From Phenylobacterium glaciei (lineage in GTDB: Bacteria; Pseudomonadota; Alphaproteobacteria; Caulobacterales; Caulobacteraceae): a stretch of DNA of 64,000 bases. Positions within the stretch are counted from its first letter, which is position 1. Each line of letters starts with the position of its first letter. The stretch spans positions 124,001-188,000 of the forward strand of contig NZ_JAGSGD010000001.1 in assembly GCF_016772415.1 (NCBI RefSeq), read 5' to 3'. The translations under genes and the position numbers were made by a program. The notes below the pieces were generated by a model. It did not search any database. It saw only the letters and a list, made by a program, of their open reading frames with translations, and was not told the DNA's origin. Positions 1 to 64,000 of this stretch are shown piece after piece.

Positions 1-881
<881 letters not shown>

Positions 882-1024
882 GTTCGAGTCTCTTGCTCGC
901 TCCACTAGTGGCGGACGGTGCTTAAGGGGCCTCGTTTCCAAGCGCCCGACTTCTTTTGTCACCGTCCCCGGTTCGATCAGGGTCTCGGGCGGTTAGCCTG
1001 TGCGCAAACCGCCGTCGAGTCGCG

Positions 1025-1052
1025 ATATGGGATGGCGCAGCGTCCCCGCAAG
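1025..1052 (-). promoter_or_regulatory. Sigma-32 (RpoH)-like promoter of dnaK
   Basis: Read on the minus strand, CTTGCGG (complement of 1046-1052) is followed after 13 bases by TCCCATAT (complement of 1025-1032). This resembles the heat-shock consensus CTTGAAA-N11-17-CCCCATNT. The predicted start near 1017 would leave a leader of about 135 nt before the dnaK ATG. The match is by eye; the -35 keeps only the CTTG core. Confidence 0.5.
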
Positions 1053-1063
1053 GGCGAATGCCC

Positions 1064-1564
1064 TTAAAGTGTGCGGGGTCTTGTGGCGCCTGCCACGGGC
1101 CAAGTCCCTAAAATCCTTGCATAAGCTTCACCGTCAAAGGGCGCGGAACCGCCGCGCGCGGCCAGGAATGCGTGCTGCACGACCATGGCCTGCTGCTCGA
1201 TATTCAACATTGAGAAATCGCAGGTTTCCGAGAGATCGTAGGCATAGGCGGCGGGCCCATCCCCAGCCCGCAGCTTGGCGGCCAGCAGATTGACCCCAGA
1301 CTGGGCCTGCCAGACGTGGGTCAGCTCGTGGACGAAGACGCTCTGCACGGCCAGCGGGGCGAGGCTGAAATCGGCCAGGGCCTGGGCCGCCGGCCACACG
1401 ATCAGCCGCCCGCCCGGCACGAAGGCGCGGCGCCACAGCGGGATGGCGAAGATCCAGACCCCGGCGCCATCCAGGGCCTCACCGAAGATCTCGGCGGCCA
1501 GGCCCCGCTCTCCGGCGGTCAAGGTCCGGAAAGCGCCAGGCGCCATGGATGCGGGATCGCTCAT
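1064..1564 (-). CDS. Hypothetical protein with HELTH zinc-peptidase-like motif
   Basis: A 166-residue protein of unknown role. Near the middle it carries VFVHELTHVWQAQSG, a HExxH signature like that of DUF4157-type putative metalloproteases. Homologues in related genomes are often labelled 'vgr-related', which I would not trust. No signal peptide or membrane segment is visible. I chose the ATG at 1562-1564; an ATG at 1583-1585 would add seven residues (MTRHIGL) but overlap the divergent alkB start. It lies upstream of dnaK on the same strand and is divergent from alkB, whose start is only 19 bp away, so the two probably share a compact promoter region. Protease activity is inferred from the motif alone; no third zinc ligand could be assigned. 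Confidence 0.75.
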   Translation of the reverse strand: MSDPASMAPGAFRTLTAGERGLAAEIFGEALDGAGVWIFAIPLWRRAFVPGGRLIVWPAAQALADFSLAPLAVQSVFVHELTHVWQAQSGVNLLAAKLRAGDGPAAYAYDLSETCDFSMLNIEQQAMVVQHAFLAARGGSAPFDGEAYARILGTWPVAGATRPRTL

Positions 1565-1583
1565 CAGGCCTATATGGCGGGTC

Positions 1584-2189
1584 ATGACCGTTTCGACGAC
1601 CACAGGCTTTCGGCTCTGGCCAGGCAAGCTGACCCCCGAGGCGCAGGCTTCCCTGGTCGCCGAGGTGCTGGCGCTCAGCCAAACCGCGCCGCTCTACAGG
1701 CCGATCACCCCCGGCGGGAAGGCCATGAGCGTGGAGACCACCAATTTCGGGCCGCTGGGGTGGTTCACCGATGCGCGGGGCTATCGCTACCAGGCTGAGC
1801 ATCCGCAGACGGGACAGCCCTGGCCCGCCATCCCCCAGACCTTGCTGGACCTATGGGCGGACCTGGCTGACCCGAAGACCCCGCCCGACGCCTGCCTGGT
1901 CAACCTCTACCGGCACGAAGCCCGCATGGGCCTGCATCAGGACAAGGACGAGGCCGATTTCAGCTTTCCGGTGCTGTCGGTCTCCCTGGGCGATACCGCC
2001 GTCTTCCGGCTGGGGGGGCCGAAGCGGACGGACCCCACACGCTCGATGCGGTTGAGCTCCGGCGATGTCTGCCTGCTGGCCGGGGAGGCCCGGCTGTTCC
2101 ATCACGGCGTCGATCGCATCCTCGCCGGGTCTTCGCGCCTGATCCCCGGTGGCGGACGGATCAACCTGACACTCCGGCGAGCCGCCTAA
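1584..2189 (+). CDS. alkB: Alkylated DNA repair dioxygenase AlkB
   Basis: A 201-residue 2-oxoglutarate/Fe(II) dioxygenase that oxidatively removes N1-methyladenine and N3-methylcytosine from DNA. The N-terminus [16 protein letters not shown] leads into the nucleotide-recognition region ([10 protein letters not shown], then YRYQ). The catalytic jelly-roll shows [20 protein letters not shown], containing the HxD iron ligands. The downstream histidine is in [10 protein letters not shown], followed by [15 protein letters not shown], whose arginines bind 2-oxoglutarate. Length matches E. coli AlkB (216 aa). The ATG at 1584 matches the family start; an upstream extension to 1275 in the same frame is not protein-like. 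Its stop codon overlaps the convergent chemoreceptor gene by four bases. Confidence 0.95.
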
Positions 2190-4075
2190 AACTCTTCCCA
2201 GCCTTCCGGGGTGGCGGACGGCGCGGCGGCGGCGGTGCGGCCGCCCACCGTGCGGAGCTGGGCCACGGGCTTGGCCGGCGCGCGGGCCGGCGCCTGGGCG
2301 CTGGTCTTGAAGCGCCGCACCTGGTCGGCAAGTTCGCCGGCGTTGCCGCGCATGGCGTGGGCCGCCGCGGTGGTCTGTTCGACCATGGCGGCGTTCTGCT
2401 GGGTCATCTGGTCCATCTGATTGACGGCGATATTGACCTCCGACAACCCGATGGACTGCTCCTGGGCGGAGGCGGCGATGCCCCCCACCAGATCATCGAT
2501 CCGCGCCACCTGCTCCATGATGCCGCCGAGCGCCACCCCGGTCTTGTCCACCAGGGCCACCCCGGCCCCCACCTGGGCGGTGGAGGCGCTGATCAGGGCC
2601 TTGATCTCCTTGGCGGCGTCGGCCGAGCGTTGGGCGAGCGCCCGGACCTCGGAGGCCACCACGGCGAAGCCGCGACCGGCTTCCCCGGCCCGGGCGGCCT
2701 CGACCCCGGCGTTCAGGGCCAGCAGGTTGGTCTGGAAGGCGATCTCATCGATCACCCCGATGATCTGGCTGATCTGGGTGGAGGACTGCTCGATCTGGGC
2801 CATGGCCTCCACGGCCTGCCGGACCACATCCCCCGACTGCCGAGCGCCATCGCGGGCGCTGGTCACGAACTGGCGGGCCTCCTTGGCCCCGCTCGCGGTC
2901 TGGCGGACCGTGGCGGTGAGCTGATCCAGGGCCGCGGCGGTTTCCTCCAGGCTGGCGGCCTGCTGTTCGGTGCGCCGCGACAGGTCGTCGGCGGCGCCGG
3001 CGATCTCATTGGCGCCCACATCGACGCTGGAGATGGAGGAGCCGATGGCGCCCACCACATTGTCCAGCGCCACGACGGCGGCGTTGAAGTCCTGGCGCAG
3101 TTGTTCGTACTCGGCCGGGAAGGGGTCGGGAATACGGGCCGAGAGCTGGCCCTCGGCGACGCTGGAGAGGCCGTGCGCCAGGCGGCGCACCACGTCGATC
3201 CGCTCGTTTTCGGCCTGGCGACGACCCGCCTCCCGCTCGCCGCGCTCGGACTCGGCCTTGGCGCGGGCGATCTCCTGATCCTCGCGCGCTGTCCGGCGCT
3301 CGACGGCGGCCTCCCGGAACACCTCGACCGAGCGGGCCATGTCCCCGATCTCGTCCTGGCGCTGGGCGAAGGGCACGACGTTTTCATAGTGGCCCCCGGC
3401 CAGCTCGGCCATGTAACGGGAAATTCCCTCGATCGGGGTGACGGTCCGACGGCGAAGCCAGTTCAGAGCCAGGGCGGAGGTCAGACCCACCAGCAGGCCG
3501 GTCCCCAGCAACAGGTATTGGCCCAGGGTGGCGGCGCGCGCCGCGGCCCGCTCATCGGCGGCGGCCTGGGCCGCCAGCACTGGAACAATCTCTTCCACCG
3601 CCGCGCGATGGTTGGCATAGGCGCCGTCGATGGCGGTTTCCGCCGAGCTGAGGGCCGCGGCGTCACTGACTGCGGCGGCGGGATAGAGCTGGGTGTCGAT
3701 CAGGGCCCAGAACGCCTTCGCCGTGGGATCGAGGCGCGAGGTCAGAAGATTTTTCAGCTCCGGCGACAGGGGCTGGCTCCGCCAGTAGGCCATCCGCCGC
3801 TCGTAGTCACCGCGAAGCACGTCGAGGCGGGGCTTTTGCACGGCCAGGGTGGCGGGGTCGCGAATCTCCATGGAGACCAGATGCGACTCCACCAGGAACA
3901 GCGGCGGGGGCAGGATATCGGCGGTGAGGTCCTGATGCCGCTTGATGTTTTGATAGAGGTCGCTGCCGATCCGTATCTGGTTGGTGGTCAGCCAGGAGAC
4001 CCCCACCAGCAGGAGCACTCCCAGGATGATGAAGATTCCGAAGGCGCGGGTCGCCTGGGCGATGCGGATATTCAT
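2186..4075 (-). CDS. Methyl-accepting chemotaxis protein, double HAMP, CheR-tether C-terminus
   Basis: A 629-residue transmembrane chemoreceptor that controls CheA kinase activity. Order of parts: TM1 at about residues 10-31, a periplasmic ligand-binding region of about 150 residues with no recognised fold, TM2 at about 185-207, a HAMP domain, and a second HAMP-like segment at about 295-350. The long helical signalling hairpin follows, with the conserved tip sequence [20 protein letters not shown]. The protein ends in GWEEF, which fits the xWxxF pentapeptide that docks the methyltransferase CheR in high-abundance receptors. No che genes are nearby, so it is an orphan receptor. The ligand cannot be predicted from sequence. 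Confidence 0.95.
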
Positions 4076-4185
4076 TTGCGTGTCCTGAGCACGCGGGGCT
4101 GGGCCCGCTGAGTGCAGCCAGAATATGGTTCGCCAAGTTAATCGATCGTGTTTTCTGCAACCACTCTATGGCATTTCCCCACCTG

Positions 4186-4222
4186 TACTCGGATCGAGTA
4201 GGCCTTATACCCGGATCGGGTA
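4186..4222. promoter_or_regulatory. Two tandem operator-like dyads, TACYCG-GAT-CGRGTA
   Basis: TACTCGGATCGAGTA (4186-4200) and TACCCGGATCGGGTA (4208-4222) are each perfect 6-3-6 palindromes. They are also direct repeats of one another (17-bp unit ending in GTAGG), spaced 22 bp start to start, about two helical turns. Such spacing suggests cooperative binding of a dimeric regulator on one DNA face. The TAC-N9-GTA outline resembles NarL/FixJ-type sites, but the cognate protein is unknown. They lie in the 337-bp divergent region between the chemoreceptor (starting at 4075) and the hydrolase (starting at 4413); apart from these dyads and the FNR-like box I see nothing else in that gap. Confidence 0.65.
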
Positions 4223-4269
4223 GGGTTTTTATCTGGGGAGATCTGACTGCGGGATCTCGACACCTTGGT

Positions 4270-4283
4270 CTGATCTACATCAA
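4270..4283. promoter_or_regulatory. FNR/FixK-like box
   Basis: CTGATCTACATCAA differs by one base from the CRP/FNR-family dyad TTGAT-N4-ATCAA recognised by FixK/FnrL in alphaproteobacteria. Its centre is about 136 bp upstream of the dienelactone-hydrolase ATG. If it acts as a class II site, transcription would begin near 4318. Low-oxygen control of the hydrolase or of the divergent chemoreceptor is an inference. Confidence 0.5.
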
Positions 4284-4412
4284 AGGGGGTCGGGCAGTCG
4301 ACATTGAGGCCATCCGGGCGGCGCCGGTCGGGCCGCGACGCCCCTGCCTTTGACTCCCACCCCGGAGGCCCCCTAATTGGCGTCGCATCGCAGCTTGGGA
4401 GGCGCGCCGTCC

Positions 4413-5321
4413 ATGATCACCCTGACCCGTCCCGAGGGGACCTTGGCCTCGGATCTCAACCTGTCGCGCCGCGCCCTGGCCGGCGCGGTGTTCGGCGGCT
4501 ACGCGGTCTATGCGCTGTCGGCCGCCGCCGAGCCCATCACCACCTCCGCCGACGGCCTGGTCACCGAGACCGTGCAGGTGGCGGCCAGCGACCGCGCCAT
4601 CCCCGCCTTCGTCGCCCGCCCCGCCGCCAAGGGCCGCTTCCCGGTGGTGGTGGTGGTCTGCGAGGTGTTCGGGGTGCACGAATACATCCGCGACACGTGC
4701 CGCCGGTTGGCCCGCCTAGGTTATGTGGCGATCGCGCCGGACTTCTTCGTCCGCGCCGGCGATCCGTCGAAGATCAGCGACTTCACCGAAATCCGCCGCA
4801 TCGTCGCCACCGCCAGCGACAGCCAAGTTACCAGCGACCTCGAGGCCACCCTGAGGTTCCTCAAGGGGCAGAAGTACGCCGACAAGGGTCACATGGGGAT
4901 CACCGGCTTCTGCTGGGGCGGCGCCGTGGCCTGGCTCGCCTGCGAACGGTTCAAGGACTTCAAGGCCGGCGCGGCCTGGTACGGGCGGCTCTCGGCCCCC
5001 AATCCCGGCGACTTCCTGGGCGAGCCCGGCCGCCAATGGCCGATCCAGCTTGCCAGGGACCTGCACGCCCCGGTGATCGGCCTCTATGCCGGGAAGGACG
5101 CGGGCATCCCCCTGGCCGACATTGAGACCATGCGCGCGGCGCTCCAGGCGGCGAAGAAGAAGGGCAGCGAGATCATCGTCTATCCCGACAGCCAGCACGG
5201 CTTCCACGCCGACTACCGGGCCTCCTATGACGCCAAGGCCGCCGCCGACGCCTGGGCCCGCATGCTGGCCCACTTCGCCGCCCACGGGGTGAAGCCGAAG
5301 GCGTTCAAGGCGGAGGGCTGA
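4413..5321 (+). CDS. Dienelactone hydrolase family protein with Tat-like N-terminus
   Basis: A 302-residue alpha/beta hydrolase. The nucleophile elbow is GFCWGG (cysteine nucleophile, as in dienelactone hydrolase), the histidine lies in DSQHGFHADY, and the acid-turn equivalent is in LYAGKDAGIP; the conserved CEVFGVHEYI strand precedes them. The N-terminus has LSRRALAGAVFGGYAVYALSA followed by AAAEP, resembling a twin-arginine signal or membrane anchor, so it may be exported. I chose ATG 4413 because GGGAGG sits about 10 bases before it; the upstream in-frame TTG at 4377 has no ribosome site. It follows the dyads and FNR-like box at 4186-4283. The substrate is unknown; many members are general carboxylesterases rather than true dienelactone hydrolases. 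Confidence 0.88.
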   Translation: MITLTRPEGTLASDLNLSRRALAGAVFGGYAVYALSAAAEPITTSADGLVTETVQVAASDRAIPAFVARPAAKGRFPVVVVVCEVFGVHEYIRDTCRRLARLGYVAIAPDFFVRAGDPSKISDFTEIRRIVATASDSQVTSDLEATLRFLKGQKYADKGHMGITGFCWGGAVAWLACERFKDFKAGAAWYGRLSAPNPGDFLGEPGRQWPIQLARDLHAPVIGLYAGKDAGIPLADIETMRAALQAAKKKGSEIIVYPDSQHGFHADYRASYDAKAAADAWARMLAHFAAHGVKPKAFKAEG

Positions 5322-5361
5322 CTGTTTCCTCCCCTGCGTCGCGGGGGGCGGGCCGGAAAAT

Positions 5362-5784
5362 CTAGTGCGGCGGATCATCCGCCGGGGTGATGCCGTCCAG
5401 CAGGTCGCCAACGCGGTCGTCGGCGGCCGGCGGGGTCGCGGTCTTGGACGCGGGCGGCTTGGGCGGCGTCACGCTGGCGACGGCGACCGGCGGTGTCTGG
5501 TCGGCGGCCAGGTCGAGGGGGTCGGCCGCGGGCTTCTTGGCTTCCGGCTTCTTTTCCTCGACCTTCTCCACCACCACCGGCGGCGGCGGGGCCAGGGCCG
5601 CGTCGTCGAGGGGCTTGGCGTCGGTGGCCTGAAGCTGGACGCCCGGGGCCGCGCCAGCGGGGCCTTCCCCCGGCAGCCGCGCCTTTTCCGGCGCGCCGCG
5701 CACGCCCAGGATAAAGCCGCCCACGGCGCACAGGCCGATGATCACGGCCACAACTCTCAAAACGCTGCGCGGCATGCTCCACAT
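5362..5784 (-). CDS. Hypothetical single-span membrane protein, Pro/Ala/Lys-rich
   Basis: A 140-residue protein with one N-terminal hydrophobic helix (about residues 7-27, VLRVVAVIIGLCAVGGFILG). A low-complexity tail rich in Pro, Ala and Lys follows, including a charged stretch EKVEEKKPEAKKP. The predicted topology is a short cytoplasmic end, one span and a disordered periplasmic tail, reminiscent of cell-envelope linker proteins, but I recognise no family. The start at 5784 has AGGA about nine bases upstream; a second ATG at 5775 is possible. It is divergent from ftsK and shares the intergenic region containing a CtrA-like box. Confidence 0.7.
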   Translation of the reverse strand: MWSMPRSVLRVVAVIIGLCAVGGFILGVRGAPEKARLPGEGPAGAAPGVQLQATDAKPLDDAALAPPPPVVVEKVEEKKPEAKKPAADPLDLAADQTPPVAVASVTPPKPPASKTATPPAADDRVGDLLDGITPADDPPH

Positions 5785-5871
5785 GGCTCAAGTCCTAATG
5801 CGGATCGCCGAAAAGTGGAATTGGGATTGCGGGGCGGCCCTCCACAGAAAGCACGATCGGTCGCAGGCGAA

Positions 5872-5886
5872 GTAAACGCCTCTTAA
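5872..5886. promoter_or_regulatory. CtrA-box-like site upstream of ftsK
   Basis: GTAA-N7-TTAA at 5872-5886 differs by one base from the CtrA consensus TTAA-N7-TTAA and lies 48 bp before the ftsK start. ftsK is a cell-cycle gene in Caulobacter, so CtrA input is plausible, but a single imperfect site is weak evidence. Confidence 0.4.
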
Positions 5887-5933
5887 CCAACGGACGCCCA
5901 TAGACTGAGACTTCCAGAATGGGAGCGTGGTGT

Positions 5934-8330
5934 ATGGCGCGGGTGGCGCGAAAGACGGGTTTGGAGTTGGGGCTGCACATTGCGGGCCTGGCCTGGACTC
6001 ATCCGACCACCGCGCGGCTCCGCGGCGGGCTGATCGCGGCCTCCGGCGCGGCCTTCGCCGTGGCGCTCGCCACCTACAACGCCGCCGACCCCAGCCTCAA
6101 CGCAGCCTCGCCGTTCCGCGCCGTCAATGCGCTCGGTGGTCCCGGCGCCACCGCCGCCGATATCGGCATCCAGTCCCTGGGCCTGTCGGCCGGGGTCGCG
6201 GCCCTGCTGATGGTGCTGTTCGGGCTCTATCGCGCGGTGTCGGCGCGGCCCGACGAGACCCGAGGTCAGGTGCGCCTGCGCGCCGCCATCGGGACCCTGG
6301 GCCTGCTGGCCCTGGCCGGCCTGCTAGCGGCCCCCCCGGCGCCCGCCGCCTGGCCCCTGGCCAAGGGCCTGGGCGGGTTCTGGGGCGACAGCCTGCTGCA
6401 CGGCGTCGCCGGCGTGCTGGCCTTCGCCCGCCTGCCGGGATCCACCCTGATCGCCGCCCTGCTGCTGGCGCTCGGCGCCGCCTGCGGCCTTGGCTACGCC
6501 ATGGGCCTGCGCCGCCTGGACCTTGGCCCCGCCGCCACCTGGCTGGCCACCGCCCTGCAGCCCAAGGCCCAGCCGCAGCCCAAGGCCGTCCGCCCCTCCG
6601 TCGCCCGCCGCGCTAACGCCAAGGCCACCCCCGAGGAGCGCATCCCTGCATCCTCCCTGCCGGGCGCCCCCAAGGCTGCGCCCCTGCCCGAGCCTGCGCC
6701 CGAGCCCATGCCGGCCGCCGCCGCGCCAGAACCCTTCGCCGCCCCGGTGGCGGTGAAGATCCCCAAGGCCGCGCCCAAGGAATCCGGCCGCGAGCTGCGC
6801 GAGGCCCAGGGCGCCTTCGACTTCGTCAAGACCGGCGGCTTCGCCCTGCCCGAACTGTCCATGCTGGCCAAGCCCAAGCCGCGGGCCAGCCAGTTCGACG
6901 AGGGCGCCCTGCGCCAGAACGCCCAGCTGCTGGAAAGCGTGCTGGCCGAGTTCGGGGTCAAGGGCGCCATCGACCAGATTCGCCCCGGTCCCGTGGTCAC
7001 CCTCTATGAGCTGGTCCCGGCCGCGGGCGTGAAGTCGGCCCGGGTCGTGGCCCTGTCGGACGACATCGCGCGCTCCATGTCGGTCGCCGCCTGCCGCGTC
7101 AGCGTGGTCCCCGGCCGCAACGCCATCGGCATCGAGCTGCCCAATGCGCGACGCGAGACCGTCTACCTGCGCGACCTGCTGGGCAGCAGCGAGTACGAAA
7201 AGTCGGGCGCGGCCCTGCCCATGGCGCTGGGGGAGACCATCGGCGGCGAGCCCTATATCGCCGACCTGTCGAAGATGCCCCACCTGTTGATCGCCGGCAC
7301 CACCGGGTCGGGCAAGTCGGTGGGCGTCAACGCCATGATCCTGTCGATCCTCTACCGCCTGCCGCCCGAGCAGTGCCGGTTCATCATGATCGACCCGAAG
7401 ATGCTGGAGCTCAGCGTCTATGACGGCATCCCCCACCTGCTGGCGCCCGTAGTCACCGATCCCAAGAAGGCCATCGTCGCTCTGAAGTGGACCGTGCGCG
7501 AGATGGAGGACCGCTATCGGCGGATGTCGAAGATCGGGGTGCGCAACGTCGCCTCCTACAACGACCGCGCCCGCGAGGCCGCCGCCAAGGGCGAACACTT
7601 TGAGCGGACCGTGCAGACCGGCTTCGACGACGCCGGACGCCCGATCTACGAGAGCGAGAAGATCAATCCCGAGGCCATGCCCTATCTGGTGGTGATCATC
7701 GACGAGGTCGCCGACCTGATGATGGTGGCCGGCAAGGACGTCGAGGGCGCCGTCCAGCGCCTGGCGCAGATGGCGCGCGCGGCCGGCATCCACCTGGTGA
7801 TGGCCACCCAACGCCCCTCGGTGGACGTCATCACCGGCACCATCAAGGCCAACTTCCCCACGCGGATCAGTTTCCAGGTCACCTCCAAGATCGACAGCCG
7901 CACTATCCTGGGCGAGCAGGGCGCCGAGCAGCTGCTGGGCCAGGGCGACATGCTCTACATGGCCGGCGGCGGCCGCATCACCCGCCTGCACGGTCCCTTC
8001 GTCTCCGACGGCGAGGTCGAGGCCGTGGCCAAGTTCCTGCGCGAACAGGGCCAGCCGCAATACCTGGAGGAAGTCACCGCCGGGGCCGACGACGAGGATG
8101 GCGACGGCGACGCCGGGATGGACGAGGGCGGCTCGGGCGATGATCTCTACGACCGCGCCGTGGCCGTGGTCACCCGCGACAAGAAGGCCTCGACCTCCTA
8201 CGTCCAGCGCCGCCTGCAGATCGGCTACAACCGCGCCGCCTCCCTGATCGAGCGGATGGAGAACGAGGGCGTCGTCAGCCCCGCCAACCACGCCGGAAAG
8301 CGCGAAGTCCTGGCGGGATCACCGCCCTAA
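5934..8330 (+). CDS. ftsK: DNA translocase FtsK
   Basis: A 798-residue septal DNA pump that clears and resolves the chromosome terminus at division. The N-terminal part (to about residue 180) has several hydrophobic spans, followed by a proline/alanine-rich linker (about 200-290). The RecA-like motor shows Walker A GTTGSGKS near residue 456 and Walker [12 protein letters not shown] near 584, with [13 protein letters not shown] after it. The last 65 residues ([15 protein letters not shown] onward) are the winged-helix gamma domain that reads KOPS and contacts XerD. ATG 5934 is preferred over 5919 because GGGAGC lies before it. The gene ends by overlapping a convergent gene by four bases. A CtrA-like box lies upstream. 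Confidence 0.97.
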
Positions 8331-8992
8331 CGGCCCATCCGAAACTGCACGCCGACGGACATGATATCGCCGGGCGTGATCGGCGCGCCGTCCTTGCCCG
8401 TCGGCGAAAGCTCGTAGGTGTCAGTCAGGTACTGCAGCGCCATCCCGAAGCCGTATCCATAGGGCTCCTCCTTGGAAACGACGCAGCCGGTGAGCGTGAA
8501 TTGCGGTGTGATCCGACACACCGCCACCGCCAGCCCCTCGACGCGTTCCTGCATGGCCTGAGTTGGATAGTAGCGCGCCAGGTCCTCGCCGGTGGGCCGC
8601 TTTTTCAGGATCACATTGGCTGAATCCATCGGCCGCCCCTCCGGAGGCGCGGGTGGGGCAGCGAAGCGGATCGGAATCTGGATCACGCCGCCCGCCACAT
8701 CGACTCCGGCGCGGGTCTGGGGATGCAGCACCATGCCGCCCGCGAGCTTGAGGGCCGCCTCGCCGAACCCGAGGCCGATAGGCTCCTCGCTCACCACCGC
8801 GCAGGCTTCCAGGCCGCCGTCGGCCTTCACGCCGCACTGGACCACAGCCCGGCCGCCGATCCGCGCGAGCCTCGGCTTCTCCGGATAGGCCCGTATGAAG
8901 TCGATGAGGTTTGGCGTGGTCTTCCACAGAGGCTGGGTGATCAGCGTCGGCGCTCCAGCCACGGCCGCGGCCGCCAGCATGCCTAGGATCAT
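8327..8992 (-). CDS. Secreted protein with TonB-C-like repeats
   Basis: A 221-residue protein with a short signal peptide ([15 protein letters not shown]). The mature part has two similar segments, [22 protein letters not shown] followed by [18 protein letters not shown], and a later [19 protein letters not shown] followed by [16 protein letters not shown]. This layout resembles the TonB C-terminal fold, with a conserved Cys pair in each copy that may form disulphides. There is no N-terminal transmembrane anchor or proline-rich spacer, so it is unlikely to be a working TonB. It may be a periplasmic domain protein of unknown partner. It is convergent with ftsK (four-base overlap) and divergent from fabV. 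Confidence 0.75.
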
Positions 8993-9115
8993 CGTCAGTC
9001 CCCCAACCCGATGCAAGTCTAGGGTGAACCTTGGCTCGCGCCAAGGTCGCGCGGCGGGAGGTGGCGCGGGATGGCGAACCCCGTATATCTTCCGCCTCCA
9101 CGAAAAGAGGCGCCT

Positions 9116-10294
9116 ATGATCATCGAGCCCCGTATCCGCGGCTTCATCTGCACCACGGCCCATCCCCAGGGCTGCGCCATGAGCGTCCATCAGCAGATCG
9201 GCTATGTGTCCGGCAAGGGCGAGATTCCCGGCATGGCCAAGCGGGTGCTGGTGCTGGGCTGTTCGGCCGGCTACGGCCTGGCTTCGCGGATCGTGGCGAC
9301 CTTCGGCGGCGGGGCCGACACGGTCGGCGTCTCCTTCGAGAAGTCGCCGTCCGAAACCAAGACCGCCTCGGCCGGCTGGTACAACAACCGGGCCTTTGAG
9401 GCCGAAGCCGCCAAGGCCGGCCGCAAGGCGATCACCCTGGACGGCGACGCCTTCTCCGACGCCATGAAGGCCGACACCATCAAGGCCATCGCCGACAATC
9501 TCGGCCAGGTGGACCTGGTGGTCTATTCCATGGCCGCCCCGGTCCGCACCCACCCCAAGACCGGCGAAACCTTCCGCTCGGCCATCAAGCCCCTGGGCGC
9601 GCCGGTCACCGTCAAGACGCTGAACACCGACAAGGGCGAGGTCTTCGAGACCGAGCTGCAGCCCGCCACCCCGGAGGAAACCGCCGGCACCGTGGCGGTG
9701 ATGGGCGGCGAGGACTGGGAGATGTGGATCGCCGCGCTGTCGGCGGCCGGCGTCCTGGCCCCGGGCTTCAAGACGCTGAGCTACACCTATATCGGCTCGG
9801 AGCTGACCTGGCCGATCTACTGGAAGGCCACCCTGGGCAAGGCGAAAGAGGACCTCGACCGCGCCGCCGCGGCTATCCGCACCCAGCATGGCGACCACGC
9901 CGCCCGGGTCGTCTCCCTGAAGGCCGTGGTGACCCAGGCCTCCTCGGCCATTCCCGTGGTGCCGCTCTATGGGGTGGTGCTGTTCAAGGTGATGAAGGAG
10001 ATGGGCCTGCACGAGGGCTGCATCGAGCAGATCGACCGCCTGTTCCGCACCGTCCTGCCGGGCCCCGAGCAGCTCGACGACGCAGGCCGGGTGCGGGTGG
10101 ACGACTGGGAGCTCTCCGAACCGGTCCAGGCCGAGGTCAAACGCCGCTGGGCGCAGATCTCGACGGAGACCCTGCCCGAGCTGGCCGATCTGGCCGGCTT
10201 CCGCGCCGACTTCCTGAAGATCTTCGGCTTCGGCCTGGCCGGCGTCGACTACGCCGCCGAGCAGGACCCGCAGGTGGTTCCGGAGATCGCGTAG
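9116..10294 (+). CDS. fabV: Trans-2-enoyl-CoA/ACP reductase FabV
   Basis: A 392-residue NADH-dependent enoyl reductase that performs the last step of fatty-acid elongation. The start MIIEPRIRGFICTTAHPQGC is diagnostic of FabV. The cofactor loop GCSAGYGLASRI, the VYSMAAPVRTHP segment and the long-spaced active site Y-x8-K (YWKATLGKAK) all agree, and the length is typical of the family (about 400 aa) rather than of FabI (about 260 aa). FabV enzymes are generally insensitive to triclosan. ATG 9116 is chosen because it gives the conserved N-terminus. The same window also encodes FabI at 51029-51850, so two non-homologous-subfamily reductases coexist. Confidence 0.96.
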   Translation: MIIEPRIRGFICTTAHPQGCAMSVHQQIGYVSGKGEIPGMAKRVLVLGCSAGYGLASRIVATFGGGADTVGVSFEKSPSETKTASAGWYNNRAFEAEAAKAGRKAITLDGDAFSDAMKADTIKAIADNLGQVDLVVYSMAAPVRTHPKTGETFRSAIKPLGAPVTVKTLNTDKGEVFETELQPATPEETAGTVAVMGGEDWEMWIAALSAAGVLAPGFKTLSYTYIGSELTWPIYWKATLGKAKEDLDRAAAAIRTQHGDHAARVVSLKAVVTQASSAIPVVPLYGVVLFKVMKEMGLHEGCIEQIDRLFRTVLPGPEQLDDAGRVRVDDWELSEPVQAEVKRRWAQISTETLPELADLAGFRADFLKIFGFGLAGVDYAAEQDPQVVPEIA

Positions 10295-10308
10295 CGCGCT
10301 CCCCGGCT

Positions 10309-10418
10309 GTCATCCCGGTTTCCGCGAAGCGGAAGACCGGGACCCAGAAGCACCGATCTCTCCTGCACGCTCCGCGCATCTGGGTCCCGGACAAGCCCTG
10401 CGGGCTTTCCGGGATGAC
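10309..10418. repeat. REP-like palindromic repeat, family A (copy 1)
   Basis: An inverted repeat with ends GTCATCCCGG and CCGGGATGAC, and internal GACCGGGACCCAG / CTGGGTCCCGG arms. It fills the gap between fabV and the convergent lpxA homologue. Three related copies occur at 44984, 49294 and 55775. It may double as a bidirectional transcription barrier. Confidence 0.8.
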
Positions 10419-10426
10419 ACCCTGTT

Positions 10427-11221
10427 TTACGCCGCCAGCTTGGCCCGCGAGCGCGGCGTCGAGATGCAGCCACGGCCGGAGCTTTCGAGGAACTCGACAA
10501 GCAGCGTCGTACAGGCGCCGGCGCCCCGGCGCGCAGCAGCCAGCCGGTCCTCCATCGGCCCCGTTCCCAGGAACAGGGTGCGATAGGCGCGACGCAGTTC
10601 GGCGATCTCCGCGAGCGTGAACCCCGCCCGCTTCAACCCCACGGCGTTCAGCCCCGCCAGCCGGGCGCGGTCGCCCTGCACCAGACAGAAGGGCGGCACG
10701 TCCTGGGTGACGATCGAACCCCCGGCCACGAAAGCGTGGGTCCCGATCCGGCTGTGCTGGTGGACGGCGACGAGACCGCTGACCTGGGCGAAGTCGGCGA
10801 TCTCCACATGACCGCCCAGGGTCGCGGCGTTGGCCAGGCGAATGTCGTCGCCGAGGGTGCAGTCATGGGCCACGTGGGCGCCCGTCATGATCATATTGCG
10901 CGACCCGATCTTCGTCGGCTGAAGTCCGATCGAGGCATGGACGGTGACGAACTCGCGGAAGACGTTGGCCGCGCCGATCACCAGGGCGCCGGCCTCGCCC
11001 GCCCAGCCGTCCACCTGCGGGCCCGCTCCAATGGCGCAGAACTGCAGGAAGCGATTGCCCGGCCCCACCACCGTCGCGCCCTCGATCACCGCGTGAGGCC
11101 CCACCACATTTCCGGGGCCCAGCAGCACCTGCGGGCCGATCACCGCATAGGCCCCGATCTCCACGCCCGGCGCGATCTGGGCGCCGGAGGCGATGACGGC
11201 GGTGGGATGGACCAGGTTCAT
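10427..11221 (-). CDS. lpxA: Acyl-ACP--UDP-N-acetylglucosamine O-acyltransferase (LpxA family)
   Basis: A 264-residue left-handed beta-helix acyltransferase. Hexapeptide repeats run through the first 180 residues (HPTAVIASGAQIAPGVEIGAY and onward). The catalytic histidine region reads MIMTGAHVAHDCTLGDD, matching the LpxA active-site segment (E. coli His125), and the alpha-helical C-terminal domain begins at about residue 190 (GLNAVGLKRAGFTLAEI). LpxA adds the first 3-OH acyl chain to UDP-GlcNAc in lipid A synthesis. It stands alone here, away from lpxD, fabZ and lpxB, which usually flank the housekeeping copy. It could therefore be a paralogue with different acyl or sugar specificity. The function is from the family; the paralogue status is an inference. 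Confidence 0.88.
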   Translation of the reverse strand: MNLVHPTAVIASGAQIAPGVEIGAYAVIGPQVLLGPGNVVGPHAVIEGATVVGPGNRFLQFCAIGAGPQVDGWAGEAGALVIGAANVFREFVTVHASIGLQPTKIGSRNMIMTGAHVAHDCTLGDDIRLANAATLGGHVEIADFAQVSGLVAVHQHSRIGTHAFVAGGSIVTQDVPPFCLVQGDRARLAGLNAVGLKRAGFTLAEIAELRRAYRTLFLGTGPMEDRLAAARRGAGACTTLLVEFLESSGRGCISTPRSRAKLAA

Positions 11222-11351
11222 GCCGCGACCCTGGGATGGTGGCCGTCCTGCGACAATTCAACTTAGGTGTCCGATTACGTCGTTCGCTCGCTAGTAACCC
11301 TCGTGAAAGACGCGCAGGCCTATGATTCGGCTAGGAATTCCGAGGACGGCG

Positions 11352-13466
11352 ATGCGCGCACTGCTCGATGACGGCCTCGATGAACTGGCCGCCAAGACCT
11401 ACGAAGGCTTCCCGCTGCGCATGGCGGTCACCGCCGCTGTCGCCGCTCTCATGACCACCTTGCTGCCGTGGCAGGCCTGCGCCGCCTTCCTGGGGTTCCA
11501 GACGGTTTCGGAGAGCCTCTGCCTGCTGGCCTCGCGCCGGCAGTTCCTCGGCTTCAAGGCCAGCCCCGCCCTGCGCCTTGCCCAGCTCTCCACGGTGCTG
11601 GCCGGCGCCATCTCGTGGATGACGCTGGGCGCCCTGCTCTGGATCGACGGCACGGCGGCCGGCGCGGTCTGCGCCACGGCCCTGTGGCTGTCGGTGATCT
11701 ATTTCGCCCAGACCCACGCCTACCAGTCACCCCTGGGTTTCGTGGTGGGCGGCGCCCTGCCCGGGGCGGCCATGCTGGTCTGGGTGCTCTTCGGACCCAA
11801 CCCGATGCACCTGCCGATGCTGCCCGTAGCCGGCCTGCTGATCCTGGCCTTTGGTTTCGCCAGCGACGGCGTGATGCGGACGCTGGCCGTGCGCCGCAAG
11901 TTCGAGGAGGCCCAGCTTCGCCTAAGCGAATCCGAGGCCCAGTACCGGGTGCTGGCCGACAACATCACCGACGTCATCGCGCTCAACGACATGGACGGCC
12001 GCCGCCGCTACCTGTCGCCCTCCATCGTGAAGGCCATGGGCTATTCGGTGGAGGAGCTGTTCGCCACCCAGAACTACACCTTCCTGCATCCACAGGACGC
12101 GGCCTGGGTGCCCCAGGAGCTGGCCAAGCTGGCTCAGGCGGGGGGTGACCTGACCCTCCAGTACCGGATCGTCCACAAGGAGGGACACGCTGTCTGGGTG
12201 GAGACCAATTTCGGCCTGGTCACCTCTGCGGACGGAACCCCGCAGATGATCTCGGTCTCGCGCCAGATCGACGCCCGCAAGGCCCTTGAGACCGAGCTGG
12301 TGGAGGCTCGCCAGCGGGCGGAGGCCGCCGCCGCCGCCAAGTCCGACTTCCTGGCCAACATGACCCATGAGTTGCGGACGCCGCTCAACGCCATCGTCGG
12401 CTTCTCCGGCATCCTACGCCGATCGCCCCGCCTGGAGCCTGAGGACGCCCACCACGCCGGCCTGATCCATGACGCCAGCACCACCCTGCTGCAGCTGGTC
12501 AACAGCGTGCTGGACTTCTCCCGCCTGGAGGCCGGCGCGGTGGAGGTGGAGGCCCGGCCCTTCGATCCCGAGACCCCGGTCCGCGCCATCGCCGAGCTGA
12601 TGACCGAACAGGCTCACGCCAAGGGTCTGACCCTGGCTGTCGAGACCCGGGGTGAGACCGCGCACTTGTTGGGCGACGCCGCACGCATACGCCAGGTGCT
12701 GCTGAACTTCCTCTCCAACGCCATCAAGTTCACGGCGCAGGGCGGCGTCACCCTGACCCTGACCCAGGAGCCCGCCGGCAACGACTGTGCGCGGATGCGG
12801 GTGGAGGTGGCCGACACCGGCATCGGGGTCACCGAGCAGCAGATCGAGCACCTGTTCGAGCGCTTCACCCAGGCCGACGCCTCGGTCTCGCGCCAGTACG
12901 GCGGCACGGGCCTGGGCCTGGCGATCTGCAAGCGCACCGTGGAGCTGATGGGCGGGACCATCGGCGCGAGCTCGGTTCCCGGCCAGGGCTCCACCTTCTG
13001 GTTCGAGCTGGTCCTGCCCCATACCGACGCCCTGGAGGACGAAGCCGAGCCGGAGCCCGAGAACCTCGACCTGGAGGAGCCCCTGCGGCTGCTGGTGGTG
13101 GAGGACGTGGCGGTGAACCGCGAGCTGATCATGGCCCTGCTGCGCCCGTTCGACGTGGCCATCGAGACCGCCGAGAACGGTGAGCAGGCGGTGGCCAAGG
13201 TGCAGGACCAGGCCTTCGACCTGGTGCTGATGGATGTGCAGATGCCGGTGATGGACGGCCTGACCGCCACCCGCGCCATCCGCGCCCTGGACCTGCCGCG
13301 CCTGAAGGGCCTGCCGATCATCGCCATGACCGCCAATGTCCTGCCCGACCAGGTGCAGAAGTGCCTCGACGCCGGCATGGACGACCACCTGGGCAAGCCC
13401 ATCGAACCCGCCCGCCTGCTGGCCCTGCTCTCCGAATGGCCCGGCCGCACGCACGAGGCGGCGTAA
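11352..13466 (+). CDS. Hybrid sensor histidine kinase (membrane, PAS, HisKA, HATPase, receiver)
   Basis: A 704-residue hybrid kinase. About five or six hydrophobic spans occupy the first 175 residues, then comes a PAS domain (about 190-310, starting at AQYRVLADNITDVIALND). A HisKA domain follows with the phospho-acceptor H-box SDFLANMTHELRTPLNAIVG, then a HATPase with N-box LLNFLSNAIKFT, G1 VADTGIGV and G2 GGTGLGLAI. A C-terminal receiver carries the phospho-Asp in LVLMDVQMPVMDG and the Lys in DDHLGKPI. There is no Hpt domain. ATG 11352 is chosen because GAGGA precedes it by five bases; ATG 11322 lacks a clear site. No cognate regulator is adjacent. The input signal is unknown, presumably sensed by the membrane part or PAS. 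Confidence 0.93.
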   Translation: MRALLDDGLDELAAKTYEGFPLRMAVTAAVAALMTTLLPWQACAAFLGFQTVSESLCLLASRRQFLGFKASPALRLAQLSTVLAGAISWMTLGALLWIDGTAAGAVCATALWLSVIYFAQTHAYQSPLGFVVGGALPGAAMLVWVLFGPNPMHLPMLPVAGLLILAFGFASDGVMRTLAVRRKFEEAQLRLSESEAQYRVLADNITDVIALNDMDGRRRYLSPSIVKAMGYSVEELFATQNYTFLHPQDAAWVPQELAKLAQAGGDLTLQYRIVHKEGHAVWVETNFGLVTSADGTPQMISVSRQIDARKALETELVEARQRAEAAAAAKSDFLANMTHELRTPLNAIVGFSGILRRSPRLEPEDAHHAGLIHDASTTLLQLVNSVLDFSRLEAGAVEVEARPFDPETPVRAIAELMTEQAHAKGLTLAVETRGETAHLLGDAARIRQVLLNFLSNAIKFTAQGGVTLTLTQEPAGNDCARMRVEVADTGIGVTEQQIEHLFERFTQADASVSRQYGGTGLGLAICKRTVELMGGTIGASSVPGQGSTFWFELVLPHTDALEDEAEPEPENLDLEEPLRLLVVEDVAVNRELIMALLRPFDVAIETAENGEQAVAKVQDQAFDLVLMDVQMPVMDGLTATRAIRALDLPRLKGLPIIAMTANVLPDQVQKCLDAGMDDHLGKPIEPARLLALLSEWPGRTHEAA

Positions 13467-13472
13467 CTCTCA

Positions 13473-13616
13473 ATTCCTCCTCCAGCGCGTAGCGCGTTTC
13501 GGGGGAGGTGGATCGTAGGCGAGGCCTGCGAGACGAAGGGGGTTTGGCCCGTGAATGCGGCAAGATCTTAGCCCCCTCCACCGCTTCGCGGTCCCCTTCC
13601 CCGATGGGGGAGGAAT
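13473..13616. repeat. Palindromic repeat, family B (copy 1)
   Basis: An imperfect inverted repeat bounded by ATTCCTCC and GGAGGAAT, with internal GGGGGAGGTGG and CCCCCTCCACC arms. It fills the space between the hybrid kinase and lolA. A related copy is at 32486-32627. Confidence 0.75.
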
Positions 13617-13711
13617 TTGAGGACGGAACGCCACGGCCCCTGCCCCGTTCTGTCGCCCTATTGACGCCGCGCCGCGCCTGTAGGTTTCTGCGCGAAATGG
13701 AGCCTGGTTGA

Positions 13712-14356
13712 ATGACCCGACTGACCCGCCGCGCCCTGGCGCTGGGCCTGGCCGCCTTGCCGCTGCCGGCGCTCGCCGCCCGCCCGGCCATCGCCCCGCT
13801 CACTGCCGACGACCGCGCCCTGGTGGACAAGGCCAGCGCCTATCTGCAGGGCCTGACCGAGGCCAAGGGACGCTTCGTGCAGACCGACGCCCGGGGGACG
13901 ACCACCCAGGGGACCGTCTATCTGAAGCGTCCCGGCAAGGCCCGTTTCGCCTACGAGGCCCCCTCGGGCCTGCTGGTGGTGGCCGACGGAGCCAATGTCT
14001 CGGTGGCCGATTCGCGGCTGAAGACCTTCGACCGCTACCCCCTGATGGCGACGCCGCTGTCGATCTTCCTGGCCCGCCAGATCAAGCTGGATAAGGGCGT
14101 GGTGATCAGCGACGTCACCCGCTTGGCGGACGGCTTCACCATCACCGCCCGCGACGGCAAGAAGCAGGCCGAGGGCCAGATCACCCTGACCTTCTCCAAC
14201 AGTCCCATGGCCCTGATCGGCTGGACCGTCAGCGACGCGCAGGGCCAGGCGACCCGCATCCGGCTCACCGGCCTGGAGCGCGCCTCGGGCTTGGCGCCCA
14301 CCCTGTTCGTGCTCAACGACCCCCGGCCCAAATCAGTTGGCCGCGCCCGAATGTGA
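13712..14356 (+). CDS. lolA: Outer-membrane lipoprotein carrier protein LolA
   Basis: A 214-residue periplasmic chaperone that carries lipoproteins from LolCDE to the outer membrane. It begins with an export signal MTRLTRRALALGLAALPLP and a processing site near ALAARP. The mature part has the LolA features: KGRFVQTDARGTTTQGTVYL, then RPGKARFAYEAPSGLLVVADG, and VISDVTRLADGFTITARD in the second half. Length fits LolA (about 200 aa). The start ATG overlaps a preceding TGA (TTGAATG) and has GGAG about ten bases upstream. It sits between the hybrid kinase and a probable small RNA plus xthA. Confidence 0.88.
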   Translation: MTRLTRRALALGLAALPLPALAARPAIAPLTADDRALVDKASAYLQGLTEAKGRFVQTDARGTTTQGTVYLKRPGKARFAYEAPSGLLVVADGANVSVADSRLKTFDRYPLMATPLSIFLARQIKLDKGVVISDVTRLADGFTITARDGKKQAEGQITLTFSNSPMALIGWTVSDAQGQATRIRLTGLERASGLAPTLFVLNDPRPKSVGRARM

Positions 14357-14392
14357 CAATCAGACAACAGGCAACCCGCCTCGTGATTCTGA

Positions 14393-14422
14393 TTGACATT
14401 ACCTTTTCGTCGTTGCATTAAT
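14393..14422 (+). promoter_or_regulatory. Strong sigma-70-type promoter for the 14429 small RNA
   Basis: A perfect TTGACA at 14393-14398 is followed after 18 bp by ATTAAT at 14417-14422 (four of six matches to TATAAT). It lies just after lolA in an otherwise coding-free gap and points at a transcript that ends at the terminator near 14541. Confidence 0.6.
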
Positions 14423-14428
14423 GCCACG

Positions 14429-14541
14429 CATGACGCCTGTGCGAGCGGGCGTGTTCCGTGCCGGAACCTATCCCCTCCCGGCGGCGGCATGAGAGACATC
14501 ACTACGCCCGGGCTTTCTCCAGTGCCCGGGCGTTTTCTTTT
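14429..14541 (+). ncRNA. Probable small regulatory RNA, about 110 nt
   Basis: The predicted transcript starts about 7 nt after the -10 box and ends at an intrinsic terminator. It folds by eye into hairpin 1 (ACGCCT 14433-14438 with GGGCGT 14447-14452), hairpin 2 (GTTCCG 14453-14458 with CGGAAC 14462-14467, three-base loop), an unpaired C-rich stretch ATCCCCTCCCGG that could pair with ribosome-binding sites, then the terminator hairpin. No open reading frame with a stop fits inside it. It could alternatively be a long leader of xthA, but the terminator lies before the xthA ATG. I do not recognise a named RNA family. Confidence 0.6.
14504..14541 (+). terminator. Rho-independent terminator of the small RNA
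   Basis: A ten-base-pair stem, ACGCCCGGGC (14504-14513) with GCCCGGGCGT (14524-14533), and a ten-base loop, followed by TTTTCTTTT. It is one of the two clearest intrinsic terminators in the window. Confidence 0.85.
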
Positions 14542-14568
14542 CCCCCAAAGCTCAGATAGACCCCGCGC

Positions 14569-15375
14569 ATGCGCCTCCGTCTCTGCACCTGGAATGTGAA
14601 CTCCGTCCGCCTGCGCGCCGAGCAGGTCGCCCGCTTCGTCGACGAGCAGGCGCCCGATGTCCTGGCCCTGCAGGAGATCAAGTGCCAGGAGGGGGAGTTC
14701 CCCCGCCAGGCCTTCATCGACATGGGCCTGCCGCACATCAAGATCGCCGGCCAGAAGGGCTGGCACGGCGTCGCCATCGCCTCGCGCCTGCCCTTCGAGG
14801 AGGTCGCGCCCCTGGACGTCTGCCGCGAAGGCCACGCCCGCTGCGTCGCGGCCAAGGTGGCCGGGGTGGAGATCCAGAACTTCTACATCCCGGCCGGCGG
14901 CGACATCCCCGACCGGACGATCAACACCAAGTTCGACCACAAGCTGGACTTCTACGAGAAGCTCACCGCCGAGATGGCCCGGCGCGACCCCAAGGCCCCG
15001 CTGGCCATCGTGGGCGATCTGAACGTGGCGCCGGGCGAGTTCGACGTCTGGAGCCACAAGCAGATGTCCAAGATTGTCAGCCACACCCCCATTGAGCTCG
15101 AGGCCTTTGCGGCGCTGATGGCGGCCGGCCAGTTCACCGACCTGGTGCGCGAGGCCATCCCCGATCCGCAGAAGCTGTTTTCCTGGTGGAGCTACCGCGC
15201 CGCCGACTTCCGCGCCTCCAACCGCGGCCTGCGCCTGGACCACGTGCTGATCTCGCCCGGCCTGCGGGAAGCCGCTTTCCGTCAGGGCGCGGCGGCGGCC
15301 CGCGTCCACGACGACGTCCGCGAATGGGAACGCCCCAGCGACCACGCCCCGGTCAGCGCCGACTTCGGACTTTAG
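14569..15375 (+). CDS. xthA: Exodeoxyribonuclease III
   Basis: A 268-residue AP endonuclease / 3'-5' exonuclease of base-excision repair. The sequence starts MRLRLCTWNVNSVRLRAEQV with the catalytic Asn. It has the metal-binding Glu in LALQEIKCQEGEFP, the conserved Asp-Asn pair in IVGDLNVAPGEFD, and the C-terminal SDHAPVSADF catalytic His/Asp; RAADFRASNRGLRLDHVL is the family's DNA-binding region. Length equals E. coli ExoIII (268 aa). It begins 28 bp after the small-RNA terminator and overlaps the convergent response-regulator gene by three or four bases at its stop. Confidence 0.96.
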   Translation: MRLRLCTWNVNSVRLRAEQVARFVDEQAPDVLALQEIKCQEGEFPRQAFIDMGLPHIKIAGQKGWHGVAIASRLPFEEVAPLDVCREGHARCVAAKVAGVEIQNFYIPAGGDIPDRTINTKFDHKLDFYEKLTAEMARRDPKAPLAIVGDLNVAPGEFDVWSHKQMSKIVSHTPIELEAFAALMAAGQFTDLVREAIPDPQKLFSWWSYRAADFRASNRGLRLDHVLISPGLREAAFRQGAAAARVHDDVREWERPSDHAPVSADFGL

Positions 15376-16058
15376 GGCGCCAGGCGGTAGCCGCCGGCCT
15401 CGGTGAGCAGCAGGCGGGCGTTGCCCGGATCGGGCTCGATCTTCTGGCGCAGGCGGTAGACGTGGGTTTCCAGGGTGTGGGTGGTCACGCCGGCGTTGTA
15501 GCCCCAGACCTCGGCCAGCAGCTCCTCGCGGCTCACCGGCTTCTCGCCGGCCCGGTAGAGGTACTTCAGGATGTTGGTCTCTTTTTCCGTCAACCGGATC
15601 TTCTTCTGGTTGGCGTCCACCAGCATCTTGGCCGAGGGTCGGAACTCGTAGGCGCCCAGGTGGAAGACCGCGCCCTCCGACTGTTCGTGGCTGCGCAGCT
15701 GGGCGCGGATGCGGGCCAGCAGGACGGCGAACTTGAAGGGCTTGGTGACGTAGTCGTTGGCCCCGGAGTCCAGGCCCCGGATGGCGTCGTCGTCGGTGTC
15801 GGCCGCGGTCAGCATGATCACCGGCGAGGTCACGCCCCGGGCGCGCATCAGCTTGCAGGCCTCGCGGCCGTCCATGTCGGGCAGGTCGACATCCAGCAGA
15901 ATCAGGTCGGGGCGGGCCTCCACCGCCTGCCGCACCCCGTCGCCGGCGGTGGCCGCCTGGATGGCGGAGAATTCTTCGTGCAGTTCCAGTTGCTCGGCGA
16001 GTTCGCCGCGCAGATCATCATTGTCGTCGACGACGAGTAGGGTCTTGCGTTGGGCCAT
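15372..16058 (-). CDS. OmpR-family DNA-binding response regulator
   Basis: About 228 residues. The receiver domain has the acidic pair in LLVVDDNDD, the phospho-acceptor in LILLDVDLPDMDG, and the Lys in YVTKPFKF. The C-terminal winged helix (about 130-228) shows IRLTEKETNILKYLYRAG and the recognition region THTLETHVYRLRQKIEPD. It is a transcription factor whose kinase is not adjacent. I prefer the ATG at 16056-16058 (MAQRK); an in-frame ATG at 16070 would add MFEP, and neither has a strong ribosome site. It is divergent from an L,D-transpeptidase gene 58 bp away, so envelope control is conceivable. The paralogue (for example CenR or PetR) cannot be assigned safely. Confidence 0.92.
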   Translation of the reverse strand: MAQRKTLLVVDDNDDLRGELAEQLELHEEFSAIQAATAGDGVRQAVEARPDLILLDVDLPDMDGREACKLMRARGVTSPVIMLTAADTDDDAIRGLDSGANDYVTKPFKFAVLLARIRAQLRSHEQSEGAVFHLGAYEFRPSAKMLVDANQKKIRLTEKETNILKYLYRAGEKPVSREELLAEVWGYNAGVTTHTLETHVYRLRQKIEPDPGNARLLLTEAGGYRLAP

Positions 16059-16115
16059 GGGCTCGAACATGCACCGTGTTGGCGCCTAGCGCCAACCGCT
16101 CAGGGGGAATGAAGC

Positions 16116-16721
16116 GTGCTGTTCACGGCGATGTCAGACGGCCGCTTCGATCTGGGGGGCCGCGAAACCCGTTGCGCACTGGGCAAGGGCGGGGTGATCC
16201 CGGCCGCCGACAAGCGCGAGGGTGACGGCTGTTCGCCGCTCGGCGTCTGGCCGATCCTCCGGGTGCTTTACCGCCCCGACAAGATGCCGCCGCCGGCCAC
16301 CGCCCTGCCGATTCAGGCCCTGCGCCCCACCGACGGCTGGTGCGACGCCGCCGGCGACCCGAACTACAACCGGCCCGTCACCCTGCCCTACCCGGCCAGC
16401 GCCGAGCAGATGTGGCGCGACGACAAGGTCTACGACATCGTCCTGGTCCTGGCCCACAACGACGATCCGGTGATCCCGCTGATGGGTTCGGCCATCTTCC
16501 TGCACGTGGCGCGGCCCAATTGGGACCCCACGGAGGGCTGTATCGCCCTCCAGGCCTGGGATGTGCTGGAGCTGATCGGCAAGGCGCAGCCGGGCTCGGC
16601 CATCTCCATCGTCGACGTCAATCCGCACCCGTTCCTGGAGGGGATGGAGCGGATGGACGAGGCGCGGAAACCACAACGCCCGATCCTGCGGGCGTCACCC
16701 TCTGGGACCAAAGAGGGCTGA
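16116..16721 (+). CDS. L,D-transpeptidase family (YkuD) protein
   Basis: A 201-residue protein with the YkuD catalytic module: the histidine in AIFLHVARPNWDPTEGCIAL and the nucleophile cysteine in the same GCIAL segment, preceded by VIPAADKREGDGCSPLGVWP. These enzymes make 3-3 peptidoglycan crosslinks or attach proteins to the wall. There is no clear signal peptide, as in other short family members of this order. The GTG at 16116 is chosen because AGGGGG lies about eight bases before it, while the nearby ATG 16109 is out of frame. Its end overlaps the convergent yggS gene by 27 bp, which is unusually long. Confidence 0.87.
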   Translation: MLFTAMSDGRFDLGGRETRCALGKGGVIPAADKREGDGCSPLGVWPILRVLYRPDKMPPPATALPIQALRPTDGWCDAAGDPNYNRPVTLPYPASAEQMWRDDKVYDIVLVLAHNDDPVIPLMGSAIFLHVARPNWDPTEGCIALQAWDVLELIGKAQPGSAISIVDVNPHPFLEGMERMDEARKPQRPILRASPSGTKEG

Positions 16722-17360
16722 GCCCACCCGCACGCTGGTGGCGCCGAACCGCACGGCGGTCTCGAAGTCGTCGCTCATCCCCATGGAGAGTTTCGCGATC
16801 CCGTTGCGGGCGGCGATCTTGGCCAGCAGGGCGAAGTGCGGTCCCGGCGGTTCTTCGGCCGGGGGAATGCACATCAGGCCCTCGATCACGAGGCCATGGG
16901 TCTCGCGACAGGCCTTGATGAAGGCGTCGGCCTGCGTCGGAATCACACCGGCCTTCTGCTCTTCCTCGCCGGTGTTGACCTGGACATAGAGGCGCGGCGT
17001 CCTGCCCTGCTTCGTCATCTCCTGCGCCAAGGCGGCGGCCAGCTTCTCGCGGTCCAGGGTCTCGATGACGTCGAAGAAGGCGACGGCCTCCTTGACCTTG
17101 TTGGTCTGCAGCGGCCCGATCAGCCGCAACTCGACGCCCTCGCGGTGGCCCTCCCAGGCGGCCATGGCGTCCTGCACCCGGTTCTCGCCGAACACGGTCT
17201 GGCCGGTCTCCAGGATCGTCGCCACCCGGTCCCAGGGCTGTTGCTTGGAGACCGCCACCAGGGCCACATCGGCGGCCTCGCGACCTGCGGCCTTCGCCGC
17301 GGCGGCGATACGCGTCAGGATGTCGGCGCGGGCGGCGGCGGGATCGAAGGAGTGGGTCAT
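16695..17360 (-). CDS. yggS: YggS family pyridoxal phosphate homeostasis protein
   Basis: A 221-residue single-domain PLP-binding TIM barrel (PLPBP/PROSC family) involved in vitamin B6 and amino-acid balance. The PLP lysine is in ALVAVSKQQP. Other family marks are FGENRVQDAMAAWEG, LRLIGPLQTNKVKEAV, VNTGEEEQKAG and KLSMGMSDDFETAVRFG, then VRVGSALFG at the end. Length is typical (about 220-230 aa). ATG 17360 gives the full N-terminus. It is divergent from the thiE-like gene, 16 bp away, and its 3' end overlaps the L,D-transpeptidase gene. Confidence 0.94.
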   Translation of the reverse strand: MTHSFDPAAARADILTRIAAAAKAAGREAADVALVAVSKQQPWDRVATILETGQTVFGENRVQDAMAAWEGHREGVELRLIGPLQTNKVKEAVAFFDVIETLDREKLAAALAQEMTKQGRTPRLYVQVNTGEEEQKAGVIPTQADAFIKACRETHGLVIEGLMCIPPAEEPPGPHFALLAKIAARNGIAKLSMGMSDDFETAVRFGATSVRVGSALFGPRG

Positions 17361-17376
17361 AGGCGGGTTCTGGACA

Positions 17377-17994
17377 GTGGCGCGGACGGGGGCCTGCTTA
17401 CGGCGGCGTGCGCGGCAGCGAAAGCCCCTGCCCGCCCTGCTCTATTTCACTGACCCTCAGCGCACCCCCGATCCGGAGGCCGTGGCGGCGCGGCTGCCGA
17501 AGGGCTCAGCCATCGTCTATCGGGCCTTCGGAGCGCCGGACGCCGAAACAGTCGCCCTATGCCTCAAGGCGATCGCCCGGCGGCGCGGCCTGAAACTGCT
17601 GATCGGCGCGGACGAGGCCCTGGCCGCGAGGATCGGCGCCGACGGGGTCCACCTGCCCGAGCGCCTGGCCTCTCGCGCGGCCCGTATCCGGGCGAAACAC
17701 CCCGCCTGGCTGATCACGGCCGCCGCCCACAGCCCGCGCGCAGCCCGCGTCCGGGTCGACGCCGTAGTGATCTCAGCGATCTTCCCGTCCAACAGCCCGT
17801 CCGCGGGCAAGCCCCTGGGGACGATCCGCCTGGCGCAGATCGTCCGTCTGGCCAAAAGCCCGGCGTACGCCCTAGGCGGCGTCAGCCAGAACACCGCCGC
17901 GCGGCTCTTGGCCACAGGCGTCGTGGGCATCGCCGGCGTCGAGCTGTTCACGGCCCGATCTCCTCTCCCCTTCCGAGGGGAGAGGGTAGGGTGA
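17377..17994 (+). CDS. Thiamine phosphate synthase-like protein
   Basis: About 205 residues resembling the ThiE/TenI TIM-barrel family, which joins HMP-pyrophosphate and thiazole phosphate to make thiamine phosphate. Visible marks are LLIGADEALAARIGADGVHLPE, the ITAAAHSPRAAR helix, VISAIFPSNSPSAGKPLG (a variant of the pyrophosphate-binding loop) and YALGGVSQNTAARLLATGVVG. It is shorter at the N-terminus and more divergent than bona fide ThiE, so it may be a paralogue. No in-frame ATG fits; I chose GTG 17377. The last 11 codons and the stop lie inside palindromic repeat C1, so the native C-terminus has been replaced. Confidence 0.7.
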   Translation: MARTGACLRRRARQRKPLPALLYFTDPQRTPDPEAVAARLPKGSAIVYRAFGAPDAETVALCLKAIARRRGLKLLIGADEALAARIGADGVHLPERLASRAARIRAKHPAWLITAAAHSPRAARVRVDAVVISAIFPSNSPSAGKPLGTIRLAQIVRLAKSPAYALGGVSQNTAARLLATGVVGIAGVELFTARSPLPFRGERVG

Positions 17995-18076
17995 GGGGAT
18001 CGTCCCGACAGCCACCACCTGACCGAAAGGCCCCCCTCACCCTACCCTCTCCCCCCGAAAAGACGGGGGGAGAGGG
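17962..18076. repeat. Palindromic repeat, family C (copy 1)
   Basis: An inverted repeat made of GGGGAGAGGGTAGGGTGAGGGG and its complement CCCCTCACCCTACCCTCTCC, separated by about 45 bp and flanked by smaller CTCTCCCC/GGGGAGAG hairpins. It overlaps the 3' end of the thiE-like gene. A second copy is at 28851-28982. Confidence 0.85.
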
Positions 18077-18084
18077 AGTAGAAT

Positions 18085-18110
18085 CAAAAAAGCCGCCCGG
18101 TAGGGCGGCT
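18085..18110 (-). terminator. Rho-independent terminator of ntrZ
   Basis: On the minus strand the stem AGCCGCCC (complement of 18103-18110) pairs with GGGCGGCT (complement of 18091-18098) across a four-base loop and is followed by a run of T (complement of the A-run 18086-18091). It lies 25 bp after the ntrZ-like stop. Confidence 0.85.
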
Positions 18111-18134
18111 TGTTGTCGGTCAAAGAAGACGTCC

Positions 18135-18524
18135 TTAGAACTTGAAGGCGGTCTCGAGGCGGACGCGCGGCGCGCCGTCCTGCGGTTCGGTCTTCTTGTA
18201 CATGGGGGTTTCTTTTTCCCCCAGGGCCACGGCGCCGCCGACCCGGAGCGACGGCGTCACGCGGAAATAGGCGCCCGCTTGGACGTCATTCCATTGCGTG
18301 TCCCGGCCATCCGGTTCCTGCAGGTTGAGCGTGATCCCCCAGCGCCCCTTGCGCGCGTCGAACTTCAGCGCCTTGGCCGCCTGGGGCGACGCCAACGCCG
18401 AAGTCTCGCTACGCACGGTAAAGTCTGTGGTCTTCTTCGTCGTCTGGGCATGAGCCATCGATCCGGCGCTCGCAATGAGCACCGCGCCGACCAGCGCCAT
18501 GACCGTCCGATTGAACATAACCAC
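18135..18524 (-). CDS. ntrZ: NtrZ-like periplasmic regulatory protein
   Basis: About 129 residues with a signal peptide (FNRTVMALVGAVLIASAGSMAHA, cleavage after AHA). The small mature domain contains FDARKGRWGITLNL, DVQAGAYFRVTPSLRVGGAVAL and the C-terminal APRVRLETAFKF. This matches my memory of the Caulobacterales NtrZ family, described as a periplasmic inhibitor of the sensor kinase NtrY. The repeated beta-strand character and the terminal aromatic F also fit a small beta-barrel-like protein. Start: GTG 18524 has GGGG upstream; ATG 18518 is the alternative. It is monocistronic with its own terminator. ntrY/ntrX are not in the window. The identification rests on recall, not a search. Confidence 0.62.
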   Translation of the reverse strand: MVMFNRTVMALVGAVLIASAGSMAHAQTTKKTTDFTVRSETSALASPQAAKALKFDARKGRWGITLNLQEPDGRDTQWNDVQAGAYFRVTPSLRVGGAVALGEKETPMYKKTEPQDGAPRVRLETAFKF

Positions 18525-18774
18525 CTATATGGCCCCTAAGCCCCGGCCTCGCCATGAGAGGCGTGACCGTTGCTGCGATTAAAGTCGCGCAAGGCGCGAG
18601 GTCAACACGTCAAGGCGCCGCATGCCGCCTCGATGGGCAGATGGTTGGCGCCTGTGGCGGCAGAGCCACGCGATTCCTGTTTGGCGCCGCTTGGGGCGTT
18701 GCTATAGAGGCATCCGGCGCGGGGGCGGCGACGCGGCGAGATACCGACGCGAAACAGCGACTGGGAGCGGATAT

Positions 18775-19278
18775 ATGCCGTTTGTGCGTGGAGTTTGGAT
18801 GCGTGGCGTGGCGATGGGGGTCTTGGCCCTTAGCCTTTCGGCGCTCGCGGCCTGCTCGAGTGGTGGCCCGAAGACCTTCCAGACCCAGGAGGGAGGCGGT
18901 GGCCTGTTCCACCTCGGCCGCGGCAAGTCGGCGCCGGCCGCCGAACAACCGACCATCGGGGTCAATGGCTATCTGTGGCGGGCGACCCTCGACACCCTGG
19001 CCTTCATGCCCCTGGCGTCCGCGGACCCCTACGGCGGCGTGGTGATCACCGACTGGTATATCAACCCGGAAAAGGCCGACGAGCGCTTCAAGTGCACGGT
19101 CTATATCCTGGACTCGCGCCTGCGCGCCGACGGCCTGAATGTGGCCGTCTTCAAGCAGAACCGCGACGCCACCGGGACCTGGGTGGATGCGCCGTCGGCC
19201 GGCCAGACCGAGACCGACATCGAAAACGCCATCCTGACCAAGGCGCGTCAGCTTAAGCTCTCGAACATCCGGGGCTAG
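18775..19278 (+). CDS. DUF3576 lipoprotein
   Basis: A 167-residue predicted outer-envelope lipoprotein. The signal region [19 protein letters not shown] ends in a lipobox (L-A-A-C). The mature part carries the DUF3576 pattern: [54 protein letters not shown] and a C-terminal [14 protein letters not shown]. This alphaproteobacterial family often lies directly before leuS and lptE, as here, which suggests an envelope-biogenesis role, but its function is unknown. ATG 18775 has GGGAGCGG upstream; a later ATG at 18799 would give a shorter signal. Confidence 0.85.
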
Positions 19279-19327
19279 AAGCGCGATAGCCGAAAGTGGC
19301 CGCCGGTTTCGGCGACCATCGCGCGAC
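19279..19327. repeat. Palindromic repeat, family D (copy 1)
   Basis: GCGCGAT-AGCCGAAA-GTGG...GGTTTCGGC-GACCATCGCGC: nested inverted arms (GCGCGAT/ATCGCGC and GCCGAAA/TTTCGGC). It lies between the DUF3576 gene and leuS. Relatives are at 30658-30708 (close) and 24442-24493 (diverged). Confidence 0.8.
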
Positions 19328-19495
19328 AAGTCTAAGGGTGCGGACCTTGAGCGCTTCGGAACGAAGCGATTACTGTCCGCCTCCGGCGCGTTCGGGGTTC
19401 TGACAAATACCGGGCGCGCCGAACACCTTGGTCGGCGCACTTTGCGCGTGTCCGGCCGCTTCCCTTCCTCAGTGAAAGCGCGCTACGACCCCGCC

Positions 19496-22081
19496 ATGGC
19501 CCGGTACAATCCCAAAGAAGTCGAACCCAAGTGGCGCAAGGCCTGGGCCGACGCCGACGTGTTCCGCGCGGAGATCGATCACGCGCGTCCGAAATACTAC
19601 GCCCTGGAGATGTTCCCCTATCCGTCGGGGAGCCTGCACATGGGCCATGTGCGCAACTACACGCTGGGCGACGCCAACGCCCGGTTCAAGCGCGCCCGGG
19701 GCTTCAATGTCCTGCACCCCATGGGCTGGGACGGCTTTGGCCTGCCCGCCGAGAACGCGGCCATGGAGCGCGGCGTCGATCCCCGCGCCTGGACCTACGC
19801 CAATATCGACAAGATGCGGGCCGAGCTGAAGCAGCTGGGCCTGTCCATCGACTGGAGCCGAGAATTCGCCACCTGCGACCCGGCCTATTATGGCCAGCAG
19901 CAGGCCTGGTTCATCGACCTGATGGCCCGCGGCATGGTCTATCGCCGCGAGGGCGTGGTGAACTGGGACCCGGTGGACCAGACCGTCCTGGCCAACGAGC
20001 AGGTCGTCGACGGCCGAGGCTGGCGCTCGGGCGCGGTGGTGGAGAAGCGCAAGCTGAACCAGTGGTTCATGCGCATCACCGACTATGCCGACGCCCTGCT
20101 GGAGGGCCTGAAGACCCTCGACCGCTGGCCCGACAAGGTCCGCCTGATGCAGGAGAACTGGATCGGCCGCTCCAAGGGCCTGAAGTTCAGCTTCAAATGG
20201 GCCGATGCGGCCCCCGACGGCTTCGACGCAGGCCTGGAGGTCTACACCACCCGCCCCGACACCCTGTACGGGGCGAGCTTCGTGGGCGTGGCCCCCGATC
20301 ACCCCCTGGCCCAGCAGATCGCGGCCAGCGACCCCAAGGCTGCCGCCTTCATCGAGGCCTGCCGCAAGGGCGGCGCCTCGGAGGCCGAGATCGAGACCGC
20401 CGAGAAGATCGGCTTCGACACCGGCCTGACCGTGGCCCACCCCTTTGATCCAACCTGGCGGCTGCCGGTCTGGATCGCCAACTTCATCCTCATGGACTAC
20501 GGCACGGGCGCGATCTTCGCCTGCCCGGCCCACGACCAACGCGACCTGGACTTCGCCCGCAAGTACGACCTGCCTGTCAGGCCGGTGGTCCTGCCCCCCG
20601 GCGAGGATCCCGCCACCTATACCGTGGGAACCGAGGCCTATACCGGCCCCGGGACAATCTTCAGGTCCGCCGACCTGGACGGGCTGGAGATCGAGCCCGC
20701 CAAGGCCGCGGCCATCGCCAGGATCGAGGCCCTGGGCCTGGGCCAGGGCGCCACCGTCTTCCGCCTGCGCGACTGGGGCGTGGCCCGCCAGCGCGGCTGG
20801 GGCTGCCCGGTGCCGGTGGTCCATTGCGACACGTGCGGCGTGGTCGCCGTGCCCAAGGCCCAGCTGCCGGTGGAACTGCCGCAGGACCTGGACTTCTCCA
20901 AGCCCGGCAACGCCCTGGCGCGTCACCCGACCTGGAAAACCACCACCTGCCCCGACTGCGGCGGGCCGGCGACCCGGGAAACCGACACCCTGGACACCTT
21001 CGTGGACTCGTCCTGGTACTTCGCGCGCTTTACCGACCCCACCGCCGCCGACCCCATCGACAAGGCCGCCGCTGATTACTGGATGCCGGTGGACCAGTAT
21101 GTCGGCGGCATCGAGCACGCGGTCCTGCACCTGCTCTATGCCCGCTTCGTCAACCGCGCCCTGGCCGACGCCGGCATGCTGGAGGCCCGCGAGCCCTTCG
21201 CCGGCCTGTTCACCCAGGGCATGGTGACCCACGAGACCTACCGCCTGCAGAACGGCGACTGGGTCGAGCCCAAGGAGCTGGAGATCACGGCGGAGGGAAA
21301 CACCCGCCGCGCCGTCCGCGTCTCCGACGGCCAGCCGGTGATCATCGGCGACATCGAGAAGATGTCGAAGTCCAAGCGCAACACCGTGGCGCCGGGCGAT
21401 ATCTTCGAGGTCTACGGCGTCGACGCAGCCCGCCTGTTTGTGCTGTCCGACAGCCCGCCCGAGCGGGACTCCATCTGGTCCACCTCCGGGGTCGAGGGCG
21501 CCTGGCGCTTCGTCAACCGGGTCTGGGCCGAGTTCGACGCCCAGCCGGAGACAAACGAACCGGCCGATATCGCGTCGGACCCCAAGGCCGCGGCCCTGCG
21601 GGTCGCGACCCACCGCACCATCAAGGCGGTCACCGAGGCCGTGGAGGGCTTCCGGTTCAATTCCGGCATCGCCCGCCTGTATGAGTTCCTGAACAGCCTG
21701 AAGGCCGCCCCAGTGGAGGGCGCAAGCCCTGCCCTGCTGGCGGCGCGATCCGAGGCCCTGTCGGCCTTCGCCCGCCTGGTCTCGCCCTTCACCCCCCATC
21801 TGGCCGAAGAGGCCTGGGCGCGTATCGGCGGCGAGGGGATGGTGGTCTCCGCCCCCTGGCCCGACTTCGATCCCGCCCTCACCGAGGACGCCGTCCGCGT
21901 CCTGCCGGTCCAGGTCAACGGCAAGCGCCGGGGCGAGATTTCCGCGCCGGCCGGGGCCGAACCGGCCGATGTCGAAAAGATGGTGCTTGACGATCCCGAG
22001 ATCGCACGGCGCCTTGAAGGCCTCACGATCCGCAAGGTGATCGTGGTGAAGGATCGCATCGTCAACATCGTGGCAAGCTGA
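19496..22081 (+). CDS. leuS: Leucyl-tRNA synthetase
   Basis: An 861-residue class I aminoacyl-tRNA synthetase. It starts [17 protein letters not shown], with the ATP-binding HIGH-type motif HMGH near residue 47 ([17 protein letters not shown]). The CP1 editing domain lies roughly at 220-410 ([22 protein letters not shown]). Zinc-type cysteines appear in HCDTCGVV and TTCPDCGG, and KMSKSKRN is near residue 621. The anticodon-binding helical region and the LeuS C-terminal domain complete it. ATG 19496 matches the family start; an in-frame extension to 19442 looks unconserved. It is the first gene of the leuS-lptE-holA cluster; lptE begins five bases after its stop. Confidence 0.98.
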
Positions 22082-22086
22082 GGCAC

Positions 22087-22581
22087 ATGGCTCGCATCGC
22101 AAGCATAGGCGCCCTGGCGCTCGTCGCCCTCGCCCTGGCGGGTTGTGGCTTCACGCCGCTCTACGGCCGCCCCGGGGTCGGCGCGGCCCTCTCCTCGGTG
22201 CAGGTCTCCGCCCCCACCGGGCGGGCGGGCCAGCTGATGCGCGAGCATCTGGACGACGCGCTGTCGCGGGACTCCAACCTCAAGCCGCAGTACCGCATGG
22301 ACCTGCAGATCTCCGAGCAGCGCTATCCCCGCGGGATCCGGGTCGACAACGTCGCCACCCGCTACGAATACGTGCTGACGGCGGCCTATACCCTGGTCTC
22401 CACGGCCTCGGGCAAGACGGCCAAGGTCGGCCGCGTCCGGGTCGAGGTGACCTATGACAGCGCCGACCAGCCCTATGCCTCGGTGGCCGCCCAGCAGGAC
22501 GCCCAGGACCGCGCCGCCGGCGAGGCCGCCCGCAAGATCGAGCTCGAGCTCGCCACCTGGCTGGCCAGCGCCAAGTCATAG
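22087..22581 (+). CDS. lptE: LPS-assembly lipoprotein LptE
   Basis: A 164-residue outer-membrane lipoprotein that plugs LptD during lipopolysaccharide insertion. The signal MARIASIGALALVALALAGC ends in an LAGC lipobox and is followed by GFTPLYGRPG, the classical LptE start. Later segments show alternating strands (MDLQISEQRYPRGIRVDN, YEYVLTAAYTLV, VRVEVTYDSADQPYASVAAQ) and a final helix AARKIELELATWLAS. Its place between leuS and holA is the standard proteobacterial arrangement. It is probably co-transcribed with leuS (5-bp gap) and holA (10-bp gap). Confidence 0.93.
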   Translation: MARIASIGALALVALALAGCGFTPLYGRPGVGAALSSVQVSAPTGRAGQLMREHLDDALSRDSNLKPQYRMDLQISEQRYPRGIRVDNVATRYEYVLTAAYTLVSTASGKTAKVGRVRVEVTYDSADQPYASVAAQQDAQDRAAGEAARKIELELATWLASAKS

Positions 22582-22591
22582 GACCTGAGCG

Positions 22592-23644
22592 ATGATCCTC
22601 GCCAAGCGGCCGGACATCGAACGCTTCCTGGGCTCGCCGGATAAGAATATCCGCGCTGCCCTGATCTATGGCCGCGACATGGGCGTGGTGCGTGAACGCG
22701 CCAACCAGTTGGCCAAGAAGGTCTGCGATCGCCCCGACGATCCCTTCGACGTGGCCCTGCTCACCGACGGCGACCTGGACGGCGATGGCGCGCGGCTGGA
22801 GGGGGAACTGGCGGCCCAGTCCCTGATGGGCGGGCGCAGGCTGGTGCGGCTGAAGTTCGCCACAGAGAAGGCCGCCCTGGACAAGATGACCGCCGAGGCC
22901 CTGACCCGGCACGCGGCCGGTGAACTCAACCCCGACGCCTTCCTGCTGATCGAGGCCGGAAACCTCGATCGCAACTCCGCCCTGCGCAAGGCCGCCGAGA
23001 AGGCGCCCGGCGCGGCGACCATCCCCTGCTACGAGGACGAGCCCGGGGACATCGCCCGCCTGGTGCGCGAGGCCCTGGCCAAGGACGGGGTGGGGCTGAC
23101 CAGCGAGGCCCTGCAGGTCTTCGTCGGCCGTATGCCCAAGGAGCGCGGCGTCGCCCGCCAGGAGATCGAGCGCCTGGCCCTGTTCCTGGGCCCCGGCAGC
23201 GGCATGACCGCCACCCCCAAGGACCTGGAGGACTTCCTCGGCGTCGAACCCGAGGCCTCGCTCTCCGACGCCGCCGCCGACGCCTTCGGCGGCAGGCTGG
23301 CCGAAGCCCAGGCCGGCCTGCGCCGCGCCGCCGCCGAAGGGGAGGGCGGTCCCGCCGCCGTCCGGGCGCTGGGCATGTATCTCGGCCGCATGCGCCGCAC
23401 CCTGACGCTCGCCAAGTCGGGCGCCGGCCTGCAGGAGGCCGCCAAGGCCTCGGGCGTGTTCTGGAAGAGCGAACGGGAGTTCCTGCGCCAGGCCCGTACC
23501 TGGACTCTGCCGGAACTCGACCGCATCCAGCCCGAGGTGCTGGCCGCCGACAAGGCCTGCAAGACCGCCGGCTCCCCCGACGCCCTGATCGCCGAACGCC
23601 TGGCCCTGCAGATCGCCGGGCGCGCCAAGCGGCTGGGCCTTTGA
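22592..23644 (+). CDS. holA: DNA polymerase III delta subunit
   Basis: A 350-residue clamp-loader subunit that opens the beta sliding clamp. The N-terminus MILAKRPDIERFLGSPDKNI leads to the AAA-like domain with AALIYGRDMGVVRERANQLA (degenerate P-loop region, as usual for delta). VQ/RPPIRD-type loader contacts are replaced by AQSLMGGRRLVRLKF. The C-terminal collar helices include GMYLGRMRRTL and SEREFLRQARTW. It is the last gene of leuS-lptE-holA. A broken hydrolase sequence begins immediately after its stop. Confidence 0.92.
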   Translation: MILAKRPDIERFLGSPDKNIRAALIYGRDMGVVRERANQLAKKVCDRPDDPFDVALLTDGDLDGDGARLEGELAAQSLMGGRRLVRLKFATEKAALDKMTAEALTRHAAGELNPDAFLLIEAGNLDRNSALRKAAEKAPGAATIPCYEDEPGDIARLVREALAKDGVGLTSEALQVFVGRMPKERGVARQEIERLALFLGPGSGMTATPKDLEDFLGVEPEASLSDAAADAFGGRLAEAQAGLRRAAAEGEGGPAAVRALGMYLGRMRRTLTLAKSGAGLQEAAKASGVFWKSEREFLRQARTWTLPELDRIQPEVLAADKACKTAGSPDALIAERLALQIAGRAKRLGL

Positions 23645-24334
23645 TGCGGGCTTTTTGTCCTGGCCGCAGCCCTGTTGGCCACCCCCGCCGCCGCCCAGAC
23701 CGATCTGCACACGGCCCCCCACATCCCCGGCATGCCCGGTCCCTATGTCCGGGTGGGTCATTCCCTAGGCGGCATGAACCTGCGGCTCTACGCCTCCCCC
23801 CATCCTGGCGACGTCGCGGGCCTGTTGCTGGTGGATCTGGGCGACCCGAACCAGCACAGGCGCTTCGCCGGCGATCCCCCACCGACTGGGCCGAGGATCT
23901 GCGCGCCCACGTCATCGCCCAGCGCGAAGACGCGGCGCCCGCCCGTCCGCGGCTGTCGGAGATCGAGAGCGTCGCCGAGCCAGACTCCAGCCAGGGCCAG
24001 TCGGCCAAGGTCAGCCTCGGCGACATCCCCCTTATCGCGCGGACCGCCGAAGGTACGTCGCAGGATCCCTCTTCCCGACCAACTGGCCATGGCCAGGCGT
24101 TGGTCGACGACGCACGACGAGGCCGCCGCTCTCTCGAGCCGAGGCGCAAATCGCCTGGTGCTCGGCAGCGGCCACAATATCCAGATCGAGAAGCCCGACG
24201 TGGTGGTCGCCGCCGTCACCGAGGTGGTCGCGGCGGTCCGGGCGAAGGCGGCGGCGAAAACCGACGAAAAACAGCCGATTGCGCCCGCGCCCGAAAAACA
24301 GGAATTACTGCGTTATATCAATATGTTAGTGTGA
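23645..24334 (+). pseudogene. Decayed secreted alpha/beta hydrolase
   Basis: Pieces of one hydrolase are spread over two frames. A signal peptide (LFVLAAALLATPAAAQ) has no start codon in frame. It runs directly into TDLHTAPHIPGMPGPYV and the nucleophile elbow VGHSLGGMNLRLYASPHPGD, so the first core strands are missing. Near 23880 the sense shifts to another frame (DWAEDLRAHVIAQRED...DIPLIART). Near 24050 it returns to the first frame, giving RLVLGSGHNIQIEKPDVVVAAVTEVV with the catalytic His. The internal deletion, lost start and two frameshifts indicate a non-functional relic. The frameshifts alone could be sequencing errors, but the deletion could not. Confidence 0.8.
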
Positions 24335-24441
24335 GTTCAGGCAGATCGGTCCACAGGCCTTCGCGCAAGGCCCGCGCAGAGATACGGCGCGCCGTCCGCT
24401 GTGCGCCACAGAGCCGATTTTGAATTGGCGGTTTTCGGACC

Positions 24442-24493
24442 TAGAGCGTGACAGCCTGAAGTGGATACCGGTTCAGGCGACCGTCACGCTCTA
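24442..24493. repeat. Palindromic repeat, family D-like (copy 2)
   Basis: TAGAGCGTGACAGCCTGAAGTGG ... CCGGTTCAGGCGACCGTCACGCTCTA has the same architecture as the family at 19279 and 30658, but both arms have changed compensatorily (GCGTGAC/GTCACGC, GCCTGAA/TTCAGGC), so the fold is conserved more than the sequence. Confidence 0.75.
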
Positions 24494-24506
24494 ACTTCAA
24501 GACGGC

Positions 24507-24554
24507 GAGCCTGTTCATCCGCTTCAGGTGAAGTCATCTGAAGCGGACAGGCTC
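24507..24554. repeat. Inverted repeat at the 3' end of parB
   Basis: GAGCCTGT (24507-24514) pairs with ACAGGCTC (24547-24554), and CCGCTTCAG (24519-24527) with CTGAAGCGG (24538-24546), leaving a four-base bulge and a ten-base loop. It abuts the parB stop codon. Without a T-run it is not a classical intrinsic terminator but may stabilise the mRNA 3' end. Confidence 0.7.
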
Positions 24555-25426
24555 TACGCGCGAGTGAGGCGACGGCAGACCTCGTCCAGCTGTTCGAGGC
24601 TGGCGTACTTCACCCGCAGCTCGCCGACCCCGCCCTTGTCGATCACCTCGACGGTCAAGCCGAGCGCCTCCGACAGGTCAACCTCGAGCGCCTGGGTGTC
24701 GGTGTCCTTCGCAGGCTTGGACGCCGACACCTTGGGCGCCGCGCCGCCGCTCGATTCCTTGCGGACCAGCGATTCGGTGTCGCGCACCGACAGACCCTTG
24801 GCGATGACCAGGTCGGCGAGGGCCAGGGGGTCGGCGGCGCCGAGCAGGGCGCGCGCGTGGCCCGCGGTGATCTTGCTCTCCATCAGGTAGTGCCTGACGG
24901 GATCGGGTAGGGCCAGCAGGCGAACCAGGTTGGCCACGTGGCTGCGGCTCTTGCCGACCGCGTCGGCCACCTCGGCGGCGCTGCGGCCGTGGACCTCCAC
25001 CAGCTGCTGGTAGGCATTGGCCTCTTCAATGGGGTTCAGCGCCGTGCGCTGGACGTTCTCGATGACGCCGATCTCGAGCACCTGGATATCGTCCAGCTCG
25101 CGGACCAGGGCCGGCAGCACATGCAGGCCAGCTTTCTGGCTGGCGCGCCAGCGGCGCTCCCCGGCGACGATCTCGAAATGGCCGTCCCTGTCGGGCGCGG
25201 GCCGCACCAGGATGGGCTGCAGAACGCCCTTGATGCGGATCGAGGCGGCCAGCTCCTCGATCTCGTCTTCCGAAAACACCCAGCGGGGCTGCTTCTCGTT
25301 GCGATGGATCAGCTCGATGGGGATGTCGCGCAGGCCGCCGGCCACGCCCGCGTCCACCGGCGTTTCTTCGACCTCACCCAGCAGGGCCGACAGCCCCCGG
25401 CCCAGTCCGCGTTTCTCGACCATCAT
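24554..25426 (-). CDS. parB: Chromosome-partitioning protein ParB
   Basis: A 290-residue CTP-dependent DNA clamp that loads at parS and spreads to build the partition complex. The N-terminal box KRGLGRGLSALLGE contacts ParA. The CTP-binding ParB/Srx domain has VLQPILVRP and EIVAGERRWRASQKAG (GERRxRA box near residue 90) and NVQRTALNPIEEA. The central HTH (GRSAAEVADAVGKSRSHVANLVRLL) recognises parS. The last 40 residues form the dimerisation domain (VKYASLEQLDEVCRRL). GAGGA lies five bases before ATG 25426; ATG 25423 is equally possible. It is downstream of parA with a 7-bp gap. Candidate parS sites are at 27370, 28808, 29002 and 32745. Confidence 0.98.
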   Translation of the reverse strand: MMVEKRGLGRGLSALLGEVEETPVDAGVAGGLRDIPIELIHRNEKQPRWVFSEDEIEELAASIRIKGVLQPILVRPAPDRDGHFEIVAGERRWRASQKAGLHVLPALVRELDDIQVLEIGVIENVQRTALNPIEEANAYQQLVEVHGRSAAEVADAVGKSRSHVANLVRLLALPDPVRHYLMESKITAGHARALLGAADPLALADLVIAKGLSVRDTESLVRKESSGGAAPKVSASKPAKDTDTQALEVDLSEALGLTVEVIDKGGVGELRVKYASLEQLDEVCRRLTRA

Positions 25427-25433
25427 GTTTTCC

Positions 25434-26252
25434 TCAGGCGGCTTGGGCGCGGCGGTCGCGTTCGCGCACCACCACTTCGCGGGCCAGCTTCAGATAGGCC
25501 TGGCTGCCCGCGCACTTCAGATCATAGACCAGCACCGGCTTGCCGAAGCTGGGCGCCTCCGACACCCGCACATTGCGCGGGATCACCGTGGCGTAGACCG
25601 TGCCGCCGAAGTGGGCGCGCACATCCTTGGCCACCTGTTCCGACAGGCTGTTGCGCCGGTCGTACATGGTCAGCACCACCCCCTGGATTTCCAGGTTCGG
25701 ATTGAGGCTGCCCCGAACCAGCTCAATGGTGCGCACCAGCTGGCTGAGGCCTTCGAGCGCAAAGAACTCGCACTGCAGGGGCACCAGCACCGCGTCCGAC
25801 GCCGCCATCGCGTTGACCGTCAGCAGGTTCAGCGACGGCGGGCAGTCGATCAGCACATAGGTATAGGCGCCCGACTGGCGGATCGGATCGATGGCGTCGC
25901 GCAGCTTGAAGGAGCGCCGCGCCTGCTGGCCCAGCTCCAGTTCGACGCCGGACAGGTCGGCGTGGGCCGGGACGATGTCCAGGCCGGGCAGGGCGGTTTC
26001 CACGATGGCGTCGGCGAGGGGCGCGTCGCCCATCAACACGTCATAGAGGGTGATCTTGCGCTTCGAATGCGGGATGCCGAGGCCGGTCGACGCGTTGCCC
26101 TGCGGATCGGAATCGATCAGCAGCACGCGCTCGCCGACGGCGGCGAGCGCCGTGCCCAGGTTGATGGCCGTCGTGGTCTTGCCCACGCCGCCCTTCTGGT
26201 TGGCGACCACCAGGACGCGGAGCGCCCGATGCGGTTTCTGATCAGCGGCCAC
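25434..26252 (-). CDS. parA: Chromosome-partitioning ATPase ParA
   Basis: A 272-residue Walker-type ATPase that binds nucleoid DNA as an ATP dimer and pulls ParB-parS complexes apart. The deviant Walker A motif KGGVGKTT (residues 20-27) carries the signature lysine. Walker A' is VLLIDSDPQGNAST, Walker B YVLIDCPPSLNLLTVNAM, with LTMYDRRNSLSEQV and NVRVSEAPSFGKPV following. The GTG at 26250-26252 is used as start because it yields the family N-terminus; the first 11 bases overlap the end of rsmG, implying translational coupling in an mnmG-rsmG-parA-parB operon. Confidence 0.98.
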   Translation of the reverse strand: MAADQKPHRALRVLVVANQKGGVGKTTTAINLGTALAAVGERVLLIDSDPQGNASTGLGIPHSKRKITLYDVLMGDAPLADAIVETALPGLDIVPAHADLSGVELELGQQARRSFKLRDAIDPIRQSGAYTYVLIDCPPSLNLLTVNAMAASDAVLVPLQCEFFALEGLSQLVRTIELVRGSLNPNLEIQGVVLTMYDRRNSLSEQVAKDVRAHFGGTVYATVIPRNVRVSEAPSFGKPVLVYDLKCAGSQAYLKLAREVVVRERDRRAQAA

Positions 26253-26898
26253 GGCCCAACTTCCTTACGCGTACGATGCGCCCGCGCGCATCACTGAAGC
26301 TGGGCAGGATGTCCGCCTCAAAACTCCAAGACTTTGTCGCCTCTTCCATCTCGACCGCCACATCCTGTCCCTTGAGGAACAGGGCGGTCGCGCCGCGCTT
26401 CAGGTAGGGCTGGGCATACCCAAGCAACCGGGTCATCGGCGCGCAAGCCCGGGCGGTGACGATATCCACAGTCAGGGACAAGTCCTCCGCACGTGAATTG
26501 TGAATCGTCGCCGGAAGGGCCAGGCCGTTAACCACCTCCTCCAGAAAGCGGCAGCGCTTGGCCATACTTTCCACGAGATGCATGTGGAAGCCGGGGCGGT
26601 TTTTCTGAAGGATCGCCAGCACGATACCCGGCAAACCTGCGCCCGCCCCGAGGTCGGCCCAGGTCAGGGCCTCGGGTTCCAGGGGCAGGATCTGGGCTGA
26701 GTCCCAGGCGTGCCGCGACCAGAAGATCTCCAGGGTCGAGGGCCCCACCAGGTTCATTCTCTGGTTCCAGTCCTCCAGGTATGACCGGTATTGCTGAAGG
26801 TCGGCGATGACGCTTTCGTCGGCGCCGGTCGCCATGGCGAAGTCGGCGGCGGTCTCGACCTCAACGACCTCGACCAAGGGGATTTCCGGCCCGTCCAT
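26242..26898 (-). CDS. rsmG: 16S rRNA (guanine527-N7)-methyltransferase RsmG (GidB)
   Basis: A 218-residue Rossmann methyltransferase that modifies G527 in the 16S rRNA 530 loop; loss gives low-level streptomycin resistance in other bacteria. SAM-binding motif I is WADLGAGAGLPGIVLAIL. The region YRSYLEDWNQRMNLVGPSTLEIFWSRH is the family N-terminal signature, and VDIVTARACAPMTRLLGYA is motif IV. ATG 26898 overlaps the mnmG stop (TGATG), and its own end overlaps parA by 11 bases. The extra 15 or so N-terminal residues relative to E. coli could mean a later start at the internal Met (MATGADES). Confidence 0.96.
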   Translation of the reverse strand: MDGPEIPLVEVVEVETAADFAMATGADESVIADLQQYRSYLEDWNQRMNLVGPSTLEIFWSRHAWDSAQILPLEPEALTWADLGAGAGLPGIVLAILQKNRPGFHMHLVESMAKRCRFLEEVVNGLALPATIHNSRAEDLSLTVDIVTARACAPMTRLLGYAQPYLKRGATALFLKGQDVAVEMEEATKSWSFEADILPSFSDARGRIVRVRKLGRGR

Positions 26899-28748
26899 CA
26901 GGCGGCCCGCCGGCGGACGTGGGCCAGCAGGGCGGTGAGCGCGCCCGGCGTCACGCCTTCGATCCGCGCGGCTTGGCCGAGCGTCAGAGGCCGGATGGCC
27001 GTCAGCTTGTCGCGCACCTCATTGGAGAGGCTACCCACCCGCGAATAGTCCAGTTCGGGGGGCAGGCGCAGGTTCTCGTCGCGGCGGAAGGCGGCCACGT
27101 CGGCGTCCTGGCGGTCCAGATAGCCGGAGTAGGCGGCGTCGATCTCCACCTGCTCGCGGACCTGGGGGTCCCAGGCGGCGATCTCAGGCCAGATGACGGC
27201 CAGATTCTCGAAGGAGATGGTGGGATAGGCCAGCAGCTGGGTCAGGTCGCGGCGCTGGCCGTCGGCCTTGACCGGCAGGCCCGCCTTGGCGGCCTTGTCG
27301 GGGGTCAGGGTCAGCTCGGCGGCGCGGCCGCGCGCGGCGGCCAGGGCCGCAGCCTTTGAATTGAAGGCGGTTTCACGTGAAACACCGACGCAGCCCAGGG
27401 CCATGCCCTTGGCGGTCAGCCGCTGGTCGGCATTGTCGGCGCGCAGGGTCAGGCGGAATTCGGCGCGGCTGGTGAACATCCGATAGGGCTCGGTGACGCC
27501 CCGGGTCACCAGGTCGTCGATCATCACCCCGATATAGGCCTCGTCGCGGCCGAAGATGGCGGGCTCGGCGCCAGACGCGGACCGGGCCGCGTTCAGCCCA
27601 GCCACCAAGCCCTGCGCCGCCGCCTCCTCATAGCCGGTGGTGCCGTTGATCTGGCCGGCCAGGTAGAGGCCCGGCAGGCGCTTGACCTCGAGCGTCGCCG
27701 AAAGCTCGCGCGGATCGACATAGTCGTACTCGATCGCATAGCCGTGGCGTCGGACCTGGACGTTCTCGAGGCCGACGATGGTGCGCAGGAACAGGTCCTG
27801 GGTCTGCGGTGAGACGGACGTGGAGATGCCGTTGGGATAGACGGTGTCGTCGTCCAGGCCCTCGGGCTCCAGGAAGATCTGGTGCGCCGTCTTGTCGGCA
27901 AAGCGGACCACCTTGTCCTCAATGGAGGGGCAGTAGCGGGGCCCGCGGCCATTGATCCGGCCGCCATAGACCGCCGACTCGTTCAGCCGCTCGGCGATGA
28001 TCCGATGCGTTTCAGCATTGGTGTAGGTGACCCCGCAGGCGATCTGCGGCGTGGTGATCTTGGTCGTGAGGAAGGAGAAGGGGGAGGGGACCTCGTCGGC
28101 CGCCTGCATCTCCAGCTTTTCCCAGGCGATGGTGGAGGCCACCAGACGGGCCGGGGTGCCGGTCTTCAGGCGGCCCATGTCGAGGCCGAGCGCATAGAGC
28201 CGGTCGGAAAGCCCGATGGCCGGCGCCTCGCCCACCCGGCCGGCGGGGAGGCGCTGTTCGCCCTGGTGAATGACGCCCTTCAGGAAGGTGCCGGTGGTCA
28301 GGACAACGCGCCCGGCGGAATAGATTTCACCGCTTGCCCCAACCACGCCGGTGACCTTGCCGTCCACCACCAGCAGGTCCTCGACGGCTTCGGCCTTCAG
28401 GGTCAGGTTCGGGGTGGCGGCCAACTCGGCCTGCATGGCCTGCCGATAGAGCTTGCGGTCGATCTGCGCCCGGGGCCCGCGCACGGCGGCGCCCTTGGAG
28501 CGGTTCAGCAGCCGGAACTGGATGCCGGCCACATCGGCGAGCCGGCCCATGACCCCATCCAGGGCGTCGATCTCGCGCACCAGGTGGCCCTTGCCCAGGC
28601 CGCCGATGGCCGGATTGCAGGACATCTCGCCGATGGTGTCGAGCTTGTGGGTCAGCAGCAGGGTCCGCGCGCCAAACCGCGCCGAAGCCGCCGCGGCTTC
28701 ACAGCCCGCATGGCCGCCGCCGATGATGATCACGTCCCAGGAGGTCAC
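26898..28748 (-). CDS. mnmG: tRNA uridine-5-carboxymethylaminomethyl modification enzyme MnmG (GidA)
   Basis: A 616-residue FAD enzyme that with MnmE modifies wobble uridine 34 in tRNAs. The N-terminal FAD motif is [22 protein letters not shown]. The signature [24 protein letters not shown] and the second signature [18 protein letters not shown] are present, as is a C-terminal MnmE-binding helical domain ending in [10 protein letters not shown]. No ATG fits the family start; GTG 28746-28748 (VTSWDVII) has GCGGAG seven bases upstream and is chosen. A perfect 14-bp parS palindrome lies inside the gene at 27370-27383, coding Gly-Val-Ser-Arg-Glu-Thr. Confidence 0.97.
27370..27383. other. parS site 1 (inside mnmG)
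   Basis: GTTTCACGTGAAAC is a perfect palindrome; extended to 16 bases (27369-27384) it matches the ParB consensus TGTTTCACGTGAAACA at 15 positions. It is about 1.9 kb from parB. Confidence 0.9.
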
Positions 28749-28807
28749 GCCAAACTCCGCTTCCACCCCATATGGGCGGGGGGTTCCTATAGCGGAAGGC
28801 GGGGGGC

Positions 28808-28821
28808 GTTTCACGTGAAAG
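28808..28821. other. parS site 2 (upstream of mnmG)
   Basis: GTTTCACGTGAAAG: one half is perfect, and the 16-mer matches the consensus at 14 of 16 positions. It lies 60 bp before the mnmG start codon, so bound ParB might affect mnmG-rsmG-parAB transcription (inference). Confidence 0.8.
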
Positions 28822-28850
28822 AGTCTTACCGGAGACGGCGGAGACTAGCG

Positions 28851-28982
28851 TCCCTCTCCCCATTCATGGGGAGAGGGTAGGGTGAGGGGCGTGCAGCAGC
28901 GCTGCGCAATGCTGAGGTTGTGAGCTGCCGAACCTCAGAATGAGCCCTCACCCTACCCTCTCCCACAAGTGGGAGAGGGGCG
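28851..28982. repeat. Palindromic repeat, family C (copy 2)
   Basis: It has GGGGAGAGGGTAGGGTGAGGGG and its complement CCCTCACCCTACCCTCTCCC on either side of about 60 bp, with a secondary inner pair (CTGAGGTT/AACCTCAG). It sits between two parS sites in the mnmE-mnmG gap. Confidence 0.85.
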
Positions 28983-29001
28983 TTAGCCCGGCGCCCTGCC
29001 C

Positions 29002-29017
29002 TGTTCCACGTGAAACA
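29002..29017. other. parS site 3 (mnmE 3' end)
   Basis: TGTTCCACGTGAAACA matches the 16-base ParB consensus at 15 positions. It lies just outside the mnmE stop codon. Confidence 0.88.
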
Positions 29018-29019
29018 CC

Positions 29020-30354
29020 TTATTTTCCAATGCAGAAGGTGGCGAACACGCGGTCGAGGACGTCCTCCGGGTCAATACGGCCGGTGATGCGATCCAGGGA
29101 CCGGCCCGCCAGCCGAACGTCCTCCGCGGCGAGCTCCGGAGAGCCCTCCACGACGAGTGCGTGCTCCAACCGGGCCAGGGCCTCGGCGAGCAAGTCTTTG
29201 TGACGCAGGCGTGTGGCGGTCGGCAGCTCGTCGCCGGCGAGGCGCTGGACCACCTGGTCGGTAAGGGCCGCCAGGATCACCCCCACGTGGGTGGCGTCCC
29301 GGGCGCTGATGCGGTGCATTTCAAGCTCAAGAGCCCGGGCCTCCAAGAGCGCCCGCCCCGTATCATCGCCCGGCGGCAGGTCCGACTTGTTGATCACGCA
29401 GAGATCGCCGGCGGTGAGTTCCTCCGGCGGCGGGTCGATGGCCGAGGACGAGCCGTCCACCAGCCAGATCCGCAGGTCCGCGCTGGACGCCCAGGCCCGC
29501 GCGCGGCGCACACCCTCGGCCTCGATCTCGTCGTGGGTGTCGCGCAGTCCGGCGGTATCGGCCAGCAGCACCTTGTAGCCCGCCAGGCGCATGGGAACCT
29601 CGATGACGTCCCGTGTGGTGCCCGGGGTGGCCGTGACGATGGCGGCCTCGCGACCGGCCAGCCCATTCAGCAGGGTGGACTTTCCGGCGTTGGGGGCGCC
29701 CACCAGGGCGATGCGGAAGCCGTCGCGGATCCGCTCGCCACGATCCACATCCGCCAGGGCCAGGTGGAGCTCGCCGATGAGCCGCTGCAGATGGGGCCGG
29801 GCCCGGTCGGCGACCTCAGCGGGCACCTCCTCGTCGGGAAAGTCCACCGCGGCCTCGAAATTGGCTGAGGCCTCGATCAGATCGGCGCGCCAGCGCAGGT
29901 GGGCGCGGCCCAGCGCGCCGCCCACCTGGGCCAGGGCCTGGCGGCGCTGGGCCTCGGTCTCGGCCTCGATGAGGTCTGCGACGCCTTCGGCCTGAGCCAG
30001 GTCAAGCTTGCCGTTCTCGAAGGCGCGGCGGGTGAATTCCCCAGGCTCGGCGAGGCGCAGACCCAGGGCGGCCAGGGCCTCAAGCAGGGCCGAGACCACG
30101 GCCGGGCCGCCATGCACGTGAAACTCGGCGCTATCCTCGCCGGTATAGCTCCCAGGACCGGGGAACCAGAGCACCAGGGCCTGGTCGATGGGGCCGCTGT
30201 CAGATTGCAGGGTCCGCAGGCCCGCCACCCGAGGGCGCGGGACCTTGCCGGCCAAGGCTCTTACAGCCGCCCGAGCGCGCGGCCCCGACACCCGGACGAC
30301 CGCCACGGCCGCGCGGCCGGCGGCGGTGGCGGCGGCATAGATGGTGTCGGTCAT
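29020..30354 (-). CDS. mnmE: tRNA modification GTPase MnmE (TrmE)
   Basis: A 444-residue GTPase partner of MnmG in U34 modification. The N-terminal tetrahydrofolate-binding domain starts [21 protein letters not shown] and includes [18 protein letters not shown] helical domain with an inserted G domain follows: P-loop [15 protein letters not shown] near residue 220, switch region [18 protein letters not shown], and NKSD. The C-terminal FCIGK ending is the invariant catalytic CIGK motif. Its ATG overlaps the TGA of the upstream DUF6489 gene (ATGA). A degenerate CACGTGAAAC half-site at 30115-30124 lies inside it, but this is too poor to call parS. Confidence 0.98.
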
Positions 30355-30605
30355 TTCGGGCGGTTGGCGCCGCCCATGCCCATGTCGACCGCTGTGGACA
30401 TCAGCTTGCGGAACTGTTCCTGGGCGCCGACCCCGAAGGCGGTCCAGTTCTTCATCAGCTCGTCGGGGGACAGCATGTTGATGTTGCTCTCCATCCGCTT
30501 CTGCATCTCCTCCACCAGCTTGTCGTTCAAGGCGGTGACGTCGGGCAGGCCCATGAAGCTGCGCGCCTCGACGGGGGTGCAATCAATCTCGATGGTCATC
30601 TTCAT
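30351..30605 (-). CDS. DUF6489 family small protein
   Basis: An 84-residue soluble protein, [20 protein letters not shown] at the N-terminus, then a helical middle ([20 protein letters not shown]) and [18 protein letters not shown] recognise it as the DUF6489 type found upstream of mnmE in many alphaproteobacteria; its function is unknown. The helical, amphipathic character resembles small phasin-like or tRNA-modification accessory proteins, without proof. Its stop codon overlaps the mnmE start by four bases (ATGA), so it is translationally coupled to mnmE. Confidence 0.82.
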
Positions 30606-30657
30606 GGCAGGGCCCTTCCTCAAGCAATAGTTATGGCCGGTTGCGGCCACTGCGCGC

Positions 30658-30708
30658 TAGAGCGCGATAGCCGAAAGTGGTCTTCCGGTTTCGACGGACA
30701 TCGCGCGA
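30658..30708. repeat. Palindromic repeat, family D (copy 3)
   Basis: TAGAGCGCGATAGCCGAAAGTGG...CCGGTTTCGACGGACATCGCGCGA, nearly identical to the copy at 19279. It lies between the DUF6489 gene and the divergent hydrolase. Confidence 0.8.
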
Positions 30709-30781
30709 CCCATATGAATACAGGCGGGACGCCTTAGCGTTCCTCCTGTAGCCAACGCATAGCAAGACAAACGGAGGCCCC

Positions 30782-31480
30782 ATGCCTAGCGAAACCATCA
30801 CCCTTAAGACCGAGGACGGTGACTTCACCGCCTATGTGGCGCGGCCCTCCAAGGACAAGGCCCCGGCGATCGTGGTCATCCAGGAGATCTTCGGGGTCAA
30901 TGCGGTGATGCGCGAGATCGCCGACGGCCTGGCCGACCAGGGATACCTCGCCATCTGTCCCGACCTGTTCTGGCGGATCGAGCCCGGGATCGACATCACC
31001 GACAAGTCCGAGGCCGAGTGGAAAAAGGCCTTCGAGCTGTTCAACGCTTTCGACGCCGACGCCGGCGTCAAGGACATCGCCGCGGTGATCGATCACATCC
31101 GTGCCGATCCCGGCTGCTCGGGCAAGGTCGGCGCGGTGGGCTACTGCCTGGGGGGCCTGCTGGCCTTCCTGACCGCCACCCGCACCGACGCCGACGCCAG
31201 CGTCGGCTATTACGGCGTGGGCATCGAGAGCCGGGTCGGAGAGGTCGAGAAGCTGGAGCGGCCGCTGATGCTGCATATCGCCGAAGAGGACCAGTTCGTC
31301 CCCAAGGAGGCCCAGGCCATCATCCTGCAGGCCCTGAAGAACCACGCCCAGGTCACCGCCTACACCTATCCCGGCTGCGACCACGCCTTTGCCCGCCACG
31401 GCGGCGAGCACTTCGATGAGGCCGCCGCCAAGCTGGCCAACGGCCGCAGCCTGACTTTCTTCCAGCAACACCTCGCCTAG
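30782..31480 (+). CDS. Dienelactone hydrolase family protein (cytosolic)
   Basis: A 232-residue alpha/beta hydrolase of the carboxymethylenebutenolidase family, without a signal peptide. The nucleophile is the Cys in GAVGYCLGGLLAFL, the conserved glutamate strand is IQEIFGVNAVMREIAD, the acid lies in HIAEEDQFVP and the histidine in YPGCDHAFARHGG. Length matches bacterial DLH (about 235 aa). GGAGGCCCC precedes the ATG. It is followed after 11 bp by a quinone oxidoreductase in the same direction. This is the second family member in the window and, unlike the one at 4413, it is cytosolic. The substrate is unknown. Confidence 0.92.
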   Translation: MPSETITLKTEDGDFTAYVARPSKDKAPAIVVIQEIFGVNAVMREIADGLADQGYLAICPDLFWRIEPGIDITDKSEAEWKKAFELFNAFDADAGVKDIAAVIDHIRADPGCSGKVGAVGYCLGGLLAFLTATRTDADASVGYYGVGIESRVGEVEKLERPLMLHIAEEDQFVPKEAQAIILQALKNHAQVTAYTYPGCDHAFARHGGEHFDEAAAKLANGRSLTFFQQHLA

Positions 31481-31491
31481 GGATTACATTG

Positions 31492-32463
31492 ATGCGCGCC
31501 ATCCAGATCGACGCCACCGGCGGTCCCGACGTCCTGAAGCTGGTGGAGGTCCCGGCCCCCGAGCCCAAGCCCGGCCAGATTCTGATCCGCAACCAGGCCA
31601 TCGGCCTGAACTTCATCGACACCTATCACCGCTCCGGCCTCTATCCGCTGAAGCTGCCGTCGGGCCTGGGCATGGAAGGCGCGGGCGTCGTCGAGGCCGT
31701 GGGGGAGGGGGTCACCCGCTTTTCCGTCGGCGATCTGGCCGCCTACGCCTCGGGACCGATCGGCGCCTATGCCGAGCTGCACGCGGTCAACGCCGAGCGC
31801 GCAGTCAAGCCGCCGGCTGGGATCGACGCCCAGGTCGCCGCCGGGGCCCTGCTGAAGGGGATGACGGCGGAGTTCCTGCTGCGCCGCTGCTATGCGGTGA
31901 AGGCCGGCGACCATATCCTGGTTCATGCCGCCGCGGGCGGGGTGGGCTCGATCCTGGTGCAATGGGGTAAGGCGCTGGGCGCCGTGGTCATCGCCACCGC
32001 CGGGTCACAGGATAAGGCCGAGCGGGCCAGGTCGCTGGGCGCCGACCACGTCATCCTCTACCGCGACGCCGACGTCGCCGCCGAGGTCCGCAGAATCACC
32101 AACGGGGCAGGCGTGCCGGTGGCCTACGACTCTGTGGGCGCCGCCACCTTCGAAGGCACGCTCGCGAGCCTGGCCAAGCGCGGCCTGTTTGTCAGCTTCG
32201 GCAACGCCTCGGGACCGCCGCCGGCCATCGCGCCGGCGCGGCTGATGCAGGCGGGCTCGGTCTTCCTCACCCGGCCGACCATGGGCGACTACCTGCTCAC
32301 CACCGCCGAGCTGGACGCGTCGGCCGCCGCCCTGTTCGAGGTGATCAAGTCGGGCAAGGTGAAGATCGACATCGGCCAGACCTTCCCGCTCGCAGAGGCC
32401 CGCAAGGCGCACGAGGCGATGGAAGGCCGCGACACGGTCGGAGCGAGTTTGCTGATTCCGTAG
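31492..32463 (+). CDS. Quinone oxidoreductase / MDR-family zinc-independent reductase
   Basis: A 323-residue NADPH:quinone reductase of the medium-chain dehydrogenase superfamily. The catalytic fold starts MRAIQIDATGGPDVLKLVEV. The quinone-reductase signature GLNFIDTYHRSGLYPLKLPSGLGMEGAGVV is present, and the nucleotide-binding loop is HAAAGGVGSILVQWGKALGA. It lacks the structural and catalytic zinc cysteines of alcohol dehydrogenases, as expected of QOR. ATG 31492 is preferred; a TTG lies at 31489. It is probably co-transcribed with the upstream hydrolase (11-bp gap). The role is electron transfer to quinones or reduction of alpha,beta-unsaturated carbonyls. Confidence 0.93.
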   Translation: MRAIQIDATGGPDVLKLVEVPAPEPKPGQILIRNQAIGLNFIDTYHRSGLYPLKLPSGLGMEGAGVVEAVGEGVTRFSVGDLAAYASGPIGAYAELHAVNAERAVKPPAGIDAQVAAGALLKGMTAEFLLRRCYAVKAGDHILVHAAAGGVGSILVQWGKALGAVVIATAGSQDKAERARSLGADHVILYRDADVAAEVRRITNGAGVPVAYDSVGAATFEGTLASLAKRGLFVSFGNASGPPPAIAPARLMQAGSVFLTRPTMGDYLLTTAELDASAAALFEVIKSGKVKIDIGQTFPLAEARKAHEAMEGRDTVGASLLIP

Positions 32464-32485
32464 GACTGTGGGGCGGGGAGGGCCC

Positions 32486-32627
32486 AGCCCCCTCCGTCTC
32501 GGCTTCGCCGATCCACCTCCCCCCGATCGCGCTTCGCGCTGGGGGAGGAATGAGGCGTTCCTCCCCCAGGCCGCAGGCCGTGTCGGGGGAGGTGGCGCGC
32601 ACCGCAGGTGCGTGACGGAGGGGGCTA
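32486..32627. repeat. Palindromic repeat, family B (copy 2)
   Basis: Outer arms AGCCCCCTCCGTC and GACGGAGGGGGCT enclose two inner GGGGGAGGAA/TTCCTCCCCC hairpins. It occupies the gap between convergent qor and the methyltransferase gene, and resembles 13473-13616. Confidence 0.85.
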
Positions 32628-32638
32628 GGGCCTCTCCG

Positions 32639-33424
32639 TCAGACCTCCCGCTTCCAGCCCCAGGCCTGGGTGATCCGCGGCAGGCTCATGAAGACCGACG
32701 GGTCATCCCGCGCCTTCACGAGGTCGGAGATGTAATCGACCAGGGTTTCACGTGAAACACCCATGGATTCAACAGCTTCGGAGATTCCAGCCAGGGTCAG
32801 CGCCGCCATGGCCTTGACCGGACCCGTCAGGGCCGCCGGCTGCACCATCCGGGCCTCAATGCCGATGAACCCGGCGCGGCCGAGGAAGGCCGGCAGCTTG
32901 GGGCCGATCTCCGGGTCCGCGCCGCGCTTGTGGGCTGAAGCGACGTACCACTGCACGAAGTGCCGGAAGCTGGCCCGGGTCGGCTCGCAGATGTGGGCGG
33001 AAAACTCCACGTCCTCCACCACCAGCAGGCCGTCGGGGACCAGGGCGCGCTCGAAAACCGCCACGGCGTCTGCCGGCCTTGTCAGATGGGAGAGCAGGAA
33101 GCGAGCATAGATGACGTCGAAGGGGCCGAGGTGCTCGGCGCGCTCATAGCCGCCCACCTGGAACGCGACATTGGCCGGCGAATCCTGGGCCGCCATGGAG
33201 ATCTTGATCTCGTCGAGGTCCAGGCCGATCACCTGGCCCGAGGTCCGCGACGCCAGCTCGCGGGTCACGTCGCCCCCACCGCAACCGACATCCAGAATGC
33301 GGGCGCCGGCAGGGATGCCCACCCGGTCGAGCAGGCTGCCCGTCGCCTCGGCCATGGCCTGGGACAGGACCGAGAGCCGCGCGGCCCCGGCCATCCCGCC
33401 GGAGATGATGTAGCTCTCGCTCAC
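32639..33424 (-). CDS. Class I SAM-dependent methyltransferase
   Basis: A 261-residue Rossmann methyltransferase. Motif I is ARILDVGCGGGDVTRELASR, the acidic loop IGLDLDEIKISMA binds the ribose, and VIYARFLLSHLTRPADAV is motif IV. The remaining C-terminal half (HFVQWYVASAHKRGADPE onward) resembles ubiquinone/menaquinone-type or small-molecule methyltransferases; the substrate cannot be predicted. It lies downstream of rho on the same strand with a 22-bp gap. A perfect parS core (32745-32758) is embedded in the coding sequence and reads Gly-Val-Ser-Arg-Glu-Thr, the same peptide as the parS inside mnmG. Confidence 0.88.
   Translation of the reverse strand: MSESYIISGGMAGAARLSVLSQAMAEATGSLLDRVGIPAGARILDVGCGGGDVTRELASRTSGQVIGLDLDEIKISMAAQDSPANVAFQVGGYERAEHLGPFDVIYARFLLSHLTRPADAVAVFERALVPDGLLVVEDVEFSAHICEPTRASFRHFVQWYVASAHKRGADPEIGPKLPAFLGRAGFIGIEARMVQPAALTGPVKAMAALTLAGISEAVESMGVSRETLVDYISDLVKARDDPSVFMSLPRITQAWGWKREV
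32745..32758. other. parS site 4 (inside the methyltransferase gene)
   Basis: GTTTCACGTGAAAC, a perfect 14-bp palindrome (15 of 16 to the extended consensus, 32744-32759). It is the origin-proximal member of the cluster, about 5.1 kb from the CtrA boxes of the origin. Confidence 0.9.
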
Positions 33425-33446
33425 CGCCCCCGCTCCCTCGGGCTCG

Positions 33447-34856
33447 TTAGGTGTTCATCGACTGGAAGAATTCTTCGTTGTTCTTGTTCTGGCGCAGCTT
33501 GTCCAACAGGAACTCGATGGCGTCCTGGGCCCCCATGGGGTTGAGGATGCGGCGCAGGACGTAGGTCTTCTGAAGCTGGTCCTTCGGGGTGATCAGCTCT
33601 TCCTTGCGGGTGCCGGACTTCAGCACGTCGATGGCCGGGAAGATGCGCTTGTCGGCGACCTTGCGGTCCAGGATGATTTCCGAGTTACCGGTGCCCTTGA
33701 ACTCTTCGAAGATGACTTCATCCATCCGGCTGCCCGTGTCGATCAGGGCCGTGGAGATGATGGTCAGCGAGCCGCCTTCCTCGATGTTCCGCGCTGCGCC
33801 GAAGAAGCGCTTGGGGCGTTGCAGGGCGTTGGCGTCCACACCACCGGTCAGCACCTTGCCCGAGGAGGGGACCACGGTGTTGTAGGCGCGGCCGAGACGG
33901 GTGACGCTATCCAGCAGGATGATGACGTCGCGCTTGTGCTCCACCAGGCGCTTGGCCTTCTCGATCACCATCTCGGCGACCTGGACGTGGCGGGTGGCGG
34001 GTTCGTCGAAGGTCGAGGAGATCACCTCGCCCACCACGGTGCGCTGCATGTCGGTGACTTCTTCGGGCCGCTCGTCGATCAGCAGCACGATCAGGTAGCA
34101 CTCGGGGTGGTTCACCGCGATGGACTTGGCGATGTTCTGCAGCATGACCGTCTTACCCACCCGAGGCGGGGCGACGATCAGGCAGCGCTGGCCCTTCCCG
34201 AGCGGGGCGACGATATCGATCAGCCGGCCGGAGCGGTCCTTCAGGGTCGGGTCTTCGATTTCCATCTTCAGCCGCTCGTCGGGATAGAGCGGGGTCAGGT
34301 TGTCGAACAGCACCTTGTGGCGGACGTTCTCGGGGTTCTCGAAGTTGGTGAGATCGACCTTGATGAGGGCGAAGTAGCGCTCGCCCTCGCGGGGCGCGCG
34401 GATGGCGCCGTCCACGGTGTCGCCGGTGCGCAGGCCGAACTTCCGGATCTGCGAAGGGCTGACATAGATGTCGTCGGGGCCGGGCAGGTAGTTGGCTTCC
34501 GGCGAGCGCAGGAAGCCGAAGCCGTCGGACACCACTTCCAGGGTGCCGGAGCCGGAAATCTCGATGCCTTCCTCAGCCAACGTCTTGAGGATCGCGAACA
34601 TCATGTCCTGCTTGCGCATGGAGTTGGCGTTCTCGATCTCCAGCTTCTCAGCGAAGGCCAGCAGGTCGACGGGCGACTTGTCCTTCAGCTCCTGGAGGGA
34701 CATCCGGGTGATGCCCAGGGCGGCGATGGCGGCGGAAAGCTCGCCATCATCATCGTCGTCGCCGGTCTCCTGCGCCGCGGCGACCTGGGCGTCCATCGCC
34801 TGGTCGAGGGCGGAGTCTTCGGCGTCGAGGGTATCGGAGATGTTTTCTTCGGACAT
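33447..34856 (-). CDS. rho: Transcription termination factor Rho
   Basis: A 469-residue hexameric RNA helicase that ends transcription. An acidic N-terminal extension (about 50 residues, with DDDDDGEL) precedes the Rho N-domain [20 protein letters not shown] and the RNA-binding cold-shock domain [23 protein letters not shown]. Walker A is [15 protein letters not shown] and Walker [17 protein letters not shown], and the Q/R loops are in [19 protein letters not shown]. The 266-bp stretch upstream (34857-35122) holds no gene that I can see and may form a leader for autoregulation. It sits after hemE-hemH-hemJ, in the usual Caulobacterales position near the origin. Confidence 0.98.
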
Positions 34857-35122
34857 GGGTATTGCCTTGAATACGGCTCGGCGCGCCCTGGACTTGAGAC
34901 AGTCCTCGGGCGTCGAGCAAACTTGAAACGTCTAGGGCGGGCCTTGAGACTCGCCGGGGTGTTCAGGGGCCGGGACGCAGCAGCTTAAAATTGGGGAAGC
35001 GCGCGTCGCCGGAGATAGGGCGGGGCATGACTTCGCGTTGCGCGACGCCATGTGGGTTCAGCGGAACCACATCGCGCGGGTCGGGTCAAGGATTCCCGTC
35101 CGGCGCGCGGCAGATGAATCCG

Positions 35123-35575
35123 CTAGCTGCCGAACTCGGTCGTCACCGCCAGGACCATGATGACTGCGGCGATGAAGGGCAGTTCGTTGGTCATCTTCCA
35201 GAAGCGGGCGTTGCGCGTATTGGTCCCGGCGACGAACTTCTTGCGGGCGGCGCCCAGGAAGTGGTGCCAGCCGGTCAGGAAGATAATCCCCGCCAGCTTG
35301 GTGATCATCCAGGGCTGCTGGAGATAGTCCCAGCCGCCGCGGATCTGGGTGGCGTTCACATAGATCAGGGCCAGGCCGAACACCCAGGCCGCCACCATCG
35401 CCGGACCCATGATGATCCGATAGAGCTTGAGCTCCATGGTCTGGAAGGTCTTGTCCATCTCGCCGCCGGGCAGGGCCTCGGCGTGGTAGGCAAACAGCCG
35501 GGGCAGGTACATGATCCCGGCCATCCAGGCGATCACCGAGATGATGTGCAGGCCGCGCAGCAGGTTGTAGTCCAC
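35123..35575 (-). CDS. hemJ: Protoporphyrinogen oxidase HemJ
   Basis: A 150-residue integral membrane protein with four hydrophobic segments. The N-terminus YNLLRGLHIISVIAWMAGIMYLPRLFAYHAE carries the conserved His and the Arg-Leu-Phe motif of HemJ. MELKLYRIIMGPAMVAAWVFG and LQQPWMITKLAGIIFLTGWHH are the other conserved spans. HemJ oxidises protoporphyrinogen IX to protoporphyrin IX, just before ferrochelatase. GTG 35575 is chosen because AAGGGA lies eight bases upstream and it follows the hemH stop by two bases. The operon hemE-hemH-hemJ supports the role. Confidence 0.88.
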   Translation of the reverse strand: MDYNLLRGLHIISVIAWMAGIMYLPRLFAYHAEALPGGEMDKTFQTMELKLYRIIMGPAMVAAWVFGLALIYVNATQIRGGWDYLQQPWMITKLAGIIFLTGWHHFLGAARKKFVAGTNTRNARFWKMTNELPFIAAVIMVLAVTTEFGS

Positions 35576-35577
35576 GA

Positions 35578-36612
35578 TCAGGTTCCCTTTACAGACCGGC
35601 CGCACTTGCCATAGCGGGCCGGGCAAAGCCATGCCCCCTCCGGCGCGGCCCCGCCGGCCCGCGCCAGGGCGTGGTCGACGGTGTCGACAAGGGCCGTGAT
35701 GAAGGCCTGTTCGACCCCCAGCGCCGGGGCACGCAGATAGGGGGCCACCCCCTGTTGCACCGCCAGCTCGGCATATTCGTGGTCCAGCTCCACCAGGGTC
35801 TCTATGTGTTCGGAGACGAAGGCGATCGGCGTGATCAGCAGGCCCACCCCCTGTTCGCCGGCCACGTGGATCTCATCGACCGTGGAGGGGCCGATCCATT
35901 TCAGTGGGCCCACCCGGCTCTGATAGCAGACACGCCAGTCGGTGAGCTCGGGGACCTGGGCGGCCACCGCAGCGGCCGTGGCCTCGATCTGCGCCTGGTA
36001 GGGGTCGCCACCCGCGATCACCTTCTCGGGCAGGCCGTGGGCGGAGAACAGCAGGCGGACATTGGCGGGCTTTCCGGCCTTCACCCAGGTGTCGCGGATG
36101 GCGGTGGCGTGGCCCTCCACAACCCCCTTGGCGGTGGGATAGCAGCAGACGGTGCGGGCGCGGCCGGGGCCCTTATAGGCCTTGGCCCAGTCCTGCAGGG
36201 ACGAGGCGGTGGTGGTGGTGGAGTACTGGGGATAGAGCGGCAGCAGGACGATCTCGTCGGGGGCGAAAGCCGCCACCTCCTGGGCCGTCTGGTCAGCGAA
36301 GGGCTTCCAATAGCGCATGGCGATGAAGGACTTCACGGTCAGGTCGGGCCGGGCCACGGCGAGCGCGGCATCCAGGGCCGCGGCCTGCTTCTGCGTCTCC
36401 GGCAGCAGGGGCGAGGCGCCGCCCATGATGTTGTAGTTGGCCTGGGCGGAGGTCTCGCGACGCGAAGAGATCAGGGCGGCGAGCGGATAGCGCAGGATCG
36501 CTGGCACGCTGATGATCGCCGGGTCCTTGAACAGGTTGTACAGGAACGGCCGCACGGCGTCCGGGCCATCCGGACCGCCAAGGTTGAACAGGACGACGGC
36601 GACGCGGCTCAT
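35578..36612 (-). CDS. hemH: Ferrochelatase
   Basis: A 344-residue enzyme that inserts iron into protoporphyrin IX, the last step of haem synthesis. It begins MSRVAVVLFNLGGPDGPDAV. The catalytic His lies in LLFSAHGLPEKVIAGGDPY, the Glu in ITPIAFVSEHIETLVELDHEY, and the conserved YQSRVGPLKWIGPST segment is present. ATG 36612 overlaps the hemE stop by four bases (ATGA). The C-terminus retains CPARYGKCGRS cysteines, as in cluster-type ferrochelatases, although a [2Fe-2S] cluster is not certain. Confidence 0.97.
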   Translation of the reverse strand: MSRVAVVLFNLGGPDGPDAVRPFLYNLFKDPAIISVPAILRYPLAALISSRRETSAQANYNIMGGASPLLPETQKQAAALDAALAVARPDLTVKSFIAMRYWKPFADQTAQEVAAFAPDEIVLLPLYPQYSTTTTASSLQDWAKAYKGPGRARTVCCYPTAKGVVEGHATAIRDTWVKAGKPANVRLLFSAHGLPEKVIAGGDPYQAQIEATAAAVAAQVPELTDWRVCYQSRVGPLKWIGPSTVDEIHVAGEQGVGLLITPIAFVSEHIETLVELDHEYAELAVQQGVAPYLRAPALGVEQAFITALVDTVDHALARAGGAAPEGAWLCPARYGKCGRSVKGT

Positions 36613-37640
36613 TTGCCGGTCACCCGGCGGATCGTGCGCTCGATATGCTCGATGGGGGTGTCGGGCAGGACGCCATGGCCGAGGTTGAAGATGTAGGGGC
36701 CGGAGTTCCACTGCTCGATCAGAGCGTCGACCCGGGCGTCCAGCGCCGGGCCGCCGGCCCGCAGCAGCAGGTTGTCGAGCGCGCCCTGGATGGTCTTGCC
36801 GCTGTCCTGGATCTTCTGGCCAAGGACAGCCGGGGCCTGGGTGTCGAGGGCGACGCAGTTGACCGGCACGCGGGCGGCATAGTTCTCCACGAGGGCCCCG
36901 GCGCTGCGCGGGAAGCCGATGAAGGGCACGTCCACGCCGGCGGCGCGGACCTTCTCGATGATGGCGGTGTGCGGTTTGATGACGATGCGTTCGAAGACAT
37001 CCTCGGCCAGGCCTTCCGCCCAGCTTTCGAACAGCTTCAGCACCTGGGCGCCGGACTTCGCCTGCATCACCAGGTAGCGGGCGGTGGCGTCCACCAACAC
37101 CTCAAGCAGCCGGTCCAGCTTCTCCGGATGCTGGTAGGCATAGGTCCGGGCCCCGGAGCGGTCGGAGCCGCGGCCTTCGATCATGTAGGTGGCCACGGTC
37201 CAGGGGGCGCCGGCGAAGCCGATCAGGGCGCGGTCCGGCTCCAGCTCGGCGCGGACCCGGGAGAGCGTCTCGCCGATGGCCGAAAGGCGGCCGGTGGAGG
37301 CCTCGATCTGGTCAGCCATGCTTTCGATGGAGGGCAGTTCGCCGAGCCTCGGCCCCTCGCCCGTCTCGAACCAGACTTCCTGGCCCAGCGCCTGGGGGAT
37401 CAGCAGGATGTCGGCGAAGACGATGGCGGCGTCCAGGGGGAAGCGGCGCATCGGCTGCATCGTAGCCTCGGCGGCCATCTCCGGATTGTGGCAGAAGGCG
37501 ATGAAGTCCTTGGCCCGGGTTCGCAGCTCCCGGTACTCGGGCAGGGAGCGTCCCGCCTGACGCATGAACCAGACCGGCGGGCGATCCAGGGTTTCTCCGG
37601 CAAGCGCCCGGAGCAGGCGGGGTTCTGAACTGTTCGGCAT
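36609..37640 (-). CDS. hemE: Uroporphyrinogen decarboxylase
   Basis: A 343-residue cytosolic enzyme that decarboxylates uroporphyrinogen III to coproporphyrinogen III. The signature PPVWFMRQAGRSLPEYRELR is at the N-terminus, with the substrate Asp in DAAIVFADILLIPQALG, GFAGAPWTVATYMIEG in the middle and FNLGHGVLPDTPIEHIERT at the C-terminus. ATG 37640 matches the family start. In Caulobacter crescentus hemE is the gene flanking the replication origin, and its promoter lies inside the origin; the same arrangement is seen here, with hemE reading away from the 515-bp intergenic region. Confidence 0.98.
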   Translation of the reverse strand: MPNSSEPRLLRALAGETLDRPPVWFMRQAGRSLPEYRELRTRAKDFIAFCHNPEMAAEATMQPMRRFPLDAAIVFADILLIPQALGQEVWFETGEGPRLGELPSIESMADQIEASTGRLSAIGETLSRVRAELEPDRALIGFAGAPWTVATYMIEGRGSDRSGARTYAYQHPEKLDRLLEVLVDATARYLVMQAKSGAQVLKLFESWAEGLAEDVFERIVIKPHTAIIEKVRAAGVDVPFIGFPRSAGALVENYAARVPVNCVALDTQAPAVLGQKIQDSGKTIQGALDNLLLRAGGPALDARVDALIEQWNSGPYIFNLGHGVLPDTPIEHIERTIRRVTGK

Positions 37641-37845
37641 GGACGGCGTTAAACCGGCTTCGGGCTCCAACCTCAAGCCCGCCTGTTCTTCCCGACTGCC
37701 CTTCTACCTTTCTAAGAAATAGAATCTTGGATGAAGAGGTAGCGGTAGGGCCTGGGCAAGCCGGGGACAAAGCCCGGTGTCGCACCCCGCATCGACTCCC
37801 TTTCCCCAGGAGACGCCACCTTCATCCGCAGGCCAGCGGCCACGC

Positions 37846-37854
37846 TGTGGATTG
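37846..37854. promoter_or_regulatory. DnaA-box-like site in the origin
   Basis: TGTGGATTG is the complement of CAATCCACA, seven of nine to TTATCCACA with an intact TCCACA core. It is immediately followed by the first CtrA box, so DnaA and CtrA could compete for this stretch. Confidence 0.55.
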
Positions 37855-37856
37855 TG

Positions 37857-37871
37857 TTAATAGAGTCTTAA
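37857..37871. promoter_or_regulatory. CtrA box 1 with embedded CcrM site
   Basis: TTAA-TAGAGTC-TTAA is a perfect TTAA-N7-TTAA CtrA box. Its spacer contains GAGTC (37863-37867), a GANTC methylation site. Confidence 0.85.
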
Positions 37872-37885
37872 CGTGCTGATCGGCC

Positions 37886-37900
37886 TTAACGATTCATTAA
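37886..37900. promoter_or_regulatory. CtrA box 2 with embedded CcrM site
   Basis: TTAA-CGATTCA-TTAA is a second perfect CtrA box, 29 bp after the first. Its spacer contains GATTC (37891-37895), again a GANTC site. Confidence 0.85.
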
Positions 37901-38155
37901 CCTCAAGGCCCCGCTCGGGGTGAACGAACAGGAGTCGTTCGCCGCCGCCCCCGGTTTGGGGTTGGCGCGTCCACGCCGCAGGGACAGACGGCGGGCGAGC
38001 CCGACTCAAACACCCCGAAGGGCGCCCGCTATCCCCGGCCCGCCGGATTGGCGCGGGAAATGGCCGCAGTTCTCCCCAAGCGCGCGCAGCTTCGCTAAGA
38101 AGGTATCGACTCCTCTGTCCCCAGATATTTCGACGCACCAGCGTTTCGAGACCCC

Positions 38156-39004
38156 ATGACCTCAGCCTCGCGCTACGCCACCTATTTCCATGTGCACCTG
38201 GTCTCCGACTCCACCGGCGAGACCCTCAACGCCATGGCCCGCGCCGTCTGCGCCCGGTTCGAGAATGTCCTGCCCATCGAGCACATCTACGCCCTGGTCC
38301 GCTCGCCCCGGCAGCTGGAGCGGGCGCTCACCGATATCGAGGCCGCGCCGGGCGTGGTGATCCACACCATCGTCGATGACGAGCTGCGGGCGGCCCTGGA
38401 AGAGGGCTGCCGTAAGCTGGACATGGCCTGCATCCCGGCGCTCGACCCGCTGGTCTCGGCCCTGTCGCGCTATCTGGGCGCGGCCCTGACCCGGCGGGTG
38501 GGGGTGCAGCACGCCCTGGACAATGACTATTTCAACCGCATGGACGCGCTGAACTACGCGATCGGCCACGACGACGGCCAGGGCGGCCAGGACCTGGACC
38601 AGGCCGATGTGGTGCTGGTGGGGGTCTCGCGGACGTCGAAGACGCCCACCTGCATCTATCTGGCCCACCGCGGGGTCCGCGCCGCCAATGTGCCCCTGGT
38701 GCCGGGGCGGCCGCCGACCGAAAAGCTGCTGACCCTGAAGAACGCCCTGATCGTCGGCCTGACCATCTCCCCCGACCGGCTGATCCAGATCCGCCGCAAC
38801 CGGCTTCTGAGCCTCAAGGAAGACCGCGACTCCAGCTATATCGATATCGAGGCGGTCCGCGAGGAGACGGTGCTGGCCCGCCGGCTGTATGAGCGGATGG
38901 AATGGCCGGTGATCGACGTCACCCGCCGCAGCGTCGAGGAGACGGCCGCCGCGGTGCTGAACCTGCTGAACGGCGGCCACGGCCAGATCGAGGTGCTGGG
39001 ATGA
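38156..39004 (+). CDS. ppsR: Pyruvate,phosphate dikinase / PEP synthase regulatory protein (kinase-pyrophosphorylase)
   Basis: A 282-residue bifunctional ADP/Pi-dependent regulator of the DUF299 family that switches PEP synthase or PPDK on and off by threonine phosphorylation. Marks: FHVHLVSDSTGETLNAMARA at the start and a central P-loop LVGVSRTSKTPTCIYLAHRG. DNDYFNRMDALNYAIGHDDGQ lies in the middle, and RNRLLSLKEDRDSSYIDIEAVREE near the C-terminus. In C. crescentus this gene (RP001) borders the origin opposite hemE. It opens a cluster ppsR-maf-aroE-coaE-dnaQ in which the first three genes overlap by ATGA junctions. ATG 38156 follows the origin directly. Confidence 0.96.
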   Translation: MTSASRYATYFHVHLVSDSTGETLNAMARAVCARFENVLPIEHIYALVRSPRQLERALTDIEAAPGVVIHTIVDDELRAALEEGCRKLDMACIPALDPLVSALSRYLGAALTRRVGVQHALDNDYFNRMDALNYAIGHDDGQGGQDLDQADVVLVGVSRTSKTPTCIYLAHRGVRAANVPLVPGRPPTEKLLTLKNALIVGLTISPDRLIQIRRNRLLSLKEDRDSSYIDIEAVREETVLARRLYERMEWPVIDVTRRSVEETAAAVLNLLNGGHGQIEVLG

Positions 39005-39597
39005 GTGGACCCATTATCCTGGCGTCGAAGAGCGCCGCGCGCACCGCCGTGCTGACCGGGGCGGGTGTCCCCTTCGAAATCCACGTCTCCGGTGTCGACG
39101 AGGACGCGGTGAAGACCGCCCTGCTGGGCCAGGGGGGCACGCCCCGCGACGTCGCCGATGCGCTGGCCGAACTGAAGGCGGTGAAGATCTCGCGCGGCCG
39201 GCCCGGCTTCGTGATCGGCGCCGACCAGACCCTGGAGTTCGAGGGCGGGCTCTATGACAAGGCCGAGACCGTCGAGGCTGCGCGGGCCCGGCTGAAGCTG
39301 CTGCGCGGCAAGCCGCACAAACTGCATTCCGCCGTGGTCGTCGCCAAGGACGGCCAGCCGATCTGGCGCGAGGTCGCCACCTGCACGCTCACCATGCGCG
39401 ACTTCAGCGACGACTTCCTGGAAGCCTACCTGATCGCCGAGGGTGAGGAAGCGCTGGGCTCGGTGGGCTGCTACCGTCTGGAAAGCCACGGCGCCCAGCT
39501 GTTCTCCAAGATCGAGGGCGACTATTTCGCCATCCTGGGCCTGCCGCTGCTGGGCCTGCTGGATCTGCTGCGTAAGCACGGGGCGCTCTCGGTATGA
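39001..39597 (+). CDS. maf: Maf family nucleotide pyrophosphatase
   Basis: A 198-residue Maf/YceF-type nucleoside triphosphate pyrophosphatase that hydrolyses modified or non-canonical nucleotides and affects septation in some bacteria. It starts [20 protein letters not shown], with the catalytic Asp region [12 protein letters not shown] and the C-terminal substrate-binding [24 protein letters not shown] 39001 overlaps the ppsR stop (ATGA), and its stop overlaps aroE likewise. In many alphaproteobacteria maf is fused or adjacent to aroE. Confidence 0.95.
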
Positions 39598-40445
39598 CCA
39601 GGATCACCGGCGCCACCCGGGTGGCCGGCGTGGTGGGCCAGCCCATCGCCCATTCGATGAGCCCCATCCTGCACAACGCCTGGCTGGCGGCGGCGGGGAT
39701 CGATGGGGTGTATGCGCCCTTCGCCGTGAGGCCGGAGGCCTTCGAAACCTTCGTCCGGGGCCTGCGGGGCGGTTCGGTGGCAGGCCTGAACGTCACCGTG
39801 CCCTTCAAGACCATGGCGCTGTCCCTGGCCGACGAGGTCAGCGATCGGGCCCGTTTGGCCCAGGCGGCGAATGTCCTGGTGTTCCGCGCCGACGGCGCGA
39901 TCCTGGCCGACAATACCGATGGCCTGGGCCTGCTGGCCGCCTTCGCAGTCCAGGCGCCGGGCTTCGAGCCGGCCGCCGCGCCGGTGGCCATACTCGGCGC
40001 GGGCGGGGGCGCGCGGGGCGCGGCCGCGGCCTTTCTCAGCGCCGGGGCGACCGATATCCGCGTTATCAACCGCACCGTGGCGCGGGCCGAGGAGATCGCC
40101 GCCGATCTGGGTCCGACCGTGCGCGCCTACGGCCTGGACCAGGCGGGGCTCGCCTTTGCCGGTGTCGGCGCCCTGATCAACGCTACCTCGGCCGGACTGT
40201 CCGGAACCGGCAGCCTCGACCTGCCGATCGCCGCCACGCCGGAGACGGCGGTGGTGATGGACATGGTCTACAAGCCGCTGCTCACCCCGTTCCTGGCGCA
40301 GGCGCAAGCGCTGGGCCGCCATACCGTGGACGGGCTGGAGATGCTGATCGGCCAGGCCATACCCGCCTTCCACGCCTTCTTCGGCCAGACGCCGCCCACC
40401 AGTGTCGATGTCCGAACCCTCGCCAAACAAGCCCTGGGGCTCTGA
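39594..40445 (+). CDS. aroE: Shikimate dehydrogenase
   Basis: A 283-residue NADP enzyme of the shikimate pathway (3-dehydroshikimate to shikimate). The substrate-binding start is [22 protein letters not shown], the catalytic Lys in [11 protein letters not shown], the acid in [12 protein letters not shown], and the dinucleotide loop [20 protein letters not shown]. The NADP-specificity region is [12 protein letters not shown], and the C-terminus has [21 protein letters not shown] 39594 overlaps the end of maf (ATGA). coaE begins four bases after its stop. Confidence 0.97.
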
Positions 40446-40449
40446 AACA

Positions 40450-41073
40450 ATGCTGATGATCGGTCTCACCGGCTCCATCGGGATGGGGAAATCCACCACC
40501 GCGACCATGTTCCGCGAGGCGGGGATCCCCGTCTATGACGCCGACGCCGTTGTGGCCGACCTCTATCTGAAGGGCGGCGCGGCCGTCGAACCGCTGGAGG
40601 CCGCCTTTCCTGGCGTGACCAAGGACGGCGCCGTCGACCGCGAGGCCCTGCGCCAGCGGGTGCTGGGGGACGATGCGGCCATGGCCAAGCTGAATTCGGT
40701 GGTCCATCCGCTGATGGGCGCCGACCGCATGGCGTTCTTCGCCCGCGCGGAAGCGGCCAAGGCCGACATGGTGGTGATGGACATCCCCCTGCTGTTCGAG
40801 ACCGGCGGCCAGGCCAATATGGACGCCGTGGTGGTGGCCTCCGCGCCGGAGGATCAGCAGCGCGCCCGGGTCCTGGCCCGGCCCGGCTGGACCGCCGAAC
40901 GTCTGGACGACATCCTCAAGCGCCAGCTGCACGACAGCGAAAAGCGTAAGCGGGCGCACTTCATCGTCGAGACCGGTCATGGCCTCGACCACGCCCGGGC
41001 CCAGGTGCATGAGATCATCGCCACCCTCCGAGATCCGGCGCGCCGTCCCCAGAAGACCGCGCCCGCGACGTGA
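40450..41073 (+). CDS. coaE: Dephospho-CoA kinase
   Basis: A 207-residue P-loop kinase that phosphorylates the 3'-hydroxyl of dephospho-CoA, the last step of CoA synthesis. Walker A is GLTGSIGMGKST (residues 5-16), then VYDADAVVADLY (DxD motif), HPLMGADRMAFF and MDIPLLFETGGQ. The lid region is RARVLARPGWTAERLDDILKRQ. ATG 40450 gives the family N-terminus; an upstream in-frame ATG at 40402 overlaps aroE and codes an unconserved tail. The C-terminal RRPQKTAPAT tail is disordered. Confidence 0.96.
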   Translation: MLMIGLTGSIGMGKSTTATMFREAGIPVYDADAVVADLYLKGGAAVEPLEAAFPGVTKDGAVDREALRQRVLGDDAAMAKLNSVVHPLMGADRMAFFARAEAAKADMVVMDIPLLFETGGQANMDAVVVASAPEDQQRARVLARPGWTAERLDDILKRQLHDSEKRKRAHFIVETGHGLDHARAQVHEIIATLRDPARRPQKTAPAT

Positions 41074-41115
41074 CGCCTCGGTTGAAACGCCGATCGAAGC
41101 GGGTCATCTAAAGCC

Positions 41116-41823
41116 ATGGCCCGCGAAATCGTCATGGACACCGAGACGACCGGATTCGAGCCGCACCTCGGCCACCGGCTGGTGGAAATCGCCTGCCTGG
41201 AGATCGACGACTTCCTGCCCACGGGCCGGCATTTCCACGTCTATATCGACCCCGAGCGCGACATGCCGCCGGACGCCGAGCGGGTGCACGGCCTGTCGAG
41301 CGCCTTCCTGCGGGGCAAGCCGAAGTTCGCTCATCCCGAGGTCAGCCAGGCTTTTCTCGATTTTGTCGGCGACGCGCCGCTGATCGCCCACAACGCCACC
41401 TTCGACCGCGCCTTCATCAACCACGAGCTGGGGGTCTGCGGCCTGCAGATGGTCGAGGAGCCGCGCTGGATCGACACCCTGGCCCTGGCTCGCAAGCGTT
41501 TCCCGGGCATGGCCAATTCGCTGGACGCGCTCTGCAAGCGCTTCAAGATCTCGCTGTCGGAGCGGGAAAAGCACGGCGCTCTGATCGACGCCCGCTTGCT
41601 GGCCGCGGTCTATCTTGAGCTGAAGGGTGGCCGCGAACGCAGCCTCGAGCTCACCACCCAGGCGCAGGACACCGCGGCCTATGCGGTGGCCAACCCCTCG
41701 ACCTATGGCGCCCGGCCCCGGCCGCTGGCGTCACGCTCCACCGAGGCGGAACGCGAAATCCACGCCGCCTTCATCCGCGACGTCCTGAAGAACGAAGAGC
41801 TCTGGGTGCGTTTCGGGCTTTGA
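41116..41823 (+). CDS. dnaQ: DNA polymerase III epsilon subunit
   Basis: A 235-residue 3'-5' proofreading exonuclease of the replicative polymerase. The DEDDh residues are visible: Asp and Glu in REIVMDTETTGFEP (Exo I), the Asp in LIAHNATFDRAFINHEL (Exo II), and His and Asp in HGALIDARLLAAVY (Exo III). A C-terminal segment carrying the alpha-binding tail ends in LKNEELWVRFGL. It is the last gene of the ppsR cluster, 42 bp after coaE. The following 170 bp are palindromic repeat E before the convergent secB. Confidence 0.96.
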   Translation: MAREIVMDTETTGFEPHLGHRLVEIACLEIDDFLPTGRHFHVYIDPERDMPPDAERVHGLSSAFLRGKPKFAHPEVSQAFLDFVGDAPLIAHNATFDRAFINHELGVCGLQMVEEPRWIDTLALARKRFPGMANSLDALCKRFKISLSEREKHGALIDARLLAAVYLELKGGRERSLELTTQAQDTAAYAVANPSTYGARPRPLASRSTEAEREIHAAFIRDVLKNEELWVRFGL

Positions 41824-41829
41824 GTTCAT

Positions 41830-41994
41830 TATCCTTCTCCCCTTGCGGGAGAAGGTGGCCGGTCGGAGACCGGTCGGATGAGGGGTCACGCTCCCCTCTC
41901 CGTAGTCCCTGCAACGCCCTAGCCCGAGAGGTCTATCGACCCCTCATCCGACCCTGCTCCGCAGGGCCACCTTCTCCCGCAAGGGGAGAAGGGT
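41830..41994. repeat. Palindromic repeat, family E
   Basis: CCTTCTCCCCTTGCGGGAGAAGGTGGCC and its inverted partner GGCCACCTTCTCCCGCAAGGGGAGAAGG enclose GGTCGGATGAGGGGT/ACCCCTCATCCGACC-like arms, so the whole element folds into a long cruciform. It separates convergent dnaQ and secB. Confidence 0.88.
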
Positions 41995-42000
41995 GTTGGG

Positions 42001-42498
42001 CTAAGCGTTGCCGACCTGGGTCGCGCCGTCGGCCTGGGCCTTGCGGGCCGCATAGACCCCGGCGAAATCGATGGGGTCGAGCAGGAAGGGCGGGAAGCCG
42101 CCGTCCGACGTCACGTCGGCGATCACCCGGCGGGCGAAGGGGAACAGGAACCGCGGGCACTCCACCAGCAGCACCGCTTCCAGCTCCTCGGTGGGGACGC
42201 CGGAAATCTCGAAAACCCCGCCATAGAGCAGTTCGACGTGGAAGACCGGGCCGTCCTCGCGGGTCGCGCGGGCCGAAAGCTTCAGGTCCACCTCGAAGAA
42301 CCCGTCATCACGGCCCCGGGCGTTCATTTCCACGCCCATATCGATGGAGGGCTGGTTGGCGCCGGCGCGCAGGCTGTCGGGGGCCCGCGGGTTCTCGAAG
42401 CTGAGATCGCGGATGAATTGGGCGAGAATCCGGATTCCAGGCTCAGGCAGGCCGATATCGGCGCCGTTTTCCTGGCCGGCCGCGTCAGTGTCGCTCAT
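42001..42498 (-). CDS. secB: Protein-export chaperone SecB
   Basis: A 165-residue tetrameric chaperone that keeps preproteins unfolded for SecA. The family core is visible: [20 protein letters not shown] at the N-terminal third, [40 protein letters not shown], and [36 protein letters not shown] 42498 is used; an extension to 42609 in the same frame looks non-coding. It is divergent from timA, with a 159-bp shared control region. Its position beside dnaQ repeats the origin-proximal Caulobacter arrangement. Confidence 0.96.
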
Positions 42499-42657
42499 GG
42501 TGGCGAAGATTCCGTGCTCTAAGGACGTCCATTCACGCCCTGTTTGGACCGGCGCTGCTATCATGCGACTTTCGCCGATGCAACGTCGCCCCTGACGGAG
42601 GCGTTGCAACGTCCTATATTAGGCTCCACCCCCCGTCTCCAACGAAGCGATAGTGTT

Positions 42658-43284
42658 TTGCCGATCTTAGAGCTGATCATCTTTGCAGGCCTCGCGGTCG
42701 TCGTGCTGTTCCAGCTCTATTCGGTGCTGGGCCGCAGGGTTGGCCGTCAGCCGGAGGACAATGCGGGAGATCCAGCCCTGGCCACCGTCAAACCCGCGCG
42801 GCTGGAGGGCGAGGAGCCCCAGGCCGCGGAGGCCGCCGAGGGCGTGGCCCTCTCTGGCCTGGCTGCGGTGCGCGCCCGCGACAGCAGTTTCGATCTCTCC
42901 CGCTTCCTCGGCGGCGCCAAGAGCGCCTACGAGATGGTGGTCACCGCCTTCGCCGCCGGCGACCGCGACACCCTGCGCAATCTGCTGGCGCCCGGCATCC
43001 TGGCCAGCTTCGACGCCGAGATCGCCCGGCGTGAGACCGAAGGCCGCACCGAGGTGGTGGAGTTTTCCCATCCGCCCCGCGCCGACCTGGAGAAGGCCGA
43101 TGTGACGGGCGACACCGCCCAGGTCACCGTCCGCTTCCTGGCCGAGTTCCGCAGCCGCACCAAGGGCCCCGAGGGCGAGGGGGTCGACGATCGCCGCACA
43201 GCCGAACTGTGGACCTTCGAACGCAATCTTAAGAGCCGCGACCCCAACTGGATCCTCGTCCGCGTCGACGCCGCCGAGGCGTAG
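42658..43284 (+). CDS. timA: Tim44/TimA family protein
   Basis: A 208-residue protein with one N-terminal membrane span (LELIIFAGLAVVVLFQLYSVLG) and a C-terminal Tim44-like domain (about 85-208: FLGGAKSAYEMVVTAFAAGD, LLAPGILASFDAEIARRETEG, AQVTVRFLAEFRSRTKG, LWTFERNLKSRDPNWILVRVD). Bacterial TimA proteins are inner-membrane relatives of the mitochondrial presequence-translocase subunit; their bacterial role is not settled. No ATG fits, so I use TTG 42658, which gives the conserved N-terminus PILELIIF. The gene heads a timA-mltA-smr run and is divergent from secB, which suggests an envelope-protein context. Confidence 0.86.
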   Translation: MPILELIIFAGLAVVVLFQLYSVLGRRVGRQPEDNAGDPALATVKPARLEGEEPQAAEAAEGVALSGLAAVRARDSSFDLSRFLGGAKSAYEMVVTAFAAGDRDTLRNLLAPGILASFDAEIARRETEGRTEVVEFSHPPRADLEKADVTGDTAQVTVRFLAEFRSRTKGPEGEGVDDRRTAELWTFERNLKSRDPNWILVRVDAAEA

Positions 43285-43335
43285 GACCACCCGCTCACCC
43301 CGGCTCGCCGCCGGTCCAGCCTGGAGTCCCCGCTC

Positions 43336-44457
43336 GTGGCCCCGTTGAAAATCCTCCTGGCTGTGGCCTGCGCCCTGACGCTCGCCGCCTGCGCCACCGC
43401 CAGGCCACGCCCCAGCCCCTATCCGGCCCCGCGTCCGACTCCCGCGCCGGCCCCAGCGCCGATCCTGGAACAGTTCAGCGACCTGCCGGGCTGGGCCGCC
43501 GAGGATCATGCCGGCGCCTTCGAAGCCTATCGGTCCACCTGCGGCGCCTCGCGCGATGCGGCCATGGGGGAGGTCTGCCGCCGGGCGCGGTCGCGGCCCC
43601 TGCTGCCTGAGGCCGAGGCCCGCGCCTTCTTCGAGGACAATTTCCGGCCTGAGGCCCTGCCCGGCGATGGCGTCCTGACCGCCTACTACGCCCCGGAATA
43701 TGAGGCGCGCGCCAAGCCGGACGCCGAGTTCTCGGCTCCCGTCCGGCCCAAGCCCGCCGACCTGGTGGCCAGCGGCCAAGGCGGCCGAGACGCCCAGCAG
43801 CGGGGACCCGACGGCAAGCTCGGCCCCTATCCTGACCGCACCGCCATCGAAACCTCGGCTCCGGCCCAGGTGCTGGCCTGGATGCGGCCCGAGGAGCTGT
43901 TCTTCCTGCAGGTCCAGGGCTCGGGGGTGGTCACCTATCCGGACGGCAAGCGGATGAAGGTGCTGTTTTCCGCCACCAACGGCCAGACCTTCACCGGCAT
44001 CGCCAATCCCATGCGCGACAAGGGTCTGCTGGCGGCCAACAACACCTCGGGCGAAGCTATTCGACAATGGCTGGCCGACCATCGGGGACCGCAGGCCGAC
44101 GCGGTCATGCGGCTGAACCCGCGCTATGTCTTTTTCACCCTGGCCCCCGACGACGGCCGTCCGCCCACCGGTTCGGCGGGCATCCCTCTGCCCTCCGGCC
44201 GCGCCATCGCGGTGGACCCGAGCCGGCATGCCACAGGTGAGCTGTTCTGGATCGACGGGGTCGCACCGATCCTCAATGGCGCCTTCCCCACCTATCGGCG
44301 GATGGTGACGGCGCTGGACGTGGGCGGGGCCATCAAGGGTGAGGTCCGCGCCGACCTCTATCTGGGCCAGGGCCAGCGCGCCGGCGCCGAGGCCGGCCGT
44401 GTGCGCCACACCCTGCGAATGCACCGCCTGGTTCCCCGGGTCGGTCCCGGGCGGTGA
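43336..44457 (+). CDS. mltA: Membrane-bound lytic murein transglycosylase A
   Basis: A 373-residue outer-membrane lipoprotein that cleaves the glycan strand of peptidoglycan. The signal MAPLKILLAVACALTLAAC ends in a LAAC lipobox, followed by a Pro-rich linker. The MltA domain includes GVLTAYYAPEYEARAKPDAEF and EELFFLQVQGSGVVTYPDG, and the 3D domain at the C-terminus has the catalytic Asp in VTALDVGGAIKGEVRADLYLG. GTG 43336 is the start. The stop overlaps the start of the Smr gene (GTGA). Confidence 0.93.
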   Translation: MAPLKILLAVACALTLAACATARPRPSPYPAPRPTPAPAPAPILEQFSDLPGWAAEDHAGAFEAYRSTCGASRDAAMGEVCRRARSRPLLPEAEARAFFEDNFRPEALPGDGVLTAYYAPEYEARAKPDAEFSAPVRPKPADLVASGQGGRDAQQRGPDGKLGPYPDRTAIETSAPAQVLAWMRPEELFFLQVQGSGVVTYPDGKRMKVLFSATNGQTFTGIANPMRDKGLLAANNTSGEAIRQWLADHRGPQADAVMRLNPRYVFFTLAPDDGRPPTGSAGIPLPSGRAIAVDPSRHATGELFWIDGVAPILNGAFPTYRRMVTALDVGGAIKGEVRADLYLGQGQRAGAEAGRVRHTLRMHRLVPRVGPGR

Positions 44458-44981
44458 AACGCCCGATCCGGCCCGAGGAGCAAAGGCTCTGGTCCATGGT
44501 GGCGGCCACGGTCCACCCCATGCCGGGCCGTGCGGTCTCCAAGGCTGAACGCGACGCGCTCGCCGCCCAGATCGACCACAATGCGCCGGCCGCCCGCATT
44601 CCCATTCCGGAGAAGGCGCCCCCCAAGCGCCCGCCGCATCCCTGGCTGGGGCCAGACGAGATCGAGCCGGGCCGCAAGCACCGCATCGCCAAGGCCCGCG
44701 AGGAGATCGGCGGCCGCATCGACCTGCACGGCATGGACCAGATGCAGGCCAAGTCGGCGCTGGAGGGTTTTGTCGTCGGCGCCTGGAACCGGGGTGACCG
44801 GGCGGTGCTGGTGATCACCGGCAAGGGCGCGCGGGGCGGCGGAGTGCTGCGCAAGATGACCCCGGAATGGCTCTCGGCGCCCGTTCTGCGCGAGGTGGTG
44901 GCCGGTATCTCCGAAGCCCACCGCAACCACGGCGGCGAGGGCGCGCTCTATGTGGCGCTGAAGCGGAAGACGCGGACCTAG
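44454..44981 (+). CDS. Smr-domain protein
   Basis: A 175-residue protein with a charged N-terminal tail (RPIRPEEQRLWSMVAATVHPM) and a C-terminal Smr domain (about 90-170). The Smr domain shows IGGRIDLHGMDQMQAKSALEGF, VLVITGKGARGGGVLRKMTPEWL (LDxH and GxGxG-like motifs) and GGEGALYVALKR. Smr domains are nicking endonucleases or RNA cleavers related to the MutS2 C-terminus; E. coli SmrB acts on stalled ribosomes. The particular substrate here is unknown. The GTG start overlaps the mltA stop, so the two are translationally coupled. Confidence 0.93.
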   Translation: MKRPIRPEEQRLWSMVAATVHPMPGRAVSKAERDALAAQIDHNAPAARIPIPEKAPPKRPPHPWLGPDEIEPGRKHRIAKAREEIGGRIDLHGMDQMQAKSALEGFVVGAWNRGDRAVLVITGKGARGGGVLRKMTPEWLSAPVLREVVAGISEAHRNHGGEGALYVALKRKTRT

Positions 44982-44983
44982 CC

Positions 44984-45091
44984 CCGCTCACCCCGGCGAA
45001 GGCCGGGGCCGAGGTCGTAAGTCACGATCTCGGATTGGAAACCTGAAAACCGTGAGTGTATCTGGGTCCCGGCCTTCGCCGGGATGAGCGG
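44984..45091. repeat. REP-like palindromic repeat, family A (copy 2)
   Basis: CCGCTCACCCCGGCGAAGGCCGGGG ... CTGGGTCCCGGCCTTCGCCGGGATGAGCGG: both ends hold a CCGGCGAAGGCCGG palindrome and are inverted. It fills the gap between the convergent Smr and symporter genes. Confidence 0.88.
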
Positions 45092-45099
45092 GTTTTTGG

Positions 45100-46377
45100 C
45101 TAGCGTGCCTGCGCCTGTGCCTGTGCCTGCGCCAGATCCTCGGCGTCCTCCTCCAGGCTCCATTCCGCGGCGATGGTGGTGACCGCCACGTCGGCGGTGA
45201 CATTGCCGATGGTCCGCGAGATGTCGGGCAGGGTCTCCACCGCCAGCAGCAGGGGTAAGAGCTCCATGGGGACGCCCATGGCCATGGAGATCGGGCCCAG
45301 TGTGGTGAAGAAGGTCACGGCGCTGGCGATGCCGACCGCGGCCAGGCTGACCGTGGCGGCCACCAGGACGCCCACCATTAGCACCAGCGGCGTCAGGTGA
45401 ACGCCGTAGATGTGGGCGACATAGATCACCACGGCCATGTTGCCGGCCGGGCTGGTCATGCGGAACAGGGCCACGGCCATGGGCAGGACCATGCCGCGCA
45501 CTTTCTCCGGGACGCCGAGCTTCTGGGCGGTGTCGAGCATGGCGGGCATGGAGGCCAGGGACGACTGGGTCGAAATGGCCACCGCCTCCACCGGGATCAT
45601 GGCGCGGACGAAGGCCATGAGCGGGACCTTGCCGAACACCACCGCCAGGATCGTGGCGATCACCGCCATGCTCAGGCACATGATCGAGACGATGATGACG
45701 TAGTGGCCCAGGATGCCGACGGCCCCCAGGCCCGTCCGCGCGCCGGTGACCAGGGCGAGCGCGAACACGCCGAACGGTGCGGCCCACAGCACCCAGTGGA
45801 CCAGGGTCATCATGGCGTCCTTCACCGCGTCGAAGAACCCGAAGAGGGAGGCGCGCTTTTCGGCGCTGATCCGGGTGGCGGCCAGGCCGAACACCAGGGC
45901 GAAGACCACCAGGGGGGCCATGGCCCCGTCGGCGGCGACCTTCACCGGATTGGTGGGGATGAAGCTCTTGATCATCTCCTCGATGGCAGGCGTCGGCGGG
46001 ATTTCGCCTTGGGCGGCGTGGGCCGAGGCGCGCAGGGCCTGGGCGGCCTCGGCCGGGGCGGGCCAGACGGCCAGCAGGGCCGGGGTGGCGACGGCGGCAA
46101 AGGCGGCCGACAGCACCAGCAAGACGGCGAACAGGCCCAGCGTCTTGGCCGCGTCGCCCCCGGCCCGGGCGGTGTCGGCGGCCTGGGCCACCCCGGTCAC
46201 CAGCAGGGCGAAGACCAGGGGGATGATGGTCATCCGCAGGGCGTCCAGCCAGACTCCGCCGGCCGGCTCGGCCACCGCGATGATCTGCGGTGCGTAGGCC
46301 GGGAGGAGGCTGGCGACGGCGGCGCCGGCGGCGAGGCCGGCCATCAGGCCGATGAGAACGCGGGTCGTCAGGGTCAT
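45100..46377 (-). CDS. Dicarboxylate/amino-acid:cation symporter (DAACS family)
   Basis: A 425-residue inner-membrane carrier with eight or so hydrophobic segments and two re-entrant loops. Family signs are WLDALRMTIIPLVFALLVTG, the serine-rich hairpin AISTQSSLASMPAMLDTAQ and the substrate-binding PAGNMAVVIYVAHIYGV. It imports glutamate, aspartate or C4-dicarboxylates with Na+ or H+; which one cannot be read here. ATG 46377 is used. The last residues are (AQ)4-AR, coded by a short hexanucleotide slippage tract (45103-45128), an oddity at the extreme C-terminus. It is downstream of, and on the same strand as, the PQQ dehydrogenase, 66 bp away. Confidence 0.93.
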   Translation of the reverse strand: MTLTTRVLIGLMAGLAAGAAVASLLPAYAPQIIAVAEPAGGVWLDALRMTIIPLVFALLVTGVAQAADTARAGGDAAKTLGLFAVLLVLSAAFAAVATPALLAVWPAPAEAAQALRASAHAAQGEIPPTPAIEEMIKSFIPTNPVKVAADGAMAPLVVFALVFGLAATRISAEKRASLFGFFDAVKDAMMTLVHWVLWAAPFGVFALALVTGARTGLGAVGILGHYVIIVSIMCLSMAVIATILAVVFGKVPLMAFVRAMIPVEAVAISTQSSLASMPAMLDTAQKLGVPEKVRGMVLPMAVALFRMTSPAGNMAVVIYVAHIYGVHLTPLVLMVGVLVAATVSLAAVGIASAVTFFTTLGPISMAMGVPMELLPLLLAVETLPDISRTIGNVTADVAVTTIAAEWSLEEDAEDLAQAQAQAQAR

Positions 46378-46443
46378 GAGGTCAGATTCACCGGGCTTTC
46401 GCCGCCACGCCAGCGAAAACACGCGCCAGGCCGTCGCGGGTCC

Positions 46444-48360
46444 CTAGTTGGGCAGGGCGAAGGCCACCACCTGGTCGCCGCGCTTGGTGTCGGACTTGGA
46501 GTGGCCGCCGGCGGCGATCACCACATATTGCCGGCCCTTCCAGACATAGGTCATGGGGGTGGCCTGCCCACCGGCCGGCAGGCGGCCCTTCCAGAGTTCC
46601 TGGCCGGTGCGGGCGTCAAAGGCGCGCAGATAGTTGTCCATGGCCGCGCCGATGAAGACGATCCCGCCGCCGGTGACGATGGGACCACCAAAGTTGGGGG
46701 TGCCGGTCCCCTTCATGAACAGCTGCGAGCCGGGCGCCAGGTCCCGCGTGGTCCCCAGCGGCACACGCCACAGCACCCTGCCGTCGTGCATGTCGATGGC
46801 CGAGAGCTCGCCCCAGGGCGGTGGATTGCAGGGCAGGCCGAGCGGCGAGCGCAGCAGCTCGCGCTTCATGCCGTAGCGGGCGCCTTCGTTGGGGCCGATC
46901 TCCACGTCCGGCTGGGCGGCGCTGGCGGCTTTCACATCCCCGGCCGGGATCAGGGTCACCTTGTGCAGGGCGCTGGAGGTGTTGGCGTAGACGATCTGCC
47001 GGCCCGGATCGAAGGCGATGCCGCCCCAGTTCGAGCCGCCGCCGGTGAAGGGATAGATGATCGTCCCCTGGGTGGTGGGCGGCGTGTAGAGCCCCTCGTT
47101 GCGAGCGCCCTCCAGCAGCTTGCGGCAGGCGGCGCGATCCCAAGGGGTCAGGCCGAAGGCGTCTTCGGGACGGATTTTGTTGGGCGCCAGGGACTTTGGC
47201 GCGAGCGGGAAGGGCTGGGTCGGCGACAGGCTCTCGCCAATGGCGCCGCCCTGGGGTGTGGGCCGCTCCACCACCGGGATCACGGGCGCGCCGGTGTCGC
47301 GGTTGAGGGTGAAGAGCAGGCCCTGCTTGGTGGTCTGGATCACGGCCGGCGAGGTGACGCCCTGATAGGTGACGCTCGCCAGGGTCGGCTGGGCCGGCAG
47401 GTCATAGTCCCAGACGTCGTGGTGGGTGGTCTGGAAGCCCCAGGCCAGTTCGCCGGTGGCGGCCTTCAGCGCCACAACCGAATTGGCGTGGCCCCCGTCG
47501 CCTGGCCGCGCGGCGCCGTAGAAATCCGGGCTGGCGCTGGAGGTGGGCAGGAAAACGAGGCCCCGCGCCTCATCCACCGACATCGGCGCCCAGACATTGG
47601 CGGCGCCCGCGCGGACAGCCGGCCGCACGCTGTCCAGGGGATCGAACGTCCACTTGAGCACACCCGTCACCGCGTCGAAGGCGTGGACTGCGCCGGAGGT
47701 CTCGTCGACCTTCTGGTTGTCGTCGATAGAGGAGCCGACGATCACCAGGCCTCGCGTCACCACCGGCGGCGAGGTGATCTGGGCGCCGCCCGGGCGTGTC
47801 AGGCGCACCCCGGGGATGGCCGCGACCCAGCCCTCCATGCCGAAGCCGGCGCAGGCCCGGCCGGTGGCCGCGTCCAGGGCGAACAGCCGCCGGTCGTTGG
47901 TGTTCATGAAGATCCGCTCGGCGCAGGGCGCGTTCGCCGGCGCGGTGGGGTTCTTCCAATAGGCCAGGCCCCGGCAGTTGTAGTCGTTGGGGTAACCGAT
48001 GTCGGTTTTCAGCTTCGGATCGAAGCGCCACAGGGACTTGCCGGTCGCCGGATCGATGGAGCTGGCCTCGTTGAAGGGCGAGCAGAGGTAGAGGCGTCCC
48101 GCCGCCAGGATGGGCGTCACCTCGAAGGCGGCGCGCCGCATGGCGCCGCCCTTGGTGGTCATGTCGCCGGTGGAGAAGGTCCAGACGGGCTTCAGCCGCT
48201 TGACGTTCTGCGGCGTGATCTGGGCGGCGGTTGAGTAGCGCTGGCCGCCGGCGTCGCCGCCGTAGTGGGACCAGCCGGCGTCGGGGGCGGGCGCGACGCG
48301 GGGCGCGGAGCAGGCGGCGAGGCTGGCGGCGGCGATCAGGGGCAGGGCGTGTCGGGTCAT
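46444..48360 (-). CDS. PQQ-dependent quinoprotein dehydrogenase, lipoprotein form
   Basis: A 638-residue beta-propeller dehydrogenase using pyrroloquinoline quinone. It starts with a lipoprotein signal (MTRHALPLIAAASLAAC, lipobox LAAC), so it is probably anchored in the periplasm by lipid rather than by the five-helix domain of Gcd. Propeller features: WSHYGGDAGGQRYSTAAQITPQNV, QTTHHDVWDYDLPAQPTLASV (family signature), TTKQGLLFTLNRDTGAPVIPV, STLHK-type loops and repeated W-type motifs. C-terminal GGGIVFIGAAMDNYLRAFDA and WKGRQYVVIAAGGHSK match membrane glucose/quinate dehydrogenases. The substrate is unknown. No PQQ-synthesis genes are in the window. Confidence 0.92.
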   Translation of the reverse strand: MTRHALPLIAAASLAACSAPRVAPAPDAGWSHYGGDAGGQRYSTAAQITPQNVKRLKPVWTFSTGDMTTKGGAMRRAAFEVTPILAAGRLYLCSPFNEASSIDPATGKSLWRFDPKLKTDIGYPNDYNCRGLAYWKNPTAPANAPCAERIFMNTNDRRLFALDAATGRACAGFGMEGWVAAIPGVRLTRPGGAQITSPPVVTRGLVIVGSSIDDNQKVDETSGAVHAFDAVTGVLKWTFDPLDSVRPAVRAGAANVWAPMSVDEARGLVFLPTSSASPDFYGAARPGDGGHANSVVALKAATGELAWGFQTTHHDVWDYDLPAQPTLASVTYQGVTSPAVIQTTKQGLLFTLNRDTGAPVIPVVERPTPQGGAIGESLSPTQPFPLAPKSLAPNKIRPEDAFGLTPWDRAACRKLLEGARNEGLYTPPTTQGTIIYPFTGGGSNWGGIAFDPGRQIVYANTSSALHKVTLIPAGDVKAASAAQPDVEIGPNEGARYGMKRELLRSPLGLPCNPPPWGELSAIDMHDGRVLWRVPLGTTRDLAPGSQLFMKGTGTPNFGGPIVTGGGIVFIGAAMDNYLRAFDARTGQELWKGRLPAGGQATPMTYVWKGRQYVVIAAGGHSKSDTKRGDQVVAFALPN

Positions 48361-48434
48361 CGGCTCAGGTGAGCGTCAGACCTGGTGGCGGAAAAGCGCT
48401 TTGGGACGAGCGGCGGGTCCGCGGGGACGAGCGG

Positions 48435-48848
48435 CTAGCGCCAGGCCTGGCCGGCGGTATAGGCGGCGGGCTGGCGGGTCAGAGCGCGGACGGACTGATC
48501 ATCGACCTTGCAGGTCGCGACCGGCAGGCCACCCTCGGCGCCGACGATCTTGCAGGTGATGTTCTGGGCGAAGGCCACGGCCATCAGCGAGCCGCGATTG
48601 GCCGGGTAGGCTGAGGTCTTCTGCAGCGGTTCGGGGGCGAGACGGACCTCGACCCACTGGTCGGGGGTGGCGCCCAGAGCGACGCAGAGGCGTTCGGAGT
48701 CGAGGACCTGCAGGACCGGGCCGTGGATTTCGACGCCGACCGACGGGGCCGAACCCTGGCAAACGCTCTGGGCGTGGGCGGCGCCCGCGAAGCTCATCAG
48801 GGCCAGGGCCCCGACCATTCCGCAGATTTTCTGAACTGTAGACGCCAC
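48435..48848 (-). CDS. Secreted hypothetical protein, SNase-like fold suspected
   Basis: About 137 residues with a signal peptide (CGMVGALALMSFAGAAHAQ, cleavage after AHAQ). The mature domain PVLQVLDSERLCVALGATPD followed by QWVEVRLAPEP, and later ANRGSLMAVAFAQNITCKIVG, recalls the beginning and a later strand of a staphylococcal-nuclease fold, but the catalytic Arg/Glu set is not evident. Cysteines at two places could form a disulphide. I chose GTG 48848, with a GGGCGGGG stretch upstream; the ORF extends in frame to 48884. It is on the same strand as the PQQ dehydrogenase and upstream of it (74-bp gap). Function unknown. Confidence 0.65.
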   Translation of the reverse strand: MASTVQKICGMVGALALMSFAGAAHAQSVCQGSAPSVGVEIHGPVLQVLDSERLCVALGATPDQWVEVRLAPEPLQKTSAYPANRGSLMAVAFAQNITCKIVGAEGGLPVATCKVDDQSVRALTRQPAAYTAGQAWR

Positions 48849-48964
48849 GACGGCCCCGCCCGATTTAAGATTCTGATAAAACAATCCACAGGGACGGCGT
48901 TTGTTCCGGGGTGGACCTGAAGTCGCTCCAGGCCGTTACTAGGGGTCACGTCAGAGGGTCCGTC

Positions 48965-49273
48965 ATGAGCAAGCCCATCACCATCACCATCCCCCACGAC
49001 CTGGGCGCCGCCGTCGCGCGCCAGCGGATCGAAGAGGGGTTCGGCAAGATCAGCCAGCAGTTCGGAGAGGCCGCCGCCAAGGCGCTCACCAAGACCTGGA
49101 CCGGCGACCGCATGGACTTCGCCGTCGCCGCCATGGGTCAGCAGATCACCGGCCACCTGGACGTGCAGGAGGCCGCGGTGCTGATGACCATCAACCTGCC
49201 CAACGTGCTCGCCCTGCTGGCCGGCAAGATCAAGGGTCGGGTCCAGAAGGAAGGCCAGCTGCTGCTGAAGTAG
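48965..49273 (+). CDS. Polyhydroxyalkanoic acid system family protein
   Basis: A 102-residue protein of the PHA_gran_rgn type (TIGR02610-like), found near PHA genes in many proteobacteria. It starts MSKPITITIPHDLGAAVARQ, continues with RIEEGFGKISQQFGEAAAKA and WTGDRMDFAVAAMGQQITGHL, and ends GKIKGRVQKEGQLLLK. Structurally it resembles a small SRPBCC-related domain that may bind hydrophobic or granule surfaces. No PHA synthase or phasin genes are in this window. ATG 48965 is used; an in-frame ATG at 48911 has no better site. Confidence 0.8.
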   Translation: MSKPITITIPHDLGAAVARQRIEEGFGKISQQFGEAAAKALTKTWTGDRMDFAVAAMGQQITGHLDVQEAAVLMTINLPNVLALLAGKIKGRVQKEGQLLLK

Positions 49274-49293
49274 AGGTGCGCCTGAGCGTTTTC

Positions 49294-49425
49294 CAGCTCA
49301 TCCCGGCAAAGGCCGGGACCCAGATTCATCCGGAGCGGAAAGGGGTGATCCAGGACCCGGGTTGCGGACCCTTCTGAGATGGAAGTGGGTTTCACCTGGG
49401 TCCCGGCCTTCGCCGGGATGAGCGG
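49294..49425. repeat. REP-like palindromic repeat, family A (copy 3)
   Basis: AGCTCATCCCGGCAAAGGCCGGGACCCAGATTCATCCGGAGCGG ... TTTCACCTGGGTCCCGGCCTTCGCCGGGATGAGCGG. It shares the internal CAGATTCATCCGGAGCGG with the copy at 55775, indicating a common composite unit. It separates two convergent genes. Confidence 0.9.
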
Positions 49426-49428
49426 CTG

Positions 49429-50355
49429 TCAGGCTAAGGCCGGTACGGCAAGGCTGCGCCGCCGATACAGCCACTCGACGCAGGCCAGGATCACCGCCGC
49501 CAGCACCAGTTCGAAGCCCAGGTCGCTGAGCTTGAGGGTCGTTTCCGGCGCGCCGGGCAGCAGCACCTCGCCGAACATGGCCACGCCGAGATTCTGGGTG
49601 GCGTGGGCCCCGATGCCGAATTCCAGCCCGCCCAGCCGCAGGGTCGCCCAGGCGAAGACCATGCCCAGGAGGGCCCGCGCCGCCAGGGCGCCGGGATCGA
49701 ACTCCAGGTGGAAGAGGGCGAAGACCACGCCGTTGATCAGCAGCACGAGCCAGACCCGGCGGGTGAAGGCGCCCACCTGCTGCAGCAGGTAGCCGCGGAA
49801 CACCACCTCCTCGGCCCAGCCGGCGATCAGGAACCCGAGGGCCGAGGCCGCTGCATAGGCCAGGCGTTGGGTCAGGGGTTCACCGGCGTCGAGGATCGGC
49901 GCCTCGCCGGGCCCCTGCGGCAGGAAGACCGAGAGCAGGTTCAGCACCATGATGGCCACGACTCCCGCCACCGCCCCCCAGGCGAGCAGGGTCCAGCGGA
50001 AGCGGGTCGCCACAGTGATCCAGCTGCGCAGGGGCCGCTTGAAGATCAGCCGCGCGGCCAGCAGCAGCCCCGCCGCCGCCGCCGCCAGGCCGATCCCCAC
50101 CTCGAAGATATAGACCGAGGACTTCAGCAGGCGCGGCATGTCCGACAGGTCGCCGCCGATGACATTGAGCGGCAGGCCCGCGAACTGCCCGCTGGCGAAC
50201 AGGGCCAGCACCACCAGGAAGCTCATGATGATGGTGGCGAGCGGACCCACCACGGCCATCAGCGCCACCCAGCGCCAATTGCGGTCGCGCGCGGTCGTCT
50301 CTGCCAGGAAGGGCGGCGGCGCGCGGCCGGCGAGCAGATCAAGCGCGGTGGTCAT
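49429..50355 (-). CDS. CPBP-family intramembrane metalloprotease
   Basis: A 308-residue multi-span membrane protein of the CAAX-processing/ABI type. The signature is GFLIAGWAEEVVFRGYLLQQVG (motif 1, EExxxR), followed by VVFALFHLEFDPGAL (motif 2 with His) and GIGAHATQNLGVAM (motif 3, His-Asn). These residues coordinate the metal and form the active site of Rce1-like proteases. About eight hydrophobic spans are seen. Physiological substrates of bacterial members are mostly unknown; bacteriocin immunity or membrane-protein processing are possibilities. It is divergent from the hypothetical gene at 50403. Confidence 0.92.
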   Translation of the reverse strand: MTTALDLLAGRAPPPFLAETTARDRNWRWVALMAVVGPLATIIMSFLVVLALFASGQFAGLPLNVIGGDLSDMPRLLKSSVYIFEVGIGLAAAAAGLLLAARLIFKRPLRSWITVATRFRWTLLAWGAVAGVVAIMVLNLLSVFLPQGPGEAPILDAGEPLTQRLAYAAASALGFLIAGWAEEVVFRGYLLQQVGAFTRRVWLVLLINGVVFALFHLEFDPGALAARALLGMVFAWATLRLGGLEFGIGAHATQNLGVAMFGEVLLPGAPETTLKLSDLGFELVLAAVILACVEWLYRRRSLAVPALA

Positions 50356-50402
50356 GGGGGCGCAGGTTAGCGCGCGCCGCAGAGCTCGACTATGGTGGCC
50401 CC

Positions 50403-51032
50403 ATGCGCGCCGTCTCTTTCGCCGTCACCGTCACTCTTTTGTCCGTCGCCGGCGCCGCCCAGGCCGCCGATCGCGGCGTCATGCAGGACAAGGACACCTT
50501 CCGCGACGCCGCCATGGCCCCGCTGGAGGACCTGAACCTCAAGCAAAAGGGCATCCCCGATGTCCTGCTGCGCGCCCGCGCCGACCCCTATGACATGGAG
50601 GGGCTCGGCCGCTGCGAACCCATCGCCGCCGAGATCGGCAAGCTGGATGGCGCGCTCGGTCCCGATCTCGACGAGGCGCCGGCGCCCGACACCCGCACCC
50701 GGGCCCAGAAGGTCGGCGGGGCGCTCAAGGACGCCGGTATTTCGGAAGTCCGCAGTGAGAGCGGCCACCTGCTGCCGTTCCGCGGCTGGATCCGCAAGCT
50801 CACCGGCGCCGCGCGCCATGACAAGAAGGTCCAGGCCGCCATCCGCGCCGGCGAAATCCGCCGGGGCTACCTCAAGGGCGTCGGCATGCGCATGAACTGC
50901 GCCCCGCCCGCCGCCCCCAGCTGGTTCGTGCCGACCCCGCCGAGGAACGCGGTGGAAAGGGCCGTTGGCCAGTCCTTCGACGGCCTCTGGGCGCGGATCG
51001 TCGCCTGGTTCTGGAGCTGGTGGCCCTTCTAG
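50403..51032 (+). CDS. Conserved hypothetical secreted protein
   Basis: A 209-residue protein with a signal peptide (MRAVSFAVTVTLLSVAGAAQA, cleavage AQA-AD). The mature part has DTFRDAAMAPLEDLNLKQKG, GRCEPIAAEIGKLDGALGPD, and a basic central segment RGWIRKLTGAARHDKKVQAAI followed by RRGYLKGVGMRMNC. The last 20 residues are aromatic and hydrophobic (GLWARIVAWFWSWWPF), like a membrane anchor or peripheral amphipathic helix. I recognise similar proteins in sphingomonads and Caulobacterales but know of no function. Its end overlaps the convergent fabI by four bases. Confidence 0.75.
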   Translation: MRAVSFAVTVTLLSVAGAAQAADRGVMQDKDTFRDAAMAPLEDLNLKQKGIPDVLLRARADPYDMEGLGRCEPIAAEIGKLDGALGPDLDEAPAPDTRTRAQKVGGALKDAGISEVRSESGHLLPFRGWIRKLTGAARHDKKVQAAIRAGEIRRGYLKGVGMRMNCAPPAAPSWFVPTPPRNAVERAVGQSFDGLWARIVAWFWSWWPF

Positions 51033-51850
51033 GACCCTTCCGCGCCGAAGTCGTCGGGCAGGCCGATCATGTGGAAACCGGCGTCGACATGGACCACCTC
51101 GCCGGTGGTGGAGCGGCCGAGGTCCGACAGCAGCCATAGCGCCGCGCCCGCCACCCCCTCCATGGAGGTGTCCTCTTTCAGGGCCGACATGGCCCGGCCC
51201 TGGGACAGTTTCTCCCGGCCCCCGGCGATGCCCGCCAGGGACAGGGTCCGCATGGCGCCCGCCGAGATGGCGTTCACCCGGATCTTGGCTGGCCCGAGGT
51301 CGCGGGCGGCGTAGCGGGTCGCGGCCTCCAGGCCCGCCTTGGCGACGCCCATGGTGTTGTAGTTGGGGATCACCCGCTCCGAGCCGAGATAGGTCATGCA
51401 GATGATCGAGCCGCCGTTGGGCATCAGCCGCGCGGCGCGGTTGGCGCAGTCGACGAAGCTGAACACCGAGATATCCATGGCCTGGAGGAAGCCCGCCCGG
51501 GTGGTGTTCTCCACGAAGGAGCCCTTGATCTCATCCCGGGGCGCGTAGGCGATGGAGTGGACGAAGAAGTCGATGGTCCCGAGGTCGGCCTCGATCGCGG
51601 CGAAGGCTGAGTCCATCTGGGCGTCGTCGGTGGCGTCGACGGCCACCACGGTCTTCACGCCGACGCTCTCGGCCAGGGGCTGAACGCGGCGCTCCATGCC
51701 CGGCAGGTGCAGGAAGGCCAGTTCGGCGCCCTGGGCCGCCAGCTGGGCGGAAATACCCCAGGCGATGGACTGGTGGTTGGCGACGCCGATGACGACGCCC
51801 TTCTTGCCCTTCATCAGGTCGCCCTTGGGCAGCGCGTAGTCGTCGGCCAC
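51029..51850 (-). CDS. fabI: Enoyl-ACP reductase FabI
   Basis: A 273-residue NADH-dependent enoyl-ACP reductase of the short-chain dehydrogenase fold. Cofactor motif KKGVVIGVANHQSIAWGISAQ, the FVHSIAYAPRDEIKG segment, and the active-site pair Tyr and Lys in NYNTMGVAKAGLEAATRYAA (Y-x6-K) are present, as is AISAGAMRTLSLAGI. FabI is the usual target of triclosan. GTG 51850 is the start because AGGAGA precedes it by about six bases; an internal ATG begins at MKGKKG. It is the last gene of fabA-fabB-GNAT-fabI, overlaps the convergent hypothetical by four bases, and coexists with FabV at 9116-10294. Confidence 0.97.
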   Translation of the reverse strand: MADDYALPKGDLMKGKKGVVIGVANHQSIAWGISAQLAAQGAELAFLHLPGMERRVQPLAESVGVKTVVAVDATDDAQMDSAFAAIEADLGTIDFFVHSIAYAPRDEIKGSFVENTTRAGFLQAMDISVFSFVDCANRAARLMPNGGSIICMTYLGSERVIPNYNTMGVAKAGLEAATRYAARDLGPAKIRVNAISAGAMRTLSLAGIAGGREKLSQGRAMSALKEDTSMEGVAGAALWLLSDLGRSTTGEVVHVDAGFHMIGLPDDFGAEGS

Positions 51851-51860
51851 AGCGGTTCTC

Positions 51861-52319
51861 CTAGAGTTTGATGCGGTAGCCCACATGGCTCTGCTCGAAA
51901 CCGAGCCGGTCGTAGAAGCGGTGGGCGTCGGTTCGGGTCTTGTGGGTGAACAGCTCCACCGCCTGGCAGCCGCGGGCTCGGGCGGCGTTCAGGGCCCATT
52001 CGATCAACTGGCCGCCCAGACCCTGGCTGCGCAGGGTGGTGTCGACGCGCACGCCCTCGATCAGGGCCAGGTCCGCCCCCTGGTTGGAGAGACCGGGGAT
52101 GAAGGTCATCTGCAGGCAGCCCACCACGACACCGTCCAACTCGGCGACGGTTAAAACATTACCGTCGCTGGCCTCAATGCGGTCGAAGGCGGCGTAGTAG
52201 CTGTCGGGCAACGGGTCTTCGAACCGTTCGCGGCCCGCGCCCAGGGGGTCACCGGCCAGCAGTTCGACGATCCGCGCCACATCCTCGCGGCGGGCGGGCC
52301 GAAAGGTCGGCGCGCTCAA
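51861..52319 (-). CDS. GNAT-family N-acetyltransferase
   Basis: A 152-residue acetyltransferase. The GNAT acetyl-CoA site is seen in ALIEGVRVDTTLRSQGLGGQLIEWAL (R/Q-x-x-G-x-G/A). VELFTHKTRTDAHRFYDRLGFEQS carries the late motif. The N-terminus FRPARREDVARIVELLAGDP is typical. It lies inside the fab operon, between fabB and fabI, with small gaps (4 bp to fabB), so it is co-transcribed with fatty-acid synthesis genes. Its acceptor, protein or small molecule, cannot be told. Confidence 0.9.
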   Translation of the reverse strand: MSAPTFRPARREDVARIVELLAGDPLGAGRERFEDPLPDSYYAAFDRIEASDGNVLTVAELDGVVVGCLQMTFIPGLSNQGADLALIEGVRVDTTLRSQGLGGQLIEWALNAARARGCQAVELFTHKTRTDAHRFYDRLGFEQSHVGYRIKL

Positions 52320-52323
52320 GCGC

Positions 52324-53535
52324 CTAGACCTTGGCCATCACCAGGCAGCCGTTTGTGCCGCCGAAGCCGAAGCTGTTGGACATCACCGTCTCCACCTGCA
52401 GGTCGAGGCGCTTCCTCAGGATCGGCAGGTCGGCGAAGGCGGGGTCGAGGTTTTCGATGTGGGCGCTCTCGGCCAGGAAGCCGTTGTTCAGCATCAGCAG
52501 GGAGTAGATCGCCTCCTGGGCGCCGGCCGCCCCCAGGCTGTGGCCGGTGAGGGACTTGGTCGAGGAGATGTGGGGCGCCTTGTCCCCGAACACGGAACGC
52601 ACGGCCTCCATCTCCTTCATGTCGCCGACCGGCGTGGAGGTGCCGTGAGGGTTCAGGTAGTCGATCTTGCGCCCACCCAGGTCAGCCATGGCCAGGTTCA
52701 TGCAGCGGGCGGCGCCCTCGCCGGAGGGGGCGACCATGTCGAACCCGTCGGAATTTGCGGCGTAGCCGACGATCTCACCGTAGATCTTGGCCCCGCGCGC
52801 CTTGGCGTGCTCGTACTCCTCCAGCACCACCAGGCCCGCGCCGCCGGCGATCACGAAACCGTCGCGGGCGGCGTCATAGGCGCGGCTGGCCACGGAGGGC
52901 GTGTCGTTGAAGTTGGAGCTCATGGCGCCCATGGCGTCGAAGAGCACGCTGAGGGTCCAGTCGAGTTCCTCCGTGCCGCCGGCGAACACCACGTCCTGCT
53001 TGCCCATCGCGATCTGCTCGTAGCCGACCCCGATGCAGTGGGTGGAGGTGGCGCAGGCCGAGGAGATGGAGAAGTTCAGGCCCTTGATCTTGAACCAGGT
53101 CGAGAGCGTCGCCGAGGGCCCAGAGCTCATGGCCTTGGGCACCGCGAAGGGCCCCACGCGCTTGGGCCCGCGGGTCTTGGCGGTCTCGGCCGACTCAATG
53201 ATGGCCCGGGTGGAGGGGCCGCCCGAGCCGACGATCAGGCCGGTGCGCACATTGGAGACCTCGGCTTCTTCCAGGCCGGAGTCGGCGATCGCCTGTTCCA
53301 TGGCGATGTGGGCGAAACCGGTGCCCTGGGCCAGGAAGCGGGCCGCGCGGCGGTCCACCAGGGATTCCCAGTCGAGCTGGGGCTTGGCTTCGACCTGGCT
53401 GCGGAAGCCCAGCTCAGCATATTCCGGCGCGGCCCGGATGCCTGACCTGGCCTCTTGCAGCGAGGCGAGAACCTCATCGGCGTTCACGCCGATTGAGGAG
53501 ACGATACCGATACCCGTGATAACGACGCGGCGCAT
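52324..53535 (-). CDS. fabB: 3-oxoacyl-ACP synthase I FabB
   Basis: A 403-residue condensing enzyme required for unsaturated fatty-acid synthesis. The active-site Cys lies in [21 protein letters not shown], the two histidines in [18 protein letters not shown] and [21 protein letters not shown]; the nucleophile motif and the FabB-type start [22 protein letters not shown] distinguish it from FabF. It ends in [17 protein letters not shown]. Together with fabA, upstream, it makes the FabA/FabB anaerobic unsaturated pathway. Confidence 0.97.
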
Positions 53536-53567
53536 GTTTGCTCCCAGATCCGGACGGCTTTTACCGT

Positions 53568-54083
53568 TTACCGTTGGTAGAGGCCGACCCGCAGGTCAGT
53601 CGCCCAATAGATGGGGGTTCCATCGGCTTCCAGCACACCATCACCGATGCCCATGACAAGCCGACGGTTGATGACGCGCTTCATGTCGACCTTGTAGGTG
53701 ACCTTCTTAATGCTGGGGGTCACTTCGCCGCCGAACTTCACTTCGTTGCAGCCGAGCGCGCGGCCGCGGCCCTTGCCGCCGATCCAGCCCAGATAGAAGC
53801 CCACGAGCTGCCAAAGCGCGTCGAGGCCCAGGCTGCCCGGCATGACCGGGTCGCCGATGAAGTGGCAGTCGAAGAACCAGAGGTCGGGATTGATGTCGAA
53901 CTCGGCCTCGATGTAGCCCTTGCCGTGGGCGCCGCCGTCATCATTGATGGTGATGATGCGGTCGAACAGCAGCATGGGCGGCGACGGCAATTGCGCGTTG
54001 CCCGGTCCGAACATGTCTCCGCGGCCGCAGGCCAACAGCTCTTCGAAGCTGTAGTGGTCCTTGGCTTTCACACCCATCGTCAT
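53568..54083 (-). CDS. fabA: 3-hydroxydecanoyl-ACP dehydratase/isomerase FabA
   Basis: A 171-residue hot-dog-fold enzyme that both dehydrates and isomerises at C10, opening the unsaturated branch. Active-site His in [21 protein letters not shown] and Asp in the same stretch, with [24 protein letters not shown] before it. [21 protein letters not shown] continues the fold. Length equals E. coli FabA (172 aa). It starts the fabA-fabB-GNAT-fabI operon; the next gene upstream is an SH3 protein on the same strand. Confidence 0.98.
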
Positions 54084-54141
54084 GCAGTTGGCCTTCCGGC
54101 TTTCAAAGAGGGTCAGGGCCTATCAGAGCCGGCCGCGTCGC

Positions 54142-54657
54142 TCAACGGCATTGGGGCCTGTCGTCGGTTCCCCAGAGTTCGGCGGCCGGGGCCCAGCCCG
54201 ATACGCCGTCCACCCGGAGCTTGCACCAAGCCTTGCTGTCGCACCGCACCAACGCGGCCAGCGACCGGGCGTTCAAAAAGGCGTGTGTGGAGGCGCTCGC
54301 CTTGGGCCCGCTATGCAGGGCCAGGGGCGTCGATTGAGTGCGCATCACCATCCGGCGGCCATCGGTGGTGCGCCGATGCACCCAGGCCAGGCCGTGTTCG
54401 GGGTCGCAGACCCGGCGCCACTCGCTGTTTTCCGCCACCACCTGCACCGGCAGGCCCTTGACCCGATAGACCCACAGCAGCCGATGGTCGTCGCCGGGGC
54501 CGGAGCGGGCGTTCACCTCGCCGAATTTCAGGGTCACATAGCGTGGAACCGGCAATCCGGAGGGGGTCGGTCGGTCCGCCGCGGCCAGGGCAGGCCCTAT
54601 TCCCAGCGCCCAGACCAGGGCCGCCACAAAGATCGGCGCCCACGCCCGCGCGCTCAT
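54142..54657 (-). CDS. Periplasmic bacterial SH3-domain protein
   Basis: A 171-residue exported protein. The signal SARAWAPIFVAALVWALGIGPALA precedes two SH3-like segments: RYVTLKFGEVNARSGPGDDH ... LPVQVVAENSEWRRVCDPEHGLAWVHR and a second around STHAFLNARSLAALVRCDSK. Cysteines at the ends of each may pair. SH3b proteins of this kind bind peptidoglycan or act as accessory envelope factors. I used ATG 54657; ATG 54687 would add ten residues (MSGQGEAETA). It precedes fabA on the same strand. Confidence 0.82.
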   Translation of the reverse strand: MSARAWAPIFVAALVWALGIGPALAAADRPTPSGLPVPRYVTLKFGEVNARSGPGDDHRLLWVYRVKGLPVQVVAENSEWRRVCDPEHGLAWVHRRTTDGRRMVMRTQSTPLALHSGPKASASTHAFLNARSLAALVRCDSKAWCKLRVDGVSGWAPAAELWGTDDRPQCR

Positions 54658-54770
54658 CGCCGTTTCCGCCTCGCCTTGGCCGCTCATATGCCCTTTGCTA
54701 GAGGTTCATCTCACGACGCGCCAGTCACCGCCGCGCCGCCCGCCCTTTTTCGAGTTCCGCGAATCCGCCC

Positions 54771-55757
54771 ATGCCCGCCCGAAAGCCCAAAGTCATCGTC
54801 ACGCGCAGGCTCCCCGATCCCGTGGAAACCCGGATGCGTGAGCTGTTCGACACCCAGCTCAACCTCAATGACGAGCCCCTGGATCGCGCGGGCCTGATCG
54901 CGGCGGTCTCGAGCGCCGACGTCATCGTCCCCACCATCACCGACAGGATCGACGCTGAACTGCTGAGCCATGCCGGGGAGCAGCTGAAGCTGATCGCCAA
55001 TTTCGGGGCCGGCGTGGACCATATCGACGTGGCCGCCGCCAATGCGCGGGGCATCGCGGTGACCAATACGCCGGGCGTGCTCACCGAGGACACCGCCGAC
55101 CTGACGCTGGCCCTGATGATGACGGTGTCGCGCCGCATCGTGGAGGGGGCCAATGTCGCTCAGGCCGGGGGCTTCACCGGCTGGGCGCCCACCTGGATGA
55201 TGGGCCGCCGGATTTCGGGCAAGCGGCTGGGAATTATCGGCATGGGGCGTATCGGCCAGGCCGTGGCGCGCCGGGCCAAGGCCTTCGGCATGCAGATTCA
55301 CTACCACAACCGCAAGCCGGTCAGCCCGCGCATCGCCGAGGACCTGGAGGCCACCTACTGGGAGAGTCTCGACCAGATGCTGGCCCGGATGGACATCATC
55401 TCGGTCAACTGCCCGCACACCCCGGCCACCTATCACCTGCTGTCGGCCCGCCGGCTGAAGCTGATGCAGCCCCACGCCATCCTGGTGAACACCGCCCGCG
55501 GCGAGATCATCGACGAGGGCGCCCTGGCTGATCAGCTGGCCAAAGGCGAGATCGGCGGGGCGGGCCTGGACGTCTTCGAGTTCGAGCCGGCCATCAATCC
55601 CAAGCTGCTCAAGCTGCCCAACGCCGTCCTCCTGCCCCACCTGGGTTCGGCCACGGTGGAGGCCCGCACCGAGATGGGCGAGAAGGTGATCATCAACATC
55701 AAGACCTGGATGGACGGGCACAAGCCCCCAGACCGGGTGCTGACGTCGATGCTGTAG
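54771..55757 (+). CDS. D-isomer 2-hydroxyacid dehydrogenase (glyoxylate/hydroxypyruvate reductase type)
   Basis: A 328-residue NAD(P)-dependent oxidoreductase. Catalytic domain with NFGAGVDHIDVAAANARGIAV and NTPGVLTEDTADLTLALMM. The nucleotide fold is LGIIGMGRIGQAVARRAKAFG, the catalytic Arg and Glu are in LVNTARGEIIDEGALADQL and GLDVFEFEPAINPKL, and the His in LLPHLGSATVEARTEMG. It reduces glyoxylate, hydroxypyruvate or similar 2-keto acids; the exact substrate is open. It is divergent from the SH3 protein (113-bp gap). Confidence 0.94.
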   Translation: MPARKPKVIVTRRLPDPVETRMRELFDTQLNLNDEPLDRAGLIAAVSSADVIVPTITDRIDAELLSHAGEQLKLIANFGAGVDHIDVAAANARGIAVTNTPGVLTEDTADLTLALMMTVSRRIVEGANVAQAGGFTGWAPTWMMGRRISGKRLGIIGMGRIGQAVARRAKAFGMQIHYHNRKPVSPRIAEDLEATYWESLDQMLARMDIISVNCPHTPATYHLLSARRLKLMQPHAILVNTARGEIIDEGALADQLAKGEIGGAGLDVFEFEPAINPKLLKLPNAVLLPHLGSATVEARTEMGEKVIINIKTWMDGHKPPDRVLTSML

Positions 55758-55774
55758 GGCTCGGGCTTACCACA

Positions 55775-55863
55775 CCGCTCATCCCGGCGACGGCCGGGAC
55801 CCAGATTCATCCGGAGCGGTTGGTGGGCTTCACCTGGATCCCGGCCTTCGCCGGGACGAGCGG
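55775..55863. repeat. REP-like palindromic repeat, family A (copy 4)
   Basis: CCGCTCATCCCGGCGACGGCCGGGACCCAGATTCATCCGGAGCGG ... CTTCACCTGGATCCCGGCCTTCGCCGGGACGAGCGG: the same composite as at 49294. It separates convergent genes. Confidence 0.9.
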
Positions 55864-55870
55864 AGAGAAA

Positions 55871-56917
55871 TTATGTCTTCGCGAACGGCTTGGGCCGCCG
55901 CGCGCCGCCCTGGCGTTCCAGCATCCAGCCGGGATATTCCGACGGCAGGGCGCTGATCTCGTCGAGGCGGGCGATCTGCTCGGGCGTCAGGACCAGGTCC
56001 ACGGCCGCAAGGTTGTCCTCCAGCTGTTCGAGGGTCTTGGCGCCGATGATCACGCTCATCACGTGTTGCTTGGAGAGCAGCCAGGCGAGCGCCACGCGGG
56101 CGACGGAGACGCCGTGGGCCTCGCCGATCTCGCGCATGGCGGCCACCACCGGCCAGGCGCGGTCGGTATTGACCGGCGGGAAGTCGAAATTGGTGCGCCG
56201 CGCGCCGTTCACGGCAGGAGCTCCGGGCCCGAACTTGCCGGAGAGAAGCCCCCCGGCCAGGGGAGACCAGACCATCAGGCCGACCTTTTCCTCGGTCAGC
56301 ATGGGGACCAGCTCGCGCTCCAGGTCGCGGCCGGCGATGGAGTAGTAGGCCTGCAGGGTCTCGAAGCGGGCATAGTCCTTGGCCGCGCTGATCCCCAGCG
56401 CCTTGGCGATCTTCCAGGCCGTCCAGTTGGAGACGCCCACATAGCGCACCAGGCCCTGGCGGGTCAGGTCGTCCAGGGCGCGCAGGGTCTCCTCGATGGG
56501 GGTGACCGTGTCGTTGCCGTGGATCTGGTAGAGGTCGATATGGTCGGTCTGCAGGCGATCCAGGCTGCCCTGCACCGAATCCATGATGTGGCCGCGCGAC
56601 GCGCCCTTGTCGTTGGGGCCAGGCCCCATCTCGCCGAACACCTTGGTGGCCAGGACCACGTCCTTGCGGGCCACGCCCAGGTTCTTCAGGGACTGGCCCA
56701 GCAGGGTTTCCGACTGGCCAAAGGAATAGACGTCGGCGGTGTCGATGAAGTTGACCCCGGCCGCCAGGGCCTGGCCGACGATGCCGTCCACCTCGCCCTG
56801 GTCCAGGGCCCCGATCATCTTCCAGATTCCCGCGTCGCTGTCGCCGCCGAAGGTCATGGTCCCCAGGCAGATTTCCGAGACGAACAGGCCGGTCCGGCCA
56901 AGCTGGTTGTACTTCAT
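55871..56917 (-). CDS. Aldo/keto reductase
   Basis: A 348-residue NADPH-dependent oxidoreductase of the AKR superfamily. The catalytic Asp and Tyr lie in NFIDTADVYSFGQSETLLGQ, the Lys in DVVLATKVFGEMG and the His in LYQIHGNDTVTP. The cofactor-binding end is VIIGAKTLEQLEDNLAAVDLVL. It belongs to the group of AKRs related to YajO/Tas with a MKYNQLGRTGLFVSEICLGT start. The substrate is unknown. It is downstream of moeB on the same strand (58-bp gap). Confidence 0.93.
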   Translation of the reverse strand: MKYNQLGRTGLFVSEICLGTMTFGGDSDAGIWKMIGALDQGEVDGIVGQALAAGVNFIDTADVYSFGQSETLLGQSLKNLGVARKDVVLATKVFGEMGPGPNDKGASRGHIMDSVQGSLDRLQTDHIDLYQIHGNDTVTPIEETLRALDDLTRQGLVRYVGVSNWTAWKIAKALGISAAKDYARFETLQAYYSIAGRDLERELVPMLTEEKVGLMVWSPLAGGLLSGKFGPGAPAVNGARRTNFDFPPVNTDRAWPVVAAMREIGEAHGVSVARVALAWLLSKQHVMSVIIGAKTLEQLEDNLAAVDLVLTPEQIARLDEISALPSEYPGWMLERQGGARRPKPFAKT

Positions 56918-56975
56918 GAGGGCGCTCCTTGGGCTTCCCCACAGCTAGGCGCGCCCTGTGACAGGCGCAACGGGC

Positions 56976-57719
56976 TCAAGCTCGCCCCCCGCAGACCTCG
57001 CACTCAGGATCGGGGCCGATCCGCACCGTGCGGGTTTCGCCCGACAGGCCGTCATAGATCAGCAGGCGTCCCGTCAGCGGATCGCCTGCGCCGGTCAGGA
57101 CCTTGATGGCCTCCAGCGCCATCATCGAGCCGATGACGCCGGCCAACGCGCCCACCACGCCGACGGCCGAGCAGGTCTCGGCGTCCGGCGGAATCTCGGG
57201 CACCAGGCAACGGTAGCAGGGGGCGCGGCGGAAGACCCCCACCTGGCCGGTCCAGCGGCCGATGGCGCCCGACACCAGGCTCACATGCTCGGCCACGCAG
57301 GCGGCGTTGACGGTGAAGCGGGTGGCGAAGTCATCGGTGCCGTCCAAGACGAGATCACAGCCGCGCACCAGGGCCCGCGCATTGGCTTCTTCCAGGTGGA
57401 CGGGGACGCGCTCGATATGGACGTGGGGGTTCAGGGCCGTCAGCCGATCGGCGGCGGCCTCCACCTTGCAGCGGCCCACATCGCCCTGCGTATAGATCAC
57501 CTGCCGCTGCAGGTTGGAGACGTCGACCCTGTCCGGATCGGCCAGCACCAGGGTCCCGACCCCGGCGGCGGCGAGATAGAGGGCGGCGGGCGCCCCCAGG
57601 CCCCCGGCTCCCACGATCAGCACGCGGGCGGCCTTCAGCCGCTGCTGGCCCGGACCGCCCACCTCGCGCAGCACCAGATGGCGGGCATAGCGTTCGACCT
57701 CGTCGTCGGAAAAACTCAT
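56976..57719 (-). CDS. moeB: MoeB/ThiF family adenylyltransferase
   Basis: A 247-residue E1-like enzyme that adenylates the C-terminus of MoaD or ThiS. ATP-binding motif [42 protein letters not shown] (Arg-finger region) and [21 protein letters not shown] are present. The zinc-binding cysteine pairs CYRCLVP and CEVCGG are retained at the C-terminus. MoeB would serve molybdopterin synthesis; a ThiF role is equally possible. It is divergent from hslV, 41 bp away. Confidence 0.93.
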
Positions 57720-57760
57720 CGACCTTGACCTGGACCCTTCGCCTGCTCACATCGGCGGAC

Positions 57761-58309
57761 ATGAGCAATCCTAGCAACTTTCCCGACTGGCACGGCACCA
57801 CCATCCTGGCCGTGCGCAAGGACGGCCATACCGTCATCGCCGGCGACGGTCAGGTGTCGATGGGCCAGACCATCGTCAAGGGCAACGCCCGCAAGGTCCG
57901 CACCCTGGCCGGCGGCAAGGTGATCGCGGGTTTCGCCGGCGCCACCGCCGACGCGCTCACCCTCATCGAGCGGCTGGAGGCCAAGCTGGAACAGTATCCC
58001 GACCAGCTGGCCCGGGCCTGTGTCGACCTGGCCAAGGACTGGCGCACCGACCGCTACCTGCGCCGGCTGGAGGCCATGCTGCTGGTGGCCGACAAGGACA
58101 ACATCTTCACCGTCACCGGGGTCGGCGACGTGCTGGAGCCCGAGACCGGGGTCGCGGCCATCGGCTCGGGGGGCAACTATGCGCTGGCCGCCGCGCTCGC
58201 CTTCATGGAGACTGACAAGAGCGCCGAGGCCCTGGCCCGGGACGCCATGGCGATCGCCGCCAGGATCTGCGTCTACACCAACGGCGCCCTGACGGTGGAA
58301 GTCCTCTAG
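57761..58309 (+). CDS. hslV: ATP-dependent protease subunit HslV
   Basis: A 182-residue threonine protease forming the HslVU proteolytic core. After a short propeptide ending HG comes [20 protein letters not shown], giving the N-terminal catalytic Thr upon processing. [20 protein letters not shown] and [18 protein letters not shown] are family motifs. ATG 57761 gives a 12-residue propeptide. HslV degrades misfolded and regulatory proteins with HslU. The partner hslU lies 1.06 kb downstream, separated by an unrelated secreted protein gene. Confidence 0.97.
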
Positions 58310-58467
58310 GCAGGTAGCGTCACTAACCGCGCGGCGAGGTCGGCGCGGCCGAGCCGTGGCGCCGCTGCGGCGGCGGCCGGAGGATCGTCAGGCCTGGCGC
58401 AGGAGGGCTTGAGTATGCGCCGTCCCGCGGCTTAGCTGCAGCCTTGACCCGCCGGGGAGACGCCTCG

Positions 58468-59322
58468 TTGTCCAGACTGCTGTTGATCGCCGCCCTGACC
58501 CTGGCTGTAGGCCCCGTCCTGGCCGCCCCGGCCGCGGTTGATCCCGCCCCTGTGGTGGCCGCCGAGCGGGCCTTCGCCGCCGATGGCCTGGCGCTCGGCA
58601 TCCGCGACTCCTTCCTCAAGCATTCCGCGCCGGACGCCATCGTCTTCGCCCCCGACGTCCGCAAGGTGCACGAGACCTTCCCGAAGCGGCCCAGCGACCG
58701 TGGCGGGCCGCCCCTGGTCTGGTGGCCCCTGTGGGCGGGGATCGCGCGGTCGGGCGATCTGGGCTTCACCACCGGCCCCTCCACCTATGACGGCAAGCCG
58801 GGCGCGTATTATTTCACGGTCTGGAAGAAACAGGCGGACGGCACGTGGAAATGGGTGTTCGACGGCGGCGCGCCCTCCAGCACTGCAGGTGCGCCGCCCC
58901 AGGGGTCGCGGCCGGTCTATCTGCAGGTCTCGACCACCAAGGGGAAATATCCCGAATCCGCCTTCGCCGACGCGCGCAAGGCCGAGGCGGCCCTGAACGC
59001 AGCCGCCAAGACCGGAACGGCGGCGGCCTACAGCGCGGTGCTGGCCGACGATGGCCGGGTCGTGGGCTCGCCGGCCGCCCCCGGCAATGGGCCGGCCGCC
59101 CAGGCCGCCGAACTGGCCACCCGCCCGCCCGTCATGACCCTCGGCCCGACCCTTGGGGGTGAGACCTCCAAGGCGGGCGACCTCGCCTGGACCTATGGCG
59201 AGGCGGCCTGGACCCGCGACGGCAAGGCGCGCCAGGGCCACTATGTGCGGGTCTGGCGGCTCGATCCCAAGGGCTGGGCCCTGGTGTTCGACGAGATCCT
59301 GGCCGCGCCCCCGAAAAGCTGA
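58468..59322 (+). CDS. Secreted DUF4440/SnoaL-like protein
   Basis: A 284-residue protein with a signal peptide (SRLLLIAALTLAVGPVLA, cleavage near VLAAP). The mature part seems to contain two NTF2-like (DUF4440-type) segments: VVAAERAFAADGLALGIRDSF and later ARKAEAALNAAAKTGTAAAYSA. Conserved tryptophan strands (GAYYFTVWKKQADGTWKWVFD; GHYVRVWRLDPKGWALVFDE) follow each. Such domains bind small molecules; the ligand is unknown. There is no ATG at a suitable place; TTG 58468 has GGGGAGA seven bases upstream, and TTG 58444 is another possibility. It lies between hslV and hslU. Confidence 0.78.
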   Translation: MSRLLLIAALTLAVGPVLAAPAAVDPAPVVAAERAFAADGLALGIRDSFLKHSAPDAIVFAPDVRKVHETFPKRPSDRGGPPLVWWPLWAGIARSGDLGFTTGPSTYDGKPGAYYFTVWKKQADGTWKWVFDGGAPSSTAGAPPQGSRPVYLQVSTTKGKYPESAFADARKAEAALNAAAKTGTAAAYSAVLADDGRVVGSPAAPGNGPAAQAAELATRPPVMTLGPTLGGETSKAGDLAWTYGEAAWTRDGKARQGHYVRVWRLDPKGWALVFDEILAAPPKS

Positions 59323-59364
59323 CCCAGGCTTGAACCGGCCGATCCATGCCTATCTAAGGCCGGC

Positions 59365-60666
59365 ATGACTGAATTCTCACCGCGCGAAATCGTCTCCGAA
59401 CTCGACCGCTTCATCGTCGGTCACCCCGAGGCCAAGAAGGCCGTGGCCGTGGCCCTGCGCAACCGCTGGCGCCGCCGCCGGGTGCCAGAGGCTCTGCGCG
59501 ACGAGGTGACGCCCAAGAACATCCTGCTGATCGGCCCCACCGGGGTCGGCAAGACCGAGATCGCCCGACGCCTGGCGCGCCTGGCCCAGGCGCCGTTCCT
59601 GAAGGTGGAGGCCACCAAGTTCACCGAGGTCGGCTATGTCGGCCGCGACGTCGACCAGATCGTGCGCGATCTGGTGGAGATCTCGCTCTCCATGGTGCGC
59701 GAGAAGCGCCGCGCCGCCGTGCGCGCCAAGGCCGAGGCCGCCGCCGAGGAGCGCATCCTCGACGCCCTGACGGGGCCCGGCTCCACCGCCGCCCGCGAAA
59801 GCTTCCGCAAGAAGCTGCGCACTGGCGAGCTGGACGACAAGGAGGTGGAGCTGACCCTGGCCGACACCGGCGGCGGGCCGGGCATGTTCGAAATCCCCGG
59901 CCAGCCCAACATGGGCATGCTCAATCTCGGCGAGATGATGGGCAAGGCCTTCGGCGGCCGGACCAAGACCCACAAGACCACCGTCGCCGCAGCCCACGCG
60001 CCCTTGATCCAGGAAGAAAGCGACAAGCTGCTGGATCAGGAGGCCCTGACCCAGGAGGCCATCGAGCTGGCCGAGAACAACGGGATCGTCTTCCTCGACG
60101 AGATCGACAAGGTGGCCACCAGCCGCGAGCGCTCCGGCGGCGCCGATGTCTCCCGCGAGGGGGTGCAGCGCGACCTGCTGCCGCTGATCGAGGGCACCAC
60201 CGTCTCCACCAAGCACGGGCCGGTGAAGACCGACCATGTGCTGTTCATCGCCTCGGGCGCCTTCCACGTGGCCAAGCCCTCGGACCTGCTGCCCGAACTG
60301 CAGGGCCGCCTGCCAATCCGCGTGGAGCTGAAGCCGCTCAGCCGCGACGACATGCGCCGCATCCTCACCGAGCCCGAGGCCAACCTGATCGTCCAGCACC
60401 AGGCCCTTCTGGCCACAGAGGGCGTGACCCTTACCTTCACGCCTGAGGCCATCGACGCCCTCGCCGACGCCGCCGTGGCGGTGAACAGCTCGGTGGAGAA
60501 CATCGGCGCGCGCCGGCTGCAGACCATCCTGGAAAAGGTGCTGGAGGAGATCAGCTTCACCGCCTCGGACCGCTCGGGCGAAACGATCAGCATCGACGCG
60601 CCCTACGTGAAGGCCCACGTCGGCGACCTGGCCAAGGACGCCGACCTGTCGCGGTTCATCCTCTAG
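59365..60666 (+). CDS. hslU: ATP-dependent protease ATPase subunit HslU
   Basis: A 433-residue AAA+ unfoldase that feeds HslV. It starts [20 protein letters not shown], with Walker [22 protein letters not shown] near residue 57. The I-domain (about 110-240) includes [20 protein letters not shown], and Walker B is [21 protein letters not shown]. Sensor and arginine-finger region: [22 protein letters not shown]. It ends [12 protein letters not shown], the conserved C-terminal tail that docks into HslV. The stop overlaps the convergent MarR gene by four bases. Confidence 0.98.
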
Positions 60667-61109
60667 TCGCGAGCGGCGTCGAGGATCTGGCGCACCCGCT
60701 GCAGGGTTGGCAGCAGCTGTTGAAGGTCCGTCTCGGCGATGGACCCCAACAACTCGGCGAACACCGGGTCCAGGGCCGCGATCGCCGCGTCCCGTGCCGC
60801 GCAACCGGCGGCGGTGACGCTGACGCCCTTGCCGCGGCCATCGGTCGGGTCTGGCGCAATCGACACCAGGCCCTGGCTCTCCAGCCGCTTGAGGGTTCCG
60901 GTTATCGCGCCCCGGGTCACCTGCAGGGCGCTGGCGATCTGCGCCGGGGCGCGGCGCCCATGGTCAAGGCGGATCAGATGGTTCAGCACCGTGAAACCGG
61001 CCAGGGACAGACCCCGCGGCAGGACGCGCTCGAAAGCGGTTCGAGACAGGTGCTCGATGATCGCGATCTCGTTGAAGAATACGAAGACCGTCGGCGGCGC
61101 CAGGCTCAT
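60663..61109 (-). CDS. MarR-family transcriptional regulator
   Basis: A 148-residue winged-helix dimer. Wing and recognition helix are in [50 protein letters not shown]- and C-terminal helices form the dimer, and no redox Cys pair typical of OhrR is obvious. MarR proteins repress neighbouring detoxification genes until a phenolic or quinone-like ligand binds. It is the second gene of an operon after a nitroreductase (start overlaps stop, ATGA), and palindromes at 62262-62294 upstream of that operon are candidate operators. Confidence 0.92.
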
Positions 61110-62245
61110 GGGCGGATATGGGCGGCGAGGCCGCGGCGCGGCGCGGGGCCGGCCGGCTTAGCCCGCCCGATCCGCACCAGCATCTGCAGGGGCGCCAACG
61201 GCGTCGCCCCCAGCGCCGACTGGGTGGCGGCGTAGAGCCCCGCCATCTGTGGAAACTCCTGCAGGGACATGCTCCAGGGATGCATCGAAAGCCCCTGGCC
61301 CGTCGCCGCCAATTGCGCGCGGACATAGGCCCGGCCCGCGGCGATCTGAGTGGTCCGGCTGTTGTCGCCGCCCTTGAGCCAGAAGAAGGCGGGGGTCGCC
61401 CTCAGCATGTCGCGCCACATGTCGGCGCCGCTTTTCGAGGCGAAGGAGTTGGCGTCGGCCAGGCTCTCGCGACTGATCAGCCCCAAGGCCTTCAGCCCCT
61501 CAATCATCGGGCCGTCCAGCGCGATGCCGTCCCGGTGCTGGGCGATCTCCGCGGCGCCGATGCGCATCAGCCGCACCGACTCCATGTGGGTGGCGGGGGT
61601 CGCTGTCTCCACCTCCCAGGCTTGCCAACCCAGATCGATCAGCCGCGCGCGGGCGCGGTCCTCCGTCACCGCGCCCGCCGCGAGGCCCGGACTCCTGGCG
61701 GCCGCGATCACGGCGGTCAGCTCCGCGGGGTTGGGCGGGGCGTCCATCTGGAAGGGCGCGCGGTTGGTGTGGCGATTGAGAATCTGGCCAAACAGCGGGT
61801 CGCGGGCGACGGCGGCGTCGGGGACCAGCCGGACCCGTGCGACCGGGCGGGCGTCCAGGGTGGGCTGCGGTTCGCCCTCCGGCCACAGCGCGATCTCGGC
61901 GCGATGCCCAGCCTCGGCCGCAGCCTGGCTCAGAAGTTCCAGGAACGCGCCGCAGCCCAGGGTGATCTGACGGTTGGGCGGATCGGTGAAGGGCAGCAGC
62001 CGGGCGGTGTCGGCGTAGAAGACGATCTCGTCAGCACCCACCAGGTCCACAAGCCAGGGCTGCCGGTTGTGGGGATTGGGGGCCAGAATTGCGTGGGCCA
62101 GGGCGAACCGCCGGGGATCGCGCTCGCCCAGACCCGGAGCTCGCCACGCAGCGGCGGGGTCGGTGGCGGAGGTCGCCGAGCAGCCGGCGGCGGTCAAGGG
62201 CGCGGCGGCGGCCAGCCAGTGCAGGATTCCACGGCGGGTGGGCAT
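61106..62245 (-). CDS. Nitroreductase-family protein with Tat/lipoprotein signal (Acg-like)
   Basis: A 379-residue protein with the N-terminus MPTRRGILHWLAAAAPLTAAGCSA, a twin-arginine-type signal ending in a lipobox-like TAAGC. The body resembles the Acg/nitroreductase fold (a duplicated, FMN-poor nitroreductase as in Mycobacterium Rv2032): ALAHAILAPNPHNRQPWLVDLVG, LPFTDPPNRQITLGCGAFLELL, RHTNRAPFQMDAPPNPAELTAV and AAGRAYVRAQLAATGQGLSMHP. It may store flavin rather than act as an enzyme. It is the first gene of the operon with the MarR regulator, implying induction by an electrophile or nitro compound. Confidence 0.86.
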   Translation of the reverse strand: MPTRRGILHWLAAAAPLTAAGCSATSATDPAAAWRAPGLGERDPRRFALAHAILAPNPHNRQPWLVDLVGADEIVFYADTARLLPFTDPPNRQITLGCGAFLELLSQAAAEAGHRAEIALWPEGEPQPTLDARPVARVRLVPDAAVARDPLFGQILNRHTNRAPFQMDAPPNPAELTAVIAAARSPGLAAGAVTEDRARARLIDLGWQAWEVETATPATHMESVRLMRIGAAEIAQHRDGIALDGPMIEGLKALGLISRESLADANSFASKSGADMWRDMLRATPAFFWLKGGDNSRTTQIAAGRAYVRAQLAATGQGLSMHPWSMSLQEFPQMAGLYAATQSALGATPLAPLQMLVRIGRAKPAGPAPRRGLAAHIRP

Positions 62246-62261
62246 GGGCTGGCTCCGTTTC

Positions 62262-62294
62262 GTTGAGATCTCAACTATATAGTTTAGAGCTAAA
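62262..62294. promoter_or_regulatory. Overlapping palindromes, probable MarR operator
   Basis: GTTGAGATCTCAAC (62262-62275) and AACTATATAGTT (62273-62284) are perfect palindromes that share three bases, and TTTAGAGCTAAA (62283-62294) is a further near-palindrome with perfect outer arms. Overlapping symmetric elements just upstream of a MarR-containing operon (start codon at 62245) are the classic layout of autoregulatory operators. TATATAG may also be part of the -10 region. Confidence 0.65.
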
Positions 62295-62313
62295 GCTTCT
62301 GCAAGAGGCTCGA

Positions 62314-62781
62314 TTAACCTCGGCGCGCCTTGTAGATCGCGTCTTCCAGGGCCCGGGCGAATTCGGCGCGTTCGGAGGGGCTGAGCGCCGCGGCCACCTG
62401 GGCCTCCTTGCCCGACAGCGCCAGGCGCAGATCGACGGCGTGGTCGTCCTCGGTGAGCAGGGTGACGCGGGTGAAGGCCGTGGGGCTTTCCCACATCAGC
62501 TTTCGCCAGTTGGGCGTCTCGCGGAACACCTGGACCCGCCGGTCGGTGACCAGGACGCGCTCGATCTGCTTGGCGGCGGCGAAGCTGGCCAGGAAGGCCA
62601 CGACGATGGCGATCAGGTCCAACCCCAGGAACATCGGCACGAAATAGGCGCCCATGGAGATGAAGACCGCGGCCGAGGCGCAGTTCAGAACCGTCACCAC
62701 CGTGATCAGCACCATGAACCCCCGCTGCGACAGGCTGCGGTTGGGGCGAATCTCGGCGTCCATGAAGACCAGATCATCCAT
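62314..62781 (-). CDS. DUF2244 membrane protein
   Basis: A 155-residue protein with two adjacent membrane spans (about 22-45 and 50-70: FMVLITVVTVLNCASAAVFI, PMFLGLDLIAIVVAFLASFA). A C-terminal cytoplasmic domain of the DUF2244 family follows (IERVLVTDRRVQVFRETPNWRKLMWESPTAFTRV). The family is conserved in alphaproteobacteria near nth and is of unknown function. It is divergent from nth and upstream of the nitroreductase gene on the same strand, separated from it by the operator palindromes. Confidence 0.9.
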   Translation of the reverse strand: MDDLVFMDAEIRPNRSLSQRGFMVLITVVTVLNCASAAVFISMGAYFVPMFLGLDLIAIVVAFLASFAAAKQIERVLVTDRRVQVFRETPNWRKLMWESPTAFTRVTLLTEDDHAVDLRLALSGKEAQVAAALSPSERAEFARALEDAIYKARRG

Positions 62782-62874
62782 GACCTCATCAACCTAGGCG
62801 ATTTGCGGACCTGCAAACAGGCGCCACGTGCGCGGGCTCTTGGCGAAGCAGGCGCCGCCGGGCGATGGTCGGCC

Positions 62875-63555
62875 ATGGCCAAAGCCCCGAAGCCCAGGAA
62901 GAAGCGCGTCAGTCCCGCCGAACAGGCCCGCGTGGAGGAAATCTTTCACCGTTTCCTGGCCCTCAGCGACGATCCGCGCACCGAGCTAAACTATGCCAGC
63001 CCCTATGAGCTGGTGACCGCCGTTGCCCTGTCGGCCCAGGCCACCGACGTCTCGGTGAACAAGGCCACGACCCGGCTGTTCGCCGTCGCCGACACCCCGC
63101 AGAAGATGCTGGCGCTCGGCGAAGAGGGCCTGATCCCTTTCATCGCCTCCATCGGCCTCTTCCGCACCAAGGCCAAGAACGTCATCGCCACGGCCGCGAT
63201 CCTGATGGAACAGCACGGCGGCGAGGTGCCCCTGGAGCGCGAGGCCCTGATGGCCCTGCCGGGCGTGGGGCGGAAGACCGCCAGCGTGGTGCTCAACGAA
63301 CTGCGCATCGAGCCGGCGATCGCCGTCGACACCCACGTCTTCCGGGTCTCCCACCGGCTGAAGCTGTCGGCGGGCAAGACTCCGGACCAGGTGGAGGCCG
63401 ATCTGATGGCCATCGTGCCCGAGCCCTACCTGACCCGCGCCCACCACTGGCTGATCCTGCACGGCCGCTACACCTGCGTGGCGCGAAGGCCCAAGTGCGA
63501 GGACTGCCCCATCGACGACCTCTGCCCGTCGAAGAGCCTGTTCGTGGGGCGATGA
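62875..63555 (+). CDS. nth: Endonuclease III
   Basis: A 226-residue base-excision repair glycosylase/AP lyase that removes oxidised pyrimidines. The helix-hairpin-helix LPGVGRKTASVVLNEL holds the catalytic Lys, the catalytic Asp is in AVDTHVFRVSHRL, and the C-terminal [4Fe-4S] motif C-x6-C-x2-C-x5-C is intact (CVARRPKCEDCPIDDLC). The N-terminal tail AKAPKPRKKRVSPAEQ is basic. ATG 62875 gives the standard length. Confidence 0.97.
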   Translation: MAKAPKPRKKRVSPAEQARVEEIFHRFLALSDDPRTELNYASPYELVTAVALSAQATDVSVNKATTRLFAVADTPQKMLALGEEGLIPFIASIGLFRTKAKNVIATAAILMEQHGGEVPLEREALMALPGVGRKTASVVLNELRIEPAIAVDTHVFRVSHRLKLSAGKTPDQVEADLMAIVPEPYLTRAHHWLILHGRYTCVARRPKCEDCPIDDLCPSKSLFVGR

Positions 63556-63573
63556 GCGGTCGGTGGAACCGGT

Positions 63574-64000
63574 CTAGGGGTCGACCCTGACCGGGACCTC
63601 AAGGTCGCAGATCGAGAAGTCCGCACCCCTGGCGATGCGCGTCTGGCGCACCAGGGTGCGGAAGGCGGCGCTGTCCTGGCTGAGCATCGAGAGATGCGGC
63701 CGCTCCGCCGCCGGGATGTCGGCCGCCACCCGCACCTTCAGCATCAGGTCGGGCTTGGCCGGCGGTTCTCCCACCGCGATGACGCTGTTGACGTCCGACC
63801 CCACCACGATCCGGCCCCAGACCGCATAGTCGCGGTCCAGCCGTCGGCTCGATCCGCGCATGAAGAAGATCTCGCTGTTGCCGGTGTCCTCGCCCGCCTG
63901 CCGCCCCATCCCGGCGACGCCGGGGCAATAGGCGCCCCAGGCGCGGACCGTGCCGTCCTTTGAGCGCAGCGCTTCCTGACCCGACACGGTCTGGATCGGA
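63574..64000 (-). CDS. Cyclophilin-type peptidylprolyl isomerase, N-terminal part outside window
   Basis: The last 142 or so residues of a cyclophilin-like protein; the gene runs off the right edge. Visible are the fragments GNSEIFFMRGSSRRLDRDYAVWGRIVVGSDV, characteristic of a divergent Caulobacterales cyclophilin in which the usual FMS-x-N and FGRV motifs are replaced, and a C-terminal unique tail (AADIPAAERPHLSMLSQDSAAFRTLVR and onward). The isomerase activity of this divergent type is uncertain. Its start, signal peptide and N-terminal active-site residues cannot be seen. It is convergent with nth, 18 bp away. Confidence 0.72.
   Translation of the reverse strand, partial: PIQTVSGQEALRSKDGTVRAWGAYCPGVAGMGRQAGEDTGNSEIFFMRGSSRRLDRDYAVWGRIVVGSDVNSVIAVGEPPAKPDLMLKVRVAADIPAAERPHLSMLSQDSAAFRTLVRQTRIARGADFSICDLEVPVRVDP

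Follow-up and report, generated by a model that had tools for sequence, protein, structure and literature searches.

The window analysed here, a 64-kb stretch of Phenylobacterium DNA (positions 1-64000), contains in the gap between hemE and a ppsR-type gene what is very probably a normal Phenylobacterium chromosome-replication origin with two perfect CtrA boxes. Alignment with related origins shows one of these, box 1, to be a recent replacement of the second slot of a conserved DnaA-box-like pair, itself a likely docking site for DnaA. Each box encloses a GANTC site, and these spacer GANTCs are real but come and go in evolution.

The gap is 515 bp long and separates divergent genes. The features that bear on the identity of the origin are:

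37641 to 38155, no strand: hemE-ppsR intergenic region, very probably a Cori-type chromosomal replication origin (flanks, octamer switch, nearby parS, family-wide layout)
36609 to 37640, minus strand: hemE, uroporphyrinogen decarboxylase (TIGR01464 above cut-off)
38156 to 39004, plus strand: ppsR-type gene, PEP-synthase / pyruvate phosphate dikinase regulator (NF003742 above cut-off)
24554 to 26252, minus strand: parB and a ParA-type gene (ParB domain TIGR00180 above cut-off; ParA/MinD-type matches below cut-offs)
27370 to 32758, no strand: parS sites GTTTCACGTGAAAC, perfect at 27370 and 32745 and with one mismatch at 28808 and 29003

On the hemE side rsmG, mnmG, mnmE and rho (all above cut-off) lie between the parB/ParA-type gene and hemE, and the four perfect or one-mismatch parS sites span 5.4 kb in the neighbourhood of mnmG and mnmE. 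The parAB genes and parS are 5-13 kb from the gap, and parABS falls within about 15 kb. The C. crescentus origin, Cori, likewise has hemE and ppsR flanks, CtrA boxes that adjoin or overlap DnaA boxes, and GANTC sites, and it shares parAB-rsmG-mnmG-mnmE-rho on its hemE side, which we take to be the C. crescentus gene order. The four named loci nearest by ppsR protein are Phenylobacterium (97-98 %).

GC skew, one of the checks put forward with the original prediction, was weak and noisy in 40 genome samples and proved uninformative on origin position, neither supporting nor opposing an origin here, so we used in its place the strand bias of the octamer GGGNAGGG, presumably the FtsK-orienting KOPS of E. 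coli. Over the whole genome this octamer occurs in 667 and 629 copies on the two strands versus 399 and 413 for its reversed control. Its forward:reverse ratio is 25:4 over the 158 kb to the right of the gap and 25:37 over the 162 kb to the left (Fisher 4e-5), while on the sampled arms it is 45:14 versus 9:33 with the opposite switch at C1 2.25-2.35 Mb (Fisher 6e-8, which is optimistic, the cut having been picked for maximal contrast). Strand bias, with a local resolution of tens of kb, places the origin to that accuracy and the gene context places it in the gap; the origin proposed at 37641-38155 is thus borne out by its hemE and ppsR flanks, by parS and by the octamer strand switch. The A+T content of 60-bp windows in the origin region peaks at 58 % at position 37841, over the CtrA boxes. 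The genome encodes GcrA, DnaA, one CtrA above the curated cut-off and a 363-aa N6/N4-type DNA methylase with a RAMA domain, a layout which we take to be that of CcrM.

Two CtrA boxes and a tandem pair of DnaA-box-like slots lie within the gap:

37857 to 37871, plus strand: CtrA box 1 (TTAATAGAGTCTTAA), lineage-specific, its alignment column common to 5 origins only (clade support 99)
37886 to 37900, plus strand: CtrA box 2 (TTAACGATTCATTAA), orthologous to the box shared across the family, of which 69 of 147 origins have a perfect copy
37846 to 37854, minus strand: E1, first slot of the tandem DnaA-box-like pair, TGTGGATTG (CAATCCACA on the minus strand), with 2 mismatches to TTATCCACA
37855 to 37863, minus strand: E2, second slot of the pair, here TGTTAATAG, overlapping CtrA box 1; TTAA in 5 of 146 aligned origins

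Both boxes are perfect TTAA-N7-TTAA motifs at a pitch of 29 bp and TGTGGATTG directly precedes box 1; boxes, spacers, pitch and adjacent DnaA-box-like element had all been predicted exactly. The intergenic region contains no near-miss CtrA boxes (≤ 2 mismatches in the eight fixed bases) beyond the two perfect ones, whereas C. crescentus Cori has five full CtrA boxes. CtrA-box matches with at most one mismatch number 4 in the 64-kb window compared with 0.46 expected from shuffles. Perfect boxes number 11 genome-wide, and a GANTC within the spacer is found only in box 1 and box 2. Against the two G-boxes and weak W-boxes expected of a Cori-type origin, one DnaA-box-like 9-mer, E1, was identified here, the E2 slot being occupied by box 1.

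For comparison we extracted hemE-ppsR gaps from 194 of 200 loci, dropping 6 without a detectable hemE, and collapsed 35 identical intergenic sequences to obtain 159 distinct gaps; the alignment comprises 147 origins, 12 of the 159 having been removed as members of other families of the order. The Phenylobacterium-side set (80 origins) includes records named Caulobacter or only Caulobacteraceae, Caulobacterales, Alphaproteobacteria or similar. The Caulobacter-like set is a non-random choice of 40 places picked from the best-scoring matches, giving 37 distinct aligned origins of presumed genus, and the Brevundimonas-like set, its genus also presumed, is the best 30 of 41 genomes. Around box 2 the Brevundimonas-like origins align poorly; their E1 and E2 scores and their share (29) of the 141 origins outside the clade of the window mean little. 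The ppsR tree has 78 rows, as two Phenylobacterium-side origins (L030 and L103) were omitted for their short ppsR matches.

Most relatives have TGTGRATxx and, immediately after it, CGGGGAxxx, two tandem 9-mers resembling DnaA boxes that would, to judge from this resemblance, be bound by DnaA. Across the 75 other Phenylobacterium-side origins E1 opens with TGTG at 99-100 % per base, and E2, with the consensus CGGGGAxxx, has GGG at positions 2-4 in 69. In the clade of the window E2 instead reads TGTTAATxx or TGTTAACxx, giving the left half-site of box 1: TTAA is present at E2 in 5 of 5 clade members versus 0 of 141 other aligned origins, 29 of them the poorly aligned Brevundimonas-like ones. Box 1 aligns only with the four closest relatives of the window (L031-L034), and the replacement is one evolutionary event, not five. 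The presumed Caulobacter origins differ in that 19 of 37 carry the TTAA on the first slot, E1, an arrangement found in 1 of the 75 other Phenylobacterium-side origins. An alternative alignment, with TGTTAAT as the first slot followed by a 9-bp insertion, was ruled out by the constant distance from E1 to box 2, which is 40 bp in 5 of 5 clade origins and 38-40 bp in 70 of the 75 others (40 bp in 30, and 38 or 39 bp in 40 of the remaining 45). When each slot is compared with whichever of two DnaA-box forms it resembles more, the replaced slot of the five clade members has 3-4 mismatches and E2 of the relatives has 1 to 4 in 73 of 75; the clade is not much worse than many of them, and its slot may still bind DnaA.

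The placement of CtrA half-sites on E1 or E2 fits the published view of CtrA over the G-boxes: the accessible part of a review describes both Cori G-boxes as targeted through proximity to or overlap with CtrA sites, CtrA excluding DnaA, and holds that some marine Caulobacter probably came to use CtrA at their origins independently, with DnaA exclusion as the simplest mechanism (PMC4468827). In the open-access literature we found no report of such a replacement, nor of an origin with two CtrA boxes that each enclose a GANTC, although older Cori papers may discuss related points.

From this layout we infer CtrA and DnaA binding, competition and shielding at the origin, and with moderate confidence favour the following account of a Caulobacter-type origin. 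Phosphorylated CtrA on both boxes would bar DnaA from the adjoining pair until CtrA is removed. Box 2 is the inherited CtrA site, and box 1 a recent one, made in a small Phenylobacterium clade over the second DnaA-box slot, so that the two proteins would be rivals for one set of bases. The spacer GANTCs would mostly be by-products of the letters common in this box's spacer, often ..TTC[GA], in an origin with many GANTCs. Should they have a function, the likelier direction is that CtrA bound late in the cycle shields them from CcrM and leaves them under-methylated, and such shielding would be a possible, and testable, side effect of the lineage-specific box.

The GANTC sites of the gap are:

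37722 to 37726, no strand: GANTC (GAATC), in 4 of 4 closest relatives
37794 to 37798, no strand: GANTC (GACTC), in 1 of 4 closest relatives
37863 to 37867, no strand: GANTC (GAGTC) in the box 1 spacer; no other of the 147 origins has a GANTC in this column
37891 to 37895, no strand: GANTC (GATTC) in the box 2 spacer, conserved throughout the clade (5 of 5); 23 of 147 origins have a GANTC in this column
37932 to 37936, no strand: GANTC (GAGTC) outside the boxes, shared with 3 of 4 closest relatives; with 29 of 147 origins, the commonest of the seven columns
38003 to 38007, no strand: GANTC (GACTC), in 2 of 4 closest relatives
38108 to 38112, no strand: GANTC (GACTC), in 3 of 4 closest relatives

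The presence of GAGTC and GATTC in the two box spacers agrees with the prediction, as does the count of seven sites within some 390 bp (37722 to 38112, 391 bp). About one site had been expected by chance; sampled genome stretches contain 1.3 GANTC per kb, so the expectation for 391 bp is about 0.5. The Phenylobacterium-side origin region as a whole has about 5 GANTC per kb. All four closest relatives share the sites at 37722 and 37891; each of the other five is present in 0 to 3 of them. At this locus the 80 Phenylobacterium-side origins have a mean of 2.8 GANTCs, with seven or more in 2 of 80 including the window. Stretches of 391 bp with at least seven GANTCs occur at three places in the 626 kb examined of the 4.24-Mb genome, namely the origin, a stretch flanking dnaA at its 3′ end and the region upstream of a flagellin gene, so the origin cluster is rare, not unique.

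Over the window as a whole GANTC is strongly depleted, with 90 sites versus 262 in dinucleotide shuffles. Next to dnaA, 9 GANTCs fall in about 390 bp at L256:8180-8572 (C1 about 268180-268572), in the interval separating the 3′ end of a polynucleotide-phosphorylase gene from that of dnaA, and L256:9987-10463 (C1 about 269987-270463) has 6, one within the 5′ part of dnaA and five upstream. A further 9 GANTCs fall in about 150 bp just upstream of the flagellin gene (Flagellin_N) at L163:8426-8578 (C1 about 2758426-2758578). Tandem repeats were considered as a cause of the dnaA-side and flagellin clusters and no repeats were found. Two loci from another family of the order (L019 and L020) have hemE-ppsR gaps of about 340 bp with 9 GANTCs each, denser than in the window; their ppsR match (G018 and G022, one genus-level group) contains one TGA, perhaps a stop near the end.

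The cluster could serve transcription, through GcrA/CcrM-dependent promoters of hemE, ppsR or a CcnA-like origin RNA, the overlap with the CtrA boxes then being secondary. GcrA acts at promoters with methylated GANTC according to the accessible text of PMC3973325, C. crescentus Cori yields the RNA CcnA from a CtrA-box promoter (PMC8959179), and the other dense clusters of this genome lie beside dnaA and upstream of flagellin. However, GANTC number ranges from 0 to 8 among the 147 origins, a promoter scan of 37600-38200, covering the sigma-70 type only, found no sigma-70-type promoter, and a search of 37400-38400 for Rfam families of an origin RNA gave no match up to E = 1. We regard a primarily transcriptional role as quite unlikely.

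The original prediction further held that GANTC placement within the spacers makes CtrA binding methylation-sensitive, methylation altering CtrA affinity so that late-cycle CcrM activity times repression of the origin. A GANTC within both boxes, the observation behind this reading, distinguishes the window from C. crescentus Cori and is found in the window's genome alone among the 147 origins. The four closest relatives argue against it, since all of them keep box 1 with the spacer TGAAGTC (three) or CGAAGTC (one) and none has the GANTC, which is thus present in 1 of the 5 origins that have box 1. The box 2 GANTC is more favourable in being kept across the clade, as GATTC in 5 of 5, but only 17 of 47 perfect orthologues on the Phenylobacterium side have it and, in the presumed Caulobacter set, 0 of 22. 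On the ppsR tree its state changes at least 11 times among 46 perfect boxes, 29 of which lack GANTC; when it is scored against all other tree rows, well-supported branches require a minimum of 8 gains or losses. Even so, like states group together on the tree, with 11 changes versus a shuffled mean of 15.6 and none of 500 shuffles as low. Column shuffling leads to an expected 13.0 +/- 2.0 box 2 GANTCs, 0.036 of shuffles reaching 17 or more with kinship ignored, and this control fixes column letters which selection for GANTC could itself have shaped. The proposed alignment of hemE-ppsR gaps therefore upholds conservation of a spacer GANTC for box 2 within the clade, with a clustered state beyond it, goes against it in part for box 2 across the genus and does not bear it out for box 1.

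Among 731 perfect boxes in 81 Phenylobacterium genomes, 15 (in 14 genomes) have a spacer GANTC and all 15 lie at origins, about 240-300 bp upstream of ppsR (the G393 case takes the contig as circular), which counts in favour of control of CtrA by methylation. There are about 1.3 perfect boxes per Phenylobacterium-side origin (101 in 80), so origins hold an estimated one in seven of the 731, and confinement by chance is unlikely, even when the relatedness of the genomes is taken into account. The simplest explanation lies in the spacers at origins: these often have TTC[GA] at the end, a sequence one or two changes away from GANTC, and the region around them is rich in GANTC. The confinement of all 15 is also the reason to take seriously a further reading, in which Phenylobacterium origins would repeatedly gain GANTCs in CtrA boxes since shielding from CcrM by CtrA is useful; here both boxes would be marked and one would lie on a DnaA-box slot, leaving a 15-bp site contested by DnaA, CtrA and CcrM. 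We think this elaboration unlikely.

Published work bears on the direction of any interplay between CtrA and CcrM. The accessible part of PMC3973325 reports that overproduction of CcrM in C. crescentus leads to extra chromosome copies, as methylation control of the origin might predict, but also that replication remains efficient without CcrM and that the CtrA and DnaA consensus sites are unlike GANTC; methylation sensing by CtrA activity is left open there. The same text already notes GANTCs within the C. crescentus origin and describes origin-near GANTCs as hemimethylated in about 80 % of cells. The only direct experiment that we found, that of Ardissone 2016, used a synthetic promoter with three GANTCs, one inside each of its two CtrA boxes and the third between these; it was only partially methylated in wild type, the direction demonstrated being that CtrA blocks CcrM methylation and not that methylation blocks CtrA (PMC5172544). 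That promoter was on an engineered plasmid with a third GANTC between the boxes, whereas the window has a natural origin with none between. A comparable overlap can be read from the accessible part of PMC4287350 for the P2 promoter in CCNA_00876 of C. crescentus, where a CtrA motif starting at -39 and a GANTC at -35 would put the GANTC inside the motif; it differs in being an imperfect TTAC-N7-TTCA at a promoter and not at an origin. We found no measurement of CtrA binding to methylated boxes in the open-access literature searched, as far as its texts were accessible. With the box 1 GANTC in 0 of 4 relatives, that of box 2 labile and the precedent running the opposite way, the predicted methylation sensitivity of CtrA binding is unsupported; we consider it very unlikely, and methylation controlling CtrA less likely than CtrA shielding GANTC. 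The slot replacement is the more solid of the two proposals.

Shielding could itself be the selected function, CtrA in predivisional and swarmer cells keeping the GANTCs hemi- or unmethylated and so leaving a mark of recent CtrA binding to be read later by, for example, GcrA, DnaA or another protein. The synthetic promoter is a direct precedent, with a GANTC in each of two CtrA boxes in the accessible text (PMC5172544), and both the double marking, seen in one of 147 origins, and the presence of the box 2 GANTC throughout the clade agree with such a switch. The box 1 GANTC, found in a single genome, and the lability of the box 2 GANTC across the genus do not, and we know of no reader protein for such an under-methylated mark. 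A selected switch appears rather unlikely to us.

The spacer GANTCs offer a way to ask, in a natural setting, whether occupancy by CtrA leaves its record at an origin in the form of local under-methylation. The slot replacement provides a before-and-after case, in which related species have either a DnaA-box-like slot or a CtrA half-site at the same nine bases with constant spacing, so that trade-offs between CtrA and DnaA could be tested by swapping a short stretch.
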